Part shown: positions 1 to 64,000 of the stretch, in pieces
How the letters are laid out: each line of letters begins with the position of its first letter
Position numbering within the stretch: the stretch's first letter is position 1
NCBI GenBank assembly: GCA_947456815.1
Contig: CANGTL010000012.1
Location: forward strand, 1-64,000
Source: Flavobacteriaceae bacterium
GTDB lineage: Bacteria; Bacteroidota; Bacteroidia; Flavobacteriales; Flavobacteriaceae
DNA: 64,000 nt
Reading direction: 5' to 3'
Notes under the pieces: generated by a model
Told to the model about the DNA's origin: nothing
What the model saw: the letters and a program-made list of their open reading frames with translations, nothing else
The model's database searches: none
Position numbers and translations under genes: made by a program

Positions 1-911
1 AGTTAGCCTTTACACTTTCTAATGGATTTACTTATGTGGAGTATTACTTAAGTCGCGGAATGAATATCAATGATTTTGGTCCGAATTTGTCCTTCTTTTT
101 CTCGAACGGAATTGATCCAGAATATGCCGTAATTGGTCGAGTGGCTCGTAAAATATGGGCAAAAGCACTCAAGAATAAATATGGTGCGAATGAAAGAGCG
201 CAAATGCTGAAATACCATATTCAAACTTCTGGGCGTTCGTTGCATGCACAAGAGATTGACTTTAATGATATACGAACGACATTGCAGGCCTTGTATGCGA
301 TTTACGACAATTGCAATTCTTTACATACGAATGCTTATGATGAAGCCATTACGACTCCGACTGAAGAATCTGTGCGTCGTGCGATGGCTATTCAATTGAT
401 CATTAATAAGGAATTGGGATTAGCGAAAAATGAAAATCCGATTCAAGGTTCATTTATTATTGAAGAATTAACGGATTTAGTTGAAGCAGCGGTTTTACAA
501 GAATTTGATCGTATTACGGAACGAGGCGGCGTATTAGGTGCTATGGAAACAATGTACCAACGTTCTAAAATTCAAGAAGAAAGTTTGTATTATGAGACTT
601 TGAAACACACGGGAGAATTTCCGATTATTGGTGTAAATACATTTTTGAGTTCAAAAGGTTCTCCTACGGTCATTCCGGCGGAAGTCATTCGTGCGACAGA
701 AGAAGAAAAGCAATATCAAATTGATATGTTGGAAAATCTGCATCAATTTGGTGCGGAGAAAGTACATCAACATTTGAATGCTTTGCAAGAAGCTGCCATC
801 AAAAACGAAAACTTATTTGAGCGTCTGATGGAAGCAACCAAGGTTTGTTCGTTGGGACAAATTACCAGTGCTTTGTTTGAAGTAGGCGGTCAGTATAGAC
901 GGAATATGTAG
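1..911 (+). CDS. Methylmalonyl-CoA/isobutyryl-CoA mutase family protein, C-terminal part (5' end outside window)
   Basis: The frame is open from the window edge, so the gene begins upstream; the GTG at 36 is an internal valine. The visible part, about 300 residues, is the C-terminal part of the substrate-binding barrel of adenosylcobalamin-dependent acyl-CoA mutases. The signature around [20 protein letters not shown] is followed by the R-x-Q-x-H-x-Q-T-S-G-R-S-L type stretch (here [19 protein letters not shown]) and by repeated [22 protein letters not shown] helices. The end ([10 protein letters not shown]) resembles fused enzymes of the IcmF type, in which a B12 domain and a G-protein chaperone precede the barrel. 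From family knowledge these enzymes isomerise branched and linear acyl-CoAs. Which substrate is used cannot be told without the upstream domains. The downstream neighbour is convergent, separated by a strong hairpin. Confidence 0.9.
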
Positions 912-926
912 GCTAAAAATTTTAGA

Positions 927-981
927 ATAAGCCACGAATGCACGAATTTACAACACTTTAATTCGTGCATTCGTGGCTTAT
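927..981. terminator. Perfect 22-bp inverted repeat between convergent genes (bidirectional terminator or REP-like palindrome)
   Basis: The arms at 927-948 and 960-981 are perfectly complementary over 22 bp with an 11-nt loop. The motif GCCACGAATGCACGAATT is read in both directions. The right arm includes the stop codon (978-980) of the minus-strand gene. The position between two convergent genes fits a bidirectional terminator, although no long T-run follows. From memory, similar CCACGAAT..ACGAATT palindromes recur in intergenic DNA of Flavobacteria, so it may instead be a dispersed palindromic repeat. Confidence 0.7.
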
Positions 982-1205
982 ATAATTAATCCGTTTTCTA
1001 TTTTTTGCTTGAGTTGATTGAGCAATATTTGGAATTTACTTATTTCAATTAAATCTGCATCTTTTTTTGAAAAGTCTAATAATTCATCGAGGTATTCTGC
1101 TGCATCGCGTAATTTGAAGTTGGCTTCAATGAAATCTTTTTTAGCCATCAAGTCAATAATTTCCTGGACTTGGTTTTTTAGATTGCTGAATTTATTGCTA
1201 TTCAT
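978..1205 (-). CDS. Small conserved-looking hypothetical protein (75 aa)
   Basis: This is a 75-residue protein, mostly helical by inspection and rich in Lys, Asp, Glu and Leu (for example EIIDLMAKKDFIEANFKLRDAAEYLDELLDF). It has no signal peptide or membrane segment. Its ATG at 1203-1205 overlaps the 3' end of the 50-residue gene upstream by 8 nt, so the two are probably translated from one message by coupling. The start is well defined by that overlap. No family is recognised; a cytosolic helical adaptor is possible but is only a guess. The gene ends inside the palindrome at 960-981. Confidence 0.7.
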   Translation of the reverse strand: MNSNKFSNLKNQVQEIIDLMAKKDFIEANFKLRDAAEYLDELLDFSKKDADLIEISKFQILLNQLKQKIENGLII

Positions 1206-1350
1206 TGTTATTTGGATTTTCAGTATTGAATTTTTTTAAAATGGCTTTCAATTTTTCTTTTCGAAGCAGTTCTGCTTGCTTGGCTTTATCCTGTGCCTTG
1301 TGTAATTTATCGTTATGCTTTTTGATATTACGTTCGTTGTTTCTTCCCAT
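1198..1350 (-). CDS. Very small basic protein (50 aa), first gene of a two-gene micro-operon
   Basis: Reading the minus strand from the ATG at 1350 gives a 50-residue protein beginning MGRNNERNIKKHNDKLHK and ending NTENPNNNE, with stop TAG at 1198-1200. It is strongly charged, almost all helix-forming, and rich in Lys, Asn, Gln and Ala. The last 8 nt overlap the start of the 75-residue gene, an arrangement typical of translational coupling. A TATTTTTG element lies 20 nt before the ATG (minus strand, 1370-1377). From memory, similar short proteins occur in Flavobacteria, but no function is known to me. An RNA- or ribosome-associated role would fit the composition; that is inference. Confidence 0.65.
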   Translation of the reverse strand: MGRNNERNIKKHNDKLHKAQDKAKQAELLRKEKLKAILKKFNTENPNNNE

Positions 1351-1369
1351 GAGTATTTGCTATCTTGTT

Positions 1370-1377
1370 CAAAAATA
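1370..1377 (-). promoter_or_regulatory. Bacteroidota -7 promoter element for the 1198-1350/978-1205 pair
   Basis: The minus strand reads TATTTTTG, matching the TAnnTTTG -7 consensus of Bacteroidota sigma-A promoters. A TTTG lies 15 nt further upstream as a possible -33 element. The distance to the ATG at 1350 is about 20 nt, giving a short leader. Confidence 0.5.
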
Positions 1378-1454
1378 GTCATAAATATTTGCCAAATTTA
1401 TTTTTTGGATTGGTATTTGACGACGCGAAAACAAACCAATTAAAAATTAATATT

Positions 1455-1970
1455 ATGAAACGAATAACTTTACTCTTCATTGTTGTCTTAGCAACAAGCT
1501 TTCTCAGTTGTGAAGGGCCAGAAGGTCCGCAAGGTGCAACAGGATATAGTGCTGAAGCTACTGTTTACGAAACACTTCCAATTAATTTTTTAGCACCTAG
1601 TTTTGGCGTTTTTTACGTGTTTCCTCAAGCTGCTTTACCTTCAGATCACGTATTAGTTTATAGATTGTCTGGGGTTGACAGTGGTGCGGATGTTTGGCAA
1701 TTGATTCCTCAATATAGATACTTTTCTGATGGAACTTTTGATTTTGCTTATAATTTCGATGCAACAAGGTTTGATGTAAACATCTTTTTGGAAGGAAACG
1801 ACTTGCAGACTTTAAACGATAATTTTAGATTAGGTCAAATATTTAGAATTGTAATAATCCCAGGACAATTTGCTAATAAAGGAGGAAAAATCACTCTTGA
1901 TTTAAATGACTATAATGCAGTAATTAAAGCCTACAATATTGATGAAAGAAAAATCAAAACAATTCAATAA
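1455..1970 (+). CDS. Lipoprotein with short collagen-like tract (171 aa)
   Basis: Translation from the ATG at 1455 gives a classic lipoprotein signal: MKR, a hydrophobic stretch, then the lipobox LSC with the cysteine followed at once by a GPEGPQGATG collagen-like tract. Many secreted Bacteroidota lipoproteins carry such a tract just after the lipid anchor. The remaining ~145 residues are rich in Phe, Tyr and Asp, look like beta strands, and match no family I can name. The open frame runs further upstream (to 1365), but that extension would bury the signal peptide, so 1455 is preferred. It is a single-gene unit ending in a hairpin terminator. Function unknown; exported to the inner or outer membrane. 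Confidence 0.75.
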   Translation: MKRITLLFIVVLATSFLSCEGPEGPQGATGYSAEATVYETLPINFLAPSFGVFYVFPQAALPSDHVLVYRLSGVDSGADVWQLIPQYRYFSDGTFDFAYNFDATRFDVNIFLEGNDLQTLNDNFRLGQIFRIVIIPGQFANKGGKITLDLNDYNAVIKAYNIDERKIKTIQ

Positions 1971-1988
1971 GAATATTGAATCAAATAA

Positions 1989-2016
1989 AGACCGTCTTTT
2001 TAAGGCGGTTTTTTTA
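1989..2016. terminator. Bidirectional rho-independent terminator
   Basis: The stem ACCGTCTT pairs with AAGGCGGT (one G-U) around a short T-rich loop and is followed by a run of T on the plus strand. It lies between the lipoprotein stop (1970) and the convergent TerC-family gene (stop at 2014). Confidence 0.75.
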
Positions 2017-2961
2017 TGCTTCATTTTTTGAATAGCTACCTAGAGACACTAAGATTCCAACCAAAAGTGATACTGCGATAAATCCTAAAGAAGCCCATTC
2101 AGGCACTTCAACAAAATCATGGAATAGCATTTTGAGCCCAACGAAACTTAGTATTGCGATCAAACTGTATTCTAAATGACTGAATTTTTCCAGCATATTG
2201 GCTAAGAAAAAGTACATCGACCGCAATCCTAAAATAGCAAAGATGTTAGAGCTGAAGACAATAAATGGATCAGAAGTTATTGCTAAAATAGCAGGAACGC
2301 TATCAACCGCAAACAAAACGTCCATGACTTCAATTACAATTAAGGCGACAAATAGTGGCGTAGCATGTGTTCTCGAATCCTTAAGAATAAAGAAATGTGC
2401 TTTATCGGTATGACTTGTTATTGGAATAATCTTTCCTAATATTTTATAGACTAACGATTCCTTTGGATTGAACTCGTCTTCGTCTTTCTTAAACAGCATC
2501 TTAAATGCGGTAAATACCAAGAAAGCACCAAACAAATAGGTAGTCCAATTGAACTTATTGATGAGCAATACTCCGAAGAATATCATTAAGCCACGAAACA
2601 CAATAGCACCAATGATTCCCCAAAAGAGAATTCGATGTTGGTATTTTTGTGGAATTCTGAATGCGCTAAATATGATAGCAATGACAAAGATGTTATCAAT
2701 ACTGAGTGACAACTCAATTAAATAGCCAGTGATATACTTAATTGTGGCGTTTGTGGCGCTGAGATTGGATGGGTTTTCTATGTATTGATGCTGATACAGC
2801 CAAAACACCACGCCAGAAAATAAAAACGAGAGTGTTACCCAAATTGCAGTCCACTTACTAGCTTCTTTTGTACTTATGATGTGTGGCGTCTTATTAAAAA
2901 TACCTAAGTCAAGAGCAAGAAAACAGAAAATCATTACAAAAAAAGAAATCCAGACAATCAT
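2014..2961 (-). CDS. TerC/Alx family integral membrane protein
   Basis: This 315-residue protein has about eight to nine hydrophobic segments across its whole length. It matches the TerC family: an N-terminal WISFFVMIFCFLALDLGIF segment, the acidic SLSIDNIFVIAIIF motif near residue 90, and the second acidic motif VMDVLFAVDSVPAILAIT near residue 215. The paired Asp residues in these membrane segments are the conserved metal-site candidates. Family members (Alx, YceF, TerC) take part in manganese export, tellurite resistance or metallation of exported proteins. The length is normal for the Alx-like subgroup. It stands alone, convergent with the lipoprotein gene and divergent from glnN. No yybP-ykoY riboswitch is recognisable upstream. 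Confidence 0.9.
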   Translation of the reverse strand: MIVWISFFVMIFCFLALDLGIFNKTPHIISTKEASKWTAIWVTLSFLFSGVVFWLYQHQYIENPSNLSATNATIKYITGYLIELSLSIDNIFVIAIIFSAFRIPQKYQHRILFWGIIGAIVFRGLMIFFGVLLINKFNWTTYLFGAFLVFTAFKMLFKKDEDEFNPKESLVYKILGKIIPITSHTDKAHFFILKDSRTHATPLFVALIVIEVMDVLFAVDSVPAILAITSDPFIVFSSNIFAILGLRSMYFFLANMLEKFSHLEYSLIAILSFVGLKMLFHDFVEVPEWASLGFIAVSLLVGILVSLGSYSKNEA

Positions 2962-3103
2962 ATATGAAGTTTCGCTTAGTGAGGCAAAGATAAATCATCG
3001 CGAAAGAAGAATAACATTTTACTCGAAGTTTGTCGTTTGTCTATAAAATTATTCATTTTAACTATTATATCATTTTTACCCCTAAAAAAATAGGGTTAAT
3101 TTA

Positions 3104-3131
3104 TTTGCGGTATGATATTTTTATATATTTG
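3104..3131 (+). promoter_or_regulatory. Promoter of glnN
   Basis: TTTG at 3104-3107 and TATATTTG at 3124-3131 match the -33 (TTTG) and -7 (TAnnTTTG) elements of Bacteroidota promoters, spaced by 16 nt. The leader to the ATG at 3173 would be about 35 nt. Confidence 0.6.
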
Positions 3132-3172
3132 CATCAAATTAATAGGGTATAACTCAAAAAATTAAATTTTAT

Positions 3173-5362
3173 ATGGCAACATTACGTTTTCAAGCTTTAA
3201 AAGAAGCGTCTAACAGAATTCCAGTTAAATTTGAAGAAACCGACAAAAAATCAACATTATTCGGATCTAATGTGTTTAATGAAAAAGCAATGAAGCAATA
3301 TTTGACTTCAGATGCTTTCAAAGGTGTTCGCGATGCGGTGCAGCATGGAACAAAAATCGACAGAAAATTAGCTGACTATATTGCCATGGGTATGAAAGAA
3401 TGGGCTTTGTCTAAAGGCGTAACTCATTATACACACTGGTTTCAACCACTGACTGGCGCAACCGCTGAAAAACACGATGCCTTTTTCGAAACTTCTTATG
3501 ACGGAAGCGATCCAGTTGAAAAATTCGGTGGTGGACAATTGGTACAACAAGAGCCAGATGCGTCAAGTTTCCCAAATGGTGGAATTAGAAACACTTTTGA
3601 AGCAAGAGGTTATACGGCTTGGGACCCAACATCTCCAGCTTTCATTTTCGGAACGACTTTATGTATTCCGACTGTTTTTATCTCGTATACTGGAGAAGCT
3701 TTAGATAACAAAATTCCATTATTGCGTGCGTTATCTGCCATGGATGATGCGGCAACGAATGTTTGTAAATATTTCGACAAGAACGTTAAAAAAGTTACTG
3801 CCACTTTAGGTTGGGAACAAGAGTACTTTTTAGTAGATAAATCATTAGCACAATCTCGTCCAGACTTGATGATGACTGGAAGAACTTTACTTGGACACAC
3901 TTCTGCCAAAGGACAACAGTTAGATGATCATTATTTCGGTTCTATTCCAACTCGTGCCCTAACTTATATGAGAGATTTGGAGCAAGAATGTATGTTGCTG
4001 GGAATTCCAGTAAAAACGCGTCATAATGAAGTAGCGCCAAATCAATTTGAGTTGGCACCTATTTTTGAAGAAACTAATTTAGCGGTTGACCACAACTGTT
4101 TGTTGATGGATGTGATGCAAAAAGTGGCAGAACGTCATGACTTCAAAGTGTTGCTTCACGAGAAACCTTTTAAAGGAGTAAACGGATCGGGTAAACACAA
4201 CAACTGGTCTCTTGCTACTGATACTGGTGTAAACTTGTTGAGTCCAAGTAAAACGCCTATGAGCAATTTACAATTCTTAACTTTCTTTATCAACACCATC
4301 AAAGCAGTTCATGATTATGAGGCTTTATTACGCGGATCAATCGCAACAGCTAGTAATGATCACCGTTTGGGTGCGAACGAAGCGCCACCGGCTATCATTT
4401 CTGTTTTCATTGGAGAGCAGTTGACAAAAGTATTGGCGGAATTAGAAGGTGTAACTACAGGTAAATTATCTCCTGAAGAAAAAACCGACTTAAAATTGAA
4501 CGTGGTCGGTAAAATTCCAGATGTATTACTAGATAATACAGACAGAAATAGAACTTCTCCATTTGCTTTTACCGGAAATAAGTTTGAGTTCAGAGCGGTA
4601 GGTTCTTCTGCCAATTGTTCTAACGCAATGACTACATTAAACACCATCGTTGCGAAACAATTAAAAGATTTTAAAGTGGCTGTTGACGCCTTGATTGATT
4701 CTAAAGGGTTGAAAAAAGACGAAGCAATTTTTAATGTACTTAGAGAATACATCAAAGTATCGAAAAATATTCTTTTTGAAGGTGATGGATATAGCGACGC
4801 TTGGGAAAAAGAAGCGGCGAAGCGTGGGTTGAGTAATTTCAAAACAACACCACAAGCTTTGAAAGCGAGAGCGTCTAAACAAGCTTTAGCTTTGTTTTCT
4901 GAAATGGGCATCATGAACCATGTTGAAGTAGAAGCTCGTTACGAAATTGAACTTGAAGAATACACCAAAAAAATTCAAATTGAAGGTCGTGTGTTGGGAG
5001 ATATTGCAAAGAATCATGTGATTCCAACGGCAATTCGTTATCAAAATACATTGATCGAAAATGTCAAAGGTTTGAAAGAAATATTCGCCAAAGACTTCGA
5101 AAAAATTGCCAAAGAACAAATCGTTCTCATCAAAGAAATTTCGGCTCATATCGAAGCCATCAACACGCAAGTAGAAGCGATGACCGAAGCAAGAAAAAAA
5201 GCCAATGCTTTGCCCGATGCTCAAAAAATGGCGGATGCGTATTGCGAAAAGGTAAAACCATATTTCGAAATTATCCGTGAACATTGCGATAAATTAGAGC
5301 TATTAGTTGACGACGAAATTTGGACATTGACCAAATACAGAGAATTGTTGTTTACCAAATAA
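3173..5362 (+). CDS. glnN: Glutamine synthetase type III
   Basis: The 729-residue product has the length and motifs of type III glutamine synthetase, which makes glutamine from glutamate, ammonia and ATP in the cytosol as a large double-ring oligomer. Visible signatures are GWEQEYFLVD (metal/glutamate site) near residue 217, HNEVAPNQFELAP near 290, KPFKGVNGSGKHNNWSL (ATP/glutamate region) near 340, and NRTSPFAFTGNKFEFRAVGSS near 465. The C-terminal ~150 residues form the charged helical extension typical of GSIII. It has its own promoter and a terminator, so it is monocistronic. GSIII enzymes are usually controlled by nitrogen supply. No signs of transfer. Confidence 0.97.
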   Translation: MATLRFQALKEASNRIPVKFEETDKKSTLFGSNVFNEKAMKQYLTSDAFKGVRDAVQHGTKIDRKLADYIAMGMKEWALSKGVTHYTHWFQPLTGATAEKHDAFFETSYDGSDPVEKFGGGQLVQQEPDASSFPNGGIRNTFEARGYTAWDPTSPAFIFGTTLCIPTVFISYTGEALDNKIPLLRALSAMDDAATNVCKYFDKNVKKVTATLGWEQEYFLVDKSLAQSRPDLMMTGRTLLGHTSAKGQQLDDHYFGSIPTRALTYMRDLEQECMLLGIPVKTRHNEVAPNQFELAPIFEETNLAVDHNCLLMDVMQKVAERHDFKVLLHEKPFKGVNGSGKHNNWSLATDTGVNLLSPSKTPMSNLQFLTFFINTIKAVHDYEALLRGSIATASNDHRLGANEAPPAIISVFIGEQLTKVLAELEGVTTGKLSPEEKTDLKLNVVGKIPDVLLDNTDRNRTSPFAFTGNKFEFRAVGSSANCSNAMTTLNTIVAKQLKDFKVAVDALIDSKGLKKDEAIFNVLREYIKVSKNILFEGDGYSDAWEKEAAKRGLSNFKTTPQALKARASKQALALFSEMGIMNHVEVEARYEIELEEYTKKIQIEGRVLGDIAKNHVIPTAIRYQNTLIENVKGLKEIFAKDFEKIAKEQIVLIKEISAHIEAINTQVEAMTEARKKANALPDAQKMADAYCEKVKPYFEIIREHCDKLELLVDDEIWTLTKYRELLFTK

Positions 5363-5382
5363 TTCCTGACACGTATTAAAGA

Positions 5383-5415
5383 AAGCCTGTTTCATTTTGA
5401 AGCGGGCTTTTTTGT
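5383..5415 (+). terminator. Rho-independent terminator of glnN
   Basis: AAGCCTGTTTC pairs with GAAGCGGGCTT (two G-U pairs) around a 5-nt loop, followed by a T-run. It begins 20 nt after the glnN stop. Confidence 0.8.
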
Positions 5416-5423
5416 TTTAGGTC

Positions 5424-5508
5424 AGGAGCTGTTCCCGCTATCTGCTACAATCTTTTGTGTCGAACACCGCCACAAAAGGATTTTCGCTACTATCGGGGCT
5501 AGGGCATT
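5424..5508. repeat. Dispersed structured repeat, copy 1 (possible Flavo-1-like RNA or REP element)
   Basis: This is an imperfect long palindrome. The outer arms carry AGGAGCT..CCCGCTAT and TATCGGGGCTAGGGC; the inner stem AATCTTTTGTG pairs with CACAAAAGGATT around the 11-nt loop TCGAACACCGC. The inner 35 nt (5449-5483) are identical to those of the copy at 26131-26246, and the outer arms match those of the copy at 56549-56669. It lies between the glnN terminator and the first OmpA-like gene. From general knowledge such sequences are frequent between genes of Flavobacteria. The transcribed strand cannot be decided here. Confidence 0.75.
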
Positions 5509-5579
5509 TCGTTACAAAGAACTTCAACTTACAACCTATAACTTTTTTACGTAACTTCCGTTCTCCAAATAAACACCAG

Positions 5580-6467
5580 ATGAAACTTGTCTTTCTTACT
5601 TTTTTTTGCATTGTTTCGACTGCTTTCGTTGAGGCTCAGGAACAATTCTCCGTTTATTTCGATAGCAACAAATTCGATTTGACTGCAAAAGAAACCAAAA
5701 CCATCAATCAATGGATAGTGGCAAATCCAGATATAAAAATCCTAGGTATTCATGGTTTTACGGATGAAGATGGATCAAGCGGTTTTAACGATACGTTAGC
5801 GAAAAACAGAATTAATTTCATTTATAATCTAATAAAAGACAAAATCAAAATCAGAGAGGATTTCAAAACCAGAAGCTTCGGCGAGTTGCATCAGTTGTCT
5901 AAAATAAAAGCGGAGAACCGAAAAGTGACTTTGTTTTATATCGAAGCGAAAGATATAGAACGAGAAAATGAAATTCTCGGAATCAAAGAAGTAGCTCCCA
6001 TGGCTGAACTTAAAGAAATTATTCGATATCCCGAAAAATTGGTTTTCGACAATCCCGATGGGACAAAGTCAGAATATGCATTAGATGTCAATTTTATGAA
6101 GAAAATTGCCGAAACACCAGTCGGGGAGAAGCTCAAAATTGACAATTTAAATTTCAAAATCAATACGTTTATTGTCGTGCCAGAATCGAAAGGAAAGATG
6201 TATGAATTGCTTGTGGTTCTGCAAAAGAATCCAGAACTCAAAATTGAAATTCAAGGTCATTTGTGCTGCATGCCAGTCGATCGATTGGATCTATCAACAC
6301 AGCGTGCAAAAGCCATAAAGAATTTTTTGATTGCTAATGGAATCAAAGAAAATCGTCTCACATATAAAGGATTTGGAAGTTCGAAACCTGTTTTTCAATT
6401 GCCCGAAAAAGACGAATCGCAACGAGCGGCCAACCGCAGGGTTGAAATTGAAATAGTTTCAAATTAG
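5580..6467 (+). CDS. Secreted OmpA-like protein with two OmpA-type halves (paralogue 1)
   Basis: The start at 5580 gives a clean signal peptide (MKLVFLTFFCIVSTAFVEAQ); a longer open frame to 5457 would run through the dispersed repeat and is rejected. The 295-residue protein has an N-terminal OmpA-like half (~21-125: FSVYFDSNKFDL, GFTDEDGSS, AENRKV) and a C-terminal half (~195-294) ending in YKGFGSSKP and AANRRVEIEIV. OmpA-like domains usually bind diaminopimelate in peptidoglycan. In the C-terminal half the usual GHTD is replaced by GHLCC (Cys 229-230). A close paralogue follows 11 nt downstream, so the two form one operon. The likely location is the periplasm, perhaps cross-linking wall strands; the exact function is unknown. 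Confidence 0.85.
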   Translation: MKLVFLTFFCIVSTAFVEAQEQFSVYFDSNKFDLTAKETKTINQWIVANPDIKILGIHGFTDEDGSSGFNDTLAKNRINFIYNLIKDKIKIREDFKTRSFGELHQLSKIKAENRKVTLFYIEAKDIERENEILGIKEVAPMAELKEIIRYPEKLVFDNPDGTKSEYALDVNFMKKIAETPVGEKLKIDNLNFKINTFIVVPESKGKMYELLVVLQKNPELKIEIQGHLCCMPVDRLDLSTQRAKAIKNFLIANGIKENRLTYKGFGSSKPVFQLPEKDESQRAANRRVEIEIVSN

Positions 6468-6478
6468 AAAGTAACAAG

Positions 6479-7273
6479 ATGAAATGGTATTTTTTCCTCG
6501 TAGTAATTCTAAGCTTTCTTAGTAGTAGCGCTCAAGATAAGCTAATCGTGTTTTTCGATTTCAACCAATCTAGTTTGAATGAAGTTGCAAACACTCAATT
6601 GCAAAATTGGGTAAAAGAAAATCCAGATATCGAGGTCTTGAAGGTATATGGTTTTTGTGATTGGAAAGGAACAAATACCTATAATGATTCTCTTTCGCTT
6701 CAACGAGTGAAGACAGTTTTAGACTTTATTAAATCGAAACAAATCAAAGTCAATGAAAATTACGAAATCAAAGGATTCGGCGAAGATTTTGAGCAATCGA
6801 AAGTGCAAGCTGAAAATCGCAAAGTCTTGATTGTATATGATAAAATAAAGATAGAAAAGCCAAAGACAAACGCTTATTTTGATGAAGATACACCGCTGGC
6901 AGAACAGTTTAAGAAAGCAACAGTTGGTACAGTAATCCGACTGAAAAACATTAATTTCTATAATATGACACCGCGAATTTTGCCGAAATCAAAAACGGTG
7001 CTCTATGATTTGCTTTGTGCTTTGCAAGACAATCCAAAATTAAAAATCGAAATTCAAGGTCACATTTGTTGTCAAAAGCAGTTTGATATCAACGAGTTAT
7101 CCGTCATGCGTGCCCGCGCCATTTATAATTATCTTGTTGGGCAAAAAATCAACAGGAAACGTTTGTCGTACAAAGGATTTGGGACTAGTAAGCCGCTGCA
7201 TCCCATTCCAGAAAAATCTTCCCAAGAGGAAGAAGAAAATCGCCGGGTTGAAATATTAATTCTAGAGAATTAG
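6479..7273 (+). CDS. Secreted OmpA-like protein with two OmpA-type halves (paralogue 2)
   Basis: This 264-residue protein has a signal peptide (MKWYFFLVVILSFLSSSAQ) and the same two-half plan as its upstream neighbour. The first half contains IVFFDFNQSSLNE, VYGFCDWKGTN and AENRKVLIVY; the second contains LKIEIQGHICC, LSVMRARAIYNYL, YKGFGTSKP and ENRRVEILIL. The paired cysteines (197-198) take the place of the usual Thr-Asp after Gly-His, as in paralogue 1. Spacing of 11 nt and shared architecture point to tandem duplication and co-expression. No beta-barrel precedes the OmpA-like parts, so it is a soluble periplasmic protein. What it binds is not known. Confidence 0.85.
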   Translation: MKWYFFLVVILSFLSSSAQDKLIVFFDFNQSSLNEVANTQLQNWVKENPDIEVLKVYGFCDWKGTNTYNDSLSLQRVKTVLDFIKSKQIKVNENYEIKGFGEDFEQSKVQAENRKVLIVYDKIKIEKPKTNAYFDEDTPLAEQFKKATVGTVIRLKNINFYNMTPRILPKSKTVLYDLLCALQDNPKLKIEIQGHICCQKQFDINELSVMRARAIYNYLVGQKINRKRLSYKGFGTSKPLHPIPEKSSQEEEENRRVEILILEN

Positions 7274-7298
7274 TACTATAATTCCCTAATCAAAATAG

Positions 7299-7306
7299 TA
7301 TATTTG
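7299..7306 (+). promoter_or_regulatory. -7 promoter element of purM-like gene
   Basis: TATATTTG matches TAnnTTTG and lies 23 nt before the ATG at 7330, so the cyclo-ligase gene probably has its own start site despite following the OmpA-like pair. No clear -33 element. Confidence 0.5.
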
Positions 7307-7329
7307 CCACACAACAACACTACCATAGA

Positions 7330-8508
7330 ATGAGTTCAGATACTTCCAAACGATACGCTGGCCGAGGCGTTTCAGCATCAAAAGAAGATGTTCATCAAGC
7401 CATACAGAACATCGACAAAGGTTTGTTTCCAAAGGCTTTTTGTAAGATTGTTCCAGACTATTTAACTAATGACGATGATTATTGTTTGATCATGCATGCC
7501 GATGGAGCGGGAACAAAATCATCGTTGGCGTATATGTATTGGAAAGAAACAGGTGATTTATCGGTTTGGAAAGGGATTGCACAAGACGCTTTGATTATGA
7601 ATATTGATGATTTGTTGTGCGTTGGCGCCACTGATAATATCTTATTATCGTCCACGATTGGAAGAAACAAAAACAGAATTCCAGGTGAGATAATTGCGGC
7701 AATCATCAACGGAACTGAAGAACTTATAGCTGAATTACGATCTTACGGAGTAACAATTCACTCTACAGGCGGCGAAACTGCTGACTTAGGTGATTTGGTG
7801 CGAACTATCATTGTTGATTCTACCGTGACCGCGCGTATGAAGCGTAGAGATGTAATTGACAATGCGAATATTAAAGCGGGAGATGTTATTGTTGGTTTGG
7901 CTTCATTCGGACAAGCAGCCTACGAAAAGACTTATAATGGTGGAATGGGCAGTAATGGATTGACTTCGGCACGCCATGATGTTTTTAGCCATGATTTGTC
8001 AAAAAAATATCCGGAAAGTTACGACGATTTGGTGCCTAAAGAACTGGTGTATTCTGGCGCAAAACAGTTGCTTGATAGGGTAGATAATAGTAGTCTAGAT
8101 GCGGGTAAACTCGTGCTTTCGCCAACGAGAACGTACGCTCCCATCATCAAGAAAATACTAGAAAAATATACTTCTAAGGAAATTCATGGCATGGTGCATT
8201 GCAGTGGCGGAGCACAAACCAAAATCCTGCATTTCGTTGAAAATCTTCACATCATTAAAGATAACTTATTTCCAGTGCCGCCTTTATTTCAGATGATTCA
8301 AGAGCAATCCAAAACAGAGTGGAAAGAGATGTATCAAGTGTTTAATTGCGGTCACAGAATGGAGTTGTATGTTGCGGAAGAAATTGCGAACGATATAATC
8401 GCTATTTCGAATTCCTTTAATGTAAAGGCTCAAATTGTCGGAATGGTAGAAGCAGCAGATTCGAAACAACTAACGATAAAAAGTGAGTACGGTGTTTTTA
8501 AATACTAA
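7330..8508 (+). CDS. purM: Phosphoribosylformylglycinamidine cyclo-ligase (AIR synthase) family protein
   Basis: This 392-residue protein is of the AIR-synthase superfamily. Signatures are MHADGAGTKSSLAYMYW near residue 54, DALIMNIDDLLCVGA near 88, HSTGGETADLGDLVRTI near 141 and GLASFGQAAYEKTYNGGMGSNG near 189. PurM converts FGAM to AIR with ATP in purine synthesis, as a cytosolic dimer. The Bacteroidota form is longer than the ~345 residues of the E. coli enzyme and somewhat divergent. As no other pur gene is adjacent, the assignment rests on sequence alone, and a related AIR-synthase-fold enzyme is a less likely alternative. The gene is convergent with the next one, separated by only 9 nt. 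Confidence 0.85.
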   Translation: MSSDTSKRYAGRGVSASKEDVHQAIQNIDKGLFPKAFCKIVPDYLTNDDDYCLIMHADGAGTKSSLAYMYWKETGDLSVWKGIAQDALIMNIDDLLCVGATDNILLSSTIGRNKNRIPGEIIAAIINGTEELIAELRSYGVTIHSTGGETADLGDLVRTIIVDSTVTARMKRRDVIDNANIKAGDVIVGLASFGQAAYEKTYNGGMGSNGLTSARHDVFSHDLSKKYPESYDDLVPKELVYSGAKQLLDRVDNSSLDAGKLVLSPTRTYAPIIKKILEKYTSKEIHGMVHCSGGAQTKILHFVENLHIIKDNLFPVPPLFQMIQEQSKTEWKEMYQVFNCGHRMELYVAEEIANDIIAISNSFNVKAQIVGMVEAADSKQLTIKSEYGVFKY

Positions 8509-8517
8509 TAAAGCCAC

Positions 8518-9153
8518 TTATTTTTCAATTAGTCCATTATAGCTTTCATATCTATTTAGGAGTTTGCCTGTAAAAGCGTCAAGTTCAATAATCTCGAGCT
8601 CAACAACCTTATTGCCGTTGTTTGTCTTAAGTGATTTGCTTGCGATAGAGTAGATATATTTCTCTATTTTCTTACTATACTCCAATTTGGCATCACTTGT
8701 TTCATTGCGTTGGTCTTTTACAAGTTTTTCAGCAAAAATTCTAGCCTGCTGCTTGCTGATAAAATTTGACGGCAGCTCTTCTATAAGAAAATTAGGTACT
8801 GCGTTAGTGTTTGGTTCTTCAATCAATTGCAAATTTTGGTCTAGTTTAATCCAAATACCAGCTTTGACACCCTCTATTCTTGTATAATTGAATTTGTATA
8901 GAATCCAAACTTCGGTAAAGTTCTTCTTTATTTTTTTCTTGTCTAAGATAAGTTCAGAGATTAATTTCTTGTTATTTGACAGGTAATTATAATGGGATCC
9001 TTCATTCGACACTTCAAAGTATGGACGCAAATGTTCTCCTACCTTTGAAATCATTATGCTGTCTGTTATCGCAACAATTTTCTTGGTAGGAATGCTTCCC
9101 GCAATAGCACAAGTAGATATAAGAAAAAGACATAAGAATGATCTGAATTTCAT
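8518..9153 (-). CDS. Secreted hypothetical protein, PepSY-like C-terminal region (211 aa)
   Basis: The start at 9153 gives a signal peptide (MKFRSFLCLFLISTCAIAGS); the frame extends upstream to 9306, but that would place ~50 odd residues before it. The mature ~190 residues contain FISKQQARIFAEKLV, repeated short strands and the end IELDAFTGKLLNRYESYNG. That ending resembles a PepSY strand (D-x-x-T-G-x-x-L), the small fold found in protease inhibitors and membrane regulators. The likeness is weak and is only a suggestion. No partner gene is apparent; both flanking genes are on the other strand. Confidence 0.6.
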   Translation of the reverse strand: MKFRSFLCLFLISTCAIAGSIPTKKIVAITDSIMISKVGEHLRPYFEVSNEGSHYNYLSNNKKLISELILDKKKIKKNFTEVWILYKFNYTRIEGVKAGIWIKLDQNLQLIEEPNTNAVPNFLIEELPSNFISKQQARIFAEKLVKDQRNETSDAKLEYSKKIEKYIYSIASKSLKTNNGNKVVELEIIELDAFTGKLLNRYESYNGLIEK

Positions 9154-9397
9154 AAGCAGGTATAATACCAAACAGCTTTTGTACTCGAAGTGCAAAAAAC
9201 TCATTTGTAAATAGTTATCCAAATTTTGTACATATTCTAGACTAAACCTAAAATACTCGATAAACGTCGAATAAATCTCTGTAATTGACACAAAATTATG
9301 CGCCAAAGCGATAAATTACTGGATCGATTGGTAATTAGTTTGAATAATTGTCTTTTATAAAGGCTAACTTTACCGACATTAATTGAAACAATAAACG

Positions 9398-9829
9398 ATG
9401 GAAGTAAAACTGAAATTCGGGATGGACAAGTTGCTGTTTGGAATGAAACAAGCGGACGTAATAAAGCTTTATGGCGAACCAGATAAACAGTTTAAAGATG
9501 AGGACAAGAATTTTATTTTGGTGTACAACCAATTACAATTGCGTTTGACATTCTACGATGATGAAGATTTGCGCTTGGGTTATATCATTAGTTCTAATCG
9601 TAGACTTACCATAAATGATAAAGTTGTAATCAATGAAACTGTCGAAGAGGTCAAAAAGCAACTTGAAGCCCATAAAATTAAATCATGGGAAAAAGAAGAT
9701 TTTGATTTAACAGAAAATCATTTCAATGAAGAAAACTGGTTGATTTTGCAAAGTGAATTCGGACTGATTGTCAAAGTAGAAATAGGAGCAATTATCAATA
9801 ATAATGATGAGTTTGACTGGAAGTATTAA
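9398..9829 (+). CDS. Hypothetical cytosolic protein with BamE/SmpA-like N-terminal motif (143 aa)
   Basis: This 143-residue acidic protein has no signal peptide. The segment LLFGMKQADVIKLYGEPD near residues 12-30 has the look of the G-x-x-x-x-x-V-x-x-x-x-G-x-P motif at the start of BamE/SmpA-like folds, which occur both in envelope lipoproteins and in small cytosolic proteins. The rest is mixed strand and helix and ends in DEFDWKY. Function unknown. It is a single gene with a clear terminator immediately after the stop. Confidence 0.65.
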   Translation: MEVKLKFGMDKLLFGMKQADVIKLYGEPDKQFKDEDKNFILVYNQLQLRLTFYDDEDLRLGYIISSNRRLTINDKVVINETVEEVKKQLEAHKIKSWEKEDFDLTENHFNEENWLILQSEFGLIVKVEIGAIINNNDEFDWKY

Positions 9830-9833
9830 AATA

Positions 9834-9869
9834 AAAAAGGGATTTTCATATGATTGAAAATCCCTTTTT
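9834..9869. terminator. Bidirectional rho-independent terminator
   Basis: The 14-bp stem AAAAAGGGATTTTC / GAAAATCCCTTTTT is perfect, with an 8-nt loop. A and T runs on the two sides let it serve both the 9398 gene and the convergent peptidylprolyl isomerase gene ending at 9887. Confidence 0.85.
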
Positions 9870-9886
9870 ATAAAAACAGAAATGAA

Positions 9887-11140
9887 TTACTGTTTCGCTG
9901 TTCCTTCCACTGTTGGTAGTGATTCAAAAAGTTCCACTTCAAAAATGATATTAGAATTTGGTGGAATTACATTTCCTGCACCACGTTCTCCGTATCCTAA
10001 TGCAGACGGAATAAATAATACCGCTTTATCTCCAAATGATAAATTGCTAATACCTTCTAAAAATCCAGGAATCAAGCCATCTTTCTTTCCCGCTTGAAAA
10101 GGAAAGGGATTGTAGCCATTTTGCTTTGCACGGTTTTCGTCGTATTTTCCATAGGTTTTGCAAACATCAGCATAACTACTGTCAAATAAAGATCCATCTT
10201 CTAGGTAACCTGCATAGTGAATATAAAACGTTGAACCGTCAACAGGTTTTTTTCCACTTCCAGCACTAGTAATTTTGTATTCTAATCCAGTAGCTGATTT
10301 GGTAGCACCAGCTTTAATTCCTGCCAAGTATTTCACCTTGTCAGCCATTACCGGAGCATATTGAGCATTATAAGCTTTCTTTGCCTCAGCCTCTAACGCA
10401 GCTTGTTTTGCTCTTTCTTCAGCTTGTGCTGCAGCCAATTTCTTGTCGTCTTCGCCTTTGTTAGCGTAATAGTCAGAAAATACTTTTACAGCATCAAAAG
10501 CCATCGCTTGCTTTCCTTTACGAACAATTGTTACTTTATTCATCAAATCATCTTGCGCAATATTGTTGACAACATCTTGTCCAGAAACAAGGTATCCAAA
10601 AATCGTGTGTTTACCATTCAGCCAAGGCGTGTCTTTATGCGTAATAAAGAACTGACTACTATTTGTTGCAGGTCCTGAATTAGCCATTGCTAAAATTCCA
10701 GCTTTGTCAAAAACGAATTCTGGTACGATTTCGTCTTTAAAACTATAACCACAGCCACCAGAACCGTTACCTGCTGGATCGCCACCTTGAATCATGAAGT
10801 CTTTGATAACTCTGTGAAATTTAAGACCATCATAATATGGTTTCCCTTTTAATTTTTCGTCTGTAATGAATGTGTTTTTTCCTTCTGCCAACGAGACGAA
10901 ATTAGCTACTGTAATAGGTGTTTTTTGATATTCTAAACGAATAACAATTTTACCTTTTGCCGTTTCAATCTCTGCAAATAGTCCCTCTACAGCTGGTTTT
11001 GCTTGAGCTTTCGGTGCTGTTTTTTTAACTGTTGTTGCGGCTGCAGGCTTTTTAGCTACAACAGGTTTTGTGTTTTTTTGAGCGTAACTACTCAATATAC
11101 CCACAAACAATAACAAGATAACTTTAATTTTCATTTTCAA
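9887..11140 (-). CDS. Secreted cyclophilin-FKBP fusion peptidylprolyl isomerase (paralogue 1)
   Basis: This 417-residue protein has a signal peptide (MKMKIKVILLLFVGILSSYAQ) and an Ala/Lys/Pro-rich linker. A cyclophilin domain spans ~53-220 (FHRVIKDFMIQGGDPAGNGSGG, NSGPATNSSQFFIT, WLNGKHTIFG), followed by a charged helical spacer and a C-terminal FKBP domain ~285-410 (FYIHYAGYLEDGSLFDSS, LIPGFLEGISNLSFGDKA, GYGERGAGNVIPPNSNIIFEVEL). Both domains keep the aromatic and Arg/Gln residues expected of active isomerases. It probably speeds proline isomerisation in periplasmic proteins. Together with its 373-residue lipoprotein paralogue and gldI it makes a three-gene isomerase cluster on the minus strand, and it is the last gene of that run. 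Confidence 0.92.
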   Translation of the reverse strand: MKMKIKVILLLFVGILSSYAQKNTKPVVAKKPAAATTVKKTAPKAQAKPAVEGLFAEIETAKGKIVIRLEYQKTPITVANFVSLAEGKNTFITDEKLKGKPYYDGLKFHRVIKDFMIQGGDPAGNGSGGCGYSFKDEIVPEFVFDKAGILAMANSGPATNSSQFFITHKDTPWLNGKHTIFGYLVSGQDVVNNIAQDDLMNKVTIVRKGKQAMAFDAVKVFSDYYANKGEDDKKLAAAQAEERAKQAALEAEAKKAYNAQYAPVMADKVKYLAGIKAGATKSATGLEYKITSAGSGKKPVDGSTFYIHYAGYLEDGSLFDSSYADVCKTYGKYDENRAKQNGYNPFPFQAGKKDGLIPGFLEGISNLSFGDKAVLFIPSALGYGERGAGNVIPPNSNIIFEVELFESLPTVEGTAKQ

Positions 11141-11211
11141 TTGATTAATAATTTCCTTACTTATTTCGCTTCATGCAGGGATTTTCAGGTTTATTCCCTT
11201 TTTATTGATAA

Positions 11212-12333
11212 TTATTTTGGCATAGACTTCAACAATTCTATTTCAAAAATGATATTTGCATTCGGTGGAATAACACCGCCGGCTCCTTGTGCACCGTATC
11301 CCAAATTTGATGGGATAAAAATTACCGCTTTATCACCAAATGATAATTTTTCAATTCCCTCAATAAATCCAGGAATCATCCCGTCTTTTTTGCCTACCTC
11401 AAATGGAATTGGGATGTACTGTCTAGCGTCGCATTTTCGTTGGTCAAATTTACCAAAAATTTTAGAAACGTCTTGTAAACTAGAATCAAACAATTCTCCA
11501 TTCTCAAGAAACCCAGCATAATTAATGAAAATAAGCTCACCGTTTTTTGGTTTTATGCCATTTCCTTTGCTGATTATTTTGTAGGCTAATCCTGAGTTAG
11601 TTTTGCTTGCGACAGTCTTTATTTTCTCAAAATAAATTGCCTTGTCCTCTTTTATTGATGCGTATTTCGCGTCGTATAATTTCTTATTCTCAGCATCGAT
11701 TAACGCTTGTTTTTTCTGATTTTCCAATTCCTGCGAAAAATAATTCGAAAAAACTTTTACTGCATCAAACTTCTTTGCGTCGGCACCATTTCTGATGATT
11801 GTAATTTTAACTATATCATCATTTTGTTGGATGGCATTTACCACTTCCATTCCTTTATCAACTACATGTCCGAAAATAGTATGTTTTCCGTCTAACCATG
11901 GAGTGGCCACATGTGTGATAAAGAATTGACTGCTGTTTGTTCCTGGGCCTGAATTTGCCATCGCAAGCAATCCACCTTGTTCGAATCTCAAATCAGAAAT
12001 TTCATCCTTAAACAAGTAACCCGTATCGCCCGAACCATTTCCTAAAGGATCGCCTCCTTGTATCATAAATTCTGGAATCACCCTGTGAAATTTCAATCCA
12101 TCATAAAATGGTTTACCCTTAAATTGTTCGTTTACAAAAGTGTTTTTCCCTTCAGTCAAGGTCACAAAATTGGCAACTGTAATTGGTGCTTTTTGGAAGT
12201 CTAACGCAACAATGATATTTCCTTTATTAGTTTCAATTTCGGCATATAAGCCATCAGGCAAATTATTATGCTCGCTTTTGCATGATGCCAACAAGGCAAT
12301 CGTTAATAAAAAGAAGAAGTGCTTTTTCATCAA
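11212..12333 (-). CDS. Lipoprotein cyclophilin-FKBP fusion peptidylprolyl isomerase (paralogue 2)
   Basis: This 373-residue paralogue has the same domain order as the next gene downstream but a lipoprotein signal (MMKKHFFFLLTIALLASC) in place of the secretory signal and Pro-rich linker. The cyclophilin domain lies at ~28-190 (FHRVIPEFMIQGGDPLGNG, NSGPGTNSSQFFIT, WLDGKHTIFG) and the FKBP domain at ~245-372 (FINYAGFLENGELFDSS, MIPGFIEGIEKLSFGDKA, GYGAQGAGGVIPPNANIIFEIEL). It is probably anchored to a membrane facing the periplasm. It starts 6 nt after the gldI stop, so it is in one operon with gldI. The pair looks like a duplication with divergence in localisation. Confidence 0.92.
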   Translation of the reverse strand: MMKKHFFFLLTIALLASCKSEHNNLPDGLYAEIETNKGNIIVALDFQKAPITVANFVTLTEGKNTFVNEQFKGKPFYDGLKFHRVIPEFMIQGGDPLGNGSGDTGYLFKDEISDLRFEQGGLLAMANSGPGTNSSQFFITHVATPWLDGKHTIFGHVVDKGMEVVNAIQQNDDIVKITIIRNGADAKKFDAVKVFSNYFSQELENQKKQALIDAENKKLYDAKYASIKEDKAIYFEKIKTVASKTNSGLAYKIISKGNGIKPKNGELIFINYAGFLENGELFDSSLQDVSKIFGKFDQRKCDARQYIPIPFEVGKKDGMIPGFIEGIEKLSFGDKAVIFIPSNLGYGAQGAGGVIPPNANIIFEIELLKSMPK

Positions 12334-12339
12334 TATTAA

Positions 12340-12909
12340 TTATTCGGTTTTTATTTTACTTTCTGGATTAAAATCTGTCAAGGTAACGGTGCACATCAGC
12401 GGTTGATTATGTCCGATTCGACGATCATCACCATGGTAGCCGTAACCCATATGAGAAGGAAAAAGAAAAGTAATGGTTTCGTCTTTGCGCATTAGCTTTA
12501 TTCCATCTCGCAATCCCATAATAATCTTTTGCTCCTTGTCGACGTGGTAAACCTGCGGACGTAATTCGAGTTCTGAATAAATTACATTCCCATCAAGGTC
12601 TTTAATTTCGTAATTGAAATTAGCAATATCTCCTTTTTTCGGACGCAAGGTGTCTAGTAAATTTTTCTTGTCGTATCGATACCAATACCCTTTCTTCGAT
12701 GCTAGATAACTAACATTAGGATCGCTTTTAATAATAGAATCGATTTTTCTTTCTTCTCCCGAAATCAACTTCTTGTTACGTTCGGCTGACTCTCTAAGAA
12801 AAGAACCGGAAGATTGTGAAATTGGTCTGCGTGCCTTCTGTTGTGAACAACTTCCGAAAATCAGCGCTGCTGCAACGGTTGCGATAATTTTAATATTTAT
12901 TATTTTCAT
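12340..12909 (-). CDS. gldI: Gliding motility-associated FKBP-type peptidylprolyl isomerase GldI
   Basis: This 189-residue lipoprotein has the signal MKIINIKIIATVAAALIFGSC, then a charged linker and one FKBP domain (~70-185: GDIANFNYEIKDLDGNVIYS, MGLRDGIKLMRKDETITFLFPSHMGYGYHG, PLMCTVTL). GldI is a lipoprotein essential for gliding and for folding of type IX secretion or motility parts in F. johnsoniae; the length, order and lipobox agree. It lies 3 nt after nrnA and 6 nt before a second isomerase gene, so it is co-transcribed. The presence of gldI suggests a gliding or type IX secretion-proficient lineage, though other gld genes are outside this window. Confidence 0.88.
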   Translation of the reverse strand: MKIINIKIIATVAAALIFGSCSQQKARRPISQSSGSFLRESAERNKKLISGEERKIDSIIKSDPNVSYLASKKGYWYRYDKKNLLDTLRPKKGDIANFNYEIKDLDGNVIYSELELRPQVYHVDKEQKIIMGLRDGIKLMRKDETITFLFPSHMGYGYHGDDRRIGHNQPLMCTVTLTDFNPESKIKTE

Positions 12910-12912
12910 AAA

Positions 12913-13917
12913 TCAAATAATGCTAGTTGTTAGTAACGTTTTAAATTTAGAAATCGTTTCTTGCATCGTTTGATACGATTTCCCTCCAGCTGCATTGATA
13001 TGACCGCCTCCGTTAAAATGTTGCCTCGCGAATTGATTAACGTCAAAATCACCTTGCGATCGAAAAGAGATCTTAATAATATTTTCGTCTTTATGTTCAA
13101 TGAAAATCGCAGCCAAATGAATTCCCTTAATTGATAAACCATAATTTACAATACCTTCAGTATCTCCTTTTTGGTAGTCAAATTCATCTAGTTCTTTCTG
13201 ACTAAGTGAAATATAAGCAGTTTTATATTCGGATAGTACAATCATATTTTGTAAAGCTCTTCCCAGTAATTTAAGACTGTTTTCAGAATTATTATCGAAA
13301 AGCAAAGTTGGAATCTTCGTGTTTTCAACCCCAAGGTCTATGAGTTCAGCAATGATGCGATGTGTTGTTCCTGTTGTCTTTGGAAATCTAAAGGACCCTG
13401 AGTCAGTTAGAATTCCTGTGTAGATACAAGTTGCAATAGTTTTATCAATTTGCTCTTTTTTACCTAGGAACGAAATGAAATTGTAAATCATCTCACAAGT
13501 AGAGCCATATTGTGTGTCAGAATATGCATAAGTAGCGTAACTTTCTGGTGCTTGGTGGTGATCAATCATGATGAATGGCACATTCAACGGCATGAGTACT
13601 TTCTCCATTTCACCAGTTCGATGCAAAGCGTTAAAGTCTAAAGTAAAAATAACATCACATTCGTTGAGAATCTTGGTAGTGCTTTCCTTCTGATTTTCGA
13701 AAATTAAAACCTGATCACTACTTGGCAACCAAGCTAGGAAATCTGGAAATTCATTGGGTGCAATAACAATTGGTTCGTGTCCTTCTTTTAACAGGAAATG
13801 ATAGAGTGCCAAAGTGGATCCCATGGCATCTCCGTCGGGACTTCTATGGGGAATAATGGCAATTTTCTTAGGATTGGCTAGTAATTGATTTATAGAAAGT
13901 ATGTCCTCTTTTTTCAT
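12913..13917 (-). CDS. nrnA: DHH-family bifunctional oligoribonuclease/PAP phosphatase NrnA
   Basis: This 334-residue DHH-DHHA1 phosphoesterase shows HRSPDGDAMGS (H24, D28, D30), the central DHH motif MIDHHQAPESY (119-121), and the C-terminal DHHA1 signature GGGHINAAGG near residue 305. NrnA degrades nano-RNAs and dephosphorylates 3'-phosphoadenosine 5'-phosphate in the cytosol using Mn2+. All metal ligands look present. It is directly upstream of gldI (3 nt), so it shares that transcript; the functional link is not obvious. crcB lies 60 nt further upstream on the same strand. Confidence 0.9.
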   Translation of the reverse strand: MKKEDILSINQLLANPKKIAIIPHRSPDGDAMGSTLALYHFLLKEGHEPIVIAPNEFPDFLAWLPSSDQVLIFENQKESTTKILNECDVIFTLDFNALHRTGEMEKVLMPLNVPFIMIDHHQAPESYATYAYSDTQYGSTCEMIYNFISFLGKKEQIDKTIATCIYTGILTDSGSFRFPKTTGTTHRIIAELIDLGVENTKIPTLLFDNNSENSLKLLGRALQNMIVLSEYKTAYISLSQKELDEFDYQKGDTEGIVNYGLSIKGIHLAAIFIEHKDENIIKISFRSQGDFDVNQFARQHFNGGGHINAAGGKSYQTMQETISKFKTLLTTSII

Positions 13918-13976
13918 AGAGTGCGAAGTTACATTATTTTCGCAAAAATGAAAGAAATTAACAACATGTTACAAAT

Positions 13977-14348
13977 TTATTTAACAAGGGTTAATCCCAG
14001 CCAAACCGAACCCAAACCTAGGATAACACTAGTGCCAATATATGCAAATGCTAATGCTATGTTACCGTTTTGCAGTAAACGAATATTCTCGTAGCCAAAT
14101 GCAGAAAAAGTGGTAAAACCACCGCAAAAACCGGTCACTAAAAACCACTTTATATTAGAATTCATCAATTGATTCTTTTCTAACCACCCGATGGTGACGC
14201 CAATCAAAACGCATCCTAAAATATTAACTATCAGCGTTGCATATGGGAAAATTGTAACAAAGTATTTTTCAACAACGACACTAGTTAAGTATCTGAAGAT
14301 ACTGCCAATACTGCCTCCGATACCAATTATTACAAGTGTTCTAAGCAT
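13977..14348 (-). CDS. crcB: Fluoride efflux channel CrcB/Fluc
   Basis: This 123-residue protein with four hydrophobic segments has the Fluc signatures: [11 protein letters not shown] at the N-terminus, [12 protein letters not shown] and [15 protein letters not shown] (residues ~73-87) holding the fluoride-pore phenylalanines and the central sodium-site loop. It works as a dual-topology dimer to expel fluoride. Many crcB genes sit behind a fluoride riboswitch; I see no convincing one in the ~85 nt to guaA. It is divergent from guaA. Confidence 0.93.
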
Positions 14349-14427
14349 AAATTTGTATTTGGCGTAAATATAACTAAATACTACTTATTTATTTTAAATT
14401 CTGTTTTCAATTATAGAATTTTAAAAG

Positions 14428-14435
14428 TATTTTTG
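14428..14435 (+). promoter_or_regulatory. -7 promoter element only 3 nt before the guaA ATG (probable leaderless transcript)
   Basis: TATTTTTG matches TAnnTTTG. As transcription normally starts several bases after this element, the message should begin at or within a base or two of the ATG at 14439. No Shine-Dalgarno site can then be used. Confidence 0.5.
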
Positions 14436-14438
14436 CAC

Positions 14439-15968
14439 ATGCAACACAACGTACTTATTTTAGATTTCGGATCACAATACACACAACTTATTGCCCGACG
14501 CGTTCGCGAATTGAATATTTTTTGCGAAATTTTTCCCTACCATCACTTTCCATCTGATTTATCAAGTTACAAGGCGGTTATTCTCTCAGGCAGCCCTTTT
14601 TCTGTAAGAGGAGATGATGCTCCTCATCCTGATTTATCGCAAATCAGAGGTAAATTACCTTTGCTTGCAGTATGTTATGGTGCACAATATTTGGCACATT
14701 TTAGTGGCGGTGAAGTGGCTCCCTCAAACACTAGAGAATACGGACGAGCGAATTTATCTTATGTCAAAAGTGACGAAATTTTCTTTGAAGGTGTCGATCA
14801 ACATTCACAAGTTTGGATGTCTCATAGTGATACCATTAAGACATTACCGACAAACGGGATAAAACTAGCAAGTACTCACGATGTAGACAATGCAGCTTAT
14901 AGAATTGAAAATGAAGTAACTTACGCCATACAATTTCATCCAGAAGTTTACCATTCTACTGATGGAAAACAAATGTTAGAAAATTTCCTCGTGAAGATAG
15001 CCAAAGTGCCTCAAAACTTTACTCCAAACGCTTTTGTAGAAGAAATGGTTGGTGAACTTAAAGTCAAATTGCAAAATGATAAAGTAGTTTTAGGGCTTTC
15101 TGGCGGTGTCGATTCGACCGTCGCAGCTGTGTTGTTGCATCAAGCGATTGGCAAGAATCTGTACTGTATTTTTGTTAATAATGGCTTACTTAGAAAGAAC
15201 GAATATGAAAATGTTCTTGATCAATATAAGCATATGGGTCTCAATGTAAAGGGAGTTGATGCTTCAAATAGATTCTTAGATGAGCTTGAAGGTATAAGTG
15301 ATCCTGAAACCAAAAGAAAGATTATTGGACGTGTATTTATTGAAGTATTTGATGATGAAGCTCATAAGATTGAAGATGTAAAATGGTTGGCTCAAGGGAC
15401 TATTTATCCGGATGTTATAGAATCGGTTTCTGTCAAAGGTCCCTCAGCAACAATCAAATCACATCATAATGTTGGTGGATTGCCCGACTATATGAAGTTA
15501 AATATTGTTGAGCCATTGCGTATGCTTTTTAAAGATGAAGTTCGGAGGGTTGGCGCAACATTAGGAATAGATGCTGCGTTATTAGGAAGACATCCTTTTC
15601 CAGGGCCTGGTTTATCGATTCGAATTTTAGGTGAGATTACTTTAGAAAAAGTTCGTATATTGCAAGAGGTTGATTCAATTTTTGTAGAAGGTTTAAAATC
15701 ATGGGGTTTATATGATAAGGTCTGGCAAGCTGGCGCGATTTTGTTGCCGGTAAACAGCGTTGGTGTGATGGGAGATGAGCGGACATATGAAAAAGTAGTG
15801 GCTCTTAGAGCGGTTGAATCGACTGATGGAATGACAGCTGATTGGGTACATTTACCCTATGAGTTCTTAATGAAAATTTCAAATGAAATCATCAATAAAG
15901 TAAAAGGCGTCAATAGAGTTGTTTATGATATTAGTTCTAAGCCGCCTGCCACAATAGAGTGGGAATAA
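14439..15968 (+). CDS. guaA: GMP synthase (glutamine-hydrolysing)
   Basis: Translation from the ATG at 14439 gives a 509-residue enzyme that makes GMP from XMP, ATP and glutamine. The class I amidotransferase domain (1-190) has the nucleophile motif [11 protein letters not shown] (Cys at ~79) and the catalytic His-Glu in QFHPEVYHS. The ATP-pyrophosphatase domain follows with the P-loop [14 protein letters not shown] (~215), and the C-terminal dimerisation domain ends KPPATIEWE. Length and motifs are complete. A TTG two codons upstream could be read as a start, but it lies inside the promoter element. A LysM gene starts 11 nt after the stop and may be co-transcribed. Confidence 0.98.
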
Positions 15969-15979
15969 AGAATATTGTT

Positions 15980-16786
15980 ATGAAAAGAATATATATTACT
16001 ATTCTGATTTTTTTTGTTTTGTGCACTAGCTTTGGTCAGGGAAAGAAAAAAGATCAAGAAGTTGACATCATTAATCATGAAGTCAAGTTAGGAGAATCAG
16101 TAAGATTACTCTCTAAGAAGTATTTAGTAGATCCGTCAGAAATTTATAAATTAAATAAATTTGCTGTTGATGGCATTAGTGAAGGTATGACCTTAAAAAT
16201 TCCGGTTCCACGAAAATTAGGTGCACTTGCAAAAGAGCCTGTGGTGCAAGGGGAGAAAGAATCCGTTAACGTGGAGTCAGTAAAACAAGTTGATACAGGA
16301 GAGAAACCAATAAGTCAAGAGATAATTAAAAAACCAGATACGGAGATCAAACAAATAATAATCACAGAAGACAAAACAGAAATAAATCATAAAGTACTTC
16401 CCAAAGAAACGCTTTACAGCTTATCAAGAGATTACAATGTTTCGGTTGATGAAATCAAATCTAACAACCCTGAAGTAGCTAAAAATGGATTACAAGTCGG
16501 ACAAGTCTTAAAAATTGTGACAAACAAAACAGTCGATATTAAACAGTCGACTAAAATTGTCAAACCAGTTCCGCAGAATTCAAAAGCCACGACCGAGCAA
16601 CCTGTTGTAAATAAATCAAATAGCGAAGGACAAGTCATAAAGCATAAGGTCGAGCCTAAAGAAACTTTGTATAGTTTATCGAAAAAATACAACGTCACTG
16701 TCGATGAGATAAAAGAGCAAAACGCAAGTTTGTTAATAAACGGTTTACAAATAGGGCAAGTGTTAGAAATAAAAGCCAAGAATTAA
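15980..16786 (+). CDS. Secreted LysM-repeat protein (268 aa, three LysM domains)
   Basis: From the ATG at 15980 the protein has a signal peptide (MKRIYITILIFFVLCTSFGQ) and three LysM domains: ~30-75 (HEVKLGESVRLLSKKY), ~135-180 (HKVLPKETLYSLSRDYNV) and ~220-265 (HKVEPKETLYSLSKKYNV). They are joined by Lys/Pro/Thr-rich linkers, and no catalytic domain is present. LysM binds N-acetylglucosamine-containing glycans, mainly peptidoglycan. It probably tethers other periplasmic proteins or marks wall sites. It lies between guaA (11 nt) and a larger LysM protein (51 nt) on the same strand, which suggests the two LysM proteins act together. Confidence 0.88.
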   Translation: MKRIYITILIFFVLCTSFGQGKKKDQEVDIINHEVKLGESVRLLSKKYLVDPSEIYKLNKFAVDGISEGMTLKIPVPRKLGALAKEPVVQGEKESVNVESVKQVDTGEKPISQEIIKKPDTEIKQIIITEDKTEINHKVLPKETLYSLSRDYNVSVDEIKSNNPEVAKNGLQVGQVLKIVTNKTVDIKQSTKIVKPVPQNSKATTEQPVVNKSNSEGQVIKHKVEPKETLYSLSKKYNVTVDEIKEQNASLLINGLQIGQVLEIKAKN

Positions 16787-16837
16787 GTGTTAAATTTGTT
16801 TTGATTAACGCAATGTTCTAACACAAAAGGAAACTTA

Positions 16838-18934
16838 ATGAAACAATATTTCTTATTCTCTTTGCTCATTTTACTTATTAATGCAAATGTCTTGTTTGCT
16901 CAGGATAAGAGTTATACAAAACACACAGTCGCGAAAGGAGAAACCATATCTCAAATTGCAACAAAGTACAATGTAACGCCTTATGATATTTATACTTTAA
17001 ATCCAGATGCTCAGAAAGGAATCCGAGAAAATGATTTGATCTTAATACCAGCTTCAACTATTAAGAAAGCAGATAATGCAACTTCAGCTCCAAAGAAAAA
17101 TGCCACTTCAAATAGAACACATACCGCAAAACCTAAAGAAACATTATACAGTATCTCACGCGACTATAATGTCAATGTTGAAGACTTAAAAAGCTTAAAT
17201 GAGCAAGCATTGCTTAACGGCTTAAAGATTGGTCAAGTTATCAGAATCCCTGATGTTGCAGCGGATGCTAGTGAAGTGAAATCAAAAGATATGATTACAG
17301 AAACTCACGAGAAACCTCAACCAAAAGCACCTGAAAATCAAGTAGTTGCTCCAGTTGCATCAAACTCAAGTCAAGATAATAATGTAGTTCACATCGTTGA
17401 ACCCAAAGAAACTAAGTTTGGTATTGCTAAGAAATACGGAATGACGGTTCAAGAACTAGAACAACGCAACCCGCAAATAGTGTCTAATTTGCCTGTAGGT
17501 TTTAAATTGATTATCAGTGGAGCGGCACAAAAATCAGAAAGTTCTAAGGTGGCCACTGAACGACCGATAGTAGAAAAACCAAAACCAGTAGTCACTGAAA
17601 TCGTTAAAGATGAAATTGTAGAGACTAAGACAATTCGAACACTTACTAAAACAGGGTACGCAAATTACGAAGTAAAACAAGGCGATACGATGTACAGTTT
17701 ATCTCAGTATTTTAAAATAACGGAAGACGAATTGTTGCAGTTAAACCCGACACTTAAAGACGGCGTAAAAGCAGGAATGATCTTAAAAGTGCCCGGAAGA
17801 GGAACTATAAAAACAGATGTTGAGCAAACAATTGCCTTGAAAACGGCAAGTAAAACTATAGTGCCGAATTCTTCTAGAAAGTCATTAGTATTGCTATTGC
17901 CCTTTAATGCAGTTAAAATTCAGAGCGACACGTTAAAGACCATGGATATTCGTCTAAAGAAAGATGCTTTTTTGAATATGACACTCGATTTCTACTCGGG
18001 AGCATTGATGGCGATTGATTCCGCAAAAACGCTGGGTTTGAATGTTGATGTCAAAATTTTTGATTCTGAAGAAAGTAAAATAAGTTCAAATGTCGAGAAT
18101 ATTGTTAAGAACAATAATCTTCAGGATGCCGACGCAGTTATTGGTCCGTTTTACCAACAATATATCGAAAAAACGGCGGAACTGCTTAGCGCTAAAAATG
18201 TTCCCGTAATTTCGCCACTTTCAAAAGAAATAGGAAAGTCATTTCCCAATCTTTTCCAAGCAATGCCTCCGAGTGATTATGGTAAAACTGCAATGTTTGC
18301 GTACATGATGTCGAAAAATGGAAACATAATAGTCGTGAGTGATCCAAAAAGAGTTTATAACAAAGATTTCATTTCAAAAAATTATCCTGCTGCGAAGTTT
18401 GTTACTCTTTTAGATAATGGGGCATTAGATATTACAAATCTGAAGTCTATGTTTGTAAAAGGAGTTCAAAACTATGTAGTTCTAGATTCTGAAAGAACAG
18501 GGTTAATTCTTGGTACCACAAATGTCTTACTAAATGAATTATCAAATTTTCAAATACAGTTGGTGATTATTGAGCCAAACGAAACACTAGATTTTGAAGA
18601 GGTTTCCATGAAAAGACTTACTATTTTGAAATTGTTGTATCCATCATTAACTCGCGATAATAATTCAATTGAAGCCACTCATTTTGATAAAAACTATAAG
18701 GAAGTTAATAAAGTGTTTCCAAGTCAATATGCTGTGCGAGGATTCGACGTTACTTTTGATACGCTAATGAGAATCACTCAGAGCAGTTCATTTATGTCGT
18801 CTGCAGACCAGATTAAGTCCGAGCAAATTGAAAGCAAATTCGAATATTTCAAAAAAGGTACAGAAGGTTTCGTAAATAAAGGTGTCTATATTTTGGAATA
18901 CCAAGATGATCTGTCTGTAAAACAAGTAAACTAA
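16838..18934 (+). CDS. LysM protein with periplasmic-binding-protein (LpoA/LivK-like) domain
   Basis: This 698-residue protein has a signal peptide (MKQYFLFSLLILLINANVLFAQ) and four LysM domains (~27-70, ~92-137, ~185-228 and ~274-318), followed by a type 1 periplasmic-binding fold (~345-690) with SLVLLLPFNA, FYSGALMAIDSAKTLGL, DADAVIGPFYQQYIEKTAELL and NVPVISPLSKEIG. The combination recalls LpoA-type regulators of cell-wall synthases, in which the binding fold is used for protein contacts rather than solute uptake; that role here is inference. No transport genes are adjacent, which supports a wall-linked role. Its stop overlaps the next start (TAATG). Confidence 0.85.
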   Translation: MKQYFLFSLLILLINANVLFAQDKSYTKHTVAKGETISQIATKYNVTPYDIYTLNPDAQKGIRENDLILIPASTIKKADNATSAPKKNATSNRTHTAKPKETLYSISRDYNVNVEDLKSLNEQALLNGLKIGQVIRIPDVAADASEVKSKDMITETHEKPQPKAPENQVVAPVASNSSQDNNVVHIVEPKETKFGIAKKYGMTVQELEQRNPQIVSNLPVGFKLIISGAAQKSESSKVATERPIVEKPKPVVTEIVKDEIVETKTIRTLTKTGYANYEVKQGDTMYSLSQYFKITEDELLQLNPTLKDGVKAGMILKVPGRGTIKTDVEQTIALKTASKTIVPNSSRKSLVLLLPFNAVKIQSDTLKTMDIRLKKDAFLNMTLDFYSGALMAIDSAKTLGLNVDVKIFDSEESKISSNVENIVKNNNLQDADAVIGPFYQQYIEKTAELLSAKNVPVISPLSKEIGKSFPNLFQAMPPSDYGKTAMFAYMMSKNGNIIVVSDPKRVYNKDFISKNYPAAKFVTLLDNGALDITNLKSMFVKGVQNYVVLDSERTGLILGTTNVLLNELSNFQIQLVIIEPNETLDFEEVSMKRLTILKLLYPSLTRDNNSIEATHFDKNYKEVNKVFPSQYAVRGFDVTFDTLMRITQSSSFMSSADQIKSEQIESKFEYFKKGTEGFVNKGVYILEYQDDLSVKQVN

Positions 18935-19332
18935 TGACTTCAAGAATAACATATTTAGGTGAATTAAGAACTTCTTGCGAACATCTGCAATCAGGAACTA
19001 CGATTCTTACCGATGCGCCTACCGATAATCATGGAAAAGGAGAGGCATTTTCTCCAACAGATTTAGTTGCGACCTCGCTCGGAAGTTGTATGATTTCAAT
19101 TATGGCAATCAAATCAAAAGATTTAGAAGTTGAGTTGCTACATTCGACGATAGAAGTGACCAAGATCATGCAAGCAGAACCTCGAAAGATTGCTAAGATA
19201 ATTGTGTCGCTGAATCTCCCAAGCACGAGCGATAAAAATAAAGTCATCCTCGAAAGAGCAGCGATGACCTGCCCAGTATTCTTGAGTTTGCATCCAGATA
19301 TAGAAAAAGACGTTACTTTCCATTGGAAATAA
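18934..19332 (+). CDS. OsmC family peroxiredoxin-like protein
   Basis: This 132-residue protein is of the OsmC/Ohr fold. Visible features are GKGEAFSPTDLVATSLGSCMISIMAI with the conserved peroxidatic-type Cys (~50), and MTCPVFLSLHPDIEKDV with the second Cys near residue 110. Members reduce organic hydroperoxides with thiols. The YhfA-like subgroup has this length. Its ATG overlaps the stop of the LysM-binding-fold gene by 1 nt, so it is translationally coupled. It ends at a very strong terminator. Confidence 0.9.
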   Translation: MTSRITYLGELRTSCEHLQSGTTILTDAPTDNHGKGEAFSPTDLVATSLGSCMISIMAIKSKDLEVELLHSTIEVTKIMQAEPRKIAKIIVSLNLPSTSDKNKVILERAAMTCPVFLSLHPDIEKDVTFHWK

Positions 19333-19348
19333 ATTGTAAAGAGATATA

Positions 19349-19398
19349 AGAGCCAAGAATCAAGAAAGTACGTTGTCTTGATTCTTGGCTCTTTTTTT
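19349..19398 (+). terminator. Strong rho-independent terminator
   Basis: A perfect 17-bp stem (AGAGCCAAGAATCAAGA / its complement at 19376-19392) with a 10-nt loop is followed by a T-run. It closes the guaA-LysM-LysM-OsmC unit. Confidence 0.9.
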
Positions 19399-19411
19399 TA
19401 TCTTCATCAAC

Positions 19412-19648
19412 ATGAACCAAGACCAAATCAAACTCATTCAACTGGCACATACTAAGATGCCTTTCGGAAAATACGAAGGTCGATTTCTTATCGATTTACC
19501 AGAATATTATGTCGTTTGGTATAGTAATAAGGGATTTCCAAAAGGAACTTTGGGCGAGCAAATGCAGCTGGTCTATGAACTCAAATTAAATGGGTTGGAA
19601 GAACTTATTCGAAATATCAAAAGACAGTATCCGAAGCAGGACTTTTAG
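19412..19648 (+). CDS. DUF3820 family small protein (78 aa)
   Basis: Reading from the ATG at 19412 gives 78 residues with the DUF3820 signature MPFGKYEGRFLIDLPEYYVVWYSNKGFPKGTLGEQM. The upstream in-frame ATG at 19385 lies inside the terminator, so it is rejected. The family is small and cytosolic; its biochemical role is not established, although the compact fold with conserved G-K-Y/H-x-G suggests nucleic-acid or nucleotide contact. It is a lone gene directly after the terminator of the previous unit. Confidence 0.85.
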   Translation: MNQDQIKLIQLAHTKMPFGKYEGRFLIDLPEYYVVWYSNKGFPKGTLGEQMQLVYELKLNGLEELIRNIKRQYPKQDF

Positions 19649-19716
19649 ATCGTTAGCTTTTGAATGCTTTTTTCTATAATAATCTAACAATCTAAACATC
19701 CAATAATCCATTTTAA

Positions 19717-21387
<1,671 letters not shown>

Positions 21388-21410
21388 TTAATTAGTTTTA
21401 GAAAAATAGA

Positions 21411-23309
21411 ATGGAAGAAAAAAAGTTAGACCTCAATTCAATCATAGGCTTTGCATTGATTTTTGGTATTTTGATTTGGATCATGTATCAAAATCAACCT
21501 TCAGAAAAAGAAATAGCAGCAGAAAAGGCCAAGAAAGAATTGGTTCAAAAACAGGCGACAGAAAAAGCCAAAGTTGCTAAAGTACAAGCAAATACGATGA
21601 TTTCGTCTGTAAAGGATTCAACTCAATTGTCTGCGTTGAAAGCCACATTAGGAAATTTTGCCTATTCCGCATCGCTTCCTTCTGCCAAAGATAACTTCAC
21701 CACTATCGAAAACAATTTAATTAAAATTGTAATTGCCAATAAAGGAGGTTTTATTACAGAAGCCACATTAAAAAATCAGGAAAAATTCAAGAAAGGCTCT
21801 GGTCAGTTGGTTTCTTTAATCAAAGACAATAATACTGATTTGAATATTAGTTTGTTGACTCAGGACAACCGAACACTGCAAACAAAGGATTTATACTTCG
21901 AGCCGACAGTGTCAAAAGTGGGGGATAAGCAGATTGTATCGATGCGATTGAAAGCTGGTGAAAATGAGTATTTGGAATACAAATACGTATTGAACCCCGA
22001 TGATTATATGATTGATTTTGACGTCCGTTCTCAAGGGTTGAATAAAGTCTTAAACACTAGTAAGCCATTAGATTTAGAATGGAAAGCGAAAGCCATTCGT
22101 AATGAAAAAGGCATTGCTTATGAAAATAGATACACTGAAATTTATTTTGAATATGAAGACAGTAAAATTGACTATGTTGGACAAGGTGAAAACAAAGAAG
22201 AAAACCCCAACAAGGTTAGTTTTATAGCCTTTAAACAGCATTTTTTTAGCGCTATTCTTTTGACAAAAACTCCTTTTGAAAATGCTAAACTTCATTCTCA
22301 AAATCTAGTTTTGGATGAGAAAAAGGACACGATTTTTACCAAGCAATTCAAAGCCAATATGCCATTAGCATTTAACAATGGCGAGTTGGATTATAAAATG
22401 AATTGGTACTTAGGTCCAACGGATTATACTTTATTAAAGTCGTACGACAGAAATATCAATAAGATTATTTCATTAGGTTGGGGAATTTTTGGATGGATTA
22501 ATATGTTCATCTTTATTCCATTATTCGGATTCTTGAGTTCATACATCGCGTACGGAATTGCAATCATCATCTTTACGATTATCATCAAGATTGCGATGTC
22601 ACCTATTACCTACAAATCATTTTTGTCACAAGCTAAGATGAAAGTATTGCGTCCGGAAATCAACGAATTGAATGACAAATTCGGAAAAGACCCGATGAAA
22701 AAGCAACAAGAAACCATGAAGTTGTATAACAAAGCGGGTGTTAATCCGATGGCCGGTTGTATTCCTGCGTTGATTCAAATTCCTTTTATGTATGCTTCGT
22801 TTCAGTTTTTCCCTTCTGCTTTCGAATTAAGACAAAAAGGGTTTCTTTGGGCGGATGATTTATCTTCTTTCGACCAAATTGCGAAATTGCCGTTTCATAT
22901 TCCGTTGTATGGTGATCATATAAGTTTGTTCCCAATCTTGGCAGCAATCGCTATTTTCTTTTATATGAAAATGACGTCTGGCGATCAACAAATGGCAGCG
23001 CCGCAGCAAGAAGGAATGCCAGATATGGGGAAAATTATGAAAATCATGATTTACGTTTCTCCGGTGATGATGTTGATTTTCTTTAATAGTTATGGTGCTG
23101 GATTGAGTTTGTATAACTTCATTTCGAATCTAATTACGATTGGAATTATGTTCGTGATCAAAAACTATATCGTAGATTCTGAGAAGATTCATGCTCAAAT
23201 TCAAGAGAACAAACTGAAAGAGCCAAAGAAGAAAAGTGGCTTCCAGCAAAAACTGCAAAAAATCATGGAAGATGCTGAAGCGCAGAAGGCACAGCAGAAG
23301 AAGAAATAA
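21411..23309 (+). CDS. yidC: Membrane protein insertase YidC
   Basis: This 632-residue YidC/Oxa1-type insertase has an N-terminal membrane anchor (~8-25) and a large periplasmic beta-supersandwich domain (~60-355). The conserved C-terminal five-helix core (~360-590) shows SYIAYGIAIIIFTIIIKIAMSP, MAGCIPALIQIPFMYASFQFF and LSLYNFISNLITIG, followed by a Lys-rich tail that can contact ribosomes. The hydrophilic-groove Arg or Lys residue appears as the Lys in the first core helix. It inserts and folds inner-membrane proteins alone or with SecYEG. It is downstream of pyrG. Confidence 0.96.
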   Translation: MEEKKLDLNSIIGFALIFGILIWIMYQNQPSEKEIAAEKAKKELVQKQATEKAKVAKVQANTMISSVKDSTQLSALKATLGNFAYSASLPSAKDNFTTIENNLIKIVIANKGGFITEATLKNQEKFKKGSGQLVSLIKDNNTDLNISLLTQDNRTLQTKDLYFEPTVSKVGDKQIVSMRLKAGENEYLEYKYVLNPDDYMIDFDVRSQGLNKVLNTSKPLDLEWKAKAIRNEKGIAYENRYTEIYFEYEDSKIDYVGQGENKEENPNKVSFIAFKQHFFSAILLTKTPFENAKLHSQNLVLDEKKDTIFTKQFKANMPLAFNNGELDYKMNWYLGPTDYTLLKSYDRNINKIISLGWGIFGWINMFIFIPLFGFLSSYIAYGIAIIIFTIIIKIAMSPITYKSFLSQAKMKVLRPEINELNDKFGKDPMKKQQETMKLYNKAGVNPMAGCIPALIQIPFMYASFQFFPSAFELRQKGFLWADDLSSFDQIAKLPFHIPLYGDHISLFPILAAIAIFFYMKMTSGDQQMAAPQQEGMPDMGKIMKIMIYVSPVMMLIFFNSYGAGLSLYNFISNLITIGIMFVIKNYIVDSEKIHAQIQENKLKEPKKKSGFQQKLQKIMEDAEAQKAQQKKK

Positions 23310-23361
23310 ACAATTGAGTTGCTAAAAAAAATATTTAAGTAGACAACTTCATTTATGTAGA

Positions 23362-23404
23362 AATCCTAAAAGAACTGGAATACGGTTAGTTTAGGATTTT
23401 TTTT
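23362..23404 (+). terminator. Rho-independent terminator of yidC
   Basis: AATCCTAAA pairs with TTTAGGATT and a T-run follows. It lies about 50 nt after the yidC stop. Confidence 0.75.
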
Positions 23405-23506
23405 GAGCTTGACTTTCATTAAATCAGCGATGCATAAACCTTCATAAAAGCATATAAGAATGTTTTGAGTGGCATTGAGGACGATAAAGACGAAGTCCTA
23501 ACGAAA

Positions 23507-23544
23507 CAAAAAAAAACCTAATCAATTGAAATTCAATGATTAGG
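23507..23544 (-). terminator. Terminator of tRNA-Arg transcript
   Basis: On the minus strand CCTAATCA and TGATTAGG form a stem with an inner TTGAA/TTCAA extension, followed by a run of T (A-run 23507-23516 on plus). It lies 12 nt after the tRNA 3' end. Confidence 0.75.
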
Positions 23545-23556
23545 AATTTAAAATTG

Positions 23557-23630
23557 TGACCTCGACAAGATTCAAACTTGTAACCTTCTGAGCCGTAATC
23601 AGATGCGCTATTCAGTTGCGCCACGAGGCC
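23557..23630 (-). tRNA. tRNA-Arg (anticodon ACG)
   Basis: The minus strand folds into a 74-nt cloverleaf: acceptor GGCCTCG pairing with CGAGGTC (one G-U), D-arm stem GCGC/GCGC, anticodon stem TCTGA/TCAGA with loop TTACGGC (anticodon ACG, presumably edited to ICG by TadA), variable loop AGGTT, T-stem ACAAG/CTTGT with loop TTTGAAT, and discriminator A. The CCA end is not encoded, as is usual in Bacteroidota. The T-loop has TTTGAAT instead of the usual TTCGAAT. Confidence 0.95.
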
Positions 23631-23719
23631 ATTTTTGTGGGTGCAAATATAAGTATATTTGACGATTATGCAAATGAATTTTAAAATTAAAAACTGTTTT
23701 TTTTAAATATTGACTCCTT

Positions 23720-23860
23720 TTATTTTAATGCGCGTATGGTTACAAAATAACGCCAACCAATGATAGCCAGTTGCCATTTCTTCGCTTTGGAAATATCAAG
23801 TCGACGTTTTGTGAAACTAGGAAGTATGAGCTTGTTAAGCTTTGCAATTAATATATACAT
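23720..23860 (-). CDS. Tiny conserved-looking protein (46 aa)
   Basis: The minus strand from the ATG at 23860 encodes 46 residues: MYILIAKLNKLILPSF, then a basic region TKRRLDISKAKKWQLAI and the end IIGWRYFVTIRALK, stop TAA at 23720. It is highly basic with two Trp. A TATATTTG promoter element lies 19 nt before the ATG. From memory, near-identical short proteins occur in Flavobacteria and are sometimes labelled SsrA-binding protein in databases, apparently through proximity or transferred naming; it lacks the SmpB fold. It is likely a real gene, perhaps binding RNA or membrane. Confidence 0.7.
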   Translation of the reverse strand: MYILIAKLNKLILPSFTKRRLDISKAKKWQLAIIGWRYFVTIRALK

Positions 23861-23878
23861 ATTGTAAGTCTGTCACAG

Positions 23879-23886
23879 CAAATATA
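23879..23886 (-). promoter_or_regulatory. -7 promoter element for the 46-aa gene
   Basis: The minus strand reads TATATTTG, a perfect TAnnTTTG match 19 nt before the ATG at 23860. It partly overlaps the T-run of the upstream terminator. Confidence 0.55.
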
Positions 23887-23916
23887 AAAAAAAAGACTGC
23901 CGTTTCTGACAGTCTT
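23884..23916 (-). terminator. Terminator of the BlaI-M56 operon
   Basis: AAGACTG and CAGTCTT form a short stem followed on the minus strand by nine or so T. It lies just after the M56 gene stop (23926). Confidence 0.8.
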
Positions 23917-23925
23917 CCTTTGATC

Positions 23926-25737
23926 TTATTTTTTCTCTTTCTTCTGTTCCGCTCTCAACTTCTCTAGTTCTGCCTTAGATTTTTCAATTTCAAGTCGTGC
24001 TTGCTTCAGTTCTTCTTTTGCAGCTTCCATTTCTTTTTTGGCTGCTTCTAATTCAGGTTTTGTACTTTCTGCATCACGACGAACTTTAATAATTTCTGGT
24101 TTAATACGCTTCATTTCTGCTCTAACACGCTCCAGTTCTGGTTTTGCTTTTTCAATCGAAATTCTCGCTTCTCGTATGGCTCTCTTTTTAATCTTACCTA
24201 TTTCTTTTGCATCCAGGTCAAAGCGCAATTGGTCTAAACTTGATAAGGAACTATTAAGCATCGGTTCTAATTCCGCAATGATTTTATCAGAATCCAAATC
24301 GATAATCTCATCATTAACTACAATTTGGATTTTGTTTTTTCCATTGCCAAATTTCTTAATCATGACTTTCTTGTCTCCTTTTCTAGGTGTAGCAGGCATG
24401 GGTGCTTCTGGTGCCTCAGCAGCTTCTGGAACTTCTGGCGCCTCGGGAGCTTCCGCTGCTTCTGGTGCTTCTTCCGTGTCTTCATCATCACCAAAAACGG
24501 TTACTGAAACATCATTTTCTTCGTCACCATCGTTCATGAACTTATAGACAAATCTTTCCGATTCATCCGAAGCATTGGCGAAACCAATCGCACCATCATC
24601 ATTTTTGTAAAAACGGATTGGCTTTATTGGCTCGTCACCACTGCATTGCGACACGCCTTTTGAACCTTTGGCATCGTCATATTCGACTTTAATAGCGACA
24701 ATTTCACCTGCCGAATTTCTTTTTACTTTAGAGAATTTCAATTTGATGTTGTGTTCTTTCTTGAGCAACGCAGCGTCTTTCTTCAATTGTTCATCGGTAG
24801 AATTCTTGTTGATTTCAACAGCAATTTGGTCTTGTTCAACGACTGTTCTTCGTATATTTTCTGTTTTCTTTTCTTGCGCAATTACCTTTACTTGAAAATA
24901 AAATAAGAAAGCTGCCAAAGCTGGAATCATGATAAAGTACTTCCAGTAATTCGATTTTTTTGATTGATTTTTGTTTAACATAACGATTCGTTTTTTGATT
25001 AATGATTGATAAAATGGATTGGTGATTGCTACACAATTGTGCTGTGTAGTAACTTTTAATAAAGTGATTTGATATGATTTTTTGTCATCTAAAGTTTTTA
25101 AGGCTTCGGTATCGGCGATAAATTCCAAGTTTTGCATCATCGCTTTTTGATAAAACCAAATGATTGGATTGTACCAAAACACGATGCAGAAAAGTCGAGA
25201 AATCAATACATCAACAGAATGTTTTTGCTCGCAATGCACACGCTCGTGCGCCAAAATGTGCGTCAATTCAGATGCATTAAACAACTCAGAATTATACACG
25301 ATATAATTAAAGTAGGAGAAAGGCGCCACTTTTTCATTCACGTCAATTAATTTATAATCTTGAATTTGCTGAATATTTTTTCCTTTCAATAAAGCTCGTA
25401 AATGTTTAAAGTCGAAAAGCAACTGAAACAAAAACAACAATAATCCAATGCCGTAAATACAACTTAAAACGAGCAGCCAGTTAATCTCAAAAGTGTCGGC
25501 TACCGCTGGCATGGGTTCGCTAATCGTTTCCCATTGCTTTACAGCTTGCGTCGTCTCCACCCAAATTACTTTCTTAAACGTTACCAACGGCAATAGTACA
25601 GAAGTAATTAATCCCAACAACAAGAACCAGCGATTGGTTTTAAAGAAAGTTTCTTTGCGCAGTAACAAAGTATAAGCGAGAAAAAATACTGCAGTTAAGC
25701 CACTCGATTTCAGGATATATTCCAATAGATTTTCCAT
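23926..25737 (-). CDS. BlaR1/MecR1-like M56 family membrane peptidase with long charged C-terminal coiled coil
   Basis: In this 603-residue protein the N-terminal ~290 residues form a BlaR1-type module with several membrane helices and the zinc motif HERVH (~164) inside LTHILAHERVHCEQKHSVDVL, plus the downstream LEFIADTEAL containing the third ligand Glu. A membrane helix follows (~270-290). Instead of the penicillin-binding sensor of BlaR1 there is a ~300-residue extracytoplasmic part with a Glu/Ala/Pro run (EAPEAAEAPEAPEVPEAAE) and a Lys/Glu coiled coil to the C-terminus. It is 4 nt downstream of a BlaI-type repressor, so the pair should be a signalling unit: stimulus, peptidase activation, repressor cleavage. 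What is sensed is unknown; envelope stress is possible. Confidence 0.9.
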   Translation of the reverse strand: MENLLEYILKSSGLTAVFFLAYTLLLRKETFFKTNRWFLLLGLITSVLLPLVTFKKVIWVETTQAVKQWETISEPMPAVADTFEINWLLVLSCIYGIGLLLFLFQLLFDFKHLRALLKGKNIQQIQDYKLIDVNEKVAPFSYFNYIVYNSELFNASELTHILAHERVHCEQKHSVDVLISRLFCIVFWYNPIIWFYQKAMMQNLEFIADTEALKTLDDKKSYQITLLKVTTQHNCVAITNPFYQSLIKKRIVMLNKNQSKKSNYWKYFIMIPALAAFLFYFQVKVIAQEKKTENIRRTVVEQDQIAVEINKNSTDEQLKKDAALLKKEHNIKLKFSKVKRNSAGEIVAIKVEYDDAKGSKGVSQCSGDEPIKPIRFYKNDDGAIGFANASDESERFVYKFMNDGDEENDVSVTVFGDDEDTEEAPEAAEAPEAPEVPEAAEAPEAPMPATPRKGDKKVMIKKFGNGKNKIQIVVNDEIIDLDSDKIIAELEPMLNSSLSSLDQLRFDLDAKEIGKIKKRAIREARISIEKAKPELERVRAEMKRIKPEIIKVRRDAESTKPELEAAKKEMEAAKEELKQARLEIEKSKAELEKLRAEQKKEKK

Positions 25738-25741
25738 AATC

Positions 25742-26104
25742 TTAGTCTTTTTTATTTTCGATCATCGCTAAAATTTCTCGCAATTCCTCCGCAGATATTT
25801 TCTCTTCCTTCGCAAAATGCGACACCATATTTTTATACGAACTATTAAAATATGTTTCTATTGCGGAGTTCATAAACTTCTTACGATAGTCCTCTTTATC
25901 CACAATCGGATAATATTGATGCGTGTTCCCGTAGGCATTGTGCGCAACAAAACCCTTTTCCTCCAAGTTTCTAATAATCGTAGAAAGCGTGTTATAATGT
26001 GGCTGTTCCTCTATAATTTCTGCCATCACTTCCTTTACAAAAGCCTTTTCAAGCTTCCATAAAATGTGCATAATTTCTTCTTCTTTGTTGGTGAGTTTTT
26101 GCAT
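25742..26104 (-). CDS. BlaI/MecI/CopY family transcriptional repressor
   Basis: This 120-residue winged-helix repressor contains LTNKEEEIMHILWKLEKAFVKEVM and YNTLSTIIRNLEEKGFVAHNAYGNTHQYYPIV, the classic BlaI helix-turn-helix and wing, followed by a dimerisation tail. It binds DNA as a dimer and is inactivated by proteolysis by its partner M56 peptidase, whose gene starts 4 nt downstream. It very likely represses its own operon. No operator was identified with confidence in the repeat-rich upstream DNA. TACA/TGTA half-sites, as used by BlaI-like proteins, are not clearly paired. Confidence 0.92.
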   Translation of the reverse strand: MQKLTNKEEEIMHILWKLEKAFVKEVMAEIIEEQPHYNTLSTIIRNLEEKGFVAHNAYGNTHQYYPIVDKEDYRKKFMNSAIETYFNSSYKNMVSHFAKEEKISAEELREILAMIENKKD

Positions 26105-26130
26105 CGCAAGTTTTATTAGAATTATTTTTT

Positions 26131-26246
26131 GAGCGTTGCCACAAGGGCCGGGCTATCCACTGCAATCTTTTGTGTCGAACACCGCCACAAAAGGATTTCC
26201 GTTACACACGAGCGATAGCGAACTGGCGAAGCAATCCCTAACGCAG
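26131..26246. repeat. Dispersed structured repeat, copy 2 (variant outer arms)
   Basis: The inner stem-loop (26164-26198) is identical over 35 nt to the copy at 5449-5483. The outer parts differ: GCGTT at 26133-26137 pairs with AACGC at 26240-26244, and GGGCTATCC is retained on one side, while the other arm is replaced by ACGAGCGATAGCG. On the minus strand it lies in the possible leader of the BlaI gene (start 26104). It is either a structured RNA or a REP-like element. This copy, two heptad arrays (26346-26377 and 26503-26537) and unique AT-rich DNA fill the 433-nt gap 26105-26537; I see no gene there. Confidence 0.72.
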
Positions 26247-26345
26247 AATTGTCGTCAAATCTAACGCAATTCAAACATACAACTATATTTTTAGTTACAC
26301 AACTATAAAAGTAGTTATTTAACTAAAATTTAAGGAACGGAGGAG

Positions 26346-26377
26346 TAATTGATAATTGATAATTGACAATTGACAAT
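26346..26377. repeat. Heptad tandem array, left (TAATTGA units)
   Basis: Three TAATTGA units, one CAATTGA and a partial CAATGAA run head to tail. The reverse complement of the unit is the repeat of the array at 26503-26537, so the two arrays are inverted around a 125-nt spacer. Confidence 0.75.
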
Positions 26378-26502
26378 GAAGACAAAGTACTAAAGAAGGG
26401 TTAATGCATTATGGAAGGCGCATGTTTCAAAAACTAAATTACTTAAGTTGCCTTCAATCAAGATGCTCAAAACGTACCAGATGATTGATGATAAAGTAAT
26501 TA

Positions 26503-26537
26503 TCAATTATCAATTATCAATTATCAATTATCAATTG
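26503..26537. repeat. Heptad tandem array, right (TCAATTA units)
   Basis: Four exact TCAATTA units and one TCAATTG lie directly at the 3' end of the minus-strand 74-residue gene. The array is the mirror complement of the array at 26346-26377 and could pair with it in single-stranded form. Slippage-prone. Confidence 0.8.
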
Positions 26538-26762
26538 CTAATTATTATCCGGTTTCAGATTGGCAAACGCAAAGTTGCGCGATTTTTTAGGATACAAATT
26601 ATAAGATTTGTCGCTAGGATTGACAATGACGGTTTTGATAGTAATCTCGTCTCCAACGATAAATCCTTTCAAAACCATTTGATAGTCTAACAAATATTCG
26701 CCGCAAAAGAAATTGCCATGTTCATCTTTTTCTATAATCCCAGTGTAAATTCCTTTCGACAT
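26538..26762 (-). CDS. Small hypothetical protein (74 aa)
   Basis: The start at 26762 is preferred over an upstream in-frame ATG at 27002, because the longer form would overlap the divergent gene at 26802 across 200 nt, and because the TAGTTTTG promoter element lies just upstream of 26762. The product begins MSKGIYTGIIEKDEHGNFFCGEYLLDY, contains VLKGFIVGDEITIKTVI and ends in FANLKPDNN. It looks like a small all-beta cytosolic fold. No family is recognised. It is divergent from the 183-residue gene with a 39-nt gap, so the two may share regulation. Confidence 0.6.
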   Translation of the reverse strand: MSKGIYTGIIEKDEHGNFFCGEYLLDYQMVLKGFIVGDEITIKTVIVNPSDKSYNLYPKKSRNFAFANLKPDNN

Positions 26763-26764
26763 TG

Positions 26765-26793
26765 TATTTTTGTTTAGCGTTGCTACAAAACTA
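26765..26793. promoter_or_regulatory. Overlapping divergent promoters
   Basis: TATTTTTG on the plus strand (26765-26772) and TAGTTTTG on the minus strand (26793-26786) both match TAnnTTTG within a 39-nt gap between divergent genes. The two transcripts would start toward each other and overlap at their 5' ends. Confidence 0.45.
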
Positions 26794-26801
26794 CACAATT
26801 C

Positions 26802-27353
26802 ATGATTAGCAAAACCTACAATCGATTCAATTTTCATCGACATACTTTCTGCATTTTTACGGAAGTCCCAGTAGATTGCATCGATAGCAAGAAAGTCGAC
26901 TATAAAAGCAAGTCGGGTAGCAGCTACTACTTTACGGAAGAAGGTGTTTTTCGTTTGTCCAATCATTGGGGCAGAGCGGCGAATTGCAAATGGCGACTGC
27001 AATCCATTGGCGTGAATAATTCAAGAACCAAATTGGGTTATGCCGATTGGACTGCTTTTCATCCTGACAACGACAACGAGCAATTGTATTATGTAACGGT
27101 AGATTTTGAGCATCAAACAGCAAATTACCAACATAAATGCAGTGCCGATTATCAAGAAATTTTTGTTTTAAGAACGGCTTCCGAAACGACAAAAGTGATT
27201 AAAAGTATTCGTGATTTATTGTCAAACGATTCTTGGGCGAAACACTTTCAATTTGAAGATATAACGGATTTACGCAAAAACATCATCGAAAAGCTCATCA
27301 CCACCAACCAATCACTACTCGAAATCAAAAGACAGTTGTCTTCTAAATTATAG
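26802..27353 (+). CDS. Hypothetical protein (183 aa), possible flavobacterial conserved family
   Basis: The product starts MISKTYNRFNFHRHTFCIFTEVPVDCID and continues SGSSYYFTEEGVFRLSNHWGRAANCKWRL and YADWTAFHPDNDNEQLYYVTVDF. It is rich in His, Trp, Tyr and Cys and has no signal peptide or membrane segment. The C-terminal third is helical (TKVIKSIRDLLSND, LEIKRQLSSKL). I recall similar uncharacterised proteins in Flavobacterium but know no function. The GRAANCKWRL segment looks conserved and could be a ligand or nucleic-acid site; that is a guess. It ends with a 6-nt overlap with the convergent MFS gene. Confidence 0.7.
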   Translation: MISKTYNRFNFHRHTFCIFTEVPVDCIDSKKVDYKSKSGSSYYFTEEGVFRLSNHWGRAANCKWRLQSIGVNNSRTKLGYADWTAFHPDNDNEQLYYVTVDFEHQTANYQHKCSADYQEIFVLRTASETTKVIKSIRDLLSNDSWAKHFQFEDITDLRKNIIEKLITTNQSLLEIKRQLSSKL

Positions 27354-28568
27354 CAGTTGTTCTTTCCGAATTAACTTCATTAACCAAATACAACAGCTCA
27401 CAGAGAGAAGTCCTAAGAGCGCCATAAACAGCCAGTTCACTTGATAACCCACATGACTGATAATTTCCATTCCGGTTTTTGAACTCGCAATATGTGCCAA
27501 GCTAAAACTCATCGTAAATAGAGCCATATAACGTCCTTCGTGGCCTTTCGGCGCTCGACTCAACGCAAAGGAATTGGAGAAAGGAAAAATAAACATCTCT
27601 CCAAAAGTGATAAAAATAATACTCACAATTAAGATTCCCGCATATGGATTATAAAGTAAAACAAAGAAACTAAGTGACATCATCAGTGATCCCCAAAGGA
27701 TAATCTGCAGTTTTGGAATTTGTTTCCGCTCAAAAATAGAAACGATGGGCATTTCTAAAAAGAAAATAATCAAACCGTTGAGCGTCATTAAAAGTCCAGT
27801 TTGAAACTCGGTCAAGCCATATTGCTCGTGATGATACAATGGCAAAGTGGTAAAAAGTTGGAAAAAAATGACCGCAGTGGCAAAACAGACAAATAAGAAA
27901 ATCCAAAATATCTTGTCAGTAAAAACAGATTTGACTTCTATTTTTTCGACAGGGAATCCATGTTCATCTACTGGTTTTTTCTTCTCTTTTACCAATAAAG
28001 CAAATGTCAAGATCGAAACGATACAAGTTGCACCGTCTACCCAAAACAAACCTTTGTAGCCAATGCCCATAATAATTAATCCGCCCAACGCCGGCCCAGC
28101 GGCAAACCCTAAATTGACCGCCAATCGCACCAAAGTAAGCGCTCTGGTTCGGTTTTCAGGTTTGGCATAAACACCCAATGATACAAACATCGCAGGGCGA
28201 AACATATCGGCAATCGACATAATGACAAACATCGAGGCACACAATCCCCAAAAAGAGGTAATAAATTGTAGTCCAAAAAACAACACACCGCTGGTAAACA
28301 AACTAAAAACCATGATTTTATAAAATCCGATTTTATCTGATAATTTACCTCCAAGCCAAGAGCCTAACATTGATCCTAGTCCAAATGACACCATAATCCA
28401 ACCCACTTCAGAATAAGAAAAATGCAAATCTTCTTTCAGGTATTTTGATAAGAAAGGGAAGACCATTGTTCCTGCCCGATTGACAAAAGTGATGATAGTT
28501 AAAATCCAGATTTCTCTTCTAAATCCTTTAAAATTGTTGATATATTTTTGAAATGCTGTTTTAATCAT
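27348..28568 (-). CDS. Major facilitator superfamily transporter
   Basis: This 406-residue protein with twelve hydrophobic segments has MFS signatures GSMLGSWLGGKLSDKIGFYKIMV (motif A, loop 2-3) and RALTLVRLAVNLGFAAGPALGG (motif C-like, ~145-165), typical of drug/H+ antiporter-like exporters of the MdtH/YfcJ kind. The substrate is unknown; efflux of small hydrophobic compounds is likely from family knowledge. The central cytosolic loop is Lys-rich (KEKKKPVDEHGFPVEK). It is a single gene, convergent with the upstream hypothetical gene and divergent from the DUF1684 run. Confidence 0.9.
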   Translation of the reverse strand: MIKTAFQKYINNFKGFRREIWILTIITFVNRAGTMVFPFLSKYLKEDLHFSYSEVGWIMVSFGLGSMLGSWLGGKLSDKIGFYKIMVFSLFTSGVLFFGLQFITSFWGLCASMFVIMSIADMFRPAMFVSLGVYAKPENRTRALTLVRLAVNLGFAAGPALGGLIIMGIGYKGLFWVDGATCIVSILTFALLVKEKKKPVDEHGFPVEKIEVKSVFTDKIFWIFLFVCFATAVIFFQLFTTLPLYHHEQYGLTEFQTGLLMTLNGLIIFFLEMPIVSIFERKQIPKLQIILWGSLMMSLSFFVLLYNPYAGILIVSIIFITFGEMFIFPFSNSFALSRAPKGHEGRYMALFTMSFSLAHIASSKTGMEIISHVGYQVNWLFMALLGLLSVSCCIWLMKLIRKEQLL

Positions 28569-28585
28569 AGCGAGGAAGAATGTAA

Positions 28586-28617
28586 CAAAGGTAAATACTT
28601 TGTTCGTTGTAGCTTTG
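28586..28617. promoter_or_regulatory. Divergent -7 elements for the MFS gene and the DUF1684 operon
   Basis: TACCTTTG on the minus strand (28593-28586, 18 nt before the MFS ATG) and TAGCTTTG on the plus strand (28610-28617, 33 nt before the ATG at 28651) both match TAnnTTTG. Confidence 0.45.
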
Positions 28618-28650
28618 CAACTTTTAACCTAATTTTGAAAAAAAATAGCG

Positions 28651-29250
28651 ATGACGAAATTGTGCCTTTACTTTCTATTAATGACGAGTTGTGTCGTAGC
28701 TCAAAAGGACTGGACTATCGCGGATTCTGAAAACTTTCAAGTAGAATTGAATAAGCAATATGCAGATCCTAAGGAAAGCCCTTTGAATTCTGATGACTTG
28801 AAGATTTTTAGAACCTTAGATTTTTTTCCAATCAATGAAAAGTTTGCGGTGGAAGCTCGTTTTGAGAAATCAAAAAATGAAAAGGCTTTCAAGATGAAAA
28901 CCTCAACGACGCGACTTCCAGAGTACATTAAATATGGAGAATTGCATTTTGTATTGGACGGAAAAGAATTGAAACTAAACGTATACCAAAATGTAGATTT
29001 GATAAAGAAAGCGGGTTTTGAAGATTATCTTTTTCTCCCATTTTCAGATTTAACTTCTGGAAAAGAAAGTTATATCGGCGGTCGTTATATCGACTTACGA
29101 ATTCCGAAATCTTCGACGATGATTCTTGATTTCAATACGGCTTACAATCCATATTGCGCCTACAATCATGCCTATTCTTGCCCACTTGTTCCTTTAGAAA
29201 ACGATTTAGACGTTGCGATTGAAGCTGGTGTCAAAAAGTTTCACGACTAA
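28651..29250 (+). CDS. DUF1684 domain secreted protein
   Basis: This 199-residue protein has a signal peptide (MTKLCLYFLLMTSCVVAQ). Its body contains PLNSDDLKIFRTLDFFPINEKFAVEARFE and then YLFLPFSDLTSGKESYIGGRYIDLRIP, with AYNPYCAYNHAYSCPLVPLEN near the C-terminus: the signature of DUF1684, an all-beta family. In other bacteria the family has been linked to small acyl or thioester hydrolysis only by structure; its activity is unknown. Its stop overlaps the ATG of the TatD gene by 1 nt, so it heads a coupled run. Confidence 0.88.
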   Translation: MTKLCLYFLLMTSCVVAQKDWTIADSENFQVELNKQYADPKESPLNSDDLKIFRTLDFFPINEKFAVEARFEKSKNEKAFKMKTSTTRLPEYIKYGELHFVLDGKELKLNVYQNVDLIKKAGFEDYLFLPFSDLTSGKESYIGGRYIDLRIPKSSTMILDFNTAYNPYCAYNHAYSCPLVPLENDLDVAIEAGVKKFHD

Positions 29251-29903
29251 TGAAGTATATTAATTTACATACGCATATATTTTCAGATCGTGCTGATATT
29301 TTGGAAATTGTAAATCAATATCCACAGGAATTTGATGCTTCGATTCCACATTATTCAATAGGAATTCACCCGTGGTATATCGTCGAAGACCGCATTAATG
29401 AAGACTTGGCAATTATTGAAAGTAAATTGGAATTAGAAAATTGTCTCGCAATTGGTGAGTGCGGATTAGATAAGCGTATTGAAATTCCGTTCGATTTGCA
29501 AATCAACGTTTTCGAGAGACAACTGATTTTAGCTGAAAAATATAAAAAGCCAGTAATTATTCATTGTGTGGCGGCTTTTCAAGAAGCAATCGAAATCAAG
29601 AATCGACTAGAAATTAGTGTTCCAATGATTATTCACGGGTTTTCAAAGAATATAGAAACTGCACAGCAATTGCTCAACAATGGATTCTATCTTTCTTTTG
29701 GTAAATATTTATTGAGAAATCCAGAATTAGAAGCGGTATTCAAGGCAATTCCAGACTATCGTTTTTTTCTGGAAACAGACACTATGGAAGAAGGCATTCG
29801 TGAAGTATATCAATTGGCGGCAAAGCACAAGAACATGGAATTGGAAGCAATGCAAAATCAAGTACAACATAATTTTGAAAGTATTTTTACAATTAACTCA
29901 TAA
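29250..29903 (+). CDS. TatD family metal-dependent hydrolase
   Basis: This 217-residue protein is somewhat shorter than the usual ~255. The metal ligands are visible: HTH at the N-terminus (NLHTHIFSD), Glu in IGECGLDKR (~70), His in KPVIIHCVAAF (~110), His in MIIHGFSKN (~130) and Asp in FLETDTMEE (~175). TatD proteins act as Mg2+-dependent DNases or related phosphoesterases and exonucleases. It starts on the stop of the DUF1684 gene (TAATG), and tcdA follows after 21 nt. Confidence 0.9.
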   Translation: MKYINLHTHIFSDRADILEIVNQYPQEFDASIPHYSIGIHPWYIVEDRINEDLAIIESKLELENCLAIGECGLDKRIEIPFDLQINVFERQLILAEKYKKPVIIHCVAAFQEAIEIKNRLEISVPMIIHGFSKNIETAQQLLNNGFYLSFGKYLLRNPELEAVFKAIPDYRFFLETDTMEEGIREVYQLAAKHKNMELEAMQNQVQHNFESIFTINS

Positions 29904-29924
29904 TCTCACAATCAAATAATCAAA

Positions 29925-30647
29925 ATGGCAGCATGGACAGAACGAGCCGAACTTTTGTTTAAGAAAGAAGGTTTAGAAAAATTAAGAAACTCGAATGTAT
30001 TAATTGTAGGCGTTGGCGGCGTTGGTTCTTTCGCTGCGGAGTTTATTGCACGTGCCGGCGTTGGAAAAATGACCATTGTAGATGGCGACGTTGTGGACAT
30101 TACGAACATAAATCGACAATTACCAGCACTACATTCGACTGTTGGAATGCCAAAAATTGACGTAGTTGGAGATCGTCTTTTGGATATTAATCCAGAGTTA
30201 AAATTGACGAAAGTGAAGGAATTTCTTTCACCAGAACGCGCTTTTGAAATTGTCACCGAAGAATATGATTATGTTTTAGATTGCATCGATAGTTTGACAC
30301 CAAAGCTCAATTTGATTATGGCGGCCAAACGAAAAAGAGTCAAGATTATTAGTAGTATGGGAGCGGGAGGGAAGATGGATGCTTCTAAAGTGAAAGTAGC
30401 AGACATCAACAATACAGTCAATTGTTTCTTGGCCAAAGCGATGAAAAAGAAGTTGCGAGCGGTAAAAATCGATAAATTGAAAGTCGTTTTTTCGTCTGAA
30501 ATTCAAGATGAAAGTAGTTTGAAAACAACAGATGGTAGTAATTATAAAAAATCCTTTTACGGGACGAATAGTTACATGCCTGGACTTTTCGGTTTACATG
30601 CAGCGGAGACTGTGATTCGACATTTATTGCAATCTGATCCAAAATAA
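29925..30647 (+). CDS. tcdA: tRNA threonylcarbamoyladenosine dehydratase (ThiF/HesA family)
   Basis: This 240-residue E1-like adenylyltransferase has the nucleotide-binding loop VLIVGVGGVGSFAAEFIARAG (~24-44), MTIVDGDVVDITNINRQL (~48-65, with the catalytic Asp and Arg) and DYVLDCIDSLTPK (~115). The NSYMPGLFGLHAAE segment near the C-terminus is typical. TcdA cyclises t6A to ct6A on tRNAs reading ANN codons. The size is close to E. coli TcdA (268). It sits in a four-gene run with TatD and a HAD phosphatase. Confidence 0.9.
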   Translation: MAAWTERAELLFKKEGLEKLRNSNVLIVGVGGVGSFAAEFIARAGVGKMTIVDGDVVDITNINRQLPALHSTVGMPKIDVVGDRLLDINPELKLTKVKEFLSPERAFEIVTEEYDYVLDCIDSLTPKLNLIMAAKRKRVKIISSMGAGGKMDASKVKVADINNTVNCFLAKAMKKKLRAVKIDKLKVVFSSEIQDESSLKTTDGSNYKKSFYGTNSYMPGLFGLHAAETVIRHLLQSDPK

Positions 30648-30649
30648 CG

Positions 30650-31309
30650 ATGATCAAAACTGTTATTTTCGATATGGATGGTGTGATTGTCGATACCGAG
30701 CCCGTGCATCATTATGCTTATTTGCAGCACTTCAAAGCATTAAATATTGATGTTTCGCCAGAGATGTACGCATCTTTTACGGGAAATTCAACTAAGAATA
30801 TTTATGAAAAGCTGAAAGCTCTTTTTGATTTGAAAGAGAACGTCAATGATTTGGTAGAAACCAAAAGAAATCTTTTTAATGACGCATTTGACAGCAAAGA
30901 AGACTTGTATTTGCTGGATGGTGTCTTAGATTTAATTCAAGATTTGCATCAGAAAGGAATGCAGCTGGTTTTGGGTTCATCATCGGCTAAAGTCACGATT
31001 GACAGGATTTTTCGTCGCTTTGATTTGCATCAGTACTTTTCACATATTGTCTCTGGAGAAGATTTTCCGAAATCGAAACCACATCCAGCTATATTCCTTC
31101 ATGCCGCCGAAATTTCACAAACCAATACAAGGAATTGTATTGTAATTGAAGACAGTACTAACGGCGTTTTAGCAGCCAACGCGGCGGGAATTTATTGCAT
31201 TGGATATGATAGTGTGAATTCTAAAATGCAGGATTATTCGACAGCGAATAGGGTTGTGAGTCATTTTGGTGAATTGAATTTTGAGATGATAAGAAGTATT
31301 GTTGGGTAG
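30650..31309 (+). CDS. HAD superfamily hydrolase, beta-phosphoglucomutase-like
   Basis: This 219-residue HAD enzyme shows motif I FDMDGVIVDTEP (Asp nucleophile and acid/base at 8 and 10), a helical cap, motif II VLGSSSAK (~110), motif III Lys in FPKSKPHP (~140) and motif IV VIEDSTNGVLAA (~165). It resembles phosphatases or phosphoglucomutases of subfamily IA; the exact substrate is unknown. It starts 2 nt after tcdA. Its last codons and stop lie at the outer edge of the left inverted repeat of the DUF559 element (31301-31351). Confidence 0.9.
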   Translation: MIKTVIFDMDGVIVDTEPVHHYAYLQHFKALNIDVSPEMYASFTGNSTKNIYEKLKALFDLKENVNDLVETKRNLFNDAFDSKEDLYLLDGVLDLIQDLHQKGMQLVLGSSSAKVTIDRIFRRFDLHQYFSHIVSGEDFPKSKPHPAIFLHAAEISQTNTRNCIVIEDSTNGVLAANAAGIYCIGYDSVNSKMQDYSTANRVVSHFGELNFEMIRSIVG

Positions 31310-31351
31310 GCTTCCCCTCCCTTGGAGGGGTGTCCGCAGGACGGGGTGGAA
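31301..31351. repeat. Left inverted repeat of the DUF559 element
   Basis: This 51-nt arm matches the reverse complement of 31820-31870 at 43 of 51 positions by hand alignment. The core 31312-31351 contains two hairpins: CCCCTCC-CTT-GGAGGGG and GTCC-GCA-GGAC, followed by CGGGGTGGAA. The outermost part overlaps the 3' end of the HAD gene. Confidence 0.85.
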
Positions 31352-31391
31352 AAATGCATAAAATCAAGAGCCAATTAAAAATATATCAGCC

Positions 31392-31817
31392 ATGAAAAAA
31401 GATCTATTTCTAACACACATCAATGAAATTCCAATTGCAAGACATTTTGTAAAAAACCTTCCATACGAATATCAATTAAAAACTAGAGCGAAATCATTAC
31501 GAAAAGCCGGAAACCTTTCAGAAGTTATTTTTTGGAAACACGTACATAAAGGAAAATTTTGGAAAATTGACTTTGATCGACAAAGAATAATTGGCAATTA
31601 CATTGTCGATTTTTATGTAAAAGCATTAGGATTAATTGTGGAAATTGATGGAAACAGTCATGACCATAAAGAAGAATATGATTCAATTCGTGAAACGTTT
31701 TTACTATCTCTTGGATTGAAATTATTTAAAATTTCTGATTTTAGAGTTTTGAATGATTTAGAAAATGTCATGAAAGAACTAGAAGAATTTATTATACAGG
31801 AGTATTCACTGAAGTAG
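31392..31817 (+). CDS. DUF559 domain protein, Vsr-like PD-(D/E)xK nuclease fold
   Basis: In this 141-residue protein the N-terminal ~35 residues are followed by the DUF559 core: RAKSLRKAGNLSEVIFWKHV, FWKIDFDRQRIIGNYIVDFYVK with the catalytic-type Asp, LGLIVEIDGNSHD with the Glu-x-Asp-Gly motif, then YDSIRETFLLSLGLKLFKISD. The fold is that of the very-short-patch-repair and restriction endonuclease superfamily, so DNA cleavage is expected from family knowledge; the target is unknown. The gene lies between two 51-nt structured inverted repeats, an arrangement I remember for many DUF559 genes of Bacteroidota. It may be a mobile or domesticated palindromic-repeat element; that is inference. The ATG at 31392 is the only good start. 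Confidence 0.88.
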   Translation: MKKDLFLTHINEIPIARHFVKNLPYEYQLKTRAKSLRKAGNLSEVIFWKHVHKGKFWKIDFDRQRIIGNYIVDFYVKALGLIVEIDGNSHDHKEEYDSIRETFLLSLGLKLFKISDFRVLNDLENVMKELEEFIIQEYSLK

Positions 31818-31819
31818 AA

Positions 31820-31870
31820 TTCCACCCCGCCTTTCAGGCACCCCTCCAAGGGAGGGGAAACTTAGCCAAC
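31820..31870. repeat. Right inverted repeat of the DUF559 element
   Basis: This is the reverse complement of the left arm with 8 mismatches in 51. Read in the same sense, its small hairpin is GCCT-GAA-AGGC where the left arm has GTCC-GCA-GGAC: both stems pair although the sequences differ. The outer end overlaps the 3' end of the photolyase gene. Confidence 0.85.
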
Positions 31871-33148
31871 AGCTTCTTTATAAACCCGCAAACACCGTTC
31901 TCTTGCCAATTTATGATCAACAATAGGTTCAGGATAGGACAACTCATTCAATTCAGGAATCCATATTTTGATGTAAACTAAATCCTTATCAAATTTCTTG
32001 ATTTGTTCTGTTGGATTGAAAATTCTAAAGTAAGGCGCCGCATCCACGCCAGAACCTGCGGCCCATTGCCAATTCCCAACATTGCTTGCTTGTTCATAAT
32101 CAAGTAGTTTTTGAGCGAAGTACGTTTCACCCCAGCGCCAATCAATAAGTAGATGCTTGCAAAGAAAACTAGCGACAATCATGCGAACACGATTGTGCAT
32201 ATGTCCAGTTGCGTTGAGTTCACGCATTCCCGCATCAACAAAAGGATAACCCGTTTTTCCTTCGCACCATTTTTGAAATTCTTCTTCGTTATTATTCCAA
32301 CGAATGGCGTCGTATTTTGGTCGAAAACTATTCTTTGAAGTATGTGGATAGTGCCAAAGGATTTGCATAAAAAACTCTCTCCAAATGAGTTCATTTAAGA
32401 ATGTTTCATTTTTTTCTTGTATCGCTTTTACTACAATTTTTCGAATGCTTACCGCTCCAAATCGCAGATGAGCACCGAGATGTGAAGTTTTATTTACCGC
32501 AGGAAAATTTCGAGTTACCTCATAATTTTGAATGATATTTTTAGATACATCGAAGGGTTTGACTTTGATGGACGATCTTTCAAAACCGATTTCTTCTATG
32601 CTTAAAAAAGGATAATCATGAGCGAAAACATTATCTAAATAGTCTTCCGAAGCAAAGAATTGCAATTGATTTTTCTTGAAGTTTTCCTTCCATTTTCGGG
32701 AGTATGGAGTGTAAACAACATAAGGCAATCCATCGTCTTTAGTCACTTCGTTCTTTTCAAAAATCACTTGGTCTTTGTAACTTTTGAATTCGATGTTATG
32801 AGATTGCAATAATTCGTATATCGCCTTATCACGTTGGCGTGCGTACGGTTCGTAATCTCTATTTGCGAAAAGACTTTTGATGCTGTTTTCAGTAATTAGC
32901 TTTTCAATAATTGCGATTGGTTCGCCGAAAAAGACCGCTAATGATTTTCCTTTTTGTTGCAATTCAGTATTTATATTTACTAGTAAATCGTGAATAAAAG
33001 AAACGCGCGCATCATCTTTTGAAAGTTGATCTATGATAAAGGAATCAAAAATAAAAATAGGTAAAACAGCTTCTCCACTTTGCAAGGCTTCGAAAAGTCC
33101 TTTATTGTCTTCCAGTCGTAAATCGCGGCGAAACCAGTATATATTCAT
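31862..33148 (-). CDS. phr: Deoxyribodipyrimidine photolyase / cryptochrome family protein
   Basis: This 428-residue flavoprotein has an N-terminal photolyase domain starting MNIYWFRRDLRLEDNKGL and a C-terminal FAD domain with WREFFMQILWHYP, WCEGKTGYPFVDAGMREL, MHNRVRMIVASFL and WAAGSGVDAAPYFRIFNP, all standard for class I CPD photolyases. It repairs pyrimidine dimers with blue light. It is the last gene of a minus-strand run with an SDR (20 nt) and an SRPBCC protein, a cluster that recurs with photolyases in Bacteroidota. Its final codons and stop overlap the outer end of the right inverted repeat of the DUF559 element. Confidence 0.94.
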   Translation of the reverse strand: MNIYWFRRDLRLEDNKGLFEALQSGEAVLPIFIFDSFIIDQLSKDDARVSFIHDLLVNINTELQQKGKSLAVFFGEPIAIIEKLITENSIKSLFANRDYEPYARQRDKAIYELLQSHNIEFKSYKDQVIFEKNEVTKDDGLPYVVYTPYSRKWKENFKKNQLQFFASEDYLDNVFAHDYPFLSIEEIGFERSSIKVKPFDVSKNIIQNYEVTRNFPAVNKTSHLGAHLRFGAVSIRKIVVKAIQEKNETFLNELIWREFFMQILWHYPHTSKNSFRPKYDAIRWNNNEEEFQKWCEGKTGYPFVDAGMRELNATGHMHNRVRMIVASFLCKHLLIDWRWGETYFAQKLLDYEQASNVGNWQWAAGSGVDAAPYFRIFNPTEQIKKFDKDLVYIKIWIPELNELSYPEPIVDHKLARERCLRVYKEAVG

Positions 33149-33168
33149 AAAATAAATTGCAAACGAAT

Positions 33169-33864
33169 TTAATTAACCAGCAATGTCGACATACCTCCGT
33201 CGACGTGAAGAATCTGTCCTGTAATCCAAGATGAATTGTCGTTCAATAAGAAACATGCCATCTGAGCTAAATCTTCCGGTTGTCCAAAGCGTTTTAATGG
33301 GTGCCTTTCTGCTGATTTCTCTTGCTTGGCTTCATTGTTTAAAAACTTGTCTGCGAGTGGCGTATTGGTTAGTGAAGGCGCAATTACGTTCACCCTAATT
33401 TTTGGAGCATATTCTGCGGCTAAAGCCTTTGCAAATCCTTCTACTGCGGCTTTTGATGCGGCTACACTCGTATGGAAAGGCATTCCCATCGACGCAGCGA
33501 CTGTGCTGAAAAGCACAATACTTGATTGATTAGAAGCGGTTAATTGAGGCAAAATAGTTTGAACCACTTTGACCATATCGATAAAGTTAATTTGTAAATC
33601 ACTTTCAAATGTCTCTATTTTTAAACCTTTGAATGGACGGAGATTGATGCTGCCGGGACAATAGACTAAACCATCAATTACTGAAGGTAATTTTGCTGCG
33701 TCTAAAGTATCAGTAGTGGCATCGAAATGAATGTGTGCTACGTTGAGACCATTTAAATTTTCCGAAGTTCTAGAGGCAACAAAGACATGATGTTTATCTT
33801 GTAGTTCTTTGGCAATTGATAATCCAATTCCATACGATCCGCCAATGAGTAGTATATTTTTCAT
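33169..33864 (-). CDS. Short-chain dehydrogenase/reductase lacking the catalytic tyrosine
   Basis: From the ATG at 33864, which directly follows the upstream gene's stop, there are 231 residues with a Rossmann fold: NILLIGGSYGIGLSIAKEL (nucleotide loop), LVYCPGSIN, QINFIDMVKVVQTILP, SIVLFSTVAAS and RVNVIAPSLTNTPLA, ending WITGQILHVDGGMS. The usual Tyr-x-x-x-Lys motif reads Val134-x-x-x-Lys138, so the proton-donating tyrosine is missing, while Lys and the Ser-rich strand remain. Either chemistry differs or the protein only binds nucleotide. It is between an SRPBCC gene and a photolyase gene, probably one light-linked operon. Confidence 0.9.
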   Translation of the reverse strand: MKNILLIGGSYGIGLSIAKELQDKHHVFVASRTSENLNGLNVAHIHFDATTDTLDAAKLPSVIDGLVYCPGSINLRPFKGLKIETFESDLQINFIDMVKVVQTILPQLTASNQSSIVLFSTVAASMGMPFHTSVAASKAAVEGFAKALAAEYAPKIRVNVIAPSLTNTPLADKFLNNEAKQEKSAERHPLKRFGQPEDLAQMACFLLNDNSSWITGQILHVDGGMSTLLVN

Positions 33865-33865
33865 G

Positions 33866-34330
33866 TTATTTAAATTCGCCAAAAAGTTCAATTAGTTTCT
33901 TACGTCTATATTCAAAAATTTCATCTAGTTTCGGCTTAACAATTAAAGGATGCACCAATTGACCGATAAAACCCATTGGTACTTTATAGTCGATGATGTC
34001 TTCCATTTCTACACCGCCAGGAATCTCTTTTAAAAAATGTTTGTGATGCCACAAAGAATAAGGTCCAAATCGCTGCTCATCAACAAAATACCGTTTGTCT
34101 TGAACATGCGTAATTTCTGTTACCCATTTGGTCTTTATCCCCAAAACAGGTGTGACAATGTATTGTATTATTTGTCCGGGAAACATGGGTCGATCTGCTC
34201 CAGATTCAATGATGAATCCCATATATTCTGGGGTTATAAGCTTTAGGTTTTTTGGGTCAGAAAGGAAATCCCACGCTTCATTTAATGAGATTGGTAAATT
34301 TTGTAAGCTTTTCTTTGTATAGATTTTCAT
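33866..34330 (-). CDS. SRPBCC (START-like) ligand-binding protein
   Basis: This 154-residue protein of the helix-grip fold begins MKIYTKKSLQNLPISLNEAWDFLSDPKNLKLITPEYMGF and contains GPYSLWHHKHFLKEIPGGVEMEDIIDYKVPMGFIGQLVHPLIVKPKLDEIF-like segments, which I recognise as the SRPBCC/polyketide-cyclase-like family found beside photolyases in Bacteroidota. It binds small hydrophobic ligands; which one is unknown. It is the first gene of the minus-strand SRPBCC-SDR-photolyase run, with a 1-nt gap to the SDR. Confidence 0.85.
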   Translation of the reverse strand: MKIYTKKSLQNLPISLNEAWDFLSDPKNLKLITPEYMGFIIESGADRPMFPGQIIQYIVTPVLGIKTKWVTEITHVQDKRYFVDEQRFGPYSLWHHKHFLKEIPGGVEMEDIIDYKVPMGFIGQLVHPLIVKPKLDEIFEYRRKKLIELFGEFK

Positions 34331-34345
34331 GGAGCAATTTAAAAA

Positions 34346-34375
34346 TGTTTAGCAAATGTAAGTAAAACTTAAACA
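34346..34375 (-). promoter_or_regulatory. Candidate operator/promoter of the SRPBCC-SDR-photolyase operon
   Basis: TGTTTA at 34346-34351 and TAAACA at 34370-34375 form an inverted repeat with an 18-nt spacer. Inside it the minus strand reads TACATTTG (34360-34353), a -7 match 23 nt before the ATG. A regulator bound to the two half-sites would block the promoter; MerR/CarH-like light regulators act on similar operons, but none is encoded in this window. Confidence 0.4.
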
Positions 34376-34426
34376 AAAATAATTTGAAATTATGCATTAA
34401 TTAACACTATTAAATACATGAATTAC

Positions 34427-34434
34427 TATTTTTG
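34427..34434 (+). promoter_or_regulatory. -7 promoter element of the DUF2911 gene
   Basis: TATTTTTG matches TAnnTTTG, 22 nt before the ATG at 34457. Confidence 0.5.
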
Positions 34435-34456
34435 AACAAACAAAAATTTAACTGAC

Positions 34457-35302
34457 ATGAAAAAAATTATTTTAGCAATTGTGATGGTATTGGTATCATT
34501 CCAAATTCAAGCGCAAGTAAAAACACCAGCTCCTAGTCCGAAATGTACATTAGAGCAAAAAGTAGGTTTAACAGATGTAACTGTAGAATACTCTCGACCA
34601 AGTATGAAAGGAAGAACGGTATTCGGCGATTTAGTTCCTTATGGAAAATTATGGAGAACTGGCGCAAACCAAAATTCCATGATTACATTTTCAGATGATG
34701 TATTAATTAACGGGCAGACTTTGAAAAAAGGGAAGTATGCAATTTTTGTAACTCCAAAAGTCGATATGTGGGAAGTTGTTTTCTATACGGATACTGATAA
34801 TTGGGGAACACCAGAAAATTGGAATGAGAAAAATGTTGCTTTGAGCACCAATGTTGACACCAAGATTTTAACTGCTCCAGTAGAATCATTTACCATTGGC
34901 ATCAATAATTTGGATAATAATTATGCTCATTTAGAGTTTTCTTGGGAGAAAACATACGTAGCACTAAAGTTTGAAGTACCAACTCAAAAAACTGCGATGG
35001 CAAGCATAGAGAAAGCTTTGGCAGGTCCGACAGCAGGTGATTATTTTTCTTCAGCGCAGTATTTTTATCAATCTAATGGTGATCTGAATAAAGCGCTGGA
35101 ATATATTAACAAAGCCTTGGATTTGAATAAAGAAAAACCATTCTGGTACACACGTCAAAAATCTTTGATACAAGCAAAACTTGGTGACAAGAAAGGTGCT
35201 ATTGAAACAGCTAAGATTTCTATGGAAGCAGCGAAAACTGCCAAGAATGATGACTATGTAAAAATGAATTCGGATAGTATTGCTGAATGGAGCAAAAAGT
35301 AA
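34457..35302 (+). CDS. DUF2911 domain secreted protein with C-terminal TPR-like helices
   Basis: This 281-residue protein has the signal peptide MKKIILAIVMVLVSFQIQAQ. The DUF2911 part (~25-165) shows VTVEYSRPSMKGRTVFGDLVPYGKLWRTGANQNSMITFSDDV and KKGKYAIFVTP, typical of this Bacteroidota family of unknown role. The last ~100 residues (LAGPTAGDYFSSAQYFYQSNGDLNKALEYINKALDLN) look like two TPR-type helical hairpins. Expected periplasmic. Single gene with a strong terminator. Confidence 0.9.
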   Translation: MKKIILAIVMVLVSFQIQAQVKTPAPSPKCTLEQKVGLTDVTVEYSRPSMKGRTVFGDLVPYGKLWRTGANQNSMITFSDDVLINGQTLKKGKYAIFVTPKVDMWEVVFYTDTDNWGTPENWNEKNVALSTNVDTKILTAPVESFTIGINNLDNNYAHLEFSWEKTYVALKFEVPTQKTAMASIEKALAGPTAGDYFSSAQYFYQSNGDLNKALEYINKALDLNKEKPFWYTRQKSLIQAKLGDKKGAIETAKISMEAAKTAKNDDYVKMNSDSIAEWSKK

Positions 35303-35322
35303 TGATTCAAAATAGATAAAAG

Positions 35323-35354
35323 AAAAACGTCTCCAATTTGGAGACGTTTTTTTT
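35323..35354. terminator. Bidirectional rho-independent terminator
   Basis: AAAAACGTCTCCAA pairs with TTGGAGACGTTTTT around a minimal loop, with T-run and A-run. It serves the DUF2911 gene and the convergent symporter gene. Confidence 0.85.
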
Positions 35355-37048
35355 TATGCAGTTATTTCTTTTTTATTTCCAATGACATACTGCAAAATGG
35401 AAGATAATATGATCGTTAACATGGCTCCAATGAAGTTTAGCCAAAGGAAACTAACCACGTCTAAGTAATAAATGTAGAAGATTGTTAATTGGCTGATGAC
35501 TGCACCAACAAAAATAGCCTGTGCCTTAACAAATTTGATATAGAATCCAACCAAGAAAATTCCCAACACAGTGCCGTAAAATATCGAACCTACGATATTT
35601 ACCAATTGAATTAAGTTTTCAAATAGTGTTCCCACACAAGCAAAAAGAATAGCGATGATTCCCCATAGCAACGTAAAGAACTTAGTAGCATTTACAAAAT
35701 GCTTTTCAGATTTGCCTTCTCGAACATTTCGTTTATAAATATCAATTGCCGTGGTGGATGCTAAGGCATTTAACCCAGACGCGGTCGAGGACATGGCGGC
35801 TGAAAGAATTACTGCTAGGAGCAAACCGATTAGGCCTTTAGGCAAATAGTTCAAAATGAAATGGATAAATACATAGTCCTTGTCATTTGTCTCGGACTTG
35901 GGATCTGCTTTGGAAATAACCTCTCTGGCTTGATCGCGTAAATCATTTTCTTTGTTAGAAATGGCAACCAATTCTTTCCTCAAGATTGGATTGTCGTAGT
36001 TTTGATTAAGGTGATCAATATAAATCAAATTGATTTCTTTTTTCTCTTCAGATAACTTTGTTAGTTTATTTTCTAGGGCATGGTATTCGTCTTTATACTT
36101 CGAGTTCTCGATAATAACTTTGTTGTTTGGATTAAAATTGAGTGGCACTGGATTGAATTGGAAGAACACAAATACCATCACGCCAATTAATAAAATAAAG
36201 AACTGCATAGGCACTTTCAGGAATCCATTCATAATTAATCCCATTTGACTTTCTCGGATAGACTTACCAGAAAGATAACGCCCTACTTGAGATTGATCTG
36301 TCCCGAAATAGGAGAGAGCTAAGAAAAAACCACCTGTGATGCCGCTCCAAAAAGTGTAACGAGTTTCAGGATCAATCGAAAAATCTACAATATCCATTTT
36401 GTGATTGGCGCCCGCTATGTGCAAGGCATTGCTAAATGTCATATCATTTGGAAGTAAATGTAAAATCAAGAAAAAAGTAATAAACATACCACTCATAATG
36501 ACAAACATCTGCTGCTTTTGAGTAACATTGACCGCTTTTGTACCGCCAGCAAAAGTGTAGATGACAACCAAAACTCCGATGACGATATTCATCAAGGTCA
36601 GATTCCAACCTAGCAAAGCGGAAAGAATAATTGCTGGAGCGTAGATGGTGAGACCTGTACCTAGTCCGCGTTGAATTAGAAACAGTATCGCAGCCAATGA
36701 ACGCGTTTTCAAATCAAATCGCTGTTCTAAGTATTCGTAAGCGGTAAAAACTTTGAGTCGGTGGTAAATAGGAATAAAAGTAACGCAAATGACGACCATC
36801 GCTAACGGTAATCCAAAATAAAATTGAACGAAACCCATACCATCATGATACGCTTGTCCTGGTGTTGATAGGAAAGTAATTGCACTGGCTTGCGTAGCCA
36901 TAACGGAAAGTCCGACCACATACCATGGTGTCTCGTTATTTCCGAGAATATAGTCTTCGACGTTCTTGCTGCCTTTGGTTTTCCATACACCGTAAAAAAC
37001 AATGAAGAGTAATGTGACCGATAAGACAATCCAATCTAATTGCTGCAT
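35354..37048 (-). CDS. Sodium:solute symporter (SSS) family transporter
   Basis: In this 564-residue protein with about 13 membrane segments, the SSS signatures are YVVGLSVMATQASAITFLSTPGQAY near the start (TM1, Na+ site), GTGLTIYAPAIILSALLGW (~130), SYFGTDQSQVGRYLSGKS (~245) and LSAAMSSTASGLNALAST (~415, TM8 Na+ site). A charged cytosolic loop (~325-385) is inserted between segments. The solute is unknown; sialic acid, sugars or amino acids are all imported by this family. It lies 1 nt after a 35-residue membrane peptide and downstream of a PIG-L deacetylase, suggesting uptake of an acetylated sugar-like compound. Confidence 0.92.
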   Translation of the reverse strand: MQQLDWIVLSVTLLFIVFYGVWKTKGSKNVEDYILGNNETPWYVVGLSVMATQASAITFLSTPGQAYHDGMGFVQFYFGLPLAMVVICVTFIPIYHRLKVFTAYEYLEQRFDLKTRSLAAILFLIQRGLGTGLTIYAPAIILSALLGWNLTLMNIVIGVLVVIYTFAGGTKAVNVTQKQQMFVIMSGMFITFFLILHLLPNDMTFSNALHIAGANHKMDIVDFSIDPETRYTFWSGITGGFFLALSYFGTDQSQVGRYLSGKSIRESQMGLIMNGFLKVPMQFFILLIGVMVFVFFQFNPVPLNFNPNNKVIIENSKYKDEYHALENKLTKLSEEKKEINLIYIDHLNQNYDNPILRKELVAISNKENDLRDQAREVISKADPKSETNDKDYVFIHFILNYLPKGLIGLLLAVILSAAMSSTASGLNALASTTAIDIYKRNVREGKSEKHFVNATKFFTLLWGIIAILFACVGTLFENLIQLVNIVGSIFYGTVLGIFLVGFYIKFVKAQAIFVGAVISQLTIFYIYYLDVVSFLWLNFIGAMLTIILSSILQYVIGNKKEITA

Positions 37049-37049
37049 A

Positions 37050-37157
37050 TTATGAGAAAATGATCATCATTAAACAAAAGAATAGAATATAGAAGAGGTT
37101 TGCGATGAGCACCCAAGAGTAACTTCTTTTCCAAGTCGTTAGTTTTTCGTTGTCCAT
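37050..37157 (-). CDS. 35-residue single-pass membrane peptide preceding the symporter
   Basis: The minus strand from the ATG at 37157 encodes MDNEKLTTWKRSYSWVLIA and continues NLFYILFFCLMMIIFS to a stop at 37050: 35 residues with a short polar N-terminus and one membrane segment of about 20 residues. It starts 5 nt after the PIG-L stop and ends 1 nt before the symporter ATG. Such micro-subunits are known for some SSS and TRAP-like carriers. It is too short for most gene finders. Its reality rests on tight operon packing and a clean hydrophobic helix. Confidence 0.65.
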   Translation of the reverse strand: MDNEKLTTWKRSYSWVLIANLFYILFFCLMMIIFS

Positions 37158-37162
37158 AATTT

Positions 37163-39664
37163 TTAGTTTTTGGGTAATGAAATCATATTTGCCATCAATC
37201 TGAATGCACCAGAAACACCTTCAGGTAATTCTCTAAAGAAGCTTAAACCTGTATAAATATAATTTCCTTTCCCGTATTTAGCGACTAAAATCGCGCCTTT
37301 CTTTGGTGTTTCTCCTTTGTCGTTTGCTTCAATAATTGGCGTAAACGCAGTATCCCATTCGTTTGGATAATACAATCCTTGCTCTTGCTTCCAACCGCGA
37401 AAATCTTCAGAAGTAAGTATGTTTGGCGAATTTAGAATCGGATGTTTAGGGTCTAAAAATGTTACAATTGCATTTTCATCGGTGACACGATCTCTTGATA
37501 TTTTTAGTGGATATGGAGCAATATCAGTGGTAACAAAATCATCTAAGGTGTTATATTGAACAATCATGTTATGTCCTTCCTTAACAAAATCAAACAGGAT
37601 TTTTTGCTTGAAAGCCAAAGCCTGAATAGTGTTATAGGCGCGAATACCGGTTATCACAGCATTAAAATTCTTGAGTTTTTCCACGGTAATTTCTTGCGGA
37701 TTCAAAACAGAAACGCTATATCCCATTTGTGTGAGACACTTGGGAACTTCATCGCCAGCTCCCATGATATAAGCTATTTTTTCTTTATTTGTATGTATAT
37801 CGAGTTTTATGAACCTCGCTTCTGAAGTTTTCAGAACTTGTTGCTTAGAAATATGTTCATAATTGATCGAGAATTGTTCATTGTCAAAACGTTTAGAATC
37901 AACTGTGGCAATGCACTTAGCAACCACTTCATCTGCTTTTTTTGACGGGAAAATTTGAAATGAAACAGTTTGTTCTTCTCCTTTTTTCGACAAATTGAAT
38001 GGAATAGACTGTGGGCTAACTTTCCAGGTTTCGGGAATTTCTAGTTGAATTGATCCAATAACGTTGTCTTTTCCAGCTTTGACTTTTACTTCAATTGTTT
38101 TCGAACTATTATCATTAAAAAGAACTACTTTATTTTGAATAGAGGTAGTTACTTCTGGCACAATATCAAGCGGTTTGTAAACTTCTCCTTTTACGTCGTC
38201 ATTGTATTTGTAGATGACTTCACGTTCAAACGGAATAGTAACGCCTTGAATGACAATATTGAAAATAAGCTTAACCTCTCTGATTACATCTGGTTTACCG
38301 ATGTTGTTTTGTTGCTCGACTTTGTACATACCAATCGTTCCTTTTTCAGCGAGCCAATAGGGTTGCGTATAGTTGAAATTCTCTGATAATTTAATTTCAA
38401 AATCTATACTTTGATTTGAATTCGTTTTTAACTCCAGGTCTTTTGGAACCACTTCACCTGAAATTAGATTTTTAATGCTCTTCAATTGCATTGGTATAAT
38501 GCTTCGATTGATGGTTTCGAGTTTTAATTTTAAAGTAGTACTATTGGCAGTTTCTTGTGTGTTGGATACCGCTTCAAGATAAAGTCCAGCACATCCTGCA
38601 ATAATTTTTTTGATTTCTTCAGTTTTAATTGCTTTCCAATGTTCATCCTCAAGTTGTTGGATGAGTGTATAAGCTTTTACCAGGTCAGGAATACTTGCAG
38701 ACGGATTTCTGAAATTGAAATTAGTTTCAACTGTGGTAAGTAAATCTCCAATTATCTTGCCTCCTTTAACGCGATTCCAGCTAGTATCTATTCCTTCAAA
38801 AATATTGCTATTGTCTATGGATGGCTCGCCTTTCAATAATTCTAAATATTCTTGCTCCTCTCCGCGAGTGCCTGTACTGCCAAAGCCTTGCGACTCGTGC
38901 TTGCTTCTACTTAACGCCGCTATTTCTTGATTTGATTTTCCTATTGACTGATAGAATGCGCCTGTTTTTAGTTGAATAAGATTCGACTTGTCCGCTTTTT
39001 CAAATTTCTCCTTACTACCGTAAAACCACCATGAGGTATTAAAATACACACGTTTGGGTTTCCAAGTATTGACCAATTTCAGTTGTTCCGTAAATTTATT
39101 CGGATCATTTGTAAGATCAAATGCTTCCAAACTAAGCAATGCAGAGGAAGTATGATGGCCGTGGGTAGTGCCTGGAGACCTCGCATCAAAGCGATTGATT
39201 ATCACATCAGGCTGAAATTTTCGGATTATGTAAACTACATCGCTTAAGACTTCATCCTTATCCCATATTTGTAAAGTCTCCTCTGGATTCTTTGAATAGC
39301 CAAAATCGTTGGCTCGTGAAAAAAATTGCTCGCCGCCGTCAATTTTCCTAGCTTCTATTAATTCCTGTGTTCGAATAACGCCCAATAGTTCTCTAAGTTC
39401 TGGTCCGATTAAATTTTGTCCTCCATCACCACGAGTGAGTGATAGATATCCAGTTCGTGCTTTTTTTTCATTCGATAAGTATGAAATTAAACGTGTGTTT
39501 TCATCGTCTGGATGTGCTGCAATATACAATACTGAACCTAAGAAATTCAGTTTTTGAATTTGATTAAAAATCGCTACAGCGTCTGGTTTTGCAGGTTGTT
39601 GGGCAGAAGTTGTGTTAAAAAATAATAAGGAAATGAGAAAAAATAAAAAGGAAAGCTTTTGCAT
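37163..39664 (-). CDS. Secreted PIG-L family deacetylase (large, ~833 aa)
   Basis: The start at 39664 gives a signal peptide (MQKLSFLFFLISLLFFNTTSAQ); the 24 residues upstream are rejected. The N-terminal ~250 residues are a PIG-L/LmbE deacetylase with the Zn motif AAHPDDENT (~50) and TTHGHHTSSALL (~188). The rest (~300-830) contains beta-sandwich domains and a C-terminal glutamine-amidotransferase-like fold (YSVSVLNPQEITVEKLKNFNAVITGIRAYN, ~690). PIG-L enzymes remove N-acetyl groups from GlcNAc-type substrates. With the micro-peptide and SSS symporter just downstream it may process a sugar before uptake; that is inference. Confidence 0.9.
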   Translation of the reverse strand: MQKLSFLFFLISLLFFNTTSAQQPAKPDAVAIFNQIQKLNFLGSVLYIAAHPDDENTRLISYLSNEKKARTGYLSLTRGDGGQNLIGPELRELLGVIRTQELIEARKIDGGEQFFSRANDFGYSKNPEETLQIWDKDEVLSDVVYIIRKFQPDVIINRFDARSPGTTHGHHTSSALLSLEAFDLTNDPNKFTEQLKLVNTWKPKRVYFNTSWWFYGSKEKFEKADKSNLIQLKTGAFYQSIGKSNQEIAALSRSKHESQGFGSTGTRGEEQEYLELLKGEPSIDNSNIFEGIDTSWNRVKGGKIIGDLLTTVETNFNFRNPSASIPDLVKAYTLIQQLEDEHWKAIKTEEIKKIIAGCAGLYLEAVSNTQETANSTTLKLKLETINRSIIPMQLKSIKNLISGEVVPKDLELKTNSNQSIDFEIKLSENFNYTQPYWLAEKGTIGMYKVEQQNNIGKPDVIREVKLIFNIVIQGVTIPFEREVIYKYNDDVKGEVYKPLDIVPEVTTSIQNKVVLFNDNSSKTIEVKVKAGKDNVIGSIQLEIPETWKVSPQSIPFNLSKKGEEQTVSFQIFPSKKADEVVAKCIATVDSKRFDNEQFSINYEHISKQQVLKTSEARFIKLDIHTNKEKIAYIMGAGDEVPKCLTQMGYSVSVLNPQEITVEKLKNFNAVITGIRAYNTIQALAFKQKILFDFVKEGHNMIVQYNTLDDFVTTDIAPYPLKISRDRVTDENAIVTFLDPKHPILNSPNILTSEDFRGWKQEQGLYYPNEWDTAFTPIIEANDKGETPKKGAILVAKYGKGNYIYTGLSFFRELPEGVSGAFRLMANMISLPKN

Positions 39665-39781
39665 ATAGTTATCTTTAGAAAGCAATAGCCTCAAATGTAC
39701 TAATTTAATAAAACAAGCGATTTTATTTAAATGCACTTTAACATACTGGAAAAAGGAAAATTTGGAAGGCTAAATTTAAAG

Positions 39782-40162
39782 TTAATTAGTGATGTCCGTC
39801 AACATTTTCATATTCCCTCGTTTTGTGTACGGATATTTTTTCTTGTGAAGATCTACAAATTGAGTAATGATATCATCGTCATAATCAGTTATAAAGACGT
39901 AGATTTTGTTAAACAAAGAATAACCTCTGTAACCTTCAGGAATTTCCTCACCAGTAGTCCATTCGGAATTTTCTTTATAGTAATAGATTCTCTTTTGGGT
40001 ATCGTAATACGCCTCTAGATTAGGGTAATAATAATAACGTAATTGACAGTTTGAAATCGGGTCAATTAGTGGTGGACTATAATCTTGTTTTTTACTTTTT
40101 TGAGCAAAACTTGCATTAAAGAAAAATAGTACCAAGAATATTGTTGATAGTATTTTTTTCAT
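39782..40162 (-). CDS. Secreted hypothetical protein (126 aa)
   Basis: The start at 40162 gives the signal peptide MKKILSTIFLVLFFFNASFAQ; a 7-residue extension to 40183 would precede it. The mature ~105 residues are Tyr-rich and polar (CQLRYYYYPNLEAYYDTQKRIYYYKENSEW, then FITDYDDDIITQFVDLHKKKYPYTK). No family is recognised. Single gene; surrounding DNA is AT-rich and no terminator is obvious. Confidence 0.65.
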   Translation of the reverse strand: MKKILSTIFLVLFFFNASFAQKSKKQDYSPPLIDPISNCQLRYYYYPNLEAYYDTQKRIYYYKENSEWTTGEEIPEGYRGYSLFNKIYVFITDYDDDIITQFVDLHKKKYPYTKRGNMKMLTDITN

Positions 40163-40353
40163 ATCATCAGTCTTTGTGTTCACGGAACGTTCAAAAGTTG
40201 ATGTAAAGATAATATTAAATTTTTAATATAATCGACAAAAGGTTGTTTTTTATCGATAAAATACTTTATTTTATATTTTTTGTAGTAAAATTGGCACAAT
40301 TTGTTATTTACGCACAAAATTCTTAAATGAATCTTATCAAAAAACGGAACAAA

Positions 40354-40935
40354 TTAAAGTTGATTTAGAAAATGGTATACCTTGTCTGTAGGCATTCCCA
40401 TTACATTAGGATAGGAACCTTCGATTTTGGCAACACCGATGTAGCCTATCCAGTCTTGAATACCATAGCTTCCAGCTTTGTCATACGGACTGTAATTATT
40501 CAAATAATAATCAATTTCTTGATTGGTTAATGGATGAAAAGTCACAGAAGTTGTTTCAGAAATCACCTGGGTTTTATCCGCCGTTTTAAAGCAAACAGAG
40601 GTTATTACTTTATGAGTTGAATTGGATAATGACTGTAGCATTTGGAACGCATCATCATAGTCTTTGGGTTTTCCTAGTGCTTTGTTTTGATGCCAGACAA
40701 TAGTGTCGCTAGTCACTAGGATTTCATTTTCTTTCAGTTCGCCTTCAAAAGCATCGCTTTTCAACACCGCCAAGTAATCGGTAATGTCCTCTTCAATGAG
40801 ATTCGGCGGATAAACTTCGTCTATTTCTTTCAATCGAATTTCAAAATCTAAATCCAAATCACGAAAGAACTGTTGCCTTCTAGGTGATCCGGAAGCAAGT
40901 ATGATTTTATAATTTTTGAGCTTTTCTCTAAGCAT
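40354..40935 (-). CDS. maf: Maf-like nucleotide pyrophosphatase
   Basis: This 193-residue protein has the Maf signature LASGSPRRQQFFRDL at the N-terminus, then the catalytic ILVTSDTIVWHQNKALGKPKD with Asp (~75) and GSYGIQDWIGYIGVAKIEGSYPNVMGMP. Maf proteins hydrolyse dTTP, UTP and modified nucleotides to monophosphates. The length is standard. Its start overlaps the stop of the ubiA gene by 8 nt; last gene of the DUF2520, KdsC-like, UbiA, Maf operon. Confidence 0.93.
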   Translation of the reverse strand: MLREKLKNYKIILASGSPRRQQFFRDLDLDFEIRLKEIDEVYPPNLIEEDITDYLAVLKSDAFEGELKENEILVTSDTIVWHQNKALGKPKDYDDAFQMLQSLSNSTHKVITSVCFKTADKTQVISETTSVTFHPLTNQEIDYYLNNYSPYDKAGSYGIQDWIGYIGVAKIEGSYPNVMGMPTDKVYHFLNQL

Positions 40936-41857
40936 GGTGTTTAATATTATAGGCGACTACCGAAATCGAAAGGATTCCAAACAAAAGCACGATTTTTAAA
41001 ACCAAACTCAAAAGATGAAATTCTTTTCTCGTTTTCGCTGGCCAGCTTTTGATTGTAAAGAAGAGTAGAGGTCCGACTAGCGTTAACAAACTATAAATTG
41101 TTGCGAGGTACAAATTATTTGACGCAAAGTACTGATTAGTGTAGTACAATAATATGATTAGTGGTACAAAGCTCAGCCCAAAAACGACTTTTGTAGTTCT
41201 TTGAACTCCAAGAATAATTGGTAATGTATTCATCCCTTGGTTATAATCACCGTTAACGTCTTCTAAATCCTTGACAATTTCGCGAATAAAATTGAGTATG
41301 AAAGCAAATACTGCGTAATCAATTAGAATTGAAAAAAGTACTCCCATTTCCTTTTGATTTCCTTCATAAGTTGCTGGGTACAGATCGAATATTCCAATAA
41401 TAATAACACTGAATGAAAGCAAAAAAGCTACTATAATATTACCAACTAGAAACATTTGCTTCAAACTTGTAGCGTAGATATACAACAACGAAGCAATCAA
41501 AATAAATATCGTTGCGAAACTGGGCTTCAAAATCACATTTGATAAGTAAAATCCAATCCCGACGCCAGCTACCGTTAATGCAACATAAATATTATAACCC
41601 ATTGATTCAGAAATTGAACTGCCTATAATTGTTCGACCGTGTCTATTTTCTGAATCTGTACCTTGATCAAAAATATCATTAATGACATAACCTCCAGCAG
41701 CAATTAACACTGTAGAAAGTACCAATAAACAGTATTGCCAATCTGCCAGTGATAACGGCACGTTTTGCCAATTCAGAAAACCATATCGGAAAATAAGCTG
41801 CATAAAAGCCAACATTAGTAGATTTTGGTAACGTATCAATTTAAAAAAATGAACCAT
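40928..41857 (-). CDS. UbiA family prenyltransferase (geranylgeranylglycerol-phosphate-type)
   Basis: This 309-residue protein with about nine membrane segments has the first Asp-rich motif as NDIFDQGTDSENR (~60, N-D-x-x-D) and the second as DVNGDYNQGMNTLP (~195, D-x-x-x-D). It matches the Bacteroidota geranylgeranylglycerol-phosphate geranylgeranyltransferase-like group, which makes ether-type lipids or prenyl quinones. The true product is not certain: MenA (54922) is a separate gene in this window, so this one is probably not for menaquinone. Coupled with maf (overlap of 8 nt). Confidence 0.85.
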   Translation of the reverse strand: MVHFFKLIRYQNLLMLAFMQLIFRYGFLNWQNVPLSLADWQYCLLVLSTVLIAAGGYVINDIFDQGTDSENRHGRTIIGSSISESMGYNIYVALTVAGVGIGFYLSNVILKPSFATIFILIASLLYIYATSLKQMFLVGNIIVAFLLSFSVIIIGIFDLYPATYEGNQKEMGVLFSILIDYAVFAFILNFIREIVKDLEDVNGDYNQGMNTLPIILGVQRTTKVVFGLSFVPLIILLYYTNQYFASNNLYLATIYSLLTLVGPLLFFTIKSWPAKTRKEFHLLSLVLKIVLLFGILSISVVAYNIKHHA

Positions 41858-41892
41858 ATTTAAAGATAGAAAGTAGTGAAATAAAAAGCTAG

Positions 41893-42420
41893 TTAATCGT
41901 GTTTACCATCATAATACAAATGCCATTTTCCTTGCACTTTCATCACTTGCTCAATGACTTCGCGCACGGCACCTCTCCCTCCATTTTTATGGGAAATATA
42001 TTTGGATATGGCTTTGATTTCTGGACTCGCATCTTGCGGGCAAGTTGGCAATCCAACCAGTTGCATCACATGATAATCAGGAATATCATCGCCCATATAT
42101 AGAACTTCTTCAGGTTTAATCGTATACAAATCAACATATTCGTTAAAAGTCTCCACCTTATTTGGGGATGCCAAATGAATGTCGGTGATGCCTAAATTAC
42201 GTAATCTAATGCGCACACCTTCATTGTTTCCTCCAGAAATGACACATACATGATAGCCACTTTCAATCGCCGCTTTCATAGCGAATCCATCGCGAATGTT
42301 CATAATTCGCAACATTTCACCAGATTCAGTCACATGCACTGAGCTGTCGGTTAATACACCATCAACGTCGAAAATAAACGTCGTAATGTGATTCATAATT
42401 TCTTTATAGCTCTTTTTCAT
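41893..42420 (-). CDS. KdsC-type HAD phosphatase (3-deoxy-manno-octulosonate-8-phosphate phosphatase-like)
   Basis: This 175-residue HAD enzyme without a cap has motif I FIFDVDGVLTDSSV (Asp 18 and 20), motif II VCVISGGNN and motif IV LYMGDDIPDYHVM. It matches KdsC, which releases phosphate from KDO-8-P in lipopolysaccharide synthesis, and works as a tetramer. The length is slightly short but complete. It overlaps the DUF2520 gene upstream by 17 nt and is followed after 35 nt by a prenyltransferase gene, a gene order I recall for Flavobacteria. Confidence 0.9.
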   Translation of the reverse strand: MKKSYKEIMNHITTFIFDVDGVLTDSSVHVTESGEMLRIMNIRDGFAMKAAIESGYHVCVISGGNNEGVRIRLRNLGITDIHLASPNKVETFNEYVDLYTIKPEEVLYMGDDIPDYHVMQLVGLPTCPQDASPEIKAISKYISHKNGGRGAVREVIEQVMKVQGKWHLYYDGKHD

Positions 42421-43165
42421 GGGATTGTATAGATTGCGTCATTAATTTATAGATGTCTTTTTTATTTTGATCTTTCAAGAATTCTAAATGAGTTGAAATT
42501 GTTTTCATGTCTCTTCTTTTTGCTGGGCCAGTTTGCGCTTCTGTGGGCGTTAAAGTTTGAACTTTACGCGCAGTTTCGTCAATTAACGGTTTCAAAATGT
42601 CGAATGAAATATTATTTTCATGACATATTTCATATCCGACTTCGTACAATTCATTGACAAAATTATTGACAAATACCGCGGAAACATGTAATGCTTTTCG
42701 TTGTTTGGTGTTTATTGAATATACAAGTGTTGAAATTGAATTTGCTATCTTTTCAAGAACATTATAATCATTTTCATTTTCACTTTCTAAACAAATTGGA
42801 ATCTTTGAAAAATCAACTTCTTTATGCAACGAAAAAGTTTGAACTGGGTAGAACACCGCACGCCTGTTTTTAGCAGACAAGTCATTCATAGCAACACTTC
42901 CAGAAGTATGAGCTACGATCTTATTGTCAAACGGAATGGATTCAGAAATCTTAGAAATCGCCGCGTCTGAAACTGCAATAATGCAAACATCAACTGTTTT
43001 TAATTCTTCAACCTTGGAAATAATTTGACTAGAATCAACAAGATTTTGGATGTTCTTTTTATCTCGACAACAAACCTGAATCAGCTTAAATTCAGGTGTT
43101 TTATTCAAAACAGAAATTAAGTGAAACGCTACATTGCCAGAGCCAATAATGCTAACTGTAATCAT
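42404..43165 (-). CDS. Rossmann-like / DUF2520 domain protein
   Basis: In this 253-residue protein the N-terminal Rossmann domain (~1-125) has the dinucleotide loop VSIIGSGNVAFHLISVL. The C-terminal all-helical DUF2520 domain (~130-250) contains KALHVSAVFVNNFVNELYEVGYEIC and LTPTEAQTGPAKRRDMKTISTHLEFL with the conserved GPAxRxD motif. The family resembles ketopantoate or pyrroline-5-carboxylate reductases in layout, but its substrate is not known. It is the first gene of the minus-strand operon with KdsC-like, UbiA and Maf genes. Confidence 0.9.
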   Translation of the reverse strand: MITVSIIGSGNVAFHLISVLNKTPEFKLIQVCCRDKKNIQNLVDSSQIISKVEELKTVDVCIIAVSDAAISKISESIPFDNKIVAHTSGSVAMNDLSAKNRRAVFYPVQTFSLHKEVDFSKIPICLESENENDYNVLEKIANSISTLVYSINTKQRKALHVSAVFVNNFVNELYEVGYEICHENNISFDILKPLIDETARKVQTLTPTEAQTGPAKRRDMKTISTHLEFLKDQNKKDIYKLMTQSIQSHEKEL

Positions 43166-43302
43166 GCGGCTAAATTATTGAAAAATCATCAAATGTGAGA
43201 AATTATAATTGAGAGAAATTTTCTGTAGTGGAATCATGTCAACAGTTCTTAATTCTGACATAAATGAAGAAACTTTCAAATTTAAAACCAAACATTTTTA
43301 CC

Positions 43303-43310
43303 TATTTTTG
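43303..43310 (+). promoter_or_regulatory. -7 promoter element of the ccsBA-gpx unit
   Basis: TATTTTTG matches TAnnTTTG, 32 nt before the ATG at 43343. Confidence 0.5.
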
Positions 43311-43342
43311 CTGGAGTTTTTAAAATAGCAATTCCACAAATA

Positions 43343-46300
43343 ATGGAAAAAAAAGTACTTTCCTTTCTATTCTCAACGCGCTTAATGGCTTTCTTGTTCC
43401 TTTCATATGCTGCATCGATGGCGATTGGGACTTTTATTGAAAGCGAATACAACACCGATACTGCTCGAATTCTCATATACAACACTAAATGGTTTGAAGC
43501 AATTCACTTATTTTTTCTGATTAATTTCTTTGGAAATATTAGACGATATCAGCTTCTTAAAAAAGAAAAGTGGGCAACTTTATTACTTCACTTATCTTTC
43601 ATATTCATTATTATTGGAGCTATCATTACTCGTTACGTGAGTTACGAAGGGATGATGCCTATTCGCGAAGGTGCTGCTGAAAACCAAATTTATTCCGACA
43701 AGACATTTCTTACACTATTCGTAGATGGTGAGTACAAAGGCCAAATGAAACGCAGAATATTCGAAAAATCGTTGTTGCTTTCACCAGTGACCAACAATGA
43801 TTTTGACATTTCAGATGATTTTGCCGATATTCCTTTCGAAGTTTCCTATAAGAACTTTATCATGGGAGCCACTGAGTCGATAAAAGAAGATCCCAACGGA
43901 AAAGTATATCTTAAAATGGTCGAATCAGGCGATGGCTCTCGACATGAACATTATTTAAAGGAAGGCGAAATTCAAAACATTCACAATACCCTTTTTGCTC
44001 TAAACAAATATACCAAAGGAGCTATAAATATCAACACGACAGGCGAGACGTATACGATGGAAACACCGTTCGAAGGCCAATTCATGCGAATGGCTGACAA
44101 AATGCAAGGAAGAGTCATCAAAGATTCTGTTCAACCGCTGATGATGCGTTCCTTATACAATGTTGGCGGCTCTCAATTTGTGTTTCCCGAACCAGCCAAA
44201 AAGGGATTCAAAACATTTGTCTCTAACAATGATTTCAAAGCAAAAAAGCATGATGATGCTCTTGTGATAACTATTCAATCTCAAGGTAAAACAAAAGAGG
44301 TAACACTCACAGGTTCAAAAGGTAAAGTTGGAGAACCTCAAGTGATTACTCTTGGTAAATTAGATTTTACTTTGGCATTTGGAAGTAAAGCGTATGAGCT
44401 TCCTTTTAAGGTACAACTTAATGATTTTATCGCCACTAAATATCCAGGAACCGAAAAAAGCTATGCCGCATTTGAAAGTCAAGTAACGGTTTTGGATGGC
44501 AATAAAAAGTCTGAGGCTCGCATTTATATGAATCATATTTTGGATTACGGTGGCTATCGTTTTTTTCAATCTTCCTTTGACCCTGATGAGAAAGGAACCG
44601 TACTTTCTGTCAATCATGATTTCTGGGGAACTTTGATTACCTATATTGGCTATTTCATGCTGTTCTTTGCTTTGATGTCAATATTATTTACCAAACATTC
44701 GCGCTTTGCCGACCTCAAACGAAAATTAGAAGTTGTTAAGAACAAAAAAGCAAAATTGCTCTCAATACTGTTGCTATTATTGAGTTGCAACGTGTTTTCT
44801 CAAAACCACATGAATCACGCTCCAACGCAAAACCAAATAGATTCGTTGTTGAATCGATACAAAGTAACCGAAGAACATGCCGCGAAGTTTGGACGATTGA
44901 TCGTGCAAGATGAAGGCGGACGAATGAAACCAGTCAATACGTTTTCATCTGAATTGTTGCGCAAAGTCAGCAAAAGCGATACTTACAAAGAAATGAATTC
45001 AGATCAGGTCTTTTTGTCGATGGTTCAATTTCCGAGAGTTTGGTTCGAAGTGCCATTGATTTACATCAAAAACGGAAACGACAGCATTCGGAAAATTATC
45101 GGTCTAAATTCGAAAGAAAAATATGCGTCATTCATCAAGTTTTTTGATGAAAAAGGCAATTATAAATTGTCATCTTATATCGAAGAAGCCTATAAAGCTT
45201 CGATTCCGGATCAGTTTCAAAAAGACTTTATCGAAACCGATCGTAAAGTAAATTTGTTGAATTCGGCTTTAAGCGGCAGTATTCTTCGAATTTTCCCGAT
45301 CCCTAAAGATCCTAACAATAAGTGGATTTCGTATTTGGAATTGAATCAAGCCAACATTCACGGAATCGATTCTACATTTACCAAAAATATTCTTCCTTTA
45401 TATATGAGTGCTTTGGATAGTGCGACAATTAAAAAGGATTACGTCAACGCCAATTTCTTTTTGCAAAGTATCGAAAACTACCAGAAAAAGTTTGGAAGTG
45501 CTGTTCGCCCAAACGATGACAAAATTTCTTCTGAAATCATTTATAACAAATACGACATTTTCAAAAAGTTGTATTACTTATACATGTTGACTGGTGTGCT
45601 CATGTTACTTTTTACTATCGTCAATATATTCTTTGAAAAGAAAGCTATTCGTTATGTGATTAATGGTTTTCATATCCTTATTGGAGTTCTATTTCTGCTT
45701 CATACTGCGGGATTAATCGCGCGTTGGTATATTTCTGGACATGCGCCATGGAGTGATGCCTACGAGAGTATGATTTATGTGGCTTGGGCAACGATGTTTT
45801 TTACGTTGGCTTTTGATATCAAATCGAAACTGACGGTTGCATCTGGAACTTTTGTCGCTTCGATGATCTTGATGATTGCGCATTGGAATTGGATGGATCC
45901 GTCTATTGCGAATTTGCAACCTGTACTCAATTCGTATTGGTTGATGATACACGTGGCAGTTATTGTCGCTAGTTACGGTCCATTTACGTTGGCCATGGTA
46001 CTTGGAGTGGTAGCATTGATTTTGATGTTATTCACCAACAAGAAGAACAAAGCCAAAATGGATTTGAATATTCAAGAGATTACTTATATCAACGAAATGG
46101 CGCTAACGATTGGATTGGTGATGCTTACGATTGGAAACTTTCTTGGCGGTCAGTGGGCGAATGAAAGTTGGGGACGTTATTGGGGATGGGATCCAAAAGA
46201 AACATGGGCTTTGATTAGCATTATGATTTATGCATTTGTAATTCACGCGCGATTTGTTCCAGCTTTACGTGGAAAATGGATTTACAATTTGATGAGTGTT

Positions 46301-46480
46301 ATTGCTTTTTATTCGATTATGATGACTTATTTCGGAGTGAACTTCTACCTTACTGGAATGCATTCGTATGCTAGTGGAGATAAAGTAGTGACGCCAAGTT
46401 TTGTTTATTATTCGGTGGCTTGTGTCGCAGTTTTAGGGTTCTTTTCGTATTTGAGTTATAAGAAACATTTAAAAAAATAA
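43343..46480 (+). CDS. ccsBA: Fused ResB/CcsA cytochrome c biogenesis protein
   Basis: This 1045-residue fusion of the System II cytochrome c synthetase has a ResB-like N-terminal half with membrane segments (~10-100 and ~430-460) and a large periplasmic region, followed by a CcsA-like half with about eight membrane segments (~750-1040). The haem-handling WWD-type motif reads GGQWANESWGRYWGWDPKETWAL (~935). Conserved His residues are present in HWNWMDPS and FVIHARFVPAL. It carries haem across the membrane and attaches it to apocytochromes c. The periplasmic region also contains long beta-rich stretches between the two halves. A thiol peroxidase gene starts 4 nt after its stop. Confidence 0.93.
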   Translation: MEKKVLSFLFSTRLMAFLFLSYAASMAIGTFIESEYNTDTARILIYNTKWFEAIHLFFLINFFGNIRRYQLLKKEKWATLLLHLSFIFIIIGAIITRYVSYEGMMPIREGAAENQIYSDKTFLTLFVDGEYKGQMKRRIFEKSLLLSPVTNNDFDISDDFADIPFEVSYKNFIMGATESIKEDPNGKVYLKMVESGDGSRHEHYLKEGEIQNIHNTLFALNKYTKGAININTTGETYTMETPFEGQFMRMADKMQGRVIKDSVQPLMMRSLYNVGGSQFVFPEPAKKGFKTFVSNNDFKAKKHDDALVITIQSQGKTKEVTLTGSKGKVGEPQVITLGKLDFTLAFGSKAYELPFKVQLNDFIATKYPGTEKSYAAFESQVTVLDGNKKSEARIYMNHILDYGGYRFFQSSFDPDEKGTVLSVNHDFWGTLITYIGYFMLFFALMSILFTKHSRFADLKRKLEVVKNKKAKLLSILLLLLSCNVFSQNHMNHAPTQNQIDSLLNRYKVTEEHAAKFGRLIVQDEGGRMKPVNTFSSELLRKVSKSDTYKEMNSDQVFLSMVQFPRVWFEVPLIYIKNGNDSIRKIIGLNSKEKYASFIKFFDEKGNYKLSSYIEEAYKASIPDQFQKDFIETDRKVNLLNSALSGSILRIFPIPKDPNNKWISYLELNQANIHGIDSTFTKNILPLYMSALDSATIKKDYVNANFFLQSIENYQKKFGSAVRPNDDKISSEIIYNKYDIFKKLYYLYMLTGVLMLLFTIVNIFFEKKAIRYVINGFHILIGVLFLLHTAGLIARWYISGHAPWSDAYESMIYVAWATMFFTLAFDIKSKLTVASGTFVASMILMIAHWNWMDPSIANLQPVLNSYWLMIHVAVIVASYGPFTLAMVLGVVALILMLFTNKKNKAKMDLNIQEITYINEMALTIGLVMLTIGNFLGGQWANESWGRYWGWDPKETWALISIMIYAFVIHARFVPALRGKWIYNLMSVIAFYSIMMTYFGVNFYLTGMHSYASGDKVVTPSFVYYSVACVAVLGFFSYLSYKKHLKK

Positions 46481-46484
46481 TATC

Positions 46485-47063
46485 ATGAAAAACTTACTTC
46501 ACTTTGCATTGGCATCTTTTCTATTTTGGAATTGCCAAGGACAAACTCAAAACAAAACTAATTCAACTATAGAAGCTATGGAAAAGCAAAACATCTACCA
46601 ATTTAAAGTCGAAGATCTCTCTGGAAAAACTTTTGATTTTGCGACTTTAAAGGGAAAGAAAATCTTGGTGGTAAACACCGCGTCCAAATGCGGATTGACG
46701 CCGCAATACAAAGATTTAGAAAAAATCTACAAAGAATATAAAGACAATGGTTTTGTGATTATCGGTTTTCCTGCAAACAATTTTGGACAGCAAGAACCAG
46801 GAACGAATGCTGAAATTGAAACCTTTTGCGAGATGAATTACGGCGTGACTTTCCCGATGATGAGTAAAATCTCTGTGAAAGGAAGTGATATGCATCCGAT
46901 ATATCAGTTTCTAACTCAAAAAGCGAAAAACGGTTTACAAGATTCCGAAGTAGAATGGAATTTTCAAAAATATCTCATCAACGAAAAAGGTGAATTGGCT
47001 AAGGTGATTTCACCGCAAGTACTGCCAACAGATGATGCCATTGTGAGTTGGATAAAAGGATAA
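46485..47063 (+). CDS. Glutathione peroxidase family thiol peroxidase
   Basis: This 192-residue protein has a signal peptide with a possible lipobox (LFWNC, Cys 17), which would place it in the periplasm or on a membrane. The Gpx core shows NTASKCGLTPQY with the peroxidatic Cys (~69), FPANNFGQQEPGTNAEI with the conserved Gln, and WNFQKYLINEKG with the conserved Trp-Asn-Phe. Bacterial Gpx proteins use thioredoxin rather than glutathione; a second Cys is present in TFCEMNYG. It starts 4 nt after the cytochrome c assembly gene, so it is in the same operon. Confidence 0.93.
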   Translation: MKNLLHFALASFLFWNCQGQTQNKTNSTIEAMEKQNIYQFKVEDLSGKTFDFATLKGKKILVVNTASKCGLTPQYKDLEKIYKEYKDNGFVIIGFPANNFGQQEPGTNAEIETFCEMNYGVTFPMMSKISVKGSDMHPIYQFLTQKAKNGLQDSEVEWNFQKYLINEKGELAKVISPQVLPTDDAIVSWIKG

Positions 47064-47068
47064 AAAAG

Positions 47069-47098
47069 AAAAGGAATTTCATATTGAAGTTCCTTTTT
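47069..47098. terminator. Terminator between convergent genes
   Basis: AAAGGAATTTC pairs with GAAGTTCCTTT (one G-U), followed by a T-run. It serves the gpx gene and, in reverse, the acetyltransferase gene. Confidence 0.75.
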
Positions 47099-47595
47099 TA
47101 TTTTAAGATTAACTGCATGAACTGCAAGTCCAACCATTTTCCAAATTTGAATCCCACTTCTTTTAGAATTCCAGTTTCTACAAACCCGAATTTTTTGTGA
47201 AAAGCAATGCTTCCTGTATTGGAAGCGTCTATGCCACCAATCATGGTATGATAGCCTGCATCTTTTGCAATTACAATTAAAGCAAGTAGTAGCTGTTTTC
47301 CAATTCCTTTTCCGATAAAATCTGGTGCGACGTACACGGAATGTTCTACGGTATATTGATATCCAATCTTTTCACGAAAGGTGCCATAAGTTCCAAAACC
47401 AACCGCGGTTCCATTATGATCAGCAACAATGATGGGGAATTTTTTTGATTTCTTATCTTCAAACCACTGCAACTGATTTTCCAAAGTTTGCAAATCATAC
47501 AAATAGTTTGAAGTGGTGTGCAAAATGGCATGGTTGACTATTTCTAGGATTTGCGGTATATCTTCTAAAGTAGCATTTCTAATGATTACATTCAT
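47098..47595 (-). CDS. GNAT family N-acetyltransferase (phosphinothricin acetyltransferase-like)
   Basis: This 165-residue GNAT enzyme begins with VIIRNATLEDIPQILEIVNHAI; the acetyl-CoA loop is FIGKGIGKQLLLALIVIAKDAG (the R/Q-x-x-G-x-G/A motif near 115), with the helix of the fold ending AFHKKFGFVETGIL. It resembles the PAT/MnaT group acting on methionine-like or phosphinothricin-like substrates; the exact one is unknown. It starts 3 nt after the stop of the thioredoxin gene on the same strand. Confidence 0.9.
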   Translation of the reverse strand: MNVIIRNATLEDIPQILEIVNHAILHTTSNYLYDLQTLENQLQWFEDKKSKKFPIIVADHNGTAVGFGTYGTFREKIGYQYTVEHSVYVAPDFIGKGIGKQLLLALIVIAKDAGYHTMIGGIDASNTGSIAFHKKFGFVETGILKEVGFKFGKWLDLQFMQLILK

Positions 47596-47598
47596 TGT

Positions 47599-48789
47599 TT
47601 AATGCTTTGAATTTAGTTCGAGTAATAATTCGTCCGCCTCTTTGGTGCTAAACCCAATCGACCCATTCTTGTTTTTCGCAGCAGTCGCATATTGAATGGC
47701 TTCCTTTAGATTTTTATTTTTTTGATACAAACGCGCCAAAAGTATTTGGTTATCATAGTTTTCAACGATGGAAACCGCTTTTTTAGCCCAACCAATTGCA
47801 GTATTTAAACCTGCGGAATCGTTGATGTTTTTCAAATAAACACTCGCCACATCTTTCAACGTTTTAGGGTCTTTAGCGTAATATTTGTCAACAGTTGCTG
47901 TCGTAATCTGTTTATATTTCCTCCAGTTCTTGGTGTGCTCAGCCATTTGCATATCGAATGAATTTACCAAAGAGTCATTCTTTGCAGTTTGAATAGTTTT
48001 TGCGATTAATCGTTTCTTGGCGTATGTTATAGTGTCTTTGTATTCAAGTGCTGGTGACAGCAATTCAACGACAATATTTTCGATTTTTCGTTGTACTCTC
48101 TTGGGCGACGCCACCGCTTCAAATTCCTTTTGGTGATTTAAAACATATTGAAATTCTCTCGACTGTGGGTCAGTAATGGCATTGGCAATAATTTTCCAAT
48201 TGTTTGCTGTGACGAGTTTGTCCTCGTTTTGCGTGGCTAAGTATTGATGCGCAATTGGTGATAATAAGGTGCGATCCCGTCCTTTATTCAAAGCCATTAG
48301 ATATGCTAGACATTTATCGCTATTGCTCACATCGGCGAGGAATTGTTCTGCGAGGTACGGCAATTGTTTTTCTTTAGTTAATGAATTTTGTGCTTCACTT
48401 ATAAAGGTCGCAGAGGTAAATTCGCCACTAATATTGTATAATTCTTTGCCATCTTCGTTCAGAAATAGGAATGTTGGATAAAACCGAATGCCAAATTTCT
48501 TTCTAAAAAAATCACCTTCGCCTTTCTCTACATCTTGCCATGCACAGACGAAATTTTTATTCATAAAATTAATTACCAGCGTATCGGTAAATACTTCACT
48601 TTTCATCTTGTTGCAATGCGTGCACCATGAGGCATACATCATGTAGAAGATTGGTTTGTGTTCCTTCTTAGCGCGAGCCAAAACAGATTGATAGCCACTT
48701 TCGTCAAAATTAATTTTGGTTTGCGCAGGAACTTGCAAGCAAGAGAATAAAAGAAATACAATGAGAAGTCTAAACTGAAGGTTTTTCAT
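47599..48789 (-). CDS. Secreted thioredoxin-fold protein with helical C-terminal region
   Basis: This 396-residue protein has the signal peptide MKNLQFRLLIVFLLFSCLQVPAQ. The thioredoxin domain (~25-135) carries YASWCTHCNKM (Cys 56-Cys 59) and the cis-Pro segment FGIRFYPTFLFL, so a redox function is expected in the periplasm. The C-terminal ~230 residues are helical, with TPR-like stretches (LNTAIGWAKKAVSIVENYDNQILLARLY). Members of this Bacteroidota family (thioredoxin followed by TPR) may reduce cytochrome c or envelope proteins; its location 2 kb from ccsBA is suggestive only. Confidence 0.88.
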   Translation of the reverse strand: MKNLQFRLLIVFLLFSCLQVPAQTKINFDESGYQSVLARAKKEHKPIFYMMYASWCTHCNKMKSEVFTDTLVINFMNKNFVCAWQDVEKGEGDFFRKKFGIRFYPTFLFLNEDGKELYNISGEFTSATFISEAQNSLTKEKQLPYLAEQFLADVSNSDKCLAYLMALNKGRDRTLLSPIAHQYLATQNEDKLVTANNWKIIANAITDPQSREFQYVLNHQKEFEAVASPKRVQRKIENIVVELLSPALEYKDTITYAKKRLIAKTIQTAKNDSLVNSFDMQMAEHTKNWRKYKQITTATVDKYYAKDPKTLKDVASVYLKNINDSAGLNTAIGWAKKAVSIVENYDNQILLARLYQKNKNLKEAIQYATAAKNKNGSIGFSTKEADELLLELNSKH

Positions 48790-48888
48790 TGAAATAAAAT
48801 TTGATCTGGCATTTTTTTCAAAGACAAATATATTCCGTTTTTTTAGAATTATGCTCTTAAAGAAACGCTAAATTAGGCTTTTACTTTG

Positions 48889-48896
48889 TATTTTTG
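48889..48896 (+). promoter_or_regulatory. -7 promoter element of menD
   Basis: TATTTTTG matches TAnnTTTG, 19 nt before the ATG at 48916. An upstream in-frame TTG at 48886 lies in the promoter, so it is not the start. Confidence 0.5.
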
Positions 48897-48915
48897 CGCT
48901 TCATTTGATGATCCA

Positions 48916-50577
48916 ATGATATATTCCAAGATTCCTTTAGCGCAAAGTATTATCCAAATTTGTTTGGCTAAAGGTGTTGAACATATTGTGATTTCTCCCG
49001 GTTCTAGAAATGCACCACTGACAATTGGTTTTACAAACAATCCAAATTTTAGATGTTATAGTATCGCGGATGAACGGTGCGCTGGGTTTTTTGCTCTTGG
49101 AATAGCCCAACAAATCAACAAGCCGGTAGCCGTGGTTTGCACTTCGGGTTCTGCATTGCTGAATTATTATCCAGCATTTGCGGAAGCTTTTTACAGCCAA
49201 ATTCCATTTATTGTGATTTCTGCAGATCGACCGTTGAGTAAAATTGACATTGGTGATGGACAAACCATTCGTCAGATGAATGTATTTCAAAATCATTCGC
49301 TATACAATGCAAATTTGACAGAAGGTGAAACACCTGAAAATGATTACAAAATCAACGAAGCGATCACAACGGCTCGCACTCGAAAAGGACCGACGCACAT
49401 CAATGCGCCTTTTGAAGAGCCTTTGTATTTAACTACAAAAAAATTGATTGTAGATCCAACGTTGTCGGGTTTTGCAAAAGTTTTTAAAAGTATTTCAATA
49501 GAAGACATCATCGCTTGCACTAATATCTGGAATTCTTCAAAAAGGAAATTGATTCTTATTGGTGTAAATAATCCAAACGAAATAGATGAAGAAATTATCA
49601 GAGCGGTAGCCAATGATCCTTCTATTGTGGTGATGACTGAAGTAACTTCAAATGTCTCGCATCCAACATTTTTGAGTAACATCGATACTATTATAACCCC
49701 GTTCAAGGAAAAGGATTTCTTGGCATTTCAGCCTGAAATTCTAATCACTTTGGGAGGAATGATTGTTTCAAAACGAATCAAAGCGATGCTGCGAACCTAC
49801 CGACCGGAGCATCATTGGCATATTGACCCACTTAGAGCTTACAATACTTTTGGGGCGCTGGCGCATCATTTTGAAGCTACTCCTAACGATTTTTTCCGTC
49901 AAGTGTTACCATTTACCAAAATAGTAAAAAGTGATTATGCCCAAAAAGCGCAGAAGATTCAGGAGACCAGGAAAGTAAAGCATGAATTGTACTTAGACAA
50001 AATAGCTTTTTCAGATTTCAAAGCATTTGAACTTATAATCCCTAGATTACCTAGGAATTCGCAGCTACAAATTAGTAATAGTTCAGCGATTCGATATGCG
50101 CAGCTGTTTGAAATAGATCCAAGTATTGCGGTGTTCTGTAATCGCGGAACCAGTGGTATCGACGGAAGTACTTCAACAGCCATTGGTGCTGCTGTTGCCA
50201 ATAATATTCAAACGACTTTTATTACTGGAGATATTGGATTTTTGTACGATAGTAATGCATTGTGGAATCAGTACATCCCAAAGAATTTCAAAATCATTCT
50301 GATCAATAACGGTGGCGGTGGAATTTTTAGAATTTTGCCAGGGCACGAAGAAACACCACTATTCAATACTTTTTTCGAAACGGCTCATTGTTTAACCGCA
50401 GAACATTTGGCAACGATGTATGGATTAGAATACATTACCGCAAGTACTGAAGAAAACCTTGTACAAGGTCTTACTAATTTATATGCTCAAGACGAAAAGC
50501 CTGCTATCCTAGAAGTTTTTACGCCAACGCTTCAAAACGAAAAAATATTATTACAATACTTTAAAGAATTGGTTTAA
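48916..50577 (+). CDS. menD: 2-succinyl-5-enolpyruvyl-6-hydroxy-3-cyclohexene-1-carboxylate synthase MenD
   Basis: This 553-residue ThDP enzyme starts at 48916: MIYSKIPLAQSIIQICLAKGVEHIVISPGSRNAPLT, with the PGSRNAPL motif characteristic of MenD. The ThDP-binding region contains RGTSGIDGSTSTAIGAA (~410) and NNGGGGIFRILPG (~463). It condenses isochorismate and 2-oxoglutarate in menaquinone synthesis. Other men genes (menB, menA, menC) follow in the next 10 kb on the same strand. MenF and MenH/MenE partners are not in this window. Confidence 0.95.
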   Translation: MIYSKIPLAQSIIQICLAKGVEHIVISPGSRNAPLTIGFTNNPNFRCYSIADERCAGFFALGIAQQINKPVAVVCTSGSALLNYYPAFAEAFYSQIPFIVISADRPLSKIDIGDGQTIRQMNVFQNHSLYNANLTEGETPENDYKINEAITTARTRKGPTHINAPFEEPLYLTTKKLIVDPTLSGFAKVFKSISIEDIIACTNIWNSSKRKLILIGVNNPNEIDEEIIRAVANDPSIVVMTEVTSNVSHPTFLSNIDTIITPFKEKDFLAFQPEILITLGGMIVSKRIKAMLRTYRPEHHWHIDPLRAYNTFGALAHHFEATPNDFFRQVLPFTKIVKSDYAQKAQKIQETRKVKHELYLDKIAFSDFKAFELIIPRLPRNSQLQISNSSAIRYAQLFEIDPSIAVFCNRGTSGIDGSTSTAIGAAVANNIQTTFITGDIGFLYDSNALWNQYIPKNFKIILINNGGGGIFRILPGHEETPLFNTFFETAHCLTAEHLATMYGLEYITASTEENLVQGLTNLYAQDEKPAILEVFTPTLQNEKILLQYFKELV

Positions 50578-50585
50578 CGGCTTCG

Positions 50586-50593
50586 TACCTTTG
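50586..50593 (+). promoter_or_regulatory. -7 promoter element of the CvfB-like gene
   Basis: TACCTTTG matches TAnnTTTG, 32 nt before the ATG at 50626 and only 8 nt after the menD stop. Confidence 0.4.
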
Positions 50594-50625
50594 CCAAGAT
50601 TCTTAGAACATCCAAACTACTGCAC

Positions 50626-51480
50626 ATGATTGAAATCGGAAAATACAACACTTTAACCATTCTACGAGATACAAAAGTTGGTTTGTTTCTAGGAAATGAA
50701 ATTGAAGACCCGGAGGGAATTCATGATATTTTATTGCCTAATAAATATGTTCCGAATCAATTTGAGATTGGGGATGAATTGACTGTTTTTGTTTATTTAG
50801 ATCACGAAGAACGTCCGGTTGCGACAACTTTAGAACCGTATATACTGTTGAATGAGTTTGCGCTTCTTCGCGTTAATTACGTGAATCAAGTGGGTGCTTT
50901 TATGGATTGGGGAATGGAAAAAGATATCTTGGTTCCTTTTAAAGAGCAAGCACGTCCGATGGAGAAAGGCAAGCGTTATTTGGTCTATTTGTACATGGAT
51001 GAGAAAACCAATCGTTTGGTTGCTTCTAGTAAAACCAATCAGTTTTTAAATAACGAGAACTTAACCGTTGAAAATGGGGAGGAAGTTGACTTAATCGTTT
51101 CGCACATTACAGAGATTGGAATCAACGTAATTATCAACGAAAAGCATAAAGGCTTGGTCTATAAAGATGAAGTTTACGACGATGCGATTCGCACTGGAGA
51201 TAGAATGAGAGGTTATATCAAGACGATTCGTCCCGACAACAAAATTGATGTGTCACTTCATAAATTAGGGTATCAAAATATCGAGCCCAATGCACAAAAA
51301 ATTCTAGATGAACTCAAAGCAAGCAGAGGTTTTTTACGATTGAATGACAACAGTCATCCAGAAGACATCAAAACCGTTTTGAAAATGAGTAAAAAGACTT
51401 TCAAAAAAGCGATTGGATCTTTGTACAAAGACCGCAAAATCGAAATGAAAGATGATGGAATTTATCTTATTTCAGAATAA
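50626..51480 (+). CDS. CvfB-like S1 RNA-binding protein
   Basis: This 284-residue protein of the CvfB family (S1-like repeats plus a C-terminal winged helix) contains LTILRDTKVGLFLGNEIEDPEGIHDILLP, then the S1 repeat around RVNYVNQVGAFMDWGMEKDILVPFKEQ (~85-115), a second, IVSHITEIGINVIINEKHKGLVY, and the winged-helix end MSKKTFKKAIGSLYKDRKIEM. It binds RNA or DNA in the cytosol; the S. aureus member modulates virulence gene expression. Here it lies between menD and the PH-domain genes; no functional link is known. Confidence 0.88.
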   Translation: MIEIGKYNTLTILRDTKVGLFLGNEIEDPEGIHDILLPNKYVPNQFEIGDELTVFVYLDHEERPVATTLEPYILLNEFALLRVNYVNQVGAFMDWGMEKDILVPFKEQARPMEKGKRYLVYLYMDEKTNRLVASSKTNQFLNNENLTVENGEEVDLIVSHITEIGINVIINEKHKGLVYKDEVYDDAIRTGDRMRGYIKTIRPDNKIDVSLHKLGYQNIEPNAQKILDELKASRGFLRLNDNSHPEDIKTVLKMSKKTFKKAIGSLYKDRKIEMKDDGIYLISE

Positions 51481-51494
51481 CTTACGTAAGGACC

Positions 51495-51923
51495 TTATTT
51501 TGCTACCTCAATTCCAGGGTTGATTTTTAGCAATTCGGTTAAAAAGGCATCTCGGTTTACAGGTGAGACATAAACGTCTTCTATGTTGTTGTAGGTAATA
51601 ATAAAACCTTTTGTATCTAAGGCTGGTTTCATTGTTACAGGAACATACAACCCAGAAAAATATTTTATCTTTTTGATTTTTTCAATGTCAATTCTTCCTC
51701 TGAACGGACCAGATCGATAAAGCAAAAAATGCTGTTTGATGACGTATCTCGTATCTAGTAATGTCCACAAAATCATCGCTATTACCAAGCCCAATATGAC
51801 GATAGGCAAAAGCGTTACGTGTTCTTTCGTCATGCCCACATATAAAAGCGCAACCATAACGATAACAATCGTCCACAAGATGGCAATCGTATAATTATTT
51901 TTAGATGACAGAAATCGATTCAT
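51495..51923 (-). CDS. Membrane protein with a bacterial PH domain (142 aa)
   Basis: From the ATG at 51923, two hydrophobic segments (~10-60) precede a PH-type domain (KQHFLLYRSGPFRGRIDIEKIKKIKYFSGLY, ~75-105), recalling the bPH_5-like group. The seven-residue extension to 51944 is not preferred. The minus strand here interrupts the men region: it is convergent with the CvfB gene and divergent from menB. Function unknown. Bacterial PH domains often stabilise membrane assemblies or act in stress responses. Confidence 0.7.
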   Translation of the reverse strand: MNRFLSSKNNYTIAILWTIVIVMVALLYVGMTKEHVTLLPIVILGLVIAMILWTLLDTRYVIKQHFLLYRSGPFRGRIDIEKIKKIKYFSGLYVPVTMKPALDTKGFIITYNNIEDVYVSPVNRDAFLTELLKINPGIEVAK

Positions 51924-52038
51924 AAACTTAATTTGAACGCTCAAAAATACTATTTTTTACGTAACTATTTAATTAATTTAATGTTAGTAAAATATAAAAA
52001 ATGGTTTATTTTTACGCTAAAATAATACAATTACCCTT

Positions 52039-52875
52039 ATGATTGATTGGACTACAGCAAAAGAATTTGAAGACATAACATACAAAAAATCAAATGGGGT
52101 TGCGAGAATTGCATTTAACAGACCCAATGTGCGCAATGCTTTTCGTCCGAAAACCACATCTGAATTATACCAAGCCTTTTACGATGCACAAGAAGATACT
52201 TCTATTGGAGTAGTTTTGCTTTCAGCAGAAGGTCCATCAACCAAAGATGGCGTGTATTCTTTTTGTAGTGGTGGCGATCAAAACGCACGCGGTCATCAAG
52301 GTTATGTGGGAGAAGATGGCCAGCATCGACTCAATATTTTAGAAGTGCAAAGACTTATTAGATTTATGCCGAAGGTTGTCATAGCCGTAGTTCCTGGTTG
52401 GGCAGTTGGCGGTGGACATAGCCTACATGTAGTTTGCGACATGACCTTGGCAAGCAAAGAACACGCGATTTTCAAGCAAACTGATGCCGACGTTACAAGC
52501 TTTGACGGCGGTTACGGTTCAGCGTATCTAGCAAAAATGGTAGGGCAGAAGAAGGCTCGAGAAATCTTTTTCTTAGGAAGAAATTATTCGGCACAAGAAG
52601 CTTTTGAAATGGGGATGGTTAATGCTGTTGTGCCTCATGCAGCGTTAGAAGATACGGCTTATCAATGGGCGCAGGAAATTCTGCAGAAATCGCCAACTTC
52701 GATTAAAATGTTGAAATTCGCAATGAACTTGACCGATGACGGAATGGTTGGGCAACAAGTATTTGCTGGTGAAGCCACGCGATTAGCCTATATGACCGAA
52801 GAAGCCAAAGAGGGAAGAAATGCTTTTCTGGAAAAAAGAAAACCAGATTTCGGAAAAAACAAATGGTTACCTTAA
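52039..52875 (+). CDS. menB: 1,4-dihydroxy-2-naphthoyl-CoA synthase MenB
   Basis: This 278-residue crotonase-fold enzyme begins ITYKKSNGVARIAFNRPNVRNAFRPKT, with FCSGGDQNARG (oxyanion hole, ~80-90), GWAVGGGHSLHVVCDMTLAS (~128) and FDGGYGSAYLAKMVG (~163), all typical of MenB; the C-terminal catalytic Tyr region is YMTEEAKEGRNAF. It closes the ring of o-succinylbenzoyl-CoA to the naphthoquinone. The length is standard. A PH-domain gene starts immediately after its stop. Confidence 0.95.
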   Translation: MIDWTTAKEFEDITYKKSNGVARIAFNRPNVRNAFRPKTTSELYQAFYDAQEDTSIGVVLLSAEGPSTKDGVYSFCSGGDQNARGHQGYVGEDGQHRLNILEVQRLIRFMPKVVIAVVPGWAVGGGHSLHVVCDMTLASKEHAIFKQTDADVTSFDGGYGSAYLAKMVGQKKAREIFFLGRNYSAQEAFEMGMVNAVVPHAALEDTAYQWAQEILQKSPTSIKMLKFAMNLTDDGMVGQQVFAGEATRLAYMTEEAKEGRNAFLEKRKPDFGKNKWLP

Positions 52876-52886
52876 AATCAAAGCAA

Positions 52887-53402
52887 ATGGAAAACTTTAC
52901 CAATGATCTTCTAGACACAAAAAAGCTTCCTCGATTTGAAGAAGTTACTTTTTCTAAATTAGAATCTGCCTATTGGAAAATCATTTGGATTGAGTTGGTG
53001 TTTGTTTTTGCAATAATTACTACTGCTGCAGTTATTGGCGTCTTCAACGATGAAAAATTGGCTGAAAAAGCTGCTATTATTTACGGATTAATTCCAGCAC
53101 TTTTTTTAATCATCCTTGGGTTTTTACGACTGGGTTTTGTAAAAAAGGGATTTGCTTTTCGTCAGCACGATGTTTTGTACAGTTATGGTGTCATTGCCAC
53201 AAAAACAATCATTATTCCTTACAATAGAATTCAGCATGTTTCATTGCATGAAGGACTGTTATCGCGTTATTTTGGATTGGCGAAAATTGAAATCTTTACT
53301 GCTGGAGGAAGCTCAAGCGATATTGAAATTCCCGGTATTCTAAAGAATGAAGCGGAAAATATCAAGCAATTACTGATGGGCAAAATACAAAAAGTACTGT
53401 AA
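52887..53402 (+). CDS. PH domain (DUF304) membrane protein, YdbS-like
   Basis: From the ATG at 52887, 171 residues. An in-frame ATG at 52863 overlaps menB by 13 nt and is possible but less likely. Two membrane segments (~35-85) are followed by a bPH_2 domain with RQHDVLYSYGVIATKTIIIPYNRIQHVSLHEGLLSRYFGLAKIEIFTAGG, the signature of the YdbS/DUF304 family. Its stop overlaps the next gene (TAATG), a larger PH-domain protein. Such YdbS/YdbT pairs occur in Firmicutes and others and have been tied to envelope stress; the role here is unknown. Confidence 0.88.
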   Translation: MENFTNDLLDTKKLPRFEEVTFSKLESAYWKIIWIELVFVFAIITTAAVIGVFNDEKLAEKAAIIYGLIPALFLIILGFLRLGFVKKGFAFRQHDVLYSYGVIATKTIIIPYNRIQHVSLHEGLLSRYFGLAKIEIFTAGGSSSDIEIPGILKNEAENIKQLLMGKIQKVL

Positions 53403-54904
53403 TGGAAAGCCTTTTTGATAAACCGCAAAGACAATCTTCGATTGGAGTTTTGGTGCTGTTTTTTGATACGTTCTATCATTATGGCAGAGCGTTCGGACCT
53501 TTGCTTGTTATCTATATTCTTAAGTTTCAGGAAGTCAACAAATTGTATTTAATTTTGAGTTTATTGGCTCTAGTGCTTTGCATCGGAATAATTGCCTACT
53601 TAAAATTTCTCAATTTCACCTTTTATCTAGACCACAATAAAAACGAGTTTATTATTCAAGAAGGTATATTCAATAAGACCAATACAACGGTTCAATTGTA
53701 TAAAATTCAACAAGTTAACATTACACAAAACTTGCTACAAAGGGTTATTAATGTGTATTCTTTAGAAGTAGATACTGCTGGAAGCAATGACAAAGAAGGC
53801 AAGATTAAAGCCATTTCCCATGATTTGGCTTTAGAATTAAAGTCGGCATTGCTTCAAAATGAATCTAATAGCACTAAAAACGATGTGCAGTCCGTTGAAA
53901 GTGAGGAAACAATTTCACCAAATCTTCCATTTTTGAAAATTAGTTTGCTGAGCTTAATGAAAATGGGTATTACATCTAATTATATTAAGAGTTTTTCTTT
54001 ACTTCTAATTTTCTTTTTTACCCTTCTGGATTATGTAGAGAAAGTATTTGGTGAAGAATTGTATCAAAAAGAAACTATCGAGAATTACGTCAATTTTGAG
54101 CTAATGGTTCAAAGTATTTTTATACTGTTCTTGATCTTTATTTTGCTGATAATCGTCATTAATCTTGCTCGAATGCTAATCAAGTATTTTGATTATTCGG
54201 TTAATAAACAAAAAGGTTCATTGTTGATCTCATATGGCCTCATCAATAAGCATAGCACAATTGTAAAACCTGAGAAAGTACAAATTACAACTATATCGCG
54301 AAATTACTTTCAAAAGAAACTCGATGTTTTGGAACTCAAGATTAAACAAGCTACTCATGGCGATAAAGCGGAACGAGAATCAAGTATCGATATTCCTGGT
54401 TGCAACGAAACCGAAAAAAATGCGATTTTGAACCTGATTTTTTCGAAAATCCCTGAAAAAGGAGTGATGCTAAAACCCAATTTCCGAAAATTAGGATTTG
54501 CTGTATTTTTGACTATTTTTTTGCCATTGTTGTGTTTTATTCAAGTGAGAAGTATCATTCCTAATTTCGATTATCATTACGATTATTTAGTTCCGGTTTA
54601 TGTAATTTTTGTTGGACTTGTCCAGTATTTTAAGTATAGAAACAGTCGACTTTTTATTAATCACGACTTTATCATTCTGCAAAGTGGTGCCTGGGATATT
54701 AGCAATGAAATTCTTGAACCAAATCGGATTCAAGCCATTACAACTTCACAGCTGTTTTGGCATAAGAATATTAACATAGGTTCACTAACTTTGCATACGG
54801 CAGGCGGAAATATATCCTTTCAGTTGGGAGATTTTACAAAAATCAAGCAGTATGTCAATTTGTGGCTGTATGAACTCGAAAAATCCGATAGCAATTGGAT
54901 GTAA
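53402..54904 (+). CDS. PH domain (DUF304) membrane protein, YdbT-like, three repeats
   Basis: This 500-residue protein is made of about three copies of the two-helix-plus-PH module. Modules include NTTVQLYKIQQVNITQNLLQRVINVYSLEVDTAG (~95-130), HSTIVKPEKVQITTISRNYFQKKLDVLELKIKQA (~280-315) and ILEPNRIQAITTSQLFWHKNINIGSLTLHTAGG (~430-465), each preceded by hydrophobic segments. The plan matches YdbT. The ATG overlaps the stop of the YdbS-like gene by 1 nt, so they form a coupled pair, and menA follows 17 nt downstream. A complex of the two PH proteins is likely; the function is unknown. Confidence 0.88.
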   Translation: MESLFDKPQRQSSIGVLVLFFDTFYHYGRAFGPLLVIYILKFQEVNKLYLILSLLALVLCIGIIAYLKFLNFTFYLDHNKNEFIIQEGIFNKTNTTVQLYKIQQVNITQNLLQRVINVYSLEVDTAGSNDKEGKIKAISHDLALELKSALLQNESNSTKNDVQSVESEETISPNLPFLKISLLSLMKMGITSNYIKSFSLLLIFFFTLLDYVEKVFGEELYQKETIENYVNFELMVQSIFILFLIFILLIIVINLARMLIKYFDYSVNKQKGSLLISYGLINKHSTIVKPEKVQITTISRNYFQKKLDVLELKIKQATHGDKAERESSIDIPGCNETEKNAILNLIFSKIPEKGVMLKPNFRKLGFAVFLTIFLPLLCFIQVRSIIPNFDYHYDYLVPVYVIFVGLVQYFKYRNSRLFINHDFIILQSGAWDISNEILEPNRIQAITTSQLFWHKNINIGSLTLHTAGGNISFQLGDFTKIKQYVNLWLYELEKSDSNWM

Positions 54905-54921
54905 TCAATTATTCTTTAATT

Positions 54922-55851
54922 ATGAAACACTGGATTCAAGCAGCACGATTACGAACCTTACCACTTTCGGTATCAGGCATTATTGTCGGTAGCTTTTACG
55001 CGATGTCGCAGTCACTTTTCAACTGGAAGATTGTGCTTTTCGCTTTATCAACAACTTTGGGATTGCAAGTACTTTCAAATTTCGCTAACGATTATGGTGA
55101 TGGCATAAAAGGCACGGATAATGAAGATCGTGTTGGACCAAAGCGCGCTATTCAAAGTGGAGCCATTACGCCAGCCGCGATGAAAAATGCCATGATACTA
55201 ACTGCCGTATTTACGATGATTTCTGCTATGGCGTTGATTTACTTTTCGTTCAAAGACACCAATTATGTCTATTCACTGTTTTATTTAATGCTCGGAGCAC
55301 TAGCAGTTGCTTCAGCTATTCGTTATACAGTCGGAAATACCGCCTATGGTTATCGTGGTTACGGCGATATCTTTGTTTTTGTGTTCTTTGGATTGGTCAG
55401 CACGATTGGGATTTATTTTATGTTTTCAAAATCGATAGAAGAGGGCTATCTTTTATTCCTGCCAGCTTCTGCGATTGGACTTCTAAGCGTTGGCGTATTG
55501 AATCTAAACAATATGCGCGATGAGCTCTCTGATCGAAAAGTGGGAAAAAACACAATTGTAGTTAAAATAGGCGGTGCTAAAGCTAAAATCTATCACTACT
55601 TTTTAGTGATTACCGCAATGATCTTGGTGCTCGTATTCGCGGTGTTAAATGATTTCCATTTCGACCAATATATTTTTGTAGTAGCTTATTTTCCGATGAT
55701 TAGTCATTTAATAACAGTATATAAAATTAAAGACCCAAGAAACTTAGATCCAGAGTTAAAAAAGCTTGCAATCAGCACATTTCTCATGTCTGTGCTACTT
55801 TCTTTATGTCTCATTTTCTTTTTGTCTGATATTATTGTCAATAATTCATAA
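54922..55851 (+). CDS. menA: 1,4-dihydroxy-2-naphthoate polyprenyltransferase MenA
   Basis: From the ATG at 54922, 309 residues with about eight to nine membrane segments. UbiA-type motifs are NFANDYGDGIKGTDNEDRVGPKRA (~55-80) and LNLNNMRDELSDRKVGKNT (~193-215). It prenylates DHNA to demethylmenaquinone in the membrane. It is followed by UPF0173 and TPR genes and by menC on the same strand, consistent with a menaquinone operon. The nine-codon open stretch upstream (from 54895) is not used as a start. Confidence 0.95.
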   Translation: MKHWIQAARLRTLPLSVSGIIVGSFYAMSQSLFNWKIVLFALSTTLGLQVLSNFANDYGDGIKGTDNEDRVGPKRAIQSGAITPAAMKNAMILTAVFTMISAMALIYFSFKDTNYVYSLFYLMLGALAVASAIRYTVGNTAYGYRGYGDIFVFVFFGLVSTIGIYFMFSKSIEEGYLLFLPASAIGLLSVGVLNLNNMRDELSDRKVGKNTIVVKIGGAKAKIYHYFLVITAMILVLVFAVLNDFHFDQYIFVVAYFPMISHLITVYKIKDPRNLDPELKKLAISTFLMSVLLSLCLIFFLSDIIVNNS

Positions 55852-55863
55852 ACATCAATTATT

Positions 55864-56544
55864 ATGAAAATAACTTTCTACGGTCATGCGTCAATCGGAA
55901 TTGAAGTAAGCGGAAGATCGATCTTAGTAGATCCTTTTATCTCTGCTAACCCAAAAGCGAGTCATATCAATCTCGCAGACCTGAAACCAGATTATATATT
56001 TATTACACATGCGCATCAAGACCACACGCTCGATGTGGAAGCGTTAATCGAAAACAATCCCAACGCTATTATAGTATCGAATGCGGAAATAGTAACCTAC
56101 TATTTGGCAAAAGGCTTTAAAGGGCATATGATGAATCACGGCGGTTCTTGGAAATTCGATTTTGGACGCGTGAAATACGTCAATGCAATCCATTCTAGCT
56201 CCTTTGCAGATGGTACTTACGGCGGTAATCCTGGTGGATTTGTCATTGAAGGCGAACATAAAAACATCTATATTGCCGGTGATACTGCCCTTACATGGGA
56301 TATGAAACTAATTCCATTGCGCACCAAACTAGATTTAGCGATTCTTCCAATAGGAGATAACTTTACGATGGATGTACAAGATGCTATTCTTGCTTCGGAT
56401 TTCGTTGACTGTGACAAGATTTTAGGTTGTCATTATGATACTTTTGGTTTCATCGAAATCAATCATCAAGAAGCGATTCAACAGTTTTTTAATAAAGGAA
56501 AAGACCTAATGTTACTCGAAATCGGACAAAGCATCGAATTGTAA
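55864..56544 (+). CDS. UPF0173 metal-dependent hydrolase
   Basis: This 226-residue metallo-beta-lactamase-fold protein begins MKITFYGHASIGIEVSGRSILVDPFI and carries the metal motif ITHAHQDHTLDVEAL (H-A-H-x-D-H, ~48) and YIAGDTAL (~138), with GCHYDTF providing the further His (~197). The UPF0173 family has unknown substrates; lactone or phosphoester hydrolysis is possible. It lies 12 nt after menA and is followed by a dispersed repeat. Confidence 0.92.
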   Translation: MKITFYGHASIGIEVSGRSILVDPFISANPKASHINLADLKPDYIFITHAHQDHTLDVEALIENNPNAIIVSNAEIVTYYLAKGFKGHMMNHGGSWKFDFGRVKYVNAIHSSSFADGTYGGNPGGFVIEGEHKNIYIAGDTALTWDMKLIPLRTKLDLAILPIGDNFTMDVQDAILASDFVDCDKILGCHYDTFGFIEINHQEAIQQFFNKGKDLMLLEIGQSIEL

Positions 56545-56548
56545 AGAT

Positions 56549-56669
56549 TAGGAGCTAATCCCGCTATCCGTTGCAATCTTTTTTGTTTTTTTTATACTTA
56601 ACGAAGTTGTCATACGTTTTTTATAAAAAACAAAAAAGGATTTACACTACTATCGGGGCTAGGGCATTC
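56549..56669. repeat. Dispersed structured repeat, copy 3 (long loop variant)
   Basis: The outer arms AGGAGCT..TCCCGCTATCC and ACTATCGGGGCTAGGGC match copy 1, and the inner stem AATCTTTT/AAAAGGATTT is conserved. Between the stem strands there is a longer, T/A-rich loop of about 60 nt with its own TTTTTTATAAAAAA palindrome. It lies between the UPF0173 and TPR genes. Confidence 0.75.
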
Positions 56670-56729
56670 AAAATCGATACAACTCTAATTTAACTTTGCG
56701 CCTCCGCGTCTTGACGAGCAAAAATAACT

Positions 56730-57923
56730 ATGCAAAACAAACTCACATTTATATTTCTACTAATTACCGCATTCACGTTTGCCCAAATCGACGGCTATTG
56801 GGATAAAGAACGCGCTACCTCAAAGCAAGTTGTGGTTAGCGCTCGAGATCGAATTATCATTCCACTTGATGAACTGCCTGAAGGAACAACAGAAATAGTA
56901 TACAGAATCACGCTTTTAGACGAAAATCAACAATTGTCTAGCAGTCTGGTTTCCATTCTTAAAGCAATTCCAGATCCAATAGGAATCAGCCAAGGTTCTG
57001 CTGGTGCTATATTCTTGTTATCCAAAATTACGGGCAACGATGAATGTAAATACGCAATTTTTACAACGAAAGAAAAAGCGCTCACCTACAAAAAAGACGG
57101 AATATCTGAGAAGGCCTGTCTTTATCAAAATAAGCCAATAAACAAAGATGCCAGACGAATAACTATTGATGGAACAACTTGCTTCCAAAACAACGCCATG
57201 TGGTTTGGTTTCGAAAGTAAAAATTGGTTACTCAATCAGAAAATCGTCCTCGAAGTAGTGCCCTGGGTAGATGTAAAACTAAGTAGCGGTTGGAATACAG
57301 CACACAAACAAGAACTAATTAATGTTGTAAAAAATCAAAAAATCTATAAGGCTTTAAATAAGAAAGAAGAATTCTCGGCTTGCTATCTCGAGAGCATTAC
57401 TAAAAAGTACAGCTATAAGGAGTATAAAAGTCTTTTGGGAATCGAATTAAAGAAAGAATCGGATGCGATAGTAGAAGCCTGTATATTGCAAACTGGAGAA
57501 ACTGCCAAATTGGTAAATCTTATCAGGGACAAAGCAGCAAAAGCTTTTGAAAGTGGTCAGTATGAAACGGCGATTGAAATTATTCAAACTCAAATCATCA
57601 GTGCTAACAAGGCCGTCGCTATGGACTATTTTACGTTGGGCGATTATTTTTTACTCACAAAACAGTTTACCAAAGCAGAAGAAGCGTACAACACGGGAAT
57701 TGCGATAGACCCGAACGAAATCAATTTAAAATTAGAATTGGCGCATTTGTATCTTTTTACTAATCGCGTTTCAGAAGCCAAAGAAATTCATAAGACATAC
57801 AAAAATGAGAATGTTTTTCCTAACATTTCTTGGAAGCAGCAGGTAGAACAAGATTTCGAACTATTCAAGAAATATGGTTTACCGTCTAAAGACTTCAAGA
57901 AAATCCTTCGAACTTTGAGATAA
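56730..57923 (+). CDS. Secreted TPR-containing hypothetical protein (397 aa)
   Basis: This protein has the signal peptide MQNKLTFIFLLITAFTFAQ. The N-terminal half (~20-200) is beta-rich and starts with IDGYWDKERATSKQVVVSARDRIIIPLDELPEGTTEIVYRIT, a segment I cannot assign. The C-terminal half (~255-390) has TPR-type helices (AKAFESGQYETAIEII, YFTLGDYFLLTKQFTKAEEAYNTGIAIDPNEINLKLELAHLYLFTNR). It probably scaffolds envelope proteins. It lies 7 nt before menC, but no role in menaquinone synthesis is suggested by the sequence. Confidence 0.75.
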   Translation: MQNKLTFIFLLITAFTFAQIDGYWDKERATSKQVVVSARDRIIIPLDELPEGTTEIVYRITLLDENQQLSSSLVSILKAIPDPIGISQGSAGAIFLLSKITGNDECKYAIFTTKEKALTYKKDGISEKACLYQNKPINKDARRITIDGTTCFQNNAMWFGFESKNWLLNQKIVLEVVPWVDVKLSSGWNTAHKQELINVVKNQKIYKALNKKEEFSACYLESITKKYSYKEYKSLLGIELKKESDAIVEACILQTGETAKLVNLIRDKAAKAFESGQYETAIEIIQTQIISANKAVAMDYFTLGDYFLLTKQFTKAEEAYNTGIAIDPNEINLKLELAHLYLFTNRVSEAKEIHKTYKNENVFPNISWKQQVEQDFELFKKYGLPSKDFKKILRTLR

Positions 57924-57930
57924 ATCAATA

Positions 57931-58962
57931 ATGATCGCAACTTACCAACAGTATTTCCTTCAATTCAAAAATCCATCTGGAACATCTCGTGGCATATTGA
58001 CTGAAAAAGAAACTTGGTTTATTATCCTTGAAGAAAACGGAAAGAAAGGAATCGGTGAGTGTGGTTTACTTCGTGGTTTGAGTTATGATGATTGTCCAGA
58101 TTATGAAGCGAAACTGAAATGGGTATGTGAGAACATTTCCTTGGGAGAAGAAAACTTGTGGCAAAGCCTATCAGAATTTCCTTCTATACAATTTGGAGTG
58201 GAGATGGCATTTCAATCTTTGAAAGGTGAAAATCCATTTTTGTTATTTCCTTCTGACTTTACAAATGGCCGAAATAGCATCCCAATTAATGGCCTTGTTT
58301 GGATGGGAAACGAAGCTTTTATGAAGCAACAAATTGACCAAAAATTGGAAGATGGCTTTCATTGTATTAAGCTCAAAATTGGAGCTATTGATTTTGAAAA
58401 AGAACTACAATTATTACAGTATATTCGACAAAATTACACTTCTGAACAAATCGAAATTCGAGTCGATGCCAACGGCGCTTTTGATTCAGAAAGTGCTTTA
58501 GTAAAATTAAATCAATTGTCTGGTTTTAAATTACATAGCATAGAGCAACCTATAGAAAAAAATCAGCATGACAGGATGTCAGAGCTGTGCAAAATCACTC
58601 CAATTCCAATTGCACTTGACGAAGAACTTATCGGTGTGTTTTCATTGGCTAAAAAAGAAGAGTTATTGGTAAAAATCAAACCGCAATTCATCATTTTGAA
58701 ACCTAGTTTTATAGGTGGATTTCGAGGAACAAAACAGTGGATTGATTTGGCTGAAAAATATCAGATAGGTTGGTGGATTACTTCCGCTTTGGAAAGTAAC
58801 GTTGGACTAAATGCGATCGCTCAGTGGACCTATTTGCAAAATAGTCCGATGCCTCAAGGTTTGGGTACGGGTGCATTGTATACAAACAATTTTGATTGTC
58901 CGCTGGAAGTAAGAAGTGGGCAACTTCATTACAGTAACGGAGTTTGGAATTTTAATCTATAG
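57931..58962 (+). CDS. menC: o-Succinylbenzoate synthase MenC
   Basis: This 343-residue enolase-superfamily enzyme has the catalytic Lys-x-Lys in CIKLKIGAIDFE (~147-149), metal ligands Asp (IRVDANGAF, ~178), Glu (HSIEQPIEKN) and Asp (ALDEELIG), and a second catalytic Lys in LVKIKPQ. It dehydrates SHCHC to o-succinylbenzoate. The order menD, menB, menA, menC in one strand region supports the call; related muconate-type cycloisomerases are an alternative. nadC starts 93 nt downstream. Confidence 0.9.
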   Translation: MIATYQQYFLQFKNPSGTSRGILTEKETWFIILEENGKKGIGECGLLRGLSYDDCPDYEAKLKWVCENISLGEENLWQSLSEFPSIQFGVEMAFQSLKGENPFLLFPSDFTNGRNSIPINGLVWMGNEAFMKQQIDQKLEDGFHCIKLKIGAIDFEKELQLLQYIRQNYTSEQIEIRVDANGAFDSESALVKLNQLSGFKLHSIEQPIEKNQHDRMSELCKITPIPIALDEELIGVFSLAKKEELLVKIKPQFIILKPSFIGGFRGTKQWIDLAEKYQIGWWITSALESNVGLNAIAQWTYLQNSPMPQGLGTGALYTNNFDCPLEVRSGQLHYSNGVWNFNL

Positions 58963-59055
58963 ATTTTTTGCTTAGGTTCTTTTTTACAGAATTGAAGATT
59001 TAAAATTTTTAAATACTCAAAATAAATCCTATTTTAGCCTATCAATAAAGCAAAA

Positions 59056-59913
59056 ATGATTTCAGAATTACAATTTCAGCAAGAATTAATTGGCATCATT
59101 GAAAACGGCATTCGGGAAGATATCGGCCCTGGAGATTACAGCTCGTTGGCTTGTATTCCAGCTACGGCGAAAGGCAAAGCTAAGTTATTAGTCAAAGACA
59201 ATGGAATTATTGCTGGAGTTGAATTTGCGAAAATGATTTTTCAACACGTCGATCAATCATTAGAAGTAGAAATTTTGATCAATGATGGCTCGACTGTGCA
59301 ATATGGCGATATCGTTTTTTACGTATCAGGAAGTTCCCAATCTATATTAAAAGCCGAACGATTGGTATTGAATTCAATGCAGCGAATGTCTGCCATAGCA
59401 ACAAAAACAAATCATTTTGTTAAATTGTTAGAAGGAACTGGAACTAAAATTTTAGATACTAGAAAAACTACGCCAGGATTTCGCGCTGCAGAAAAGTGGG
59501 CGGTGAAGATTGGTGGCGGTGAAAATCATCGTTTTGCATTATATGACATGATTATGTTGAAGGACAATCACAATGATTTTGCTGGAGGAATTACAAATGC
59601 AATTCATAAAACAAAGGCATTTCTCAAAGAGAATAACCTCGATTTACTAATTGTTGTAGAAGCGAGAAATCTCGATGAAATCAGTGAAATTTTAGAAAGT
59701 GAAGGCGTTTACAGAATCTTAATTGATAATTTTAATTTTGAAGATACTAGAAAAGCTGTGGCCATGATTGGTTCGAAATGCTTAACGGAATCATCAGGAA
59801 ATATTAATGAGAAAACCATTCGTGAGTACGCCAACTGTGGCGTGAATTATATATCTTCAGGAGCATTGACGCATTCTGTGCATAATATGGATTTAAGTTT
59901 AAAAGCAGTTTAA
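59056..59913 (+). CDS. nadC: Nicotinate-nucleotide pyrophosphorylase NadC
   Basis: This 285-residue quinolinate phosphoribosyltransferase has an N-terminal region with REDIGPGDYSSLACIPATAKGKAKLLVKDNGIIAGVEFA. The active-site segments are ILDTRKTTPGFRAAEKWAVKIGGGENHRFALYDMIMLKDNH, LLIVVEARN and LTESSGNINEKTIREYANCGVNYISSG. It makes nicotinate mononucleotide from quinolinate and PRPP in NAD synthesis. The length is standard. Its stop touches the start of the YihY gene (0 nt apart). Confidence 0.96.
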   Translation: MISELQFQQELIGIIENGIREDIGPGDYSSLACIPATAKGKAKLLVKDNGIIAGVEFAKMIFQHVDQSLEVEILINDGSTVQYGDIVFYVSGSSQSILKAERLVLNSMQRMSAIATKTNHFVKLLEGTGTKILDTRKTTPGFRAAEKWAVKIGGGENHRFALYDMIMLKDNHNDFAGGITNAIHKTKAFLKENNLDLLIVVEARNLDEISEILESEGVYRILIDNFNFEDTRKAVAMIGSKCLTESSGNINEKTIREYANCGVNYISSGALTHSVHNMDLSLKAV

Positions 59914-60840
59914 ATGAGCAAAGAAATAGAAGCCTCTATTGAGAAAATCCCAATCTTGCGGAATGTTGTGAAGCCGCTTCAGGGAATCAAGTTGCCGTGG
60001 TTGCAAGGATTATCTCTTTATGACTTGCTTGAACTGTATGGTTTAGGAATCGCGGAAGGAGCATTGTCCTATCGTGCAGGTGCTATTGCGTTTAGTTTCT
60101 TTATGGCGTTGTTTCCGTTTGCCTTGTTTATTCTGAACTTAATTCCCTATATCCCAATCGAAGGTTTTCAGCAGGATTTTTTGAATTTTGTTTCTGAAAG
60201 TGTGCCGCCTAATACTTATGACGCGATTGCTTCTATTATCAATGACATTCTCAATAATAGTCATTCTGGTTTGTTGTCATCTGGATTTATAATGGCAATT
60301 TTCTTAATGGCCAATGGATTGAATGCCATTCTTGGTGGGTTTGAAACTTCTCATCACGTAATCATAAAAAGAGGGTTCTTTCGGCAGTATTTTGTAGCGC
60401 TTTGTATTTCGCTTTTGCTTTCTTTTTTGCTTTTAGTAACGGTAGCTATGATTGTTGTTTTTGAGGTGTTTATACAAAAAACAATCATTCAGGATGTTTT
60501 GAGTGATCGTATTCCACTAATCATTTTGGGAAGGTATGCATTTGTAATTTTGATGATATTAATTACTACTTCCGTTCTATTTAAATTTGGAATTAAACAT
60601 GATAAGAACAGATCATTTATTTCAATTGGGTCCGTATTTACTACAATTCTAATTATCTTATCATCTTATGTTTTTGGAATATGGGTCATCAAGTTTTCCA
60701 AGTACAATCAGTTGTATGGATCTATTGGTACGCTTTTGATTATGATGTTTTATATTTGGATCAATTGTATGATTTTATTGTTAGGATTTGAATTGGATGC
60801 GGCTATTAATAAACTGAAAAGGCATAAATCACATGAATAA
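59914..60840 (+). CDS. YihY/BrkB family membrane protein
   Basis: This 308-residue protein with six membrane helices contains LSYRAGAIAFSFFMALFPFALFILNLIPYIPIEGF (~45-80) and YNQLYGSIGTLLIMMFYIWINCMILLLGFELDAAI (~265-300), hallmarks of the YihY/BrkB family (once wrongly called RNase BN). The role is unknown; lipid or outer-membrane-related transport has been proposed. It overlaps the next gene by 8 nt. Confidence 0.92.
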   Translation: MSKEIEASIEKIPILRNVVKPLQGIKLPWLQGLSLYDLLELYGLGIAEGALSYRAGAIAFSFFMALFPFALFILNLIPYIPIEGFQQDFLNFVSESVPPNTYDAIASIINDILNNSHSGLLSSGFIMAIFLMANGLNAILGGFETSHHVIIKRGFFRQYFVALCISLLLSFLLLVTVAMIVVFEVFIQKTIIQDVLSDRIPLIILGRYAFVILMILITTSVLFKFGIKHDKNRSFISIGSVFTTILIILSSYVFGIWVIKFSKYNQLYGSIGTLLIMMFYIWINCMILLLGFELDAAINKLKRHKSHE

Positions 60841-61270
60841 GTTCGTTTTAGTAAGTTTTCTAATATTTATGACAGATCTAACTGTTGCCCAAACACATTC
60901 TGTTTTTGGTCGATGGAGGACGATTGACGATGAAACAGGAAAAGCAACTTCAGTGATTGAAATTTTTGAGAAGCACAATCGGGTTTATGGAAGAATCATT
61001 GAATTGTTGAATTCGAAAGCAAAAAACCCAAAATGCGATAAATGTGATGGCGAAGATAAGAACAAGCCAATTATTGGATTAATTGTTCTTAAAGGTCTAA
61101 AAAAAGAGAAAGACGGTAGCTACTCGGACGGTAAGATTCTCGATCCAAAGCATGGAAAAGTTTATAAATGCAATATGTCACTAGAAACTAGAGATAAATT
61201 AAAAGTTCGTGGATTTATAGGAATCAATCTTCTGGGGCGAACGCAATTTTGGGAGAGAGTAAAGGGATAA
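60833..61270 (+). CDS. DUF2147 domain secreted protein
   Basis: This 145-residue protein has a signal peptide (MNKFVLVSFLIFMTDLTVAQ). The DUF2147 signature is VFGRWRTIDDETGKATSVIEIFEKHNRVYGRIIEL, then KNPKCDKCDGEDKNKPIIGLIVLKGLK with the Cys pair, then LDPKHGKVYKCNMSLE and GINLLGRTQFWERV. The family has a lipocalin-like beta barrel and is periplasmic, function unknown. Starts 8 nt inside the YihY gene, so co-translated. Confidence 0.92.
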   Translation: MNKFVLVSFLIFMTDLTVAQTHSVFGRWRTIDDETGKATSVIEIFEKHNRVYGRIIELLNSKAKNPKCDKCDGEDKNKPIIGLIVLKGLKKEKDGSYSDGKILDPKHGKVYKCNMSLETRDKLKVRGFIGINLLGRTQFWERVKG

Positions 61271-61303
61271 AATTCGTCCCAAATAATCACTAATTCATTT
61301 CTG

Positions 61304-63754
61304 ATGTCATTCTTTGCCGAAGTAATTTTACCTCTGTCATTATCGAAAACATTTACATATCGTGTTTCTGAGGCAGAATTTCATTTCCTAAAAAAAGGCA
61401 TGCGCGTTACTGTTCCTTTTGGAAAAAGTAAAATATATACTGCACTAGTTGTCGATACACATCAAAATCAACCTTCAACATACGAAGCGAAGGAAATACA
61501 TCAGATTATTGATGAATTTCCGATAGTAAATGAGATTCAAATCGAACATTGGAAATGGATTGCATCCTATTATATGTGTGCTATTGGAGATGTTTATCGC
61601 GGCGCCATGCCAAGTGCGTTACTATTGGAAAGCGAAACGATTATTTCGAAAAAAGATAATGACTTTGTCGATGAATCATTATTGACCGATGATGAATTTC
61701 TAGTTTTTGAAGCGTTGAACCATCAATCTTCGTTAAAAGTTGCAGACGTAGTTGGAATTTTAAATAAGAAGAATGTTTTTCCTGTAATTCAAAAATTGCT
61801 AGATAAAGGCATTTTATCCGTTCAAGAAGAAGTCGTTGAAAGTTATAAACCCAAAGTAGTTCAATATATTCGATTACACCAAACTTATCAGTCTGAAGCG
61901 CAATTACTCGAACTGCTGGATTCACTTAGAGGAGCAAAGCAAACTGAGATGATTTTGCAGTACTTTCAACTGCAGGCCACTGATCAGAAACCAATTTCTG
62001 TAAAAATCTTATTAGAAAAATCTGGTTCGTCTTCAGCCACACTAAAAGCCTTGATTGACAAAAGTATTTTTGAAGCGTATTTCATTCAACAAGATAGAGT
62101 CAATTATGAAGGCGCGATTAATGATGAAATATTAGAATTAAGTGTGTTCCAACAAAAAGCACTTGAGGAAATTCAAACTAAATTTGAAGAAAAGGAAGTA
62201 TGTCTCCTGCATGGTGTTACTTCTAGCGGCAAGACTGAAATATACATAAAGTTAATCGAACAGTATTTACAACAAGAAAAGCAAGTTTTGTATTTGTTGC
62301 CTGAAATTGGATTAACCACGCAATTGCTAGATCGACTTCGTTTGCATTTTGGCAACAAAGTGGCCGTTTATCACTCTAAGTATTCTAACAATGAAAGGGT
62401 AGAAGTATGGAAACAAGTTCAACTGCGTTCTGAAAAAGCTCAAATTGTAATTGGAGCAAGGTCGGCACTGTTTTTACCGTTTTCCAAACTAGGTTTAATA
62501 ATAATCGATGAAGAACATGAAACTACTTTTAAGCAACAAGATCCTGCGCCACGTTATCATGCTCGAGATGCTGCAATTGTCCTAGCAAGCAAACATAGTT
62601 CGAAAGTATTATTAGGTTCAGCGACACCTAGTATTGAGACCTATAGTAATGCCCAATCTCAAAAGTATGGATTGGTTGAAATTTCAGAACGCTATGGAAA
62701 TGTTCAAATGCCAGAAATTGAATCGATCGACTTAAAAGATAAATACTTTAGAAAAAGAATGACGGGTCATTTCAGTGATTCACTTATTGATGAAATAACA
62801 AAGTCATTGTCATTAAATGAGCAAGTAATTTTGTTCCAAAATCGAAGAGGTTTTTCACCTATAGTAGAATGTATAACTTGTGGACATGTTCCTCAATGTA
62901 TTCAATGTGATGTTAGTTTGACCTTTCATAAATCAAAGAATCAATTGCGATGTCATTATTGTGGATATTCAATTTCAAACCCAACGCACTGTCATTCTTG
63001 TTCAAGCGTTCATTTATCAACAAAAGGTTTTGGAACTGAGCAAATTCAACAAGAATTGAACGCACTATTTCCAAATTCCAAAATTGGACGAATGGATCAA
63101 GACACCACGCGCGGTAAGTTTGGATTCGACAGAATTATTGATGCTTTCAAAAATCGTGAAATCGATATTTTGGTAGGAACCCAAATGCTTGCGAAAGGGT
63201 TGGATTTTGATAATGTCACGTTGGTCGGTATTATGAATGCAGACAATATGTTATACCATCCCGATTTTAGGGCGTTTGAAAGAAGTTTTCAAATGTTGAC
63301 TCAAGTGGCAGGAAGGTCCGGAAGATCCGAAAAGCAAGGTAAAGTAATTATTCAAACGTATAACCCAGCTCACAATACCATTCAGCAGGTCACCCGAAAT
63401 GATTATGTGGGTATGTATAAAGAACAAATGCATGAAAGACAATTATATCATTATCCACCTTTTTACAGATTGATTAAACTCACGTTGAAACATCGAGACT
63501 ATGAAAAGCTCAAGCAAGGTTCGGTTTGGTTAAATGAAGTATTGTTGCAAAATCTAAAATTACCTGTTCTTGGGCCGGAAGAACCAAGCATAAGTAGAGT
63601 CAGAAATGAGTACATTAGAACAATCCTTATAAAGATACCTCAGGAACAATCATTAGTAACCATAAAAAAAACTATCCAGAAAATCCTGGATAGTTTTGAA
63701 AGTGTTTCACAATTCAGAGCAATTAAAGTTGCTGTGAATGTTGATTTTTATTAA
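61304..63754 (+). CDS. priA: Primosomal protein N' (replication restart helicase PriA)
   Basis: This 816-residue enzyme has an N-terminal 3'-DNA-binding region, then the helicase core with Walker A CLLHGVTSSGKTEIYIKL (~303), the DEEH box LIIIDEEHETTFKQQDP (~402) and motif III LLGSATPSIETYSN. A Zn-binding cluster of cysteines (CITCGHVPQCIQC, CHYCGYSISNPTHCHSC, ~525-565) follows, and motifs V-VI include LVGTQMLAKGLDFDNVTLVGIMNAD and FQMLTQVAGRSGRS. It restarts stalled replication forks by loading DnaB. It overlaps the convergent LytTR gene by 4 nt at the stop codons (TTAA). Confidence 0.97.
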   Translation: MSFFAEVILPLSLSKTFTYRVSEAEFHFLKKGMRVTVPFGKSKIYTALVVDTHQNQPSTYEAKEIHQIIDEFPIVNEIQIEHWKWIASYYMCAIGDVYRGAMPSALLLESETIISKKDNDFVDESLLTDDEFLVFEALNHQSSLKVADVVGILNKKNVFPVIQKLLDKGILSVQEEVVESYKPKVVQYIRLHQTYQSEAQLLELLDSLRGAKQTEMILQYFQLQATDQKPISVKILLEKSGSSSATLKALIDKSIFEAYFIQQDRVNYEGAINDEILELSVFQQKALEEIQTKFEEKEVCLLHGVTSSGKTEIYIKLIEQYLQQEKQVLYLLPEIGLTTQLLDRLRLHFGNKVAVYHSKYSNNERVEVWKQVQLRSEKAQIVIGARSALFLPFSKLGLIIIDEEHETTFKQQDPAPRYHARDAAIVLASKHSSKVLLGSATPSIETYSNAQSQKYGLVEISERYGNVQMPEIESIDLKDKYFRKRMTGHFSDSLIDEITKSLSLNEQVILFQNRRGFSPIVECITCGHVPQCIQCDVSLTFHKSKNQLRCHYCGYSISNPTHCHSCSSVHLSTKGFGTEQIQQELNALFPNSKIGRMDQDTTRGKFGFDRIIDAFKNREIDILVGTQMLAKGLDFDNVTLVGIMNADNMLYHPDFRAFERSFQMLTQVAGRSGRSEKQGKVIIQTYNPAHNTIQQVTRNDYVGMYKEQMHERQLYHYPPFYRLIKLTLKHRDYEKLKQGSVWLNEVLLQNLKLPVLGPEEPSISRVRNEYIRTILIKIPQEQSLVTIKKTIQKILDSFESVSQFRAIKVAVNVDFY

Positions 63755-64000
63755 GCTATTGCTAAAGCGCGGACAAGATCTTCTTTCTTGTTTCTACTTA
63801 ATGGTATTTTTGTAATCCCGATTTCGGCAAACTTACTATTAAACCTCTCTACTTTATCAATATTAATAATGTATGACTTATGAACGCGTATGAACTTATC
63901 TTTGGATAAATCCTTCTCAAAAGACTTCATTGTTGATAGCACTAAATTACTATCTTCTTCAGTTACCACTTTTACGTAGTCTCCAAAAGCTTCAATCCAT
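63751..64000 (-). CDS. LytTR-type DNA-binding response regulator, C-terminal part (5' end outside window)
   Basis: The frame stays open past the window edge. The visible 82 residues are a LytTR domain: WIEAFGDYVKVVTEEDSNLVLSTMKSFEKDL, then FIRVHKSYIINIDKVERFN and ITKIPLSRNKKEDLVRALAIA. The motif H-K-S-Y-I-I-N (recognition strand) and P-L-S-R are typical. LytTR domains usually follow a receiver domain and act with a LytS-type sensor kinase. The upstream domain is not seen here. The GTG at 63967-63969 is an internal valine, not the start. Confidence 0.93.
   Translation of the reverse strand, partial: WIEAFGDYVKVVTEEDSNLVLSTMKSFEKDLSKDKFIRVHKSYIINIDKVERFNSKFAEIGITKIPLSRNKKEDLVRALAIA

Follow-up and report, generated by a model that had tools for sequence, protein, structure and literature searches.

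A DUF559 nuclease gene between inverted arms of triplex type: a candidate mobile element in Flavobacteriaceae and other bacteria

A gene for a Vsr-like nuclease of the DUF559 family, enclosed by two short inverted arms, is present in a 64,000-nucleotide stretch of Flavobacteriaceae DNA (the whole stretch analysed, hereafter the window; contig CANGTL010000012.1, positions 1 to 64,000). Each arm combines a pyrimidine/purine hairpin with a tail that mirrors the purine strand, and arms of this kind accompany DUF559 genes in many species, stand alone in some genomes, and lie in frame within conserved genes. The units probably form a mobile system comparable to REP/RAYT, in which the gene encodes a Vsr-like nuclease and the ends are of triplex type. 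A wider reading is evenly poised between right and wrong: that this is an undescribed element whose DUF559 nuclease recognises the triplex and spreads it across phyla in the form of lone repeats, paired repeats and nuclease units, the TM_ECO repeats of Escherichia coli included, entering essential proteins in frame and without splicing.

Intrastrand triplex motifs were described by Holder et al. (2015), with 23 copies of TM_ECO in E. coli MG1655 and 3,610 repeats in 262 proteobacterial genomes, to which the text of that paper assigns neither a function nor a means of spread (PMC4666352). The repeat architecture is therefore already known, and what is new relative to the main text of that paper is the linked nuclease gene and the presence of arms in coding genes (PMC4666352). 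A linked nuclease family would be a testable agent for the function and spread of TM_ECO. A three-stranded DNA fold would thereby acquire a biological role, and the 'domain of unknown function' DUF559 a likely task. The units would also exemplify mobile DNA that persists in essential genes by keeping to the reading frame, with no need of introns or inteins.

The locus and its arms

The nuclease ORF (31392-31817, + strand) is intact and encodes a Vsr-like PD-(D/E)xK protein of 141 amino acids; its match to PF04480 (E 5.5e-25) confirms the DUF559 assignment made in an earlier note on this DNA. The ORF is enclosed by a left arm (31312-31351, + strand) and an inverted right arm (31820-31859, - strand), each of 40 nt and identical at 35 of 40 bases. 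The earlier note had given the arms 51 nt with 43 matching positions. Inverted arms were confirmed (52 nt with 85% complementarity), but the repeat proper is 40 nt, and the outer bases previously aligned as arm make up the ends of the flanking genes. On the left, a HAD-like hydrolase gene (30650-31309, + strand) ends in a stop codon at 31307-31309, with 2 nt separating it from the arm, and on the right the stop codon (31862-31864) of a photolyase-like gene (31862-33148, - strand) lies 2 nt beyond the arm. Both neighbours, whose names are taken from the earlier note, are outside the unit, and they are convergent. The unit itself is free-standing, outside any intron or intein host; free-standing homing endonucleases exist.

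The two hairpins proposed for each arm were confirmed. Hairpin 1, CCCCTCC-CTT-GGAGGGG, occupies 31314-31330 in the left arm (purine strand GGAGGGG, 31324-31330, + strand) and 31841-31857 in the right arm (- strand). Hairpin 2, GTCC-GCA-GGAC in the left arm (31332-31342, + strand) and GCCT-GAA-AGGC in the right, is found in the latter between hairpin 1 and the complement of the tail. The proposed compensatory change also held, as four of the five differences between the arms make up two compensated base pairs and the fifth is a loop base. Covariation extends to 97 distinct arms of the same layout, in which hairpin 2 is paired at 91.5%, as against 76.0% in shuffled arms (maximum 78.9%). In plain single-strand folding, both arms were only moderately better than shuffled sequence (z -1.5 and -2.2).

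By eye, the arm tail GGGGTGG (31343-31349, + strand, on the left; complement CCACCCC at 31822-31828, - strand, on the right) is the mirror image of the hairpin 1 purine strand GGAGGGG, with T facing A. The window arms accordingly have the layout of a triplex motif, with a pyrimidine strand, a purine strand and a mirrored second purine strand all on one strand.

The mirror rule

The generality of this relation was assessed in 146 distinct DUF559 units from the same bacterial family. These were drawn from about 110 places fetched from the matches listed (30 loci and 80 stretches), the remaining matches being mostly lower-scoring, and were reduced from 156 to 146 by removing duplicates and units scoring below 60 bits. 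A pyrimidine/purine hairpin was detected in the flanks of 108 of the 146 units, giving 183 arms, and the other 38 units lacked one. Removal of arms with no A in the core, a core shorter than 6 nt or a short flank left 160 informative arms. An arm was counted as a mirror arm when a perfect copy of its purine core, with G facing G and A facing either A or T, occurred at most 36 nt away.

A perfect mirror of the purine core is present in 126 of the 160 informative arms and absent from 34. Permuted cores gave a mean of 28.1 mirror arms (maximum 42 in 500 runs), and foreign cores of equal length gave 11.5 (maximum 19 in 200 runs). When only one arm per distinct core was kept, the mirror score was 25.0 of 30, against 2.8 (maximum 6) with foreign cores. 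The letters facing A in the 126 mirror arms are 100 A and 73 T, with no C and no G. No excess was seen among the 160 arms for direct copies (16, against 19.2 with permuted cores), complements (2) or palindromes (2); the absence of excess in the last two relations led us to reject Watson-Crick pairing between tail and stem. A one-sided version of the test was weaker (0.749 for own cores against 0.681 for permuted ones) because tails occur on either side of the hairpin, and the test on both sides was therefore used. In the 97 arms of the window layout, a set preselected for a G-rich tail, the mirror holds in 93.2% of cells, compared with 89.5% (maximum 90.9%) after shuffling.

In the purine-motif triplex code, the permitted combinations are G*G-C, A*A-T and T*A-T. 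The arm mirror code matches that motif, with a polarity that fits a strand folding back on itself, so that a purine-motif triplex is the fold predicted from the sequence.

The two ends of a unit are often not the same. Among the 43 units in which both arms are perfect, 30 have different cores, and in six units (L087, L186, L212, L213, L216 and L232) the left and right stems differ (GAGGGG, GGGAGG) and each has its own mirror tail, an arrangement that resembles two distinct ends.

Linkage of the motif to DUF559 genes

The position of perfect motifs relative to the nuclease domain was determined in the best 80 of 181 loci that encode a nuclease of the window type (in Flavobacterium, Chryseobacterium, Epilithonimonas and others). 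In these best 80 of 181, 95 motifs (3.96 per kb) are at most 150 nt from the domain, with a further 6 at 150-300 nt, 4 at 300-600 nt and 7 in the approximately 357 kb beyond 600 nt, which makes the density within 150 nt about 200 times that beyond 600 nt. Across the same four bins, direct-copy controls gave 15, 0, 1 and 1 and shuffled controls gave 0. By this strict definition, a motif is present within 300 nt in 62 of the best 80 (of 181) loci and on both sides in 31, and 18 have no motif that close.

The linkage is also seen outside the Bacteroidota. In 12 of 42 DUF559 records from a plasmid collection, picked for variety, together with E. coli MG1655, a motif was detected within 420 nt of the DUF559 gene at 11 of 13 loci. 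Motifs flank the gene on both sides at three of these (L345, L346 and L353) and on one side only at the other 8 of the 11. There are 19 motifs in 10.9 kb near the genes and 13 in 21.5 kb farther out, and because of the latter the local excess in other phyla is only about threefold; ten shuffles combined yielded a single motif. Two of the genes with motifs on both sides are embedded in gene clusters, one between transhydrogenase subunit genes in Sphingomonas (L346, 1177-1572) and the other between paaD and paaZ in Deinococcus (L353, 1165-1518).

The E. coli MG1655 member is ycjD. TM_ECO no. 9 lies 167 nt past its 3' end, and a decayed inverted partner is present at that same end. The chance of such a DUF559 neighbour is roughly 1 in 100, given 18 TM_ECO regions and a gene count that we take to be about 4,300. 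The ycjD interval, matched over at least 80% of the query length, occurs in 3,362 of 5,426 E. coli genomes. In the fabI-sapF interval (L342, L355-L368), eight of the loci examined carry ycjD and seven carry a regulator and an RND efflux operon. That operon has been named eef, and the authors of the study that names it infer at least two losses of eef with ycjD in its place (PMC12817139). Further matches to the TM_ECO no. 9 interval are more numerous in ycjD-positive strains (median 3, n=25) than in ycjD-negative strains (median 1, n=14; p=0.003), a weak comparison among the 40 entries listed (H82 dropped), as the strains are related and the matches are not individually identified.

Arms across the genome and the genus

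The 2.69 Mb genome to which the window belongs contains 14 exact copies of the arm pattern and none of the reversed pattern. Solo copies, which the earlier note had proposed to look for, make up 12 of the 14, all standing away from the nuclease. Repeats that are dispersed and that also flank a single nuclease gene are the arrangement known from REP/RAYT.

In the genus, arm copies were detected in 15 of 61 genomes, this one included, and the reversed control gave 0 in all of them. Arms away from the nuclease number 32 in the 8 genomes with the matching nuclease, type A (7 of the 32 in one tandemly repeated contig of genome G046) and 15 in the 53 genomes without it (p=3.5e-4). This excess indicates that arms accompany the nuclease, but not strictly, since 3 of the 8 genomes with the type-A nuclease have no arms elsewhere and 8 of the 53 without it still carry arms. 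The earlier note had stated that arms found everywhere unlinked to DUF559 genes would count against a mobile nuclease-repeat unit; the greater number of arms in genomes with the nuclease speaks for the unit, and the 15 copies in genomes without it speak against.

Seven of the 12 solo-arm loci (L004, L005, L008, L011, L012, L013 and L015) adjoin the 5' side of an Rfam Flavo-1 RNA, a possible target or partner of these arms. The window has two Flavo-1 (RF01705) matches of its own, at 5427-5504 and 56553-56664 (both - strand), with no arm in the flanks viewed.

Units and arms within genes

Of the 146 units, 62 are in frame with a conserved gene. The hosts are LeuRS (23 units), MetH (15), RecG (9), HemD (8, with DUF559 at the N-terminus where examined) and UvrD/RecB-like proteins (4), along with one unit each in a type ISP restriction enzyme, HisD (C-terminus) and IleRS (by eye). 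The arms are translated as Pro/Gly-rich linkers. In the seven DUF559-bearing host proteins scanned, Pfam detected no intein domain, and the reading frame is continuous.

Occupied and empty alleles can be compared directly in MetH, where at least 7 of the 54 genomes that gave a match carry a unit in the linker; when the linker was read as DNA in 30 loci, 4 were occupied and 26 empty. Genome G021 has an occupied linker and G040 a plain one, and the two proteins are 94% identical over the neighbouring 115 residues. The unit substitutes for about 8 native residues, and no target-site duplication was seen by eye at this site. Two hosts contain more than one unit, namely a MetH with two units that are 89% identical (L067, genome G274) and a LeuRS with two units (L049, genome G016).

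A second LeuRS site illustrates several states of one position. It is empty in three loci (two from one genome). A solo arm of the window type occupies it in G021 and in the genome from which the window comes; G028 has a solo arm of a different type there, and G016 a complete unit. A similar series was observed in the type ISP gene, for which the best 120 of 8,000 scored relatives were sampled. Site 1 could be parsed in only 48 of these 120, and counts were therefore taken at site 2, which in the best 120 of 8,000 is empty in 96, has a forward arm in 8, a reverse arm in 12 and other inserts in 4. A DUF559 unit was found in 12 of the same best 120 of 8,000 by motif and in 13 by Pfam. The type ISP gene of G046 has a unit and two in-frame solo arms, and downstream of it its 3' end is repeated, together with arm pairs that enclose no gene. 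In one locus (L062, 1-1200), tandem type ISP 3' ends each have an arm pair, with the nuclease gene shrunk to about 45 nt. Short repeats in frame within genes, as in MITEs and Rickettsia palindromic elements, are thus present in both the type ISP gene and the LeuRS gene of the window's genome.

The nuclease and the spread of the units

Residues E44, D73, E84 and H90 are invariant in 29 nuclease sequences and D86 is nearly so; on the basis of the fold family, these five are presumably catalytic. The conserved acidic and histidine positions are retained in 99-100% of the 146 domains, whether embedded or free. The best of five structure models has a mean pLDDT of 85.6 (the other four 53-63), and Foldseek matches it to 3hrl, a DUF559-like protein, and to I-Bth0305I (3r3p), both with probability 1.00 and the latter with E 5.1e-4. 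A profile search finds the same pair by sequence (3hrl 1e-32, I-Bth0305I 1.7e-5). The nuclease is related to the homing endonuclease I-Bth0305I. Pfam returned only DUF559 and a sub-threshold MTES_1575 match for the nuclease, with no HUH Y1 transposase.

The unit in the window shows the presence and absence expected of mobile DNA. Its HAD/photolyase junction is occupied in 3 of 30 loci and empty in at least four genomes (G040, G050, G014 and G043), where a full-length photolyase gene lies only 5-55 nt farther on. These empty sites and the arm-nuclease-arm units present in many species are what the earlier note had suggested looking for, and together with the solo arms and stem covariation they support its proposal of a mobile nuclease-repeat unit like REP/RAYT with a PD-(D/E)xK nuclease. 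That account was right about the inverted hairpin arms; it missed the mirror tail, the in-frame insertions and the occurrence beyond Bacteroidota. In another genome (G026, L127), whose junction is otherwise free of a unit, the HAD gene is followed by a short piece that resembles the beginning of the CTCCTCC arm in G048, possibly a remnant.

In the mechanism that we favour, the nuclease would cut at triplex-forming arms while the DNA is single-stranded, and host break repair would then copy a solo arm or a whole unit to new sites, with only in-frame copies expected to persist inside essential genes. Because PD-(D/E)xK nucleases cut DNA by hydrolysis and lack an end-joining activity, spread would need host repair. 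Folding of the arm as a triplex in the cell, its recognition and cutting by the nuclease, and the completion of copying by repair are steps that we infer.

Some host sites appear to have been invaded more than once, as is suggested by dissimilar units in near-identical hosts. A pair of LeuRS hosts is 92% identical with units only 48% identical, and a pair of MetH hosts is 88% identical with units only 51% identical. One member of the LeuRS pair (L061) lacks the conserved histidine, and its unit may be decaying. RecG units track their hosts (r=0.88), other similar hosts carry similar units (e.g. 0.90 and 0.89), and the nuclease tree requires 8 changes of host-site label, as against 58.7 when shuffled. 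Nuclease lineages are therefore mostly faithful to one site, and this fidelity, the RecG correlation and the like units in like hosts indicate that much of the spread has been vertical.

Such dedication to single host sites, along with the relation to I-Bth0305I, would also suit a homing parasite. The arms would then spread by other means, such as replication slippage or break repair, and DUF559 would cut at or near them, be copied into pairs, and only use the repeats. This is the strongest of the alternatives and is nonetheless unlikely. It would accommodate the arms in genomes without the type-A nuclease and the gene-less inverted pairs in L062. It does not lead one to expect that arm cores follow the nuclease tree beyond the shuffled level (49 changes against 72.5 for left arms and 47 against 69.1 for right arms), or that arms away from the nuclease are commoner in genomes that have the matching nuclease.

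Alongside the homing parasite, the principal sober rival is a passive repair enzyme. DUF559 would then be a plain Vsr-like nuclease of repair or restriction that homologous recombination happens to shuffle between recombination-prone arms and that does not act on them. TM_ECO loci are described as unstable between E. coli strains (PMC4666352). The authors of a study on the Caulobacter DUF559 protein VsrA predict it to be a nuclease of mismatch repair and tie it to a cytosine methyltransferase (PMC12907096). Allele exchange could, moreover, yield dissimilar units at one host site. We regard this explanation as improbable, given that one gene family and one structural rule are associated in several phyla, and given the in-frame solo arms in LeuRS and the type ISP gene. 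The empty alleles at those sites are armless, and recombination between arms therefore does not explain the solo arms.

A further alternative concerns only the fold. The G-rich strand has several G runs, and the arms could be G-quadruplexes or protein-bound hairpins, with the mobile system otherwise unchanged. The published account of TM_ECO points in both directions, since no triplex signal was obtained in double-stranded DNA or by in vivo footprinting, whereas the single strand forms a stable triplex by CD and NMR (PMC4666352). A G-quadruplex needs neither mirrored A positions nor A and T alone facing A, and we therefore rate this reading slightly below the passive enzyme and prefer the triplex-type arm.

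A role of the arms in RNA, whether as bidirectional terminators or as message ends of the resident nuclease gene (the earlier note had considered RNA ends), could draw on their position directly downstream of both convergent neighbours and on their ability to fold as single strands, but is very improbable and its terminator form was rejected, as the arms found in MetH, LeuRS and the type ISP enzyme are part of the translated reading frame, an Rfam search of the arms matched no family (best E 0.14), and earlier work, as relayed by Holder et al., found no promoter or terminator activity of TM_ECO (PMC4666352).

Comparison with known systems

The closest structural parallel of the arms is TM_ECO/PIT, which has the same order of pyrimidine stem, loop, purine stem, loop and mirroring second purine strand. 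Dispersed copies and inverted pairs of two variants are common to both, and the instability of TM_ECO between strains is a further likeness. The arms of the window type differ from TM_ECO in having a second hairpin between stem and tail. In the text of Holder et al. the repeats stand alone and are always intergenic in MG1655, unlike the nuclease-linked arms within coding genes reported here, and the authors state that no transposase or integrase remnants or mobility activity were found near TM_ECO (PMC4666352). The words DUF559, Vsr and endonuclease are absent from the main text of that paper, as is 'triplex' from that of the VsrA study (PMC12907096), and a link between DUF559 and such repeats was not found among the titles and abstract openings listed in searches of open-licence papers.

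The resemblance to REP/RAYT lies in short structured repeats that occur alone and as inverted pairs and that flank one nuclease family. RAYT is an HUH Y1 transposase, unlike the PD-(D/E)xK nuclease here, and the arms described here have a mirror third strand. I-Bth0305I (PDB 3r3p) shares the fold of the nuclease with detectable sequence homology, and conserved genes that host homing endonucleases likewise occur in occupied and empty forms. The units differ from I-Bth0305I in that no intron or intein is involved and the nuclease domain remains in the host protein or free, with triplex-type arms. Rickettsia palindromic elements are likewise short palindromic repeats in frame within genes, but are about 150 bp long, and the passages describing them name no associated nuclease gene (PMC10969869). 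Finally, E. coli YcjD and Caulobacter VsrA belong to the same DUF559 family as the window nuclease, and YcjD adjoins both a TM_ECO motif and its decayed inverted partner.
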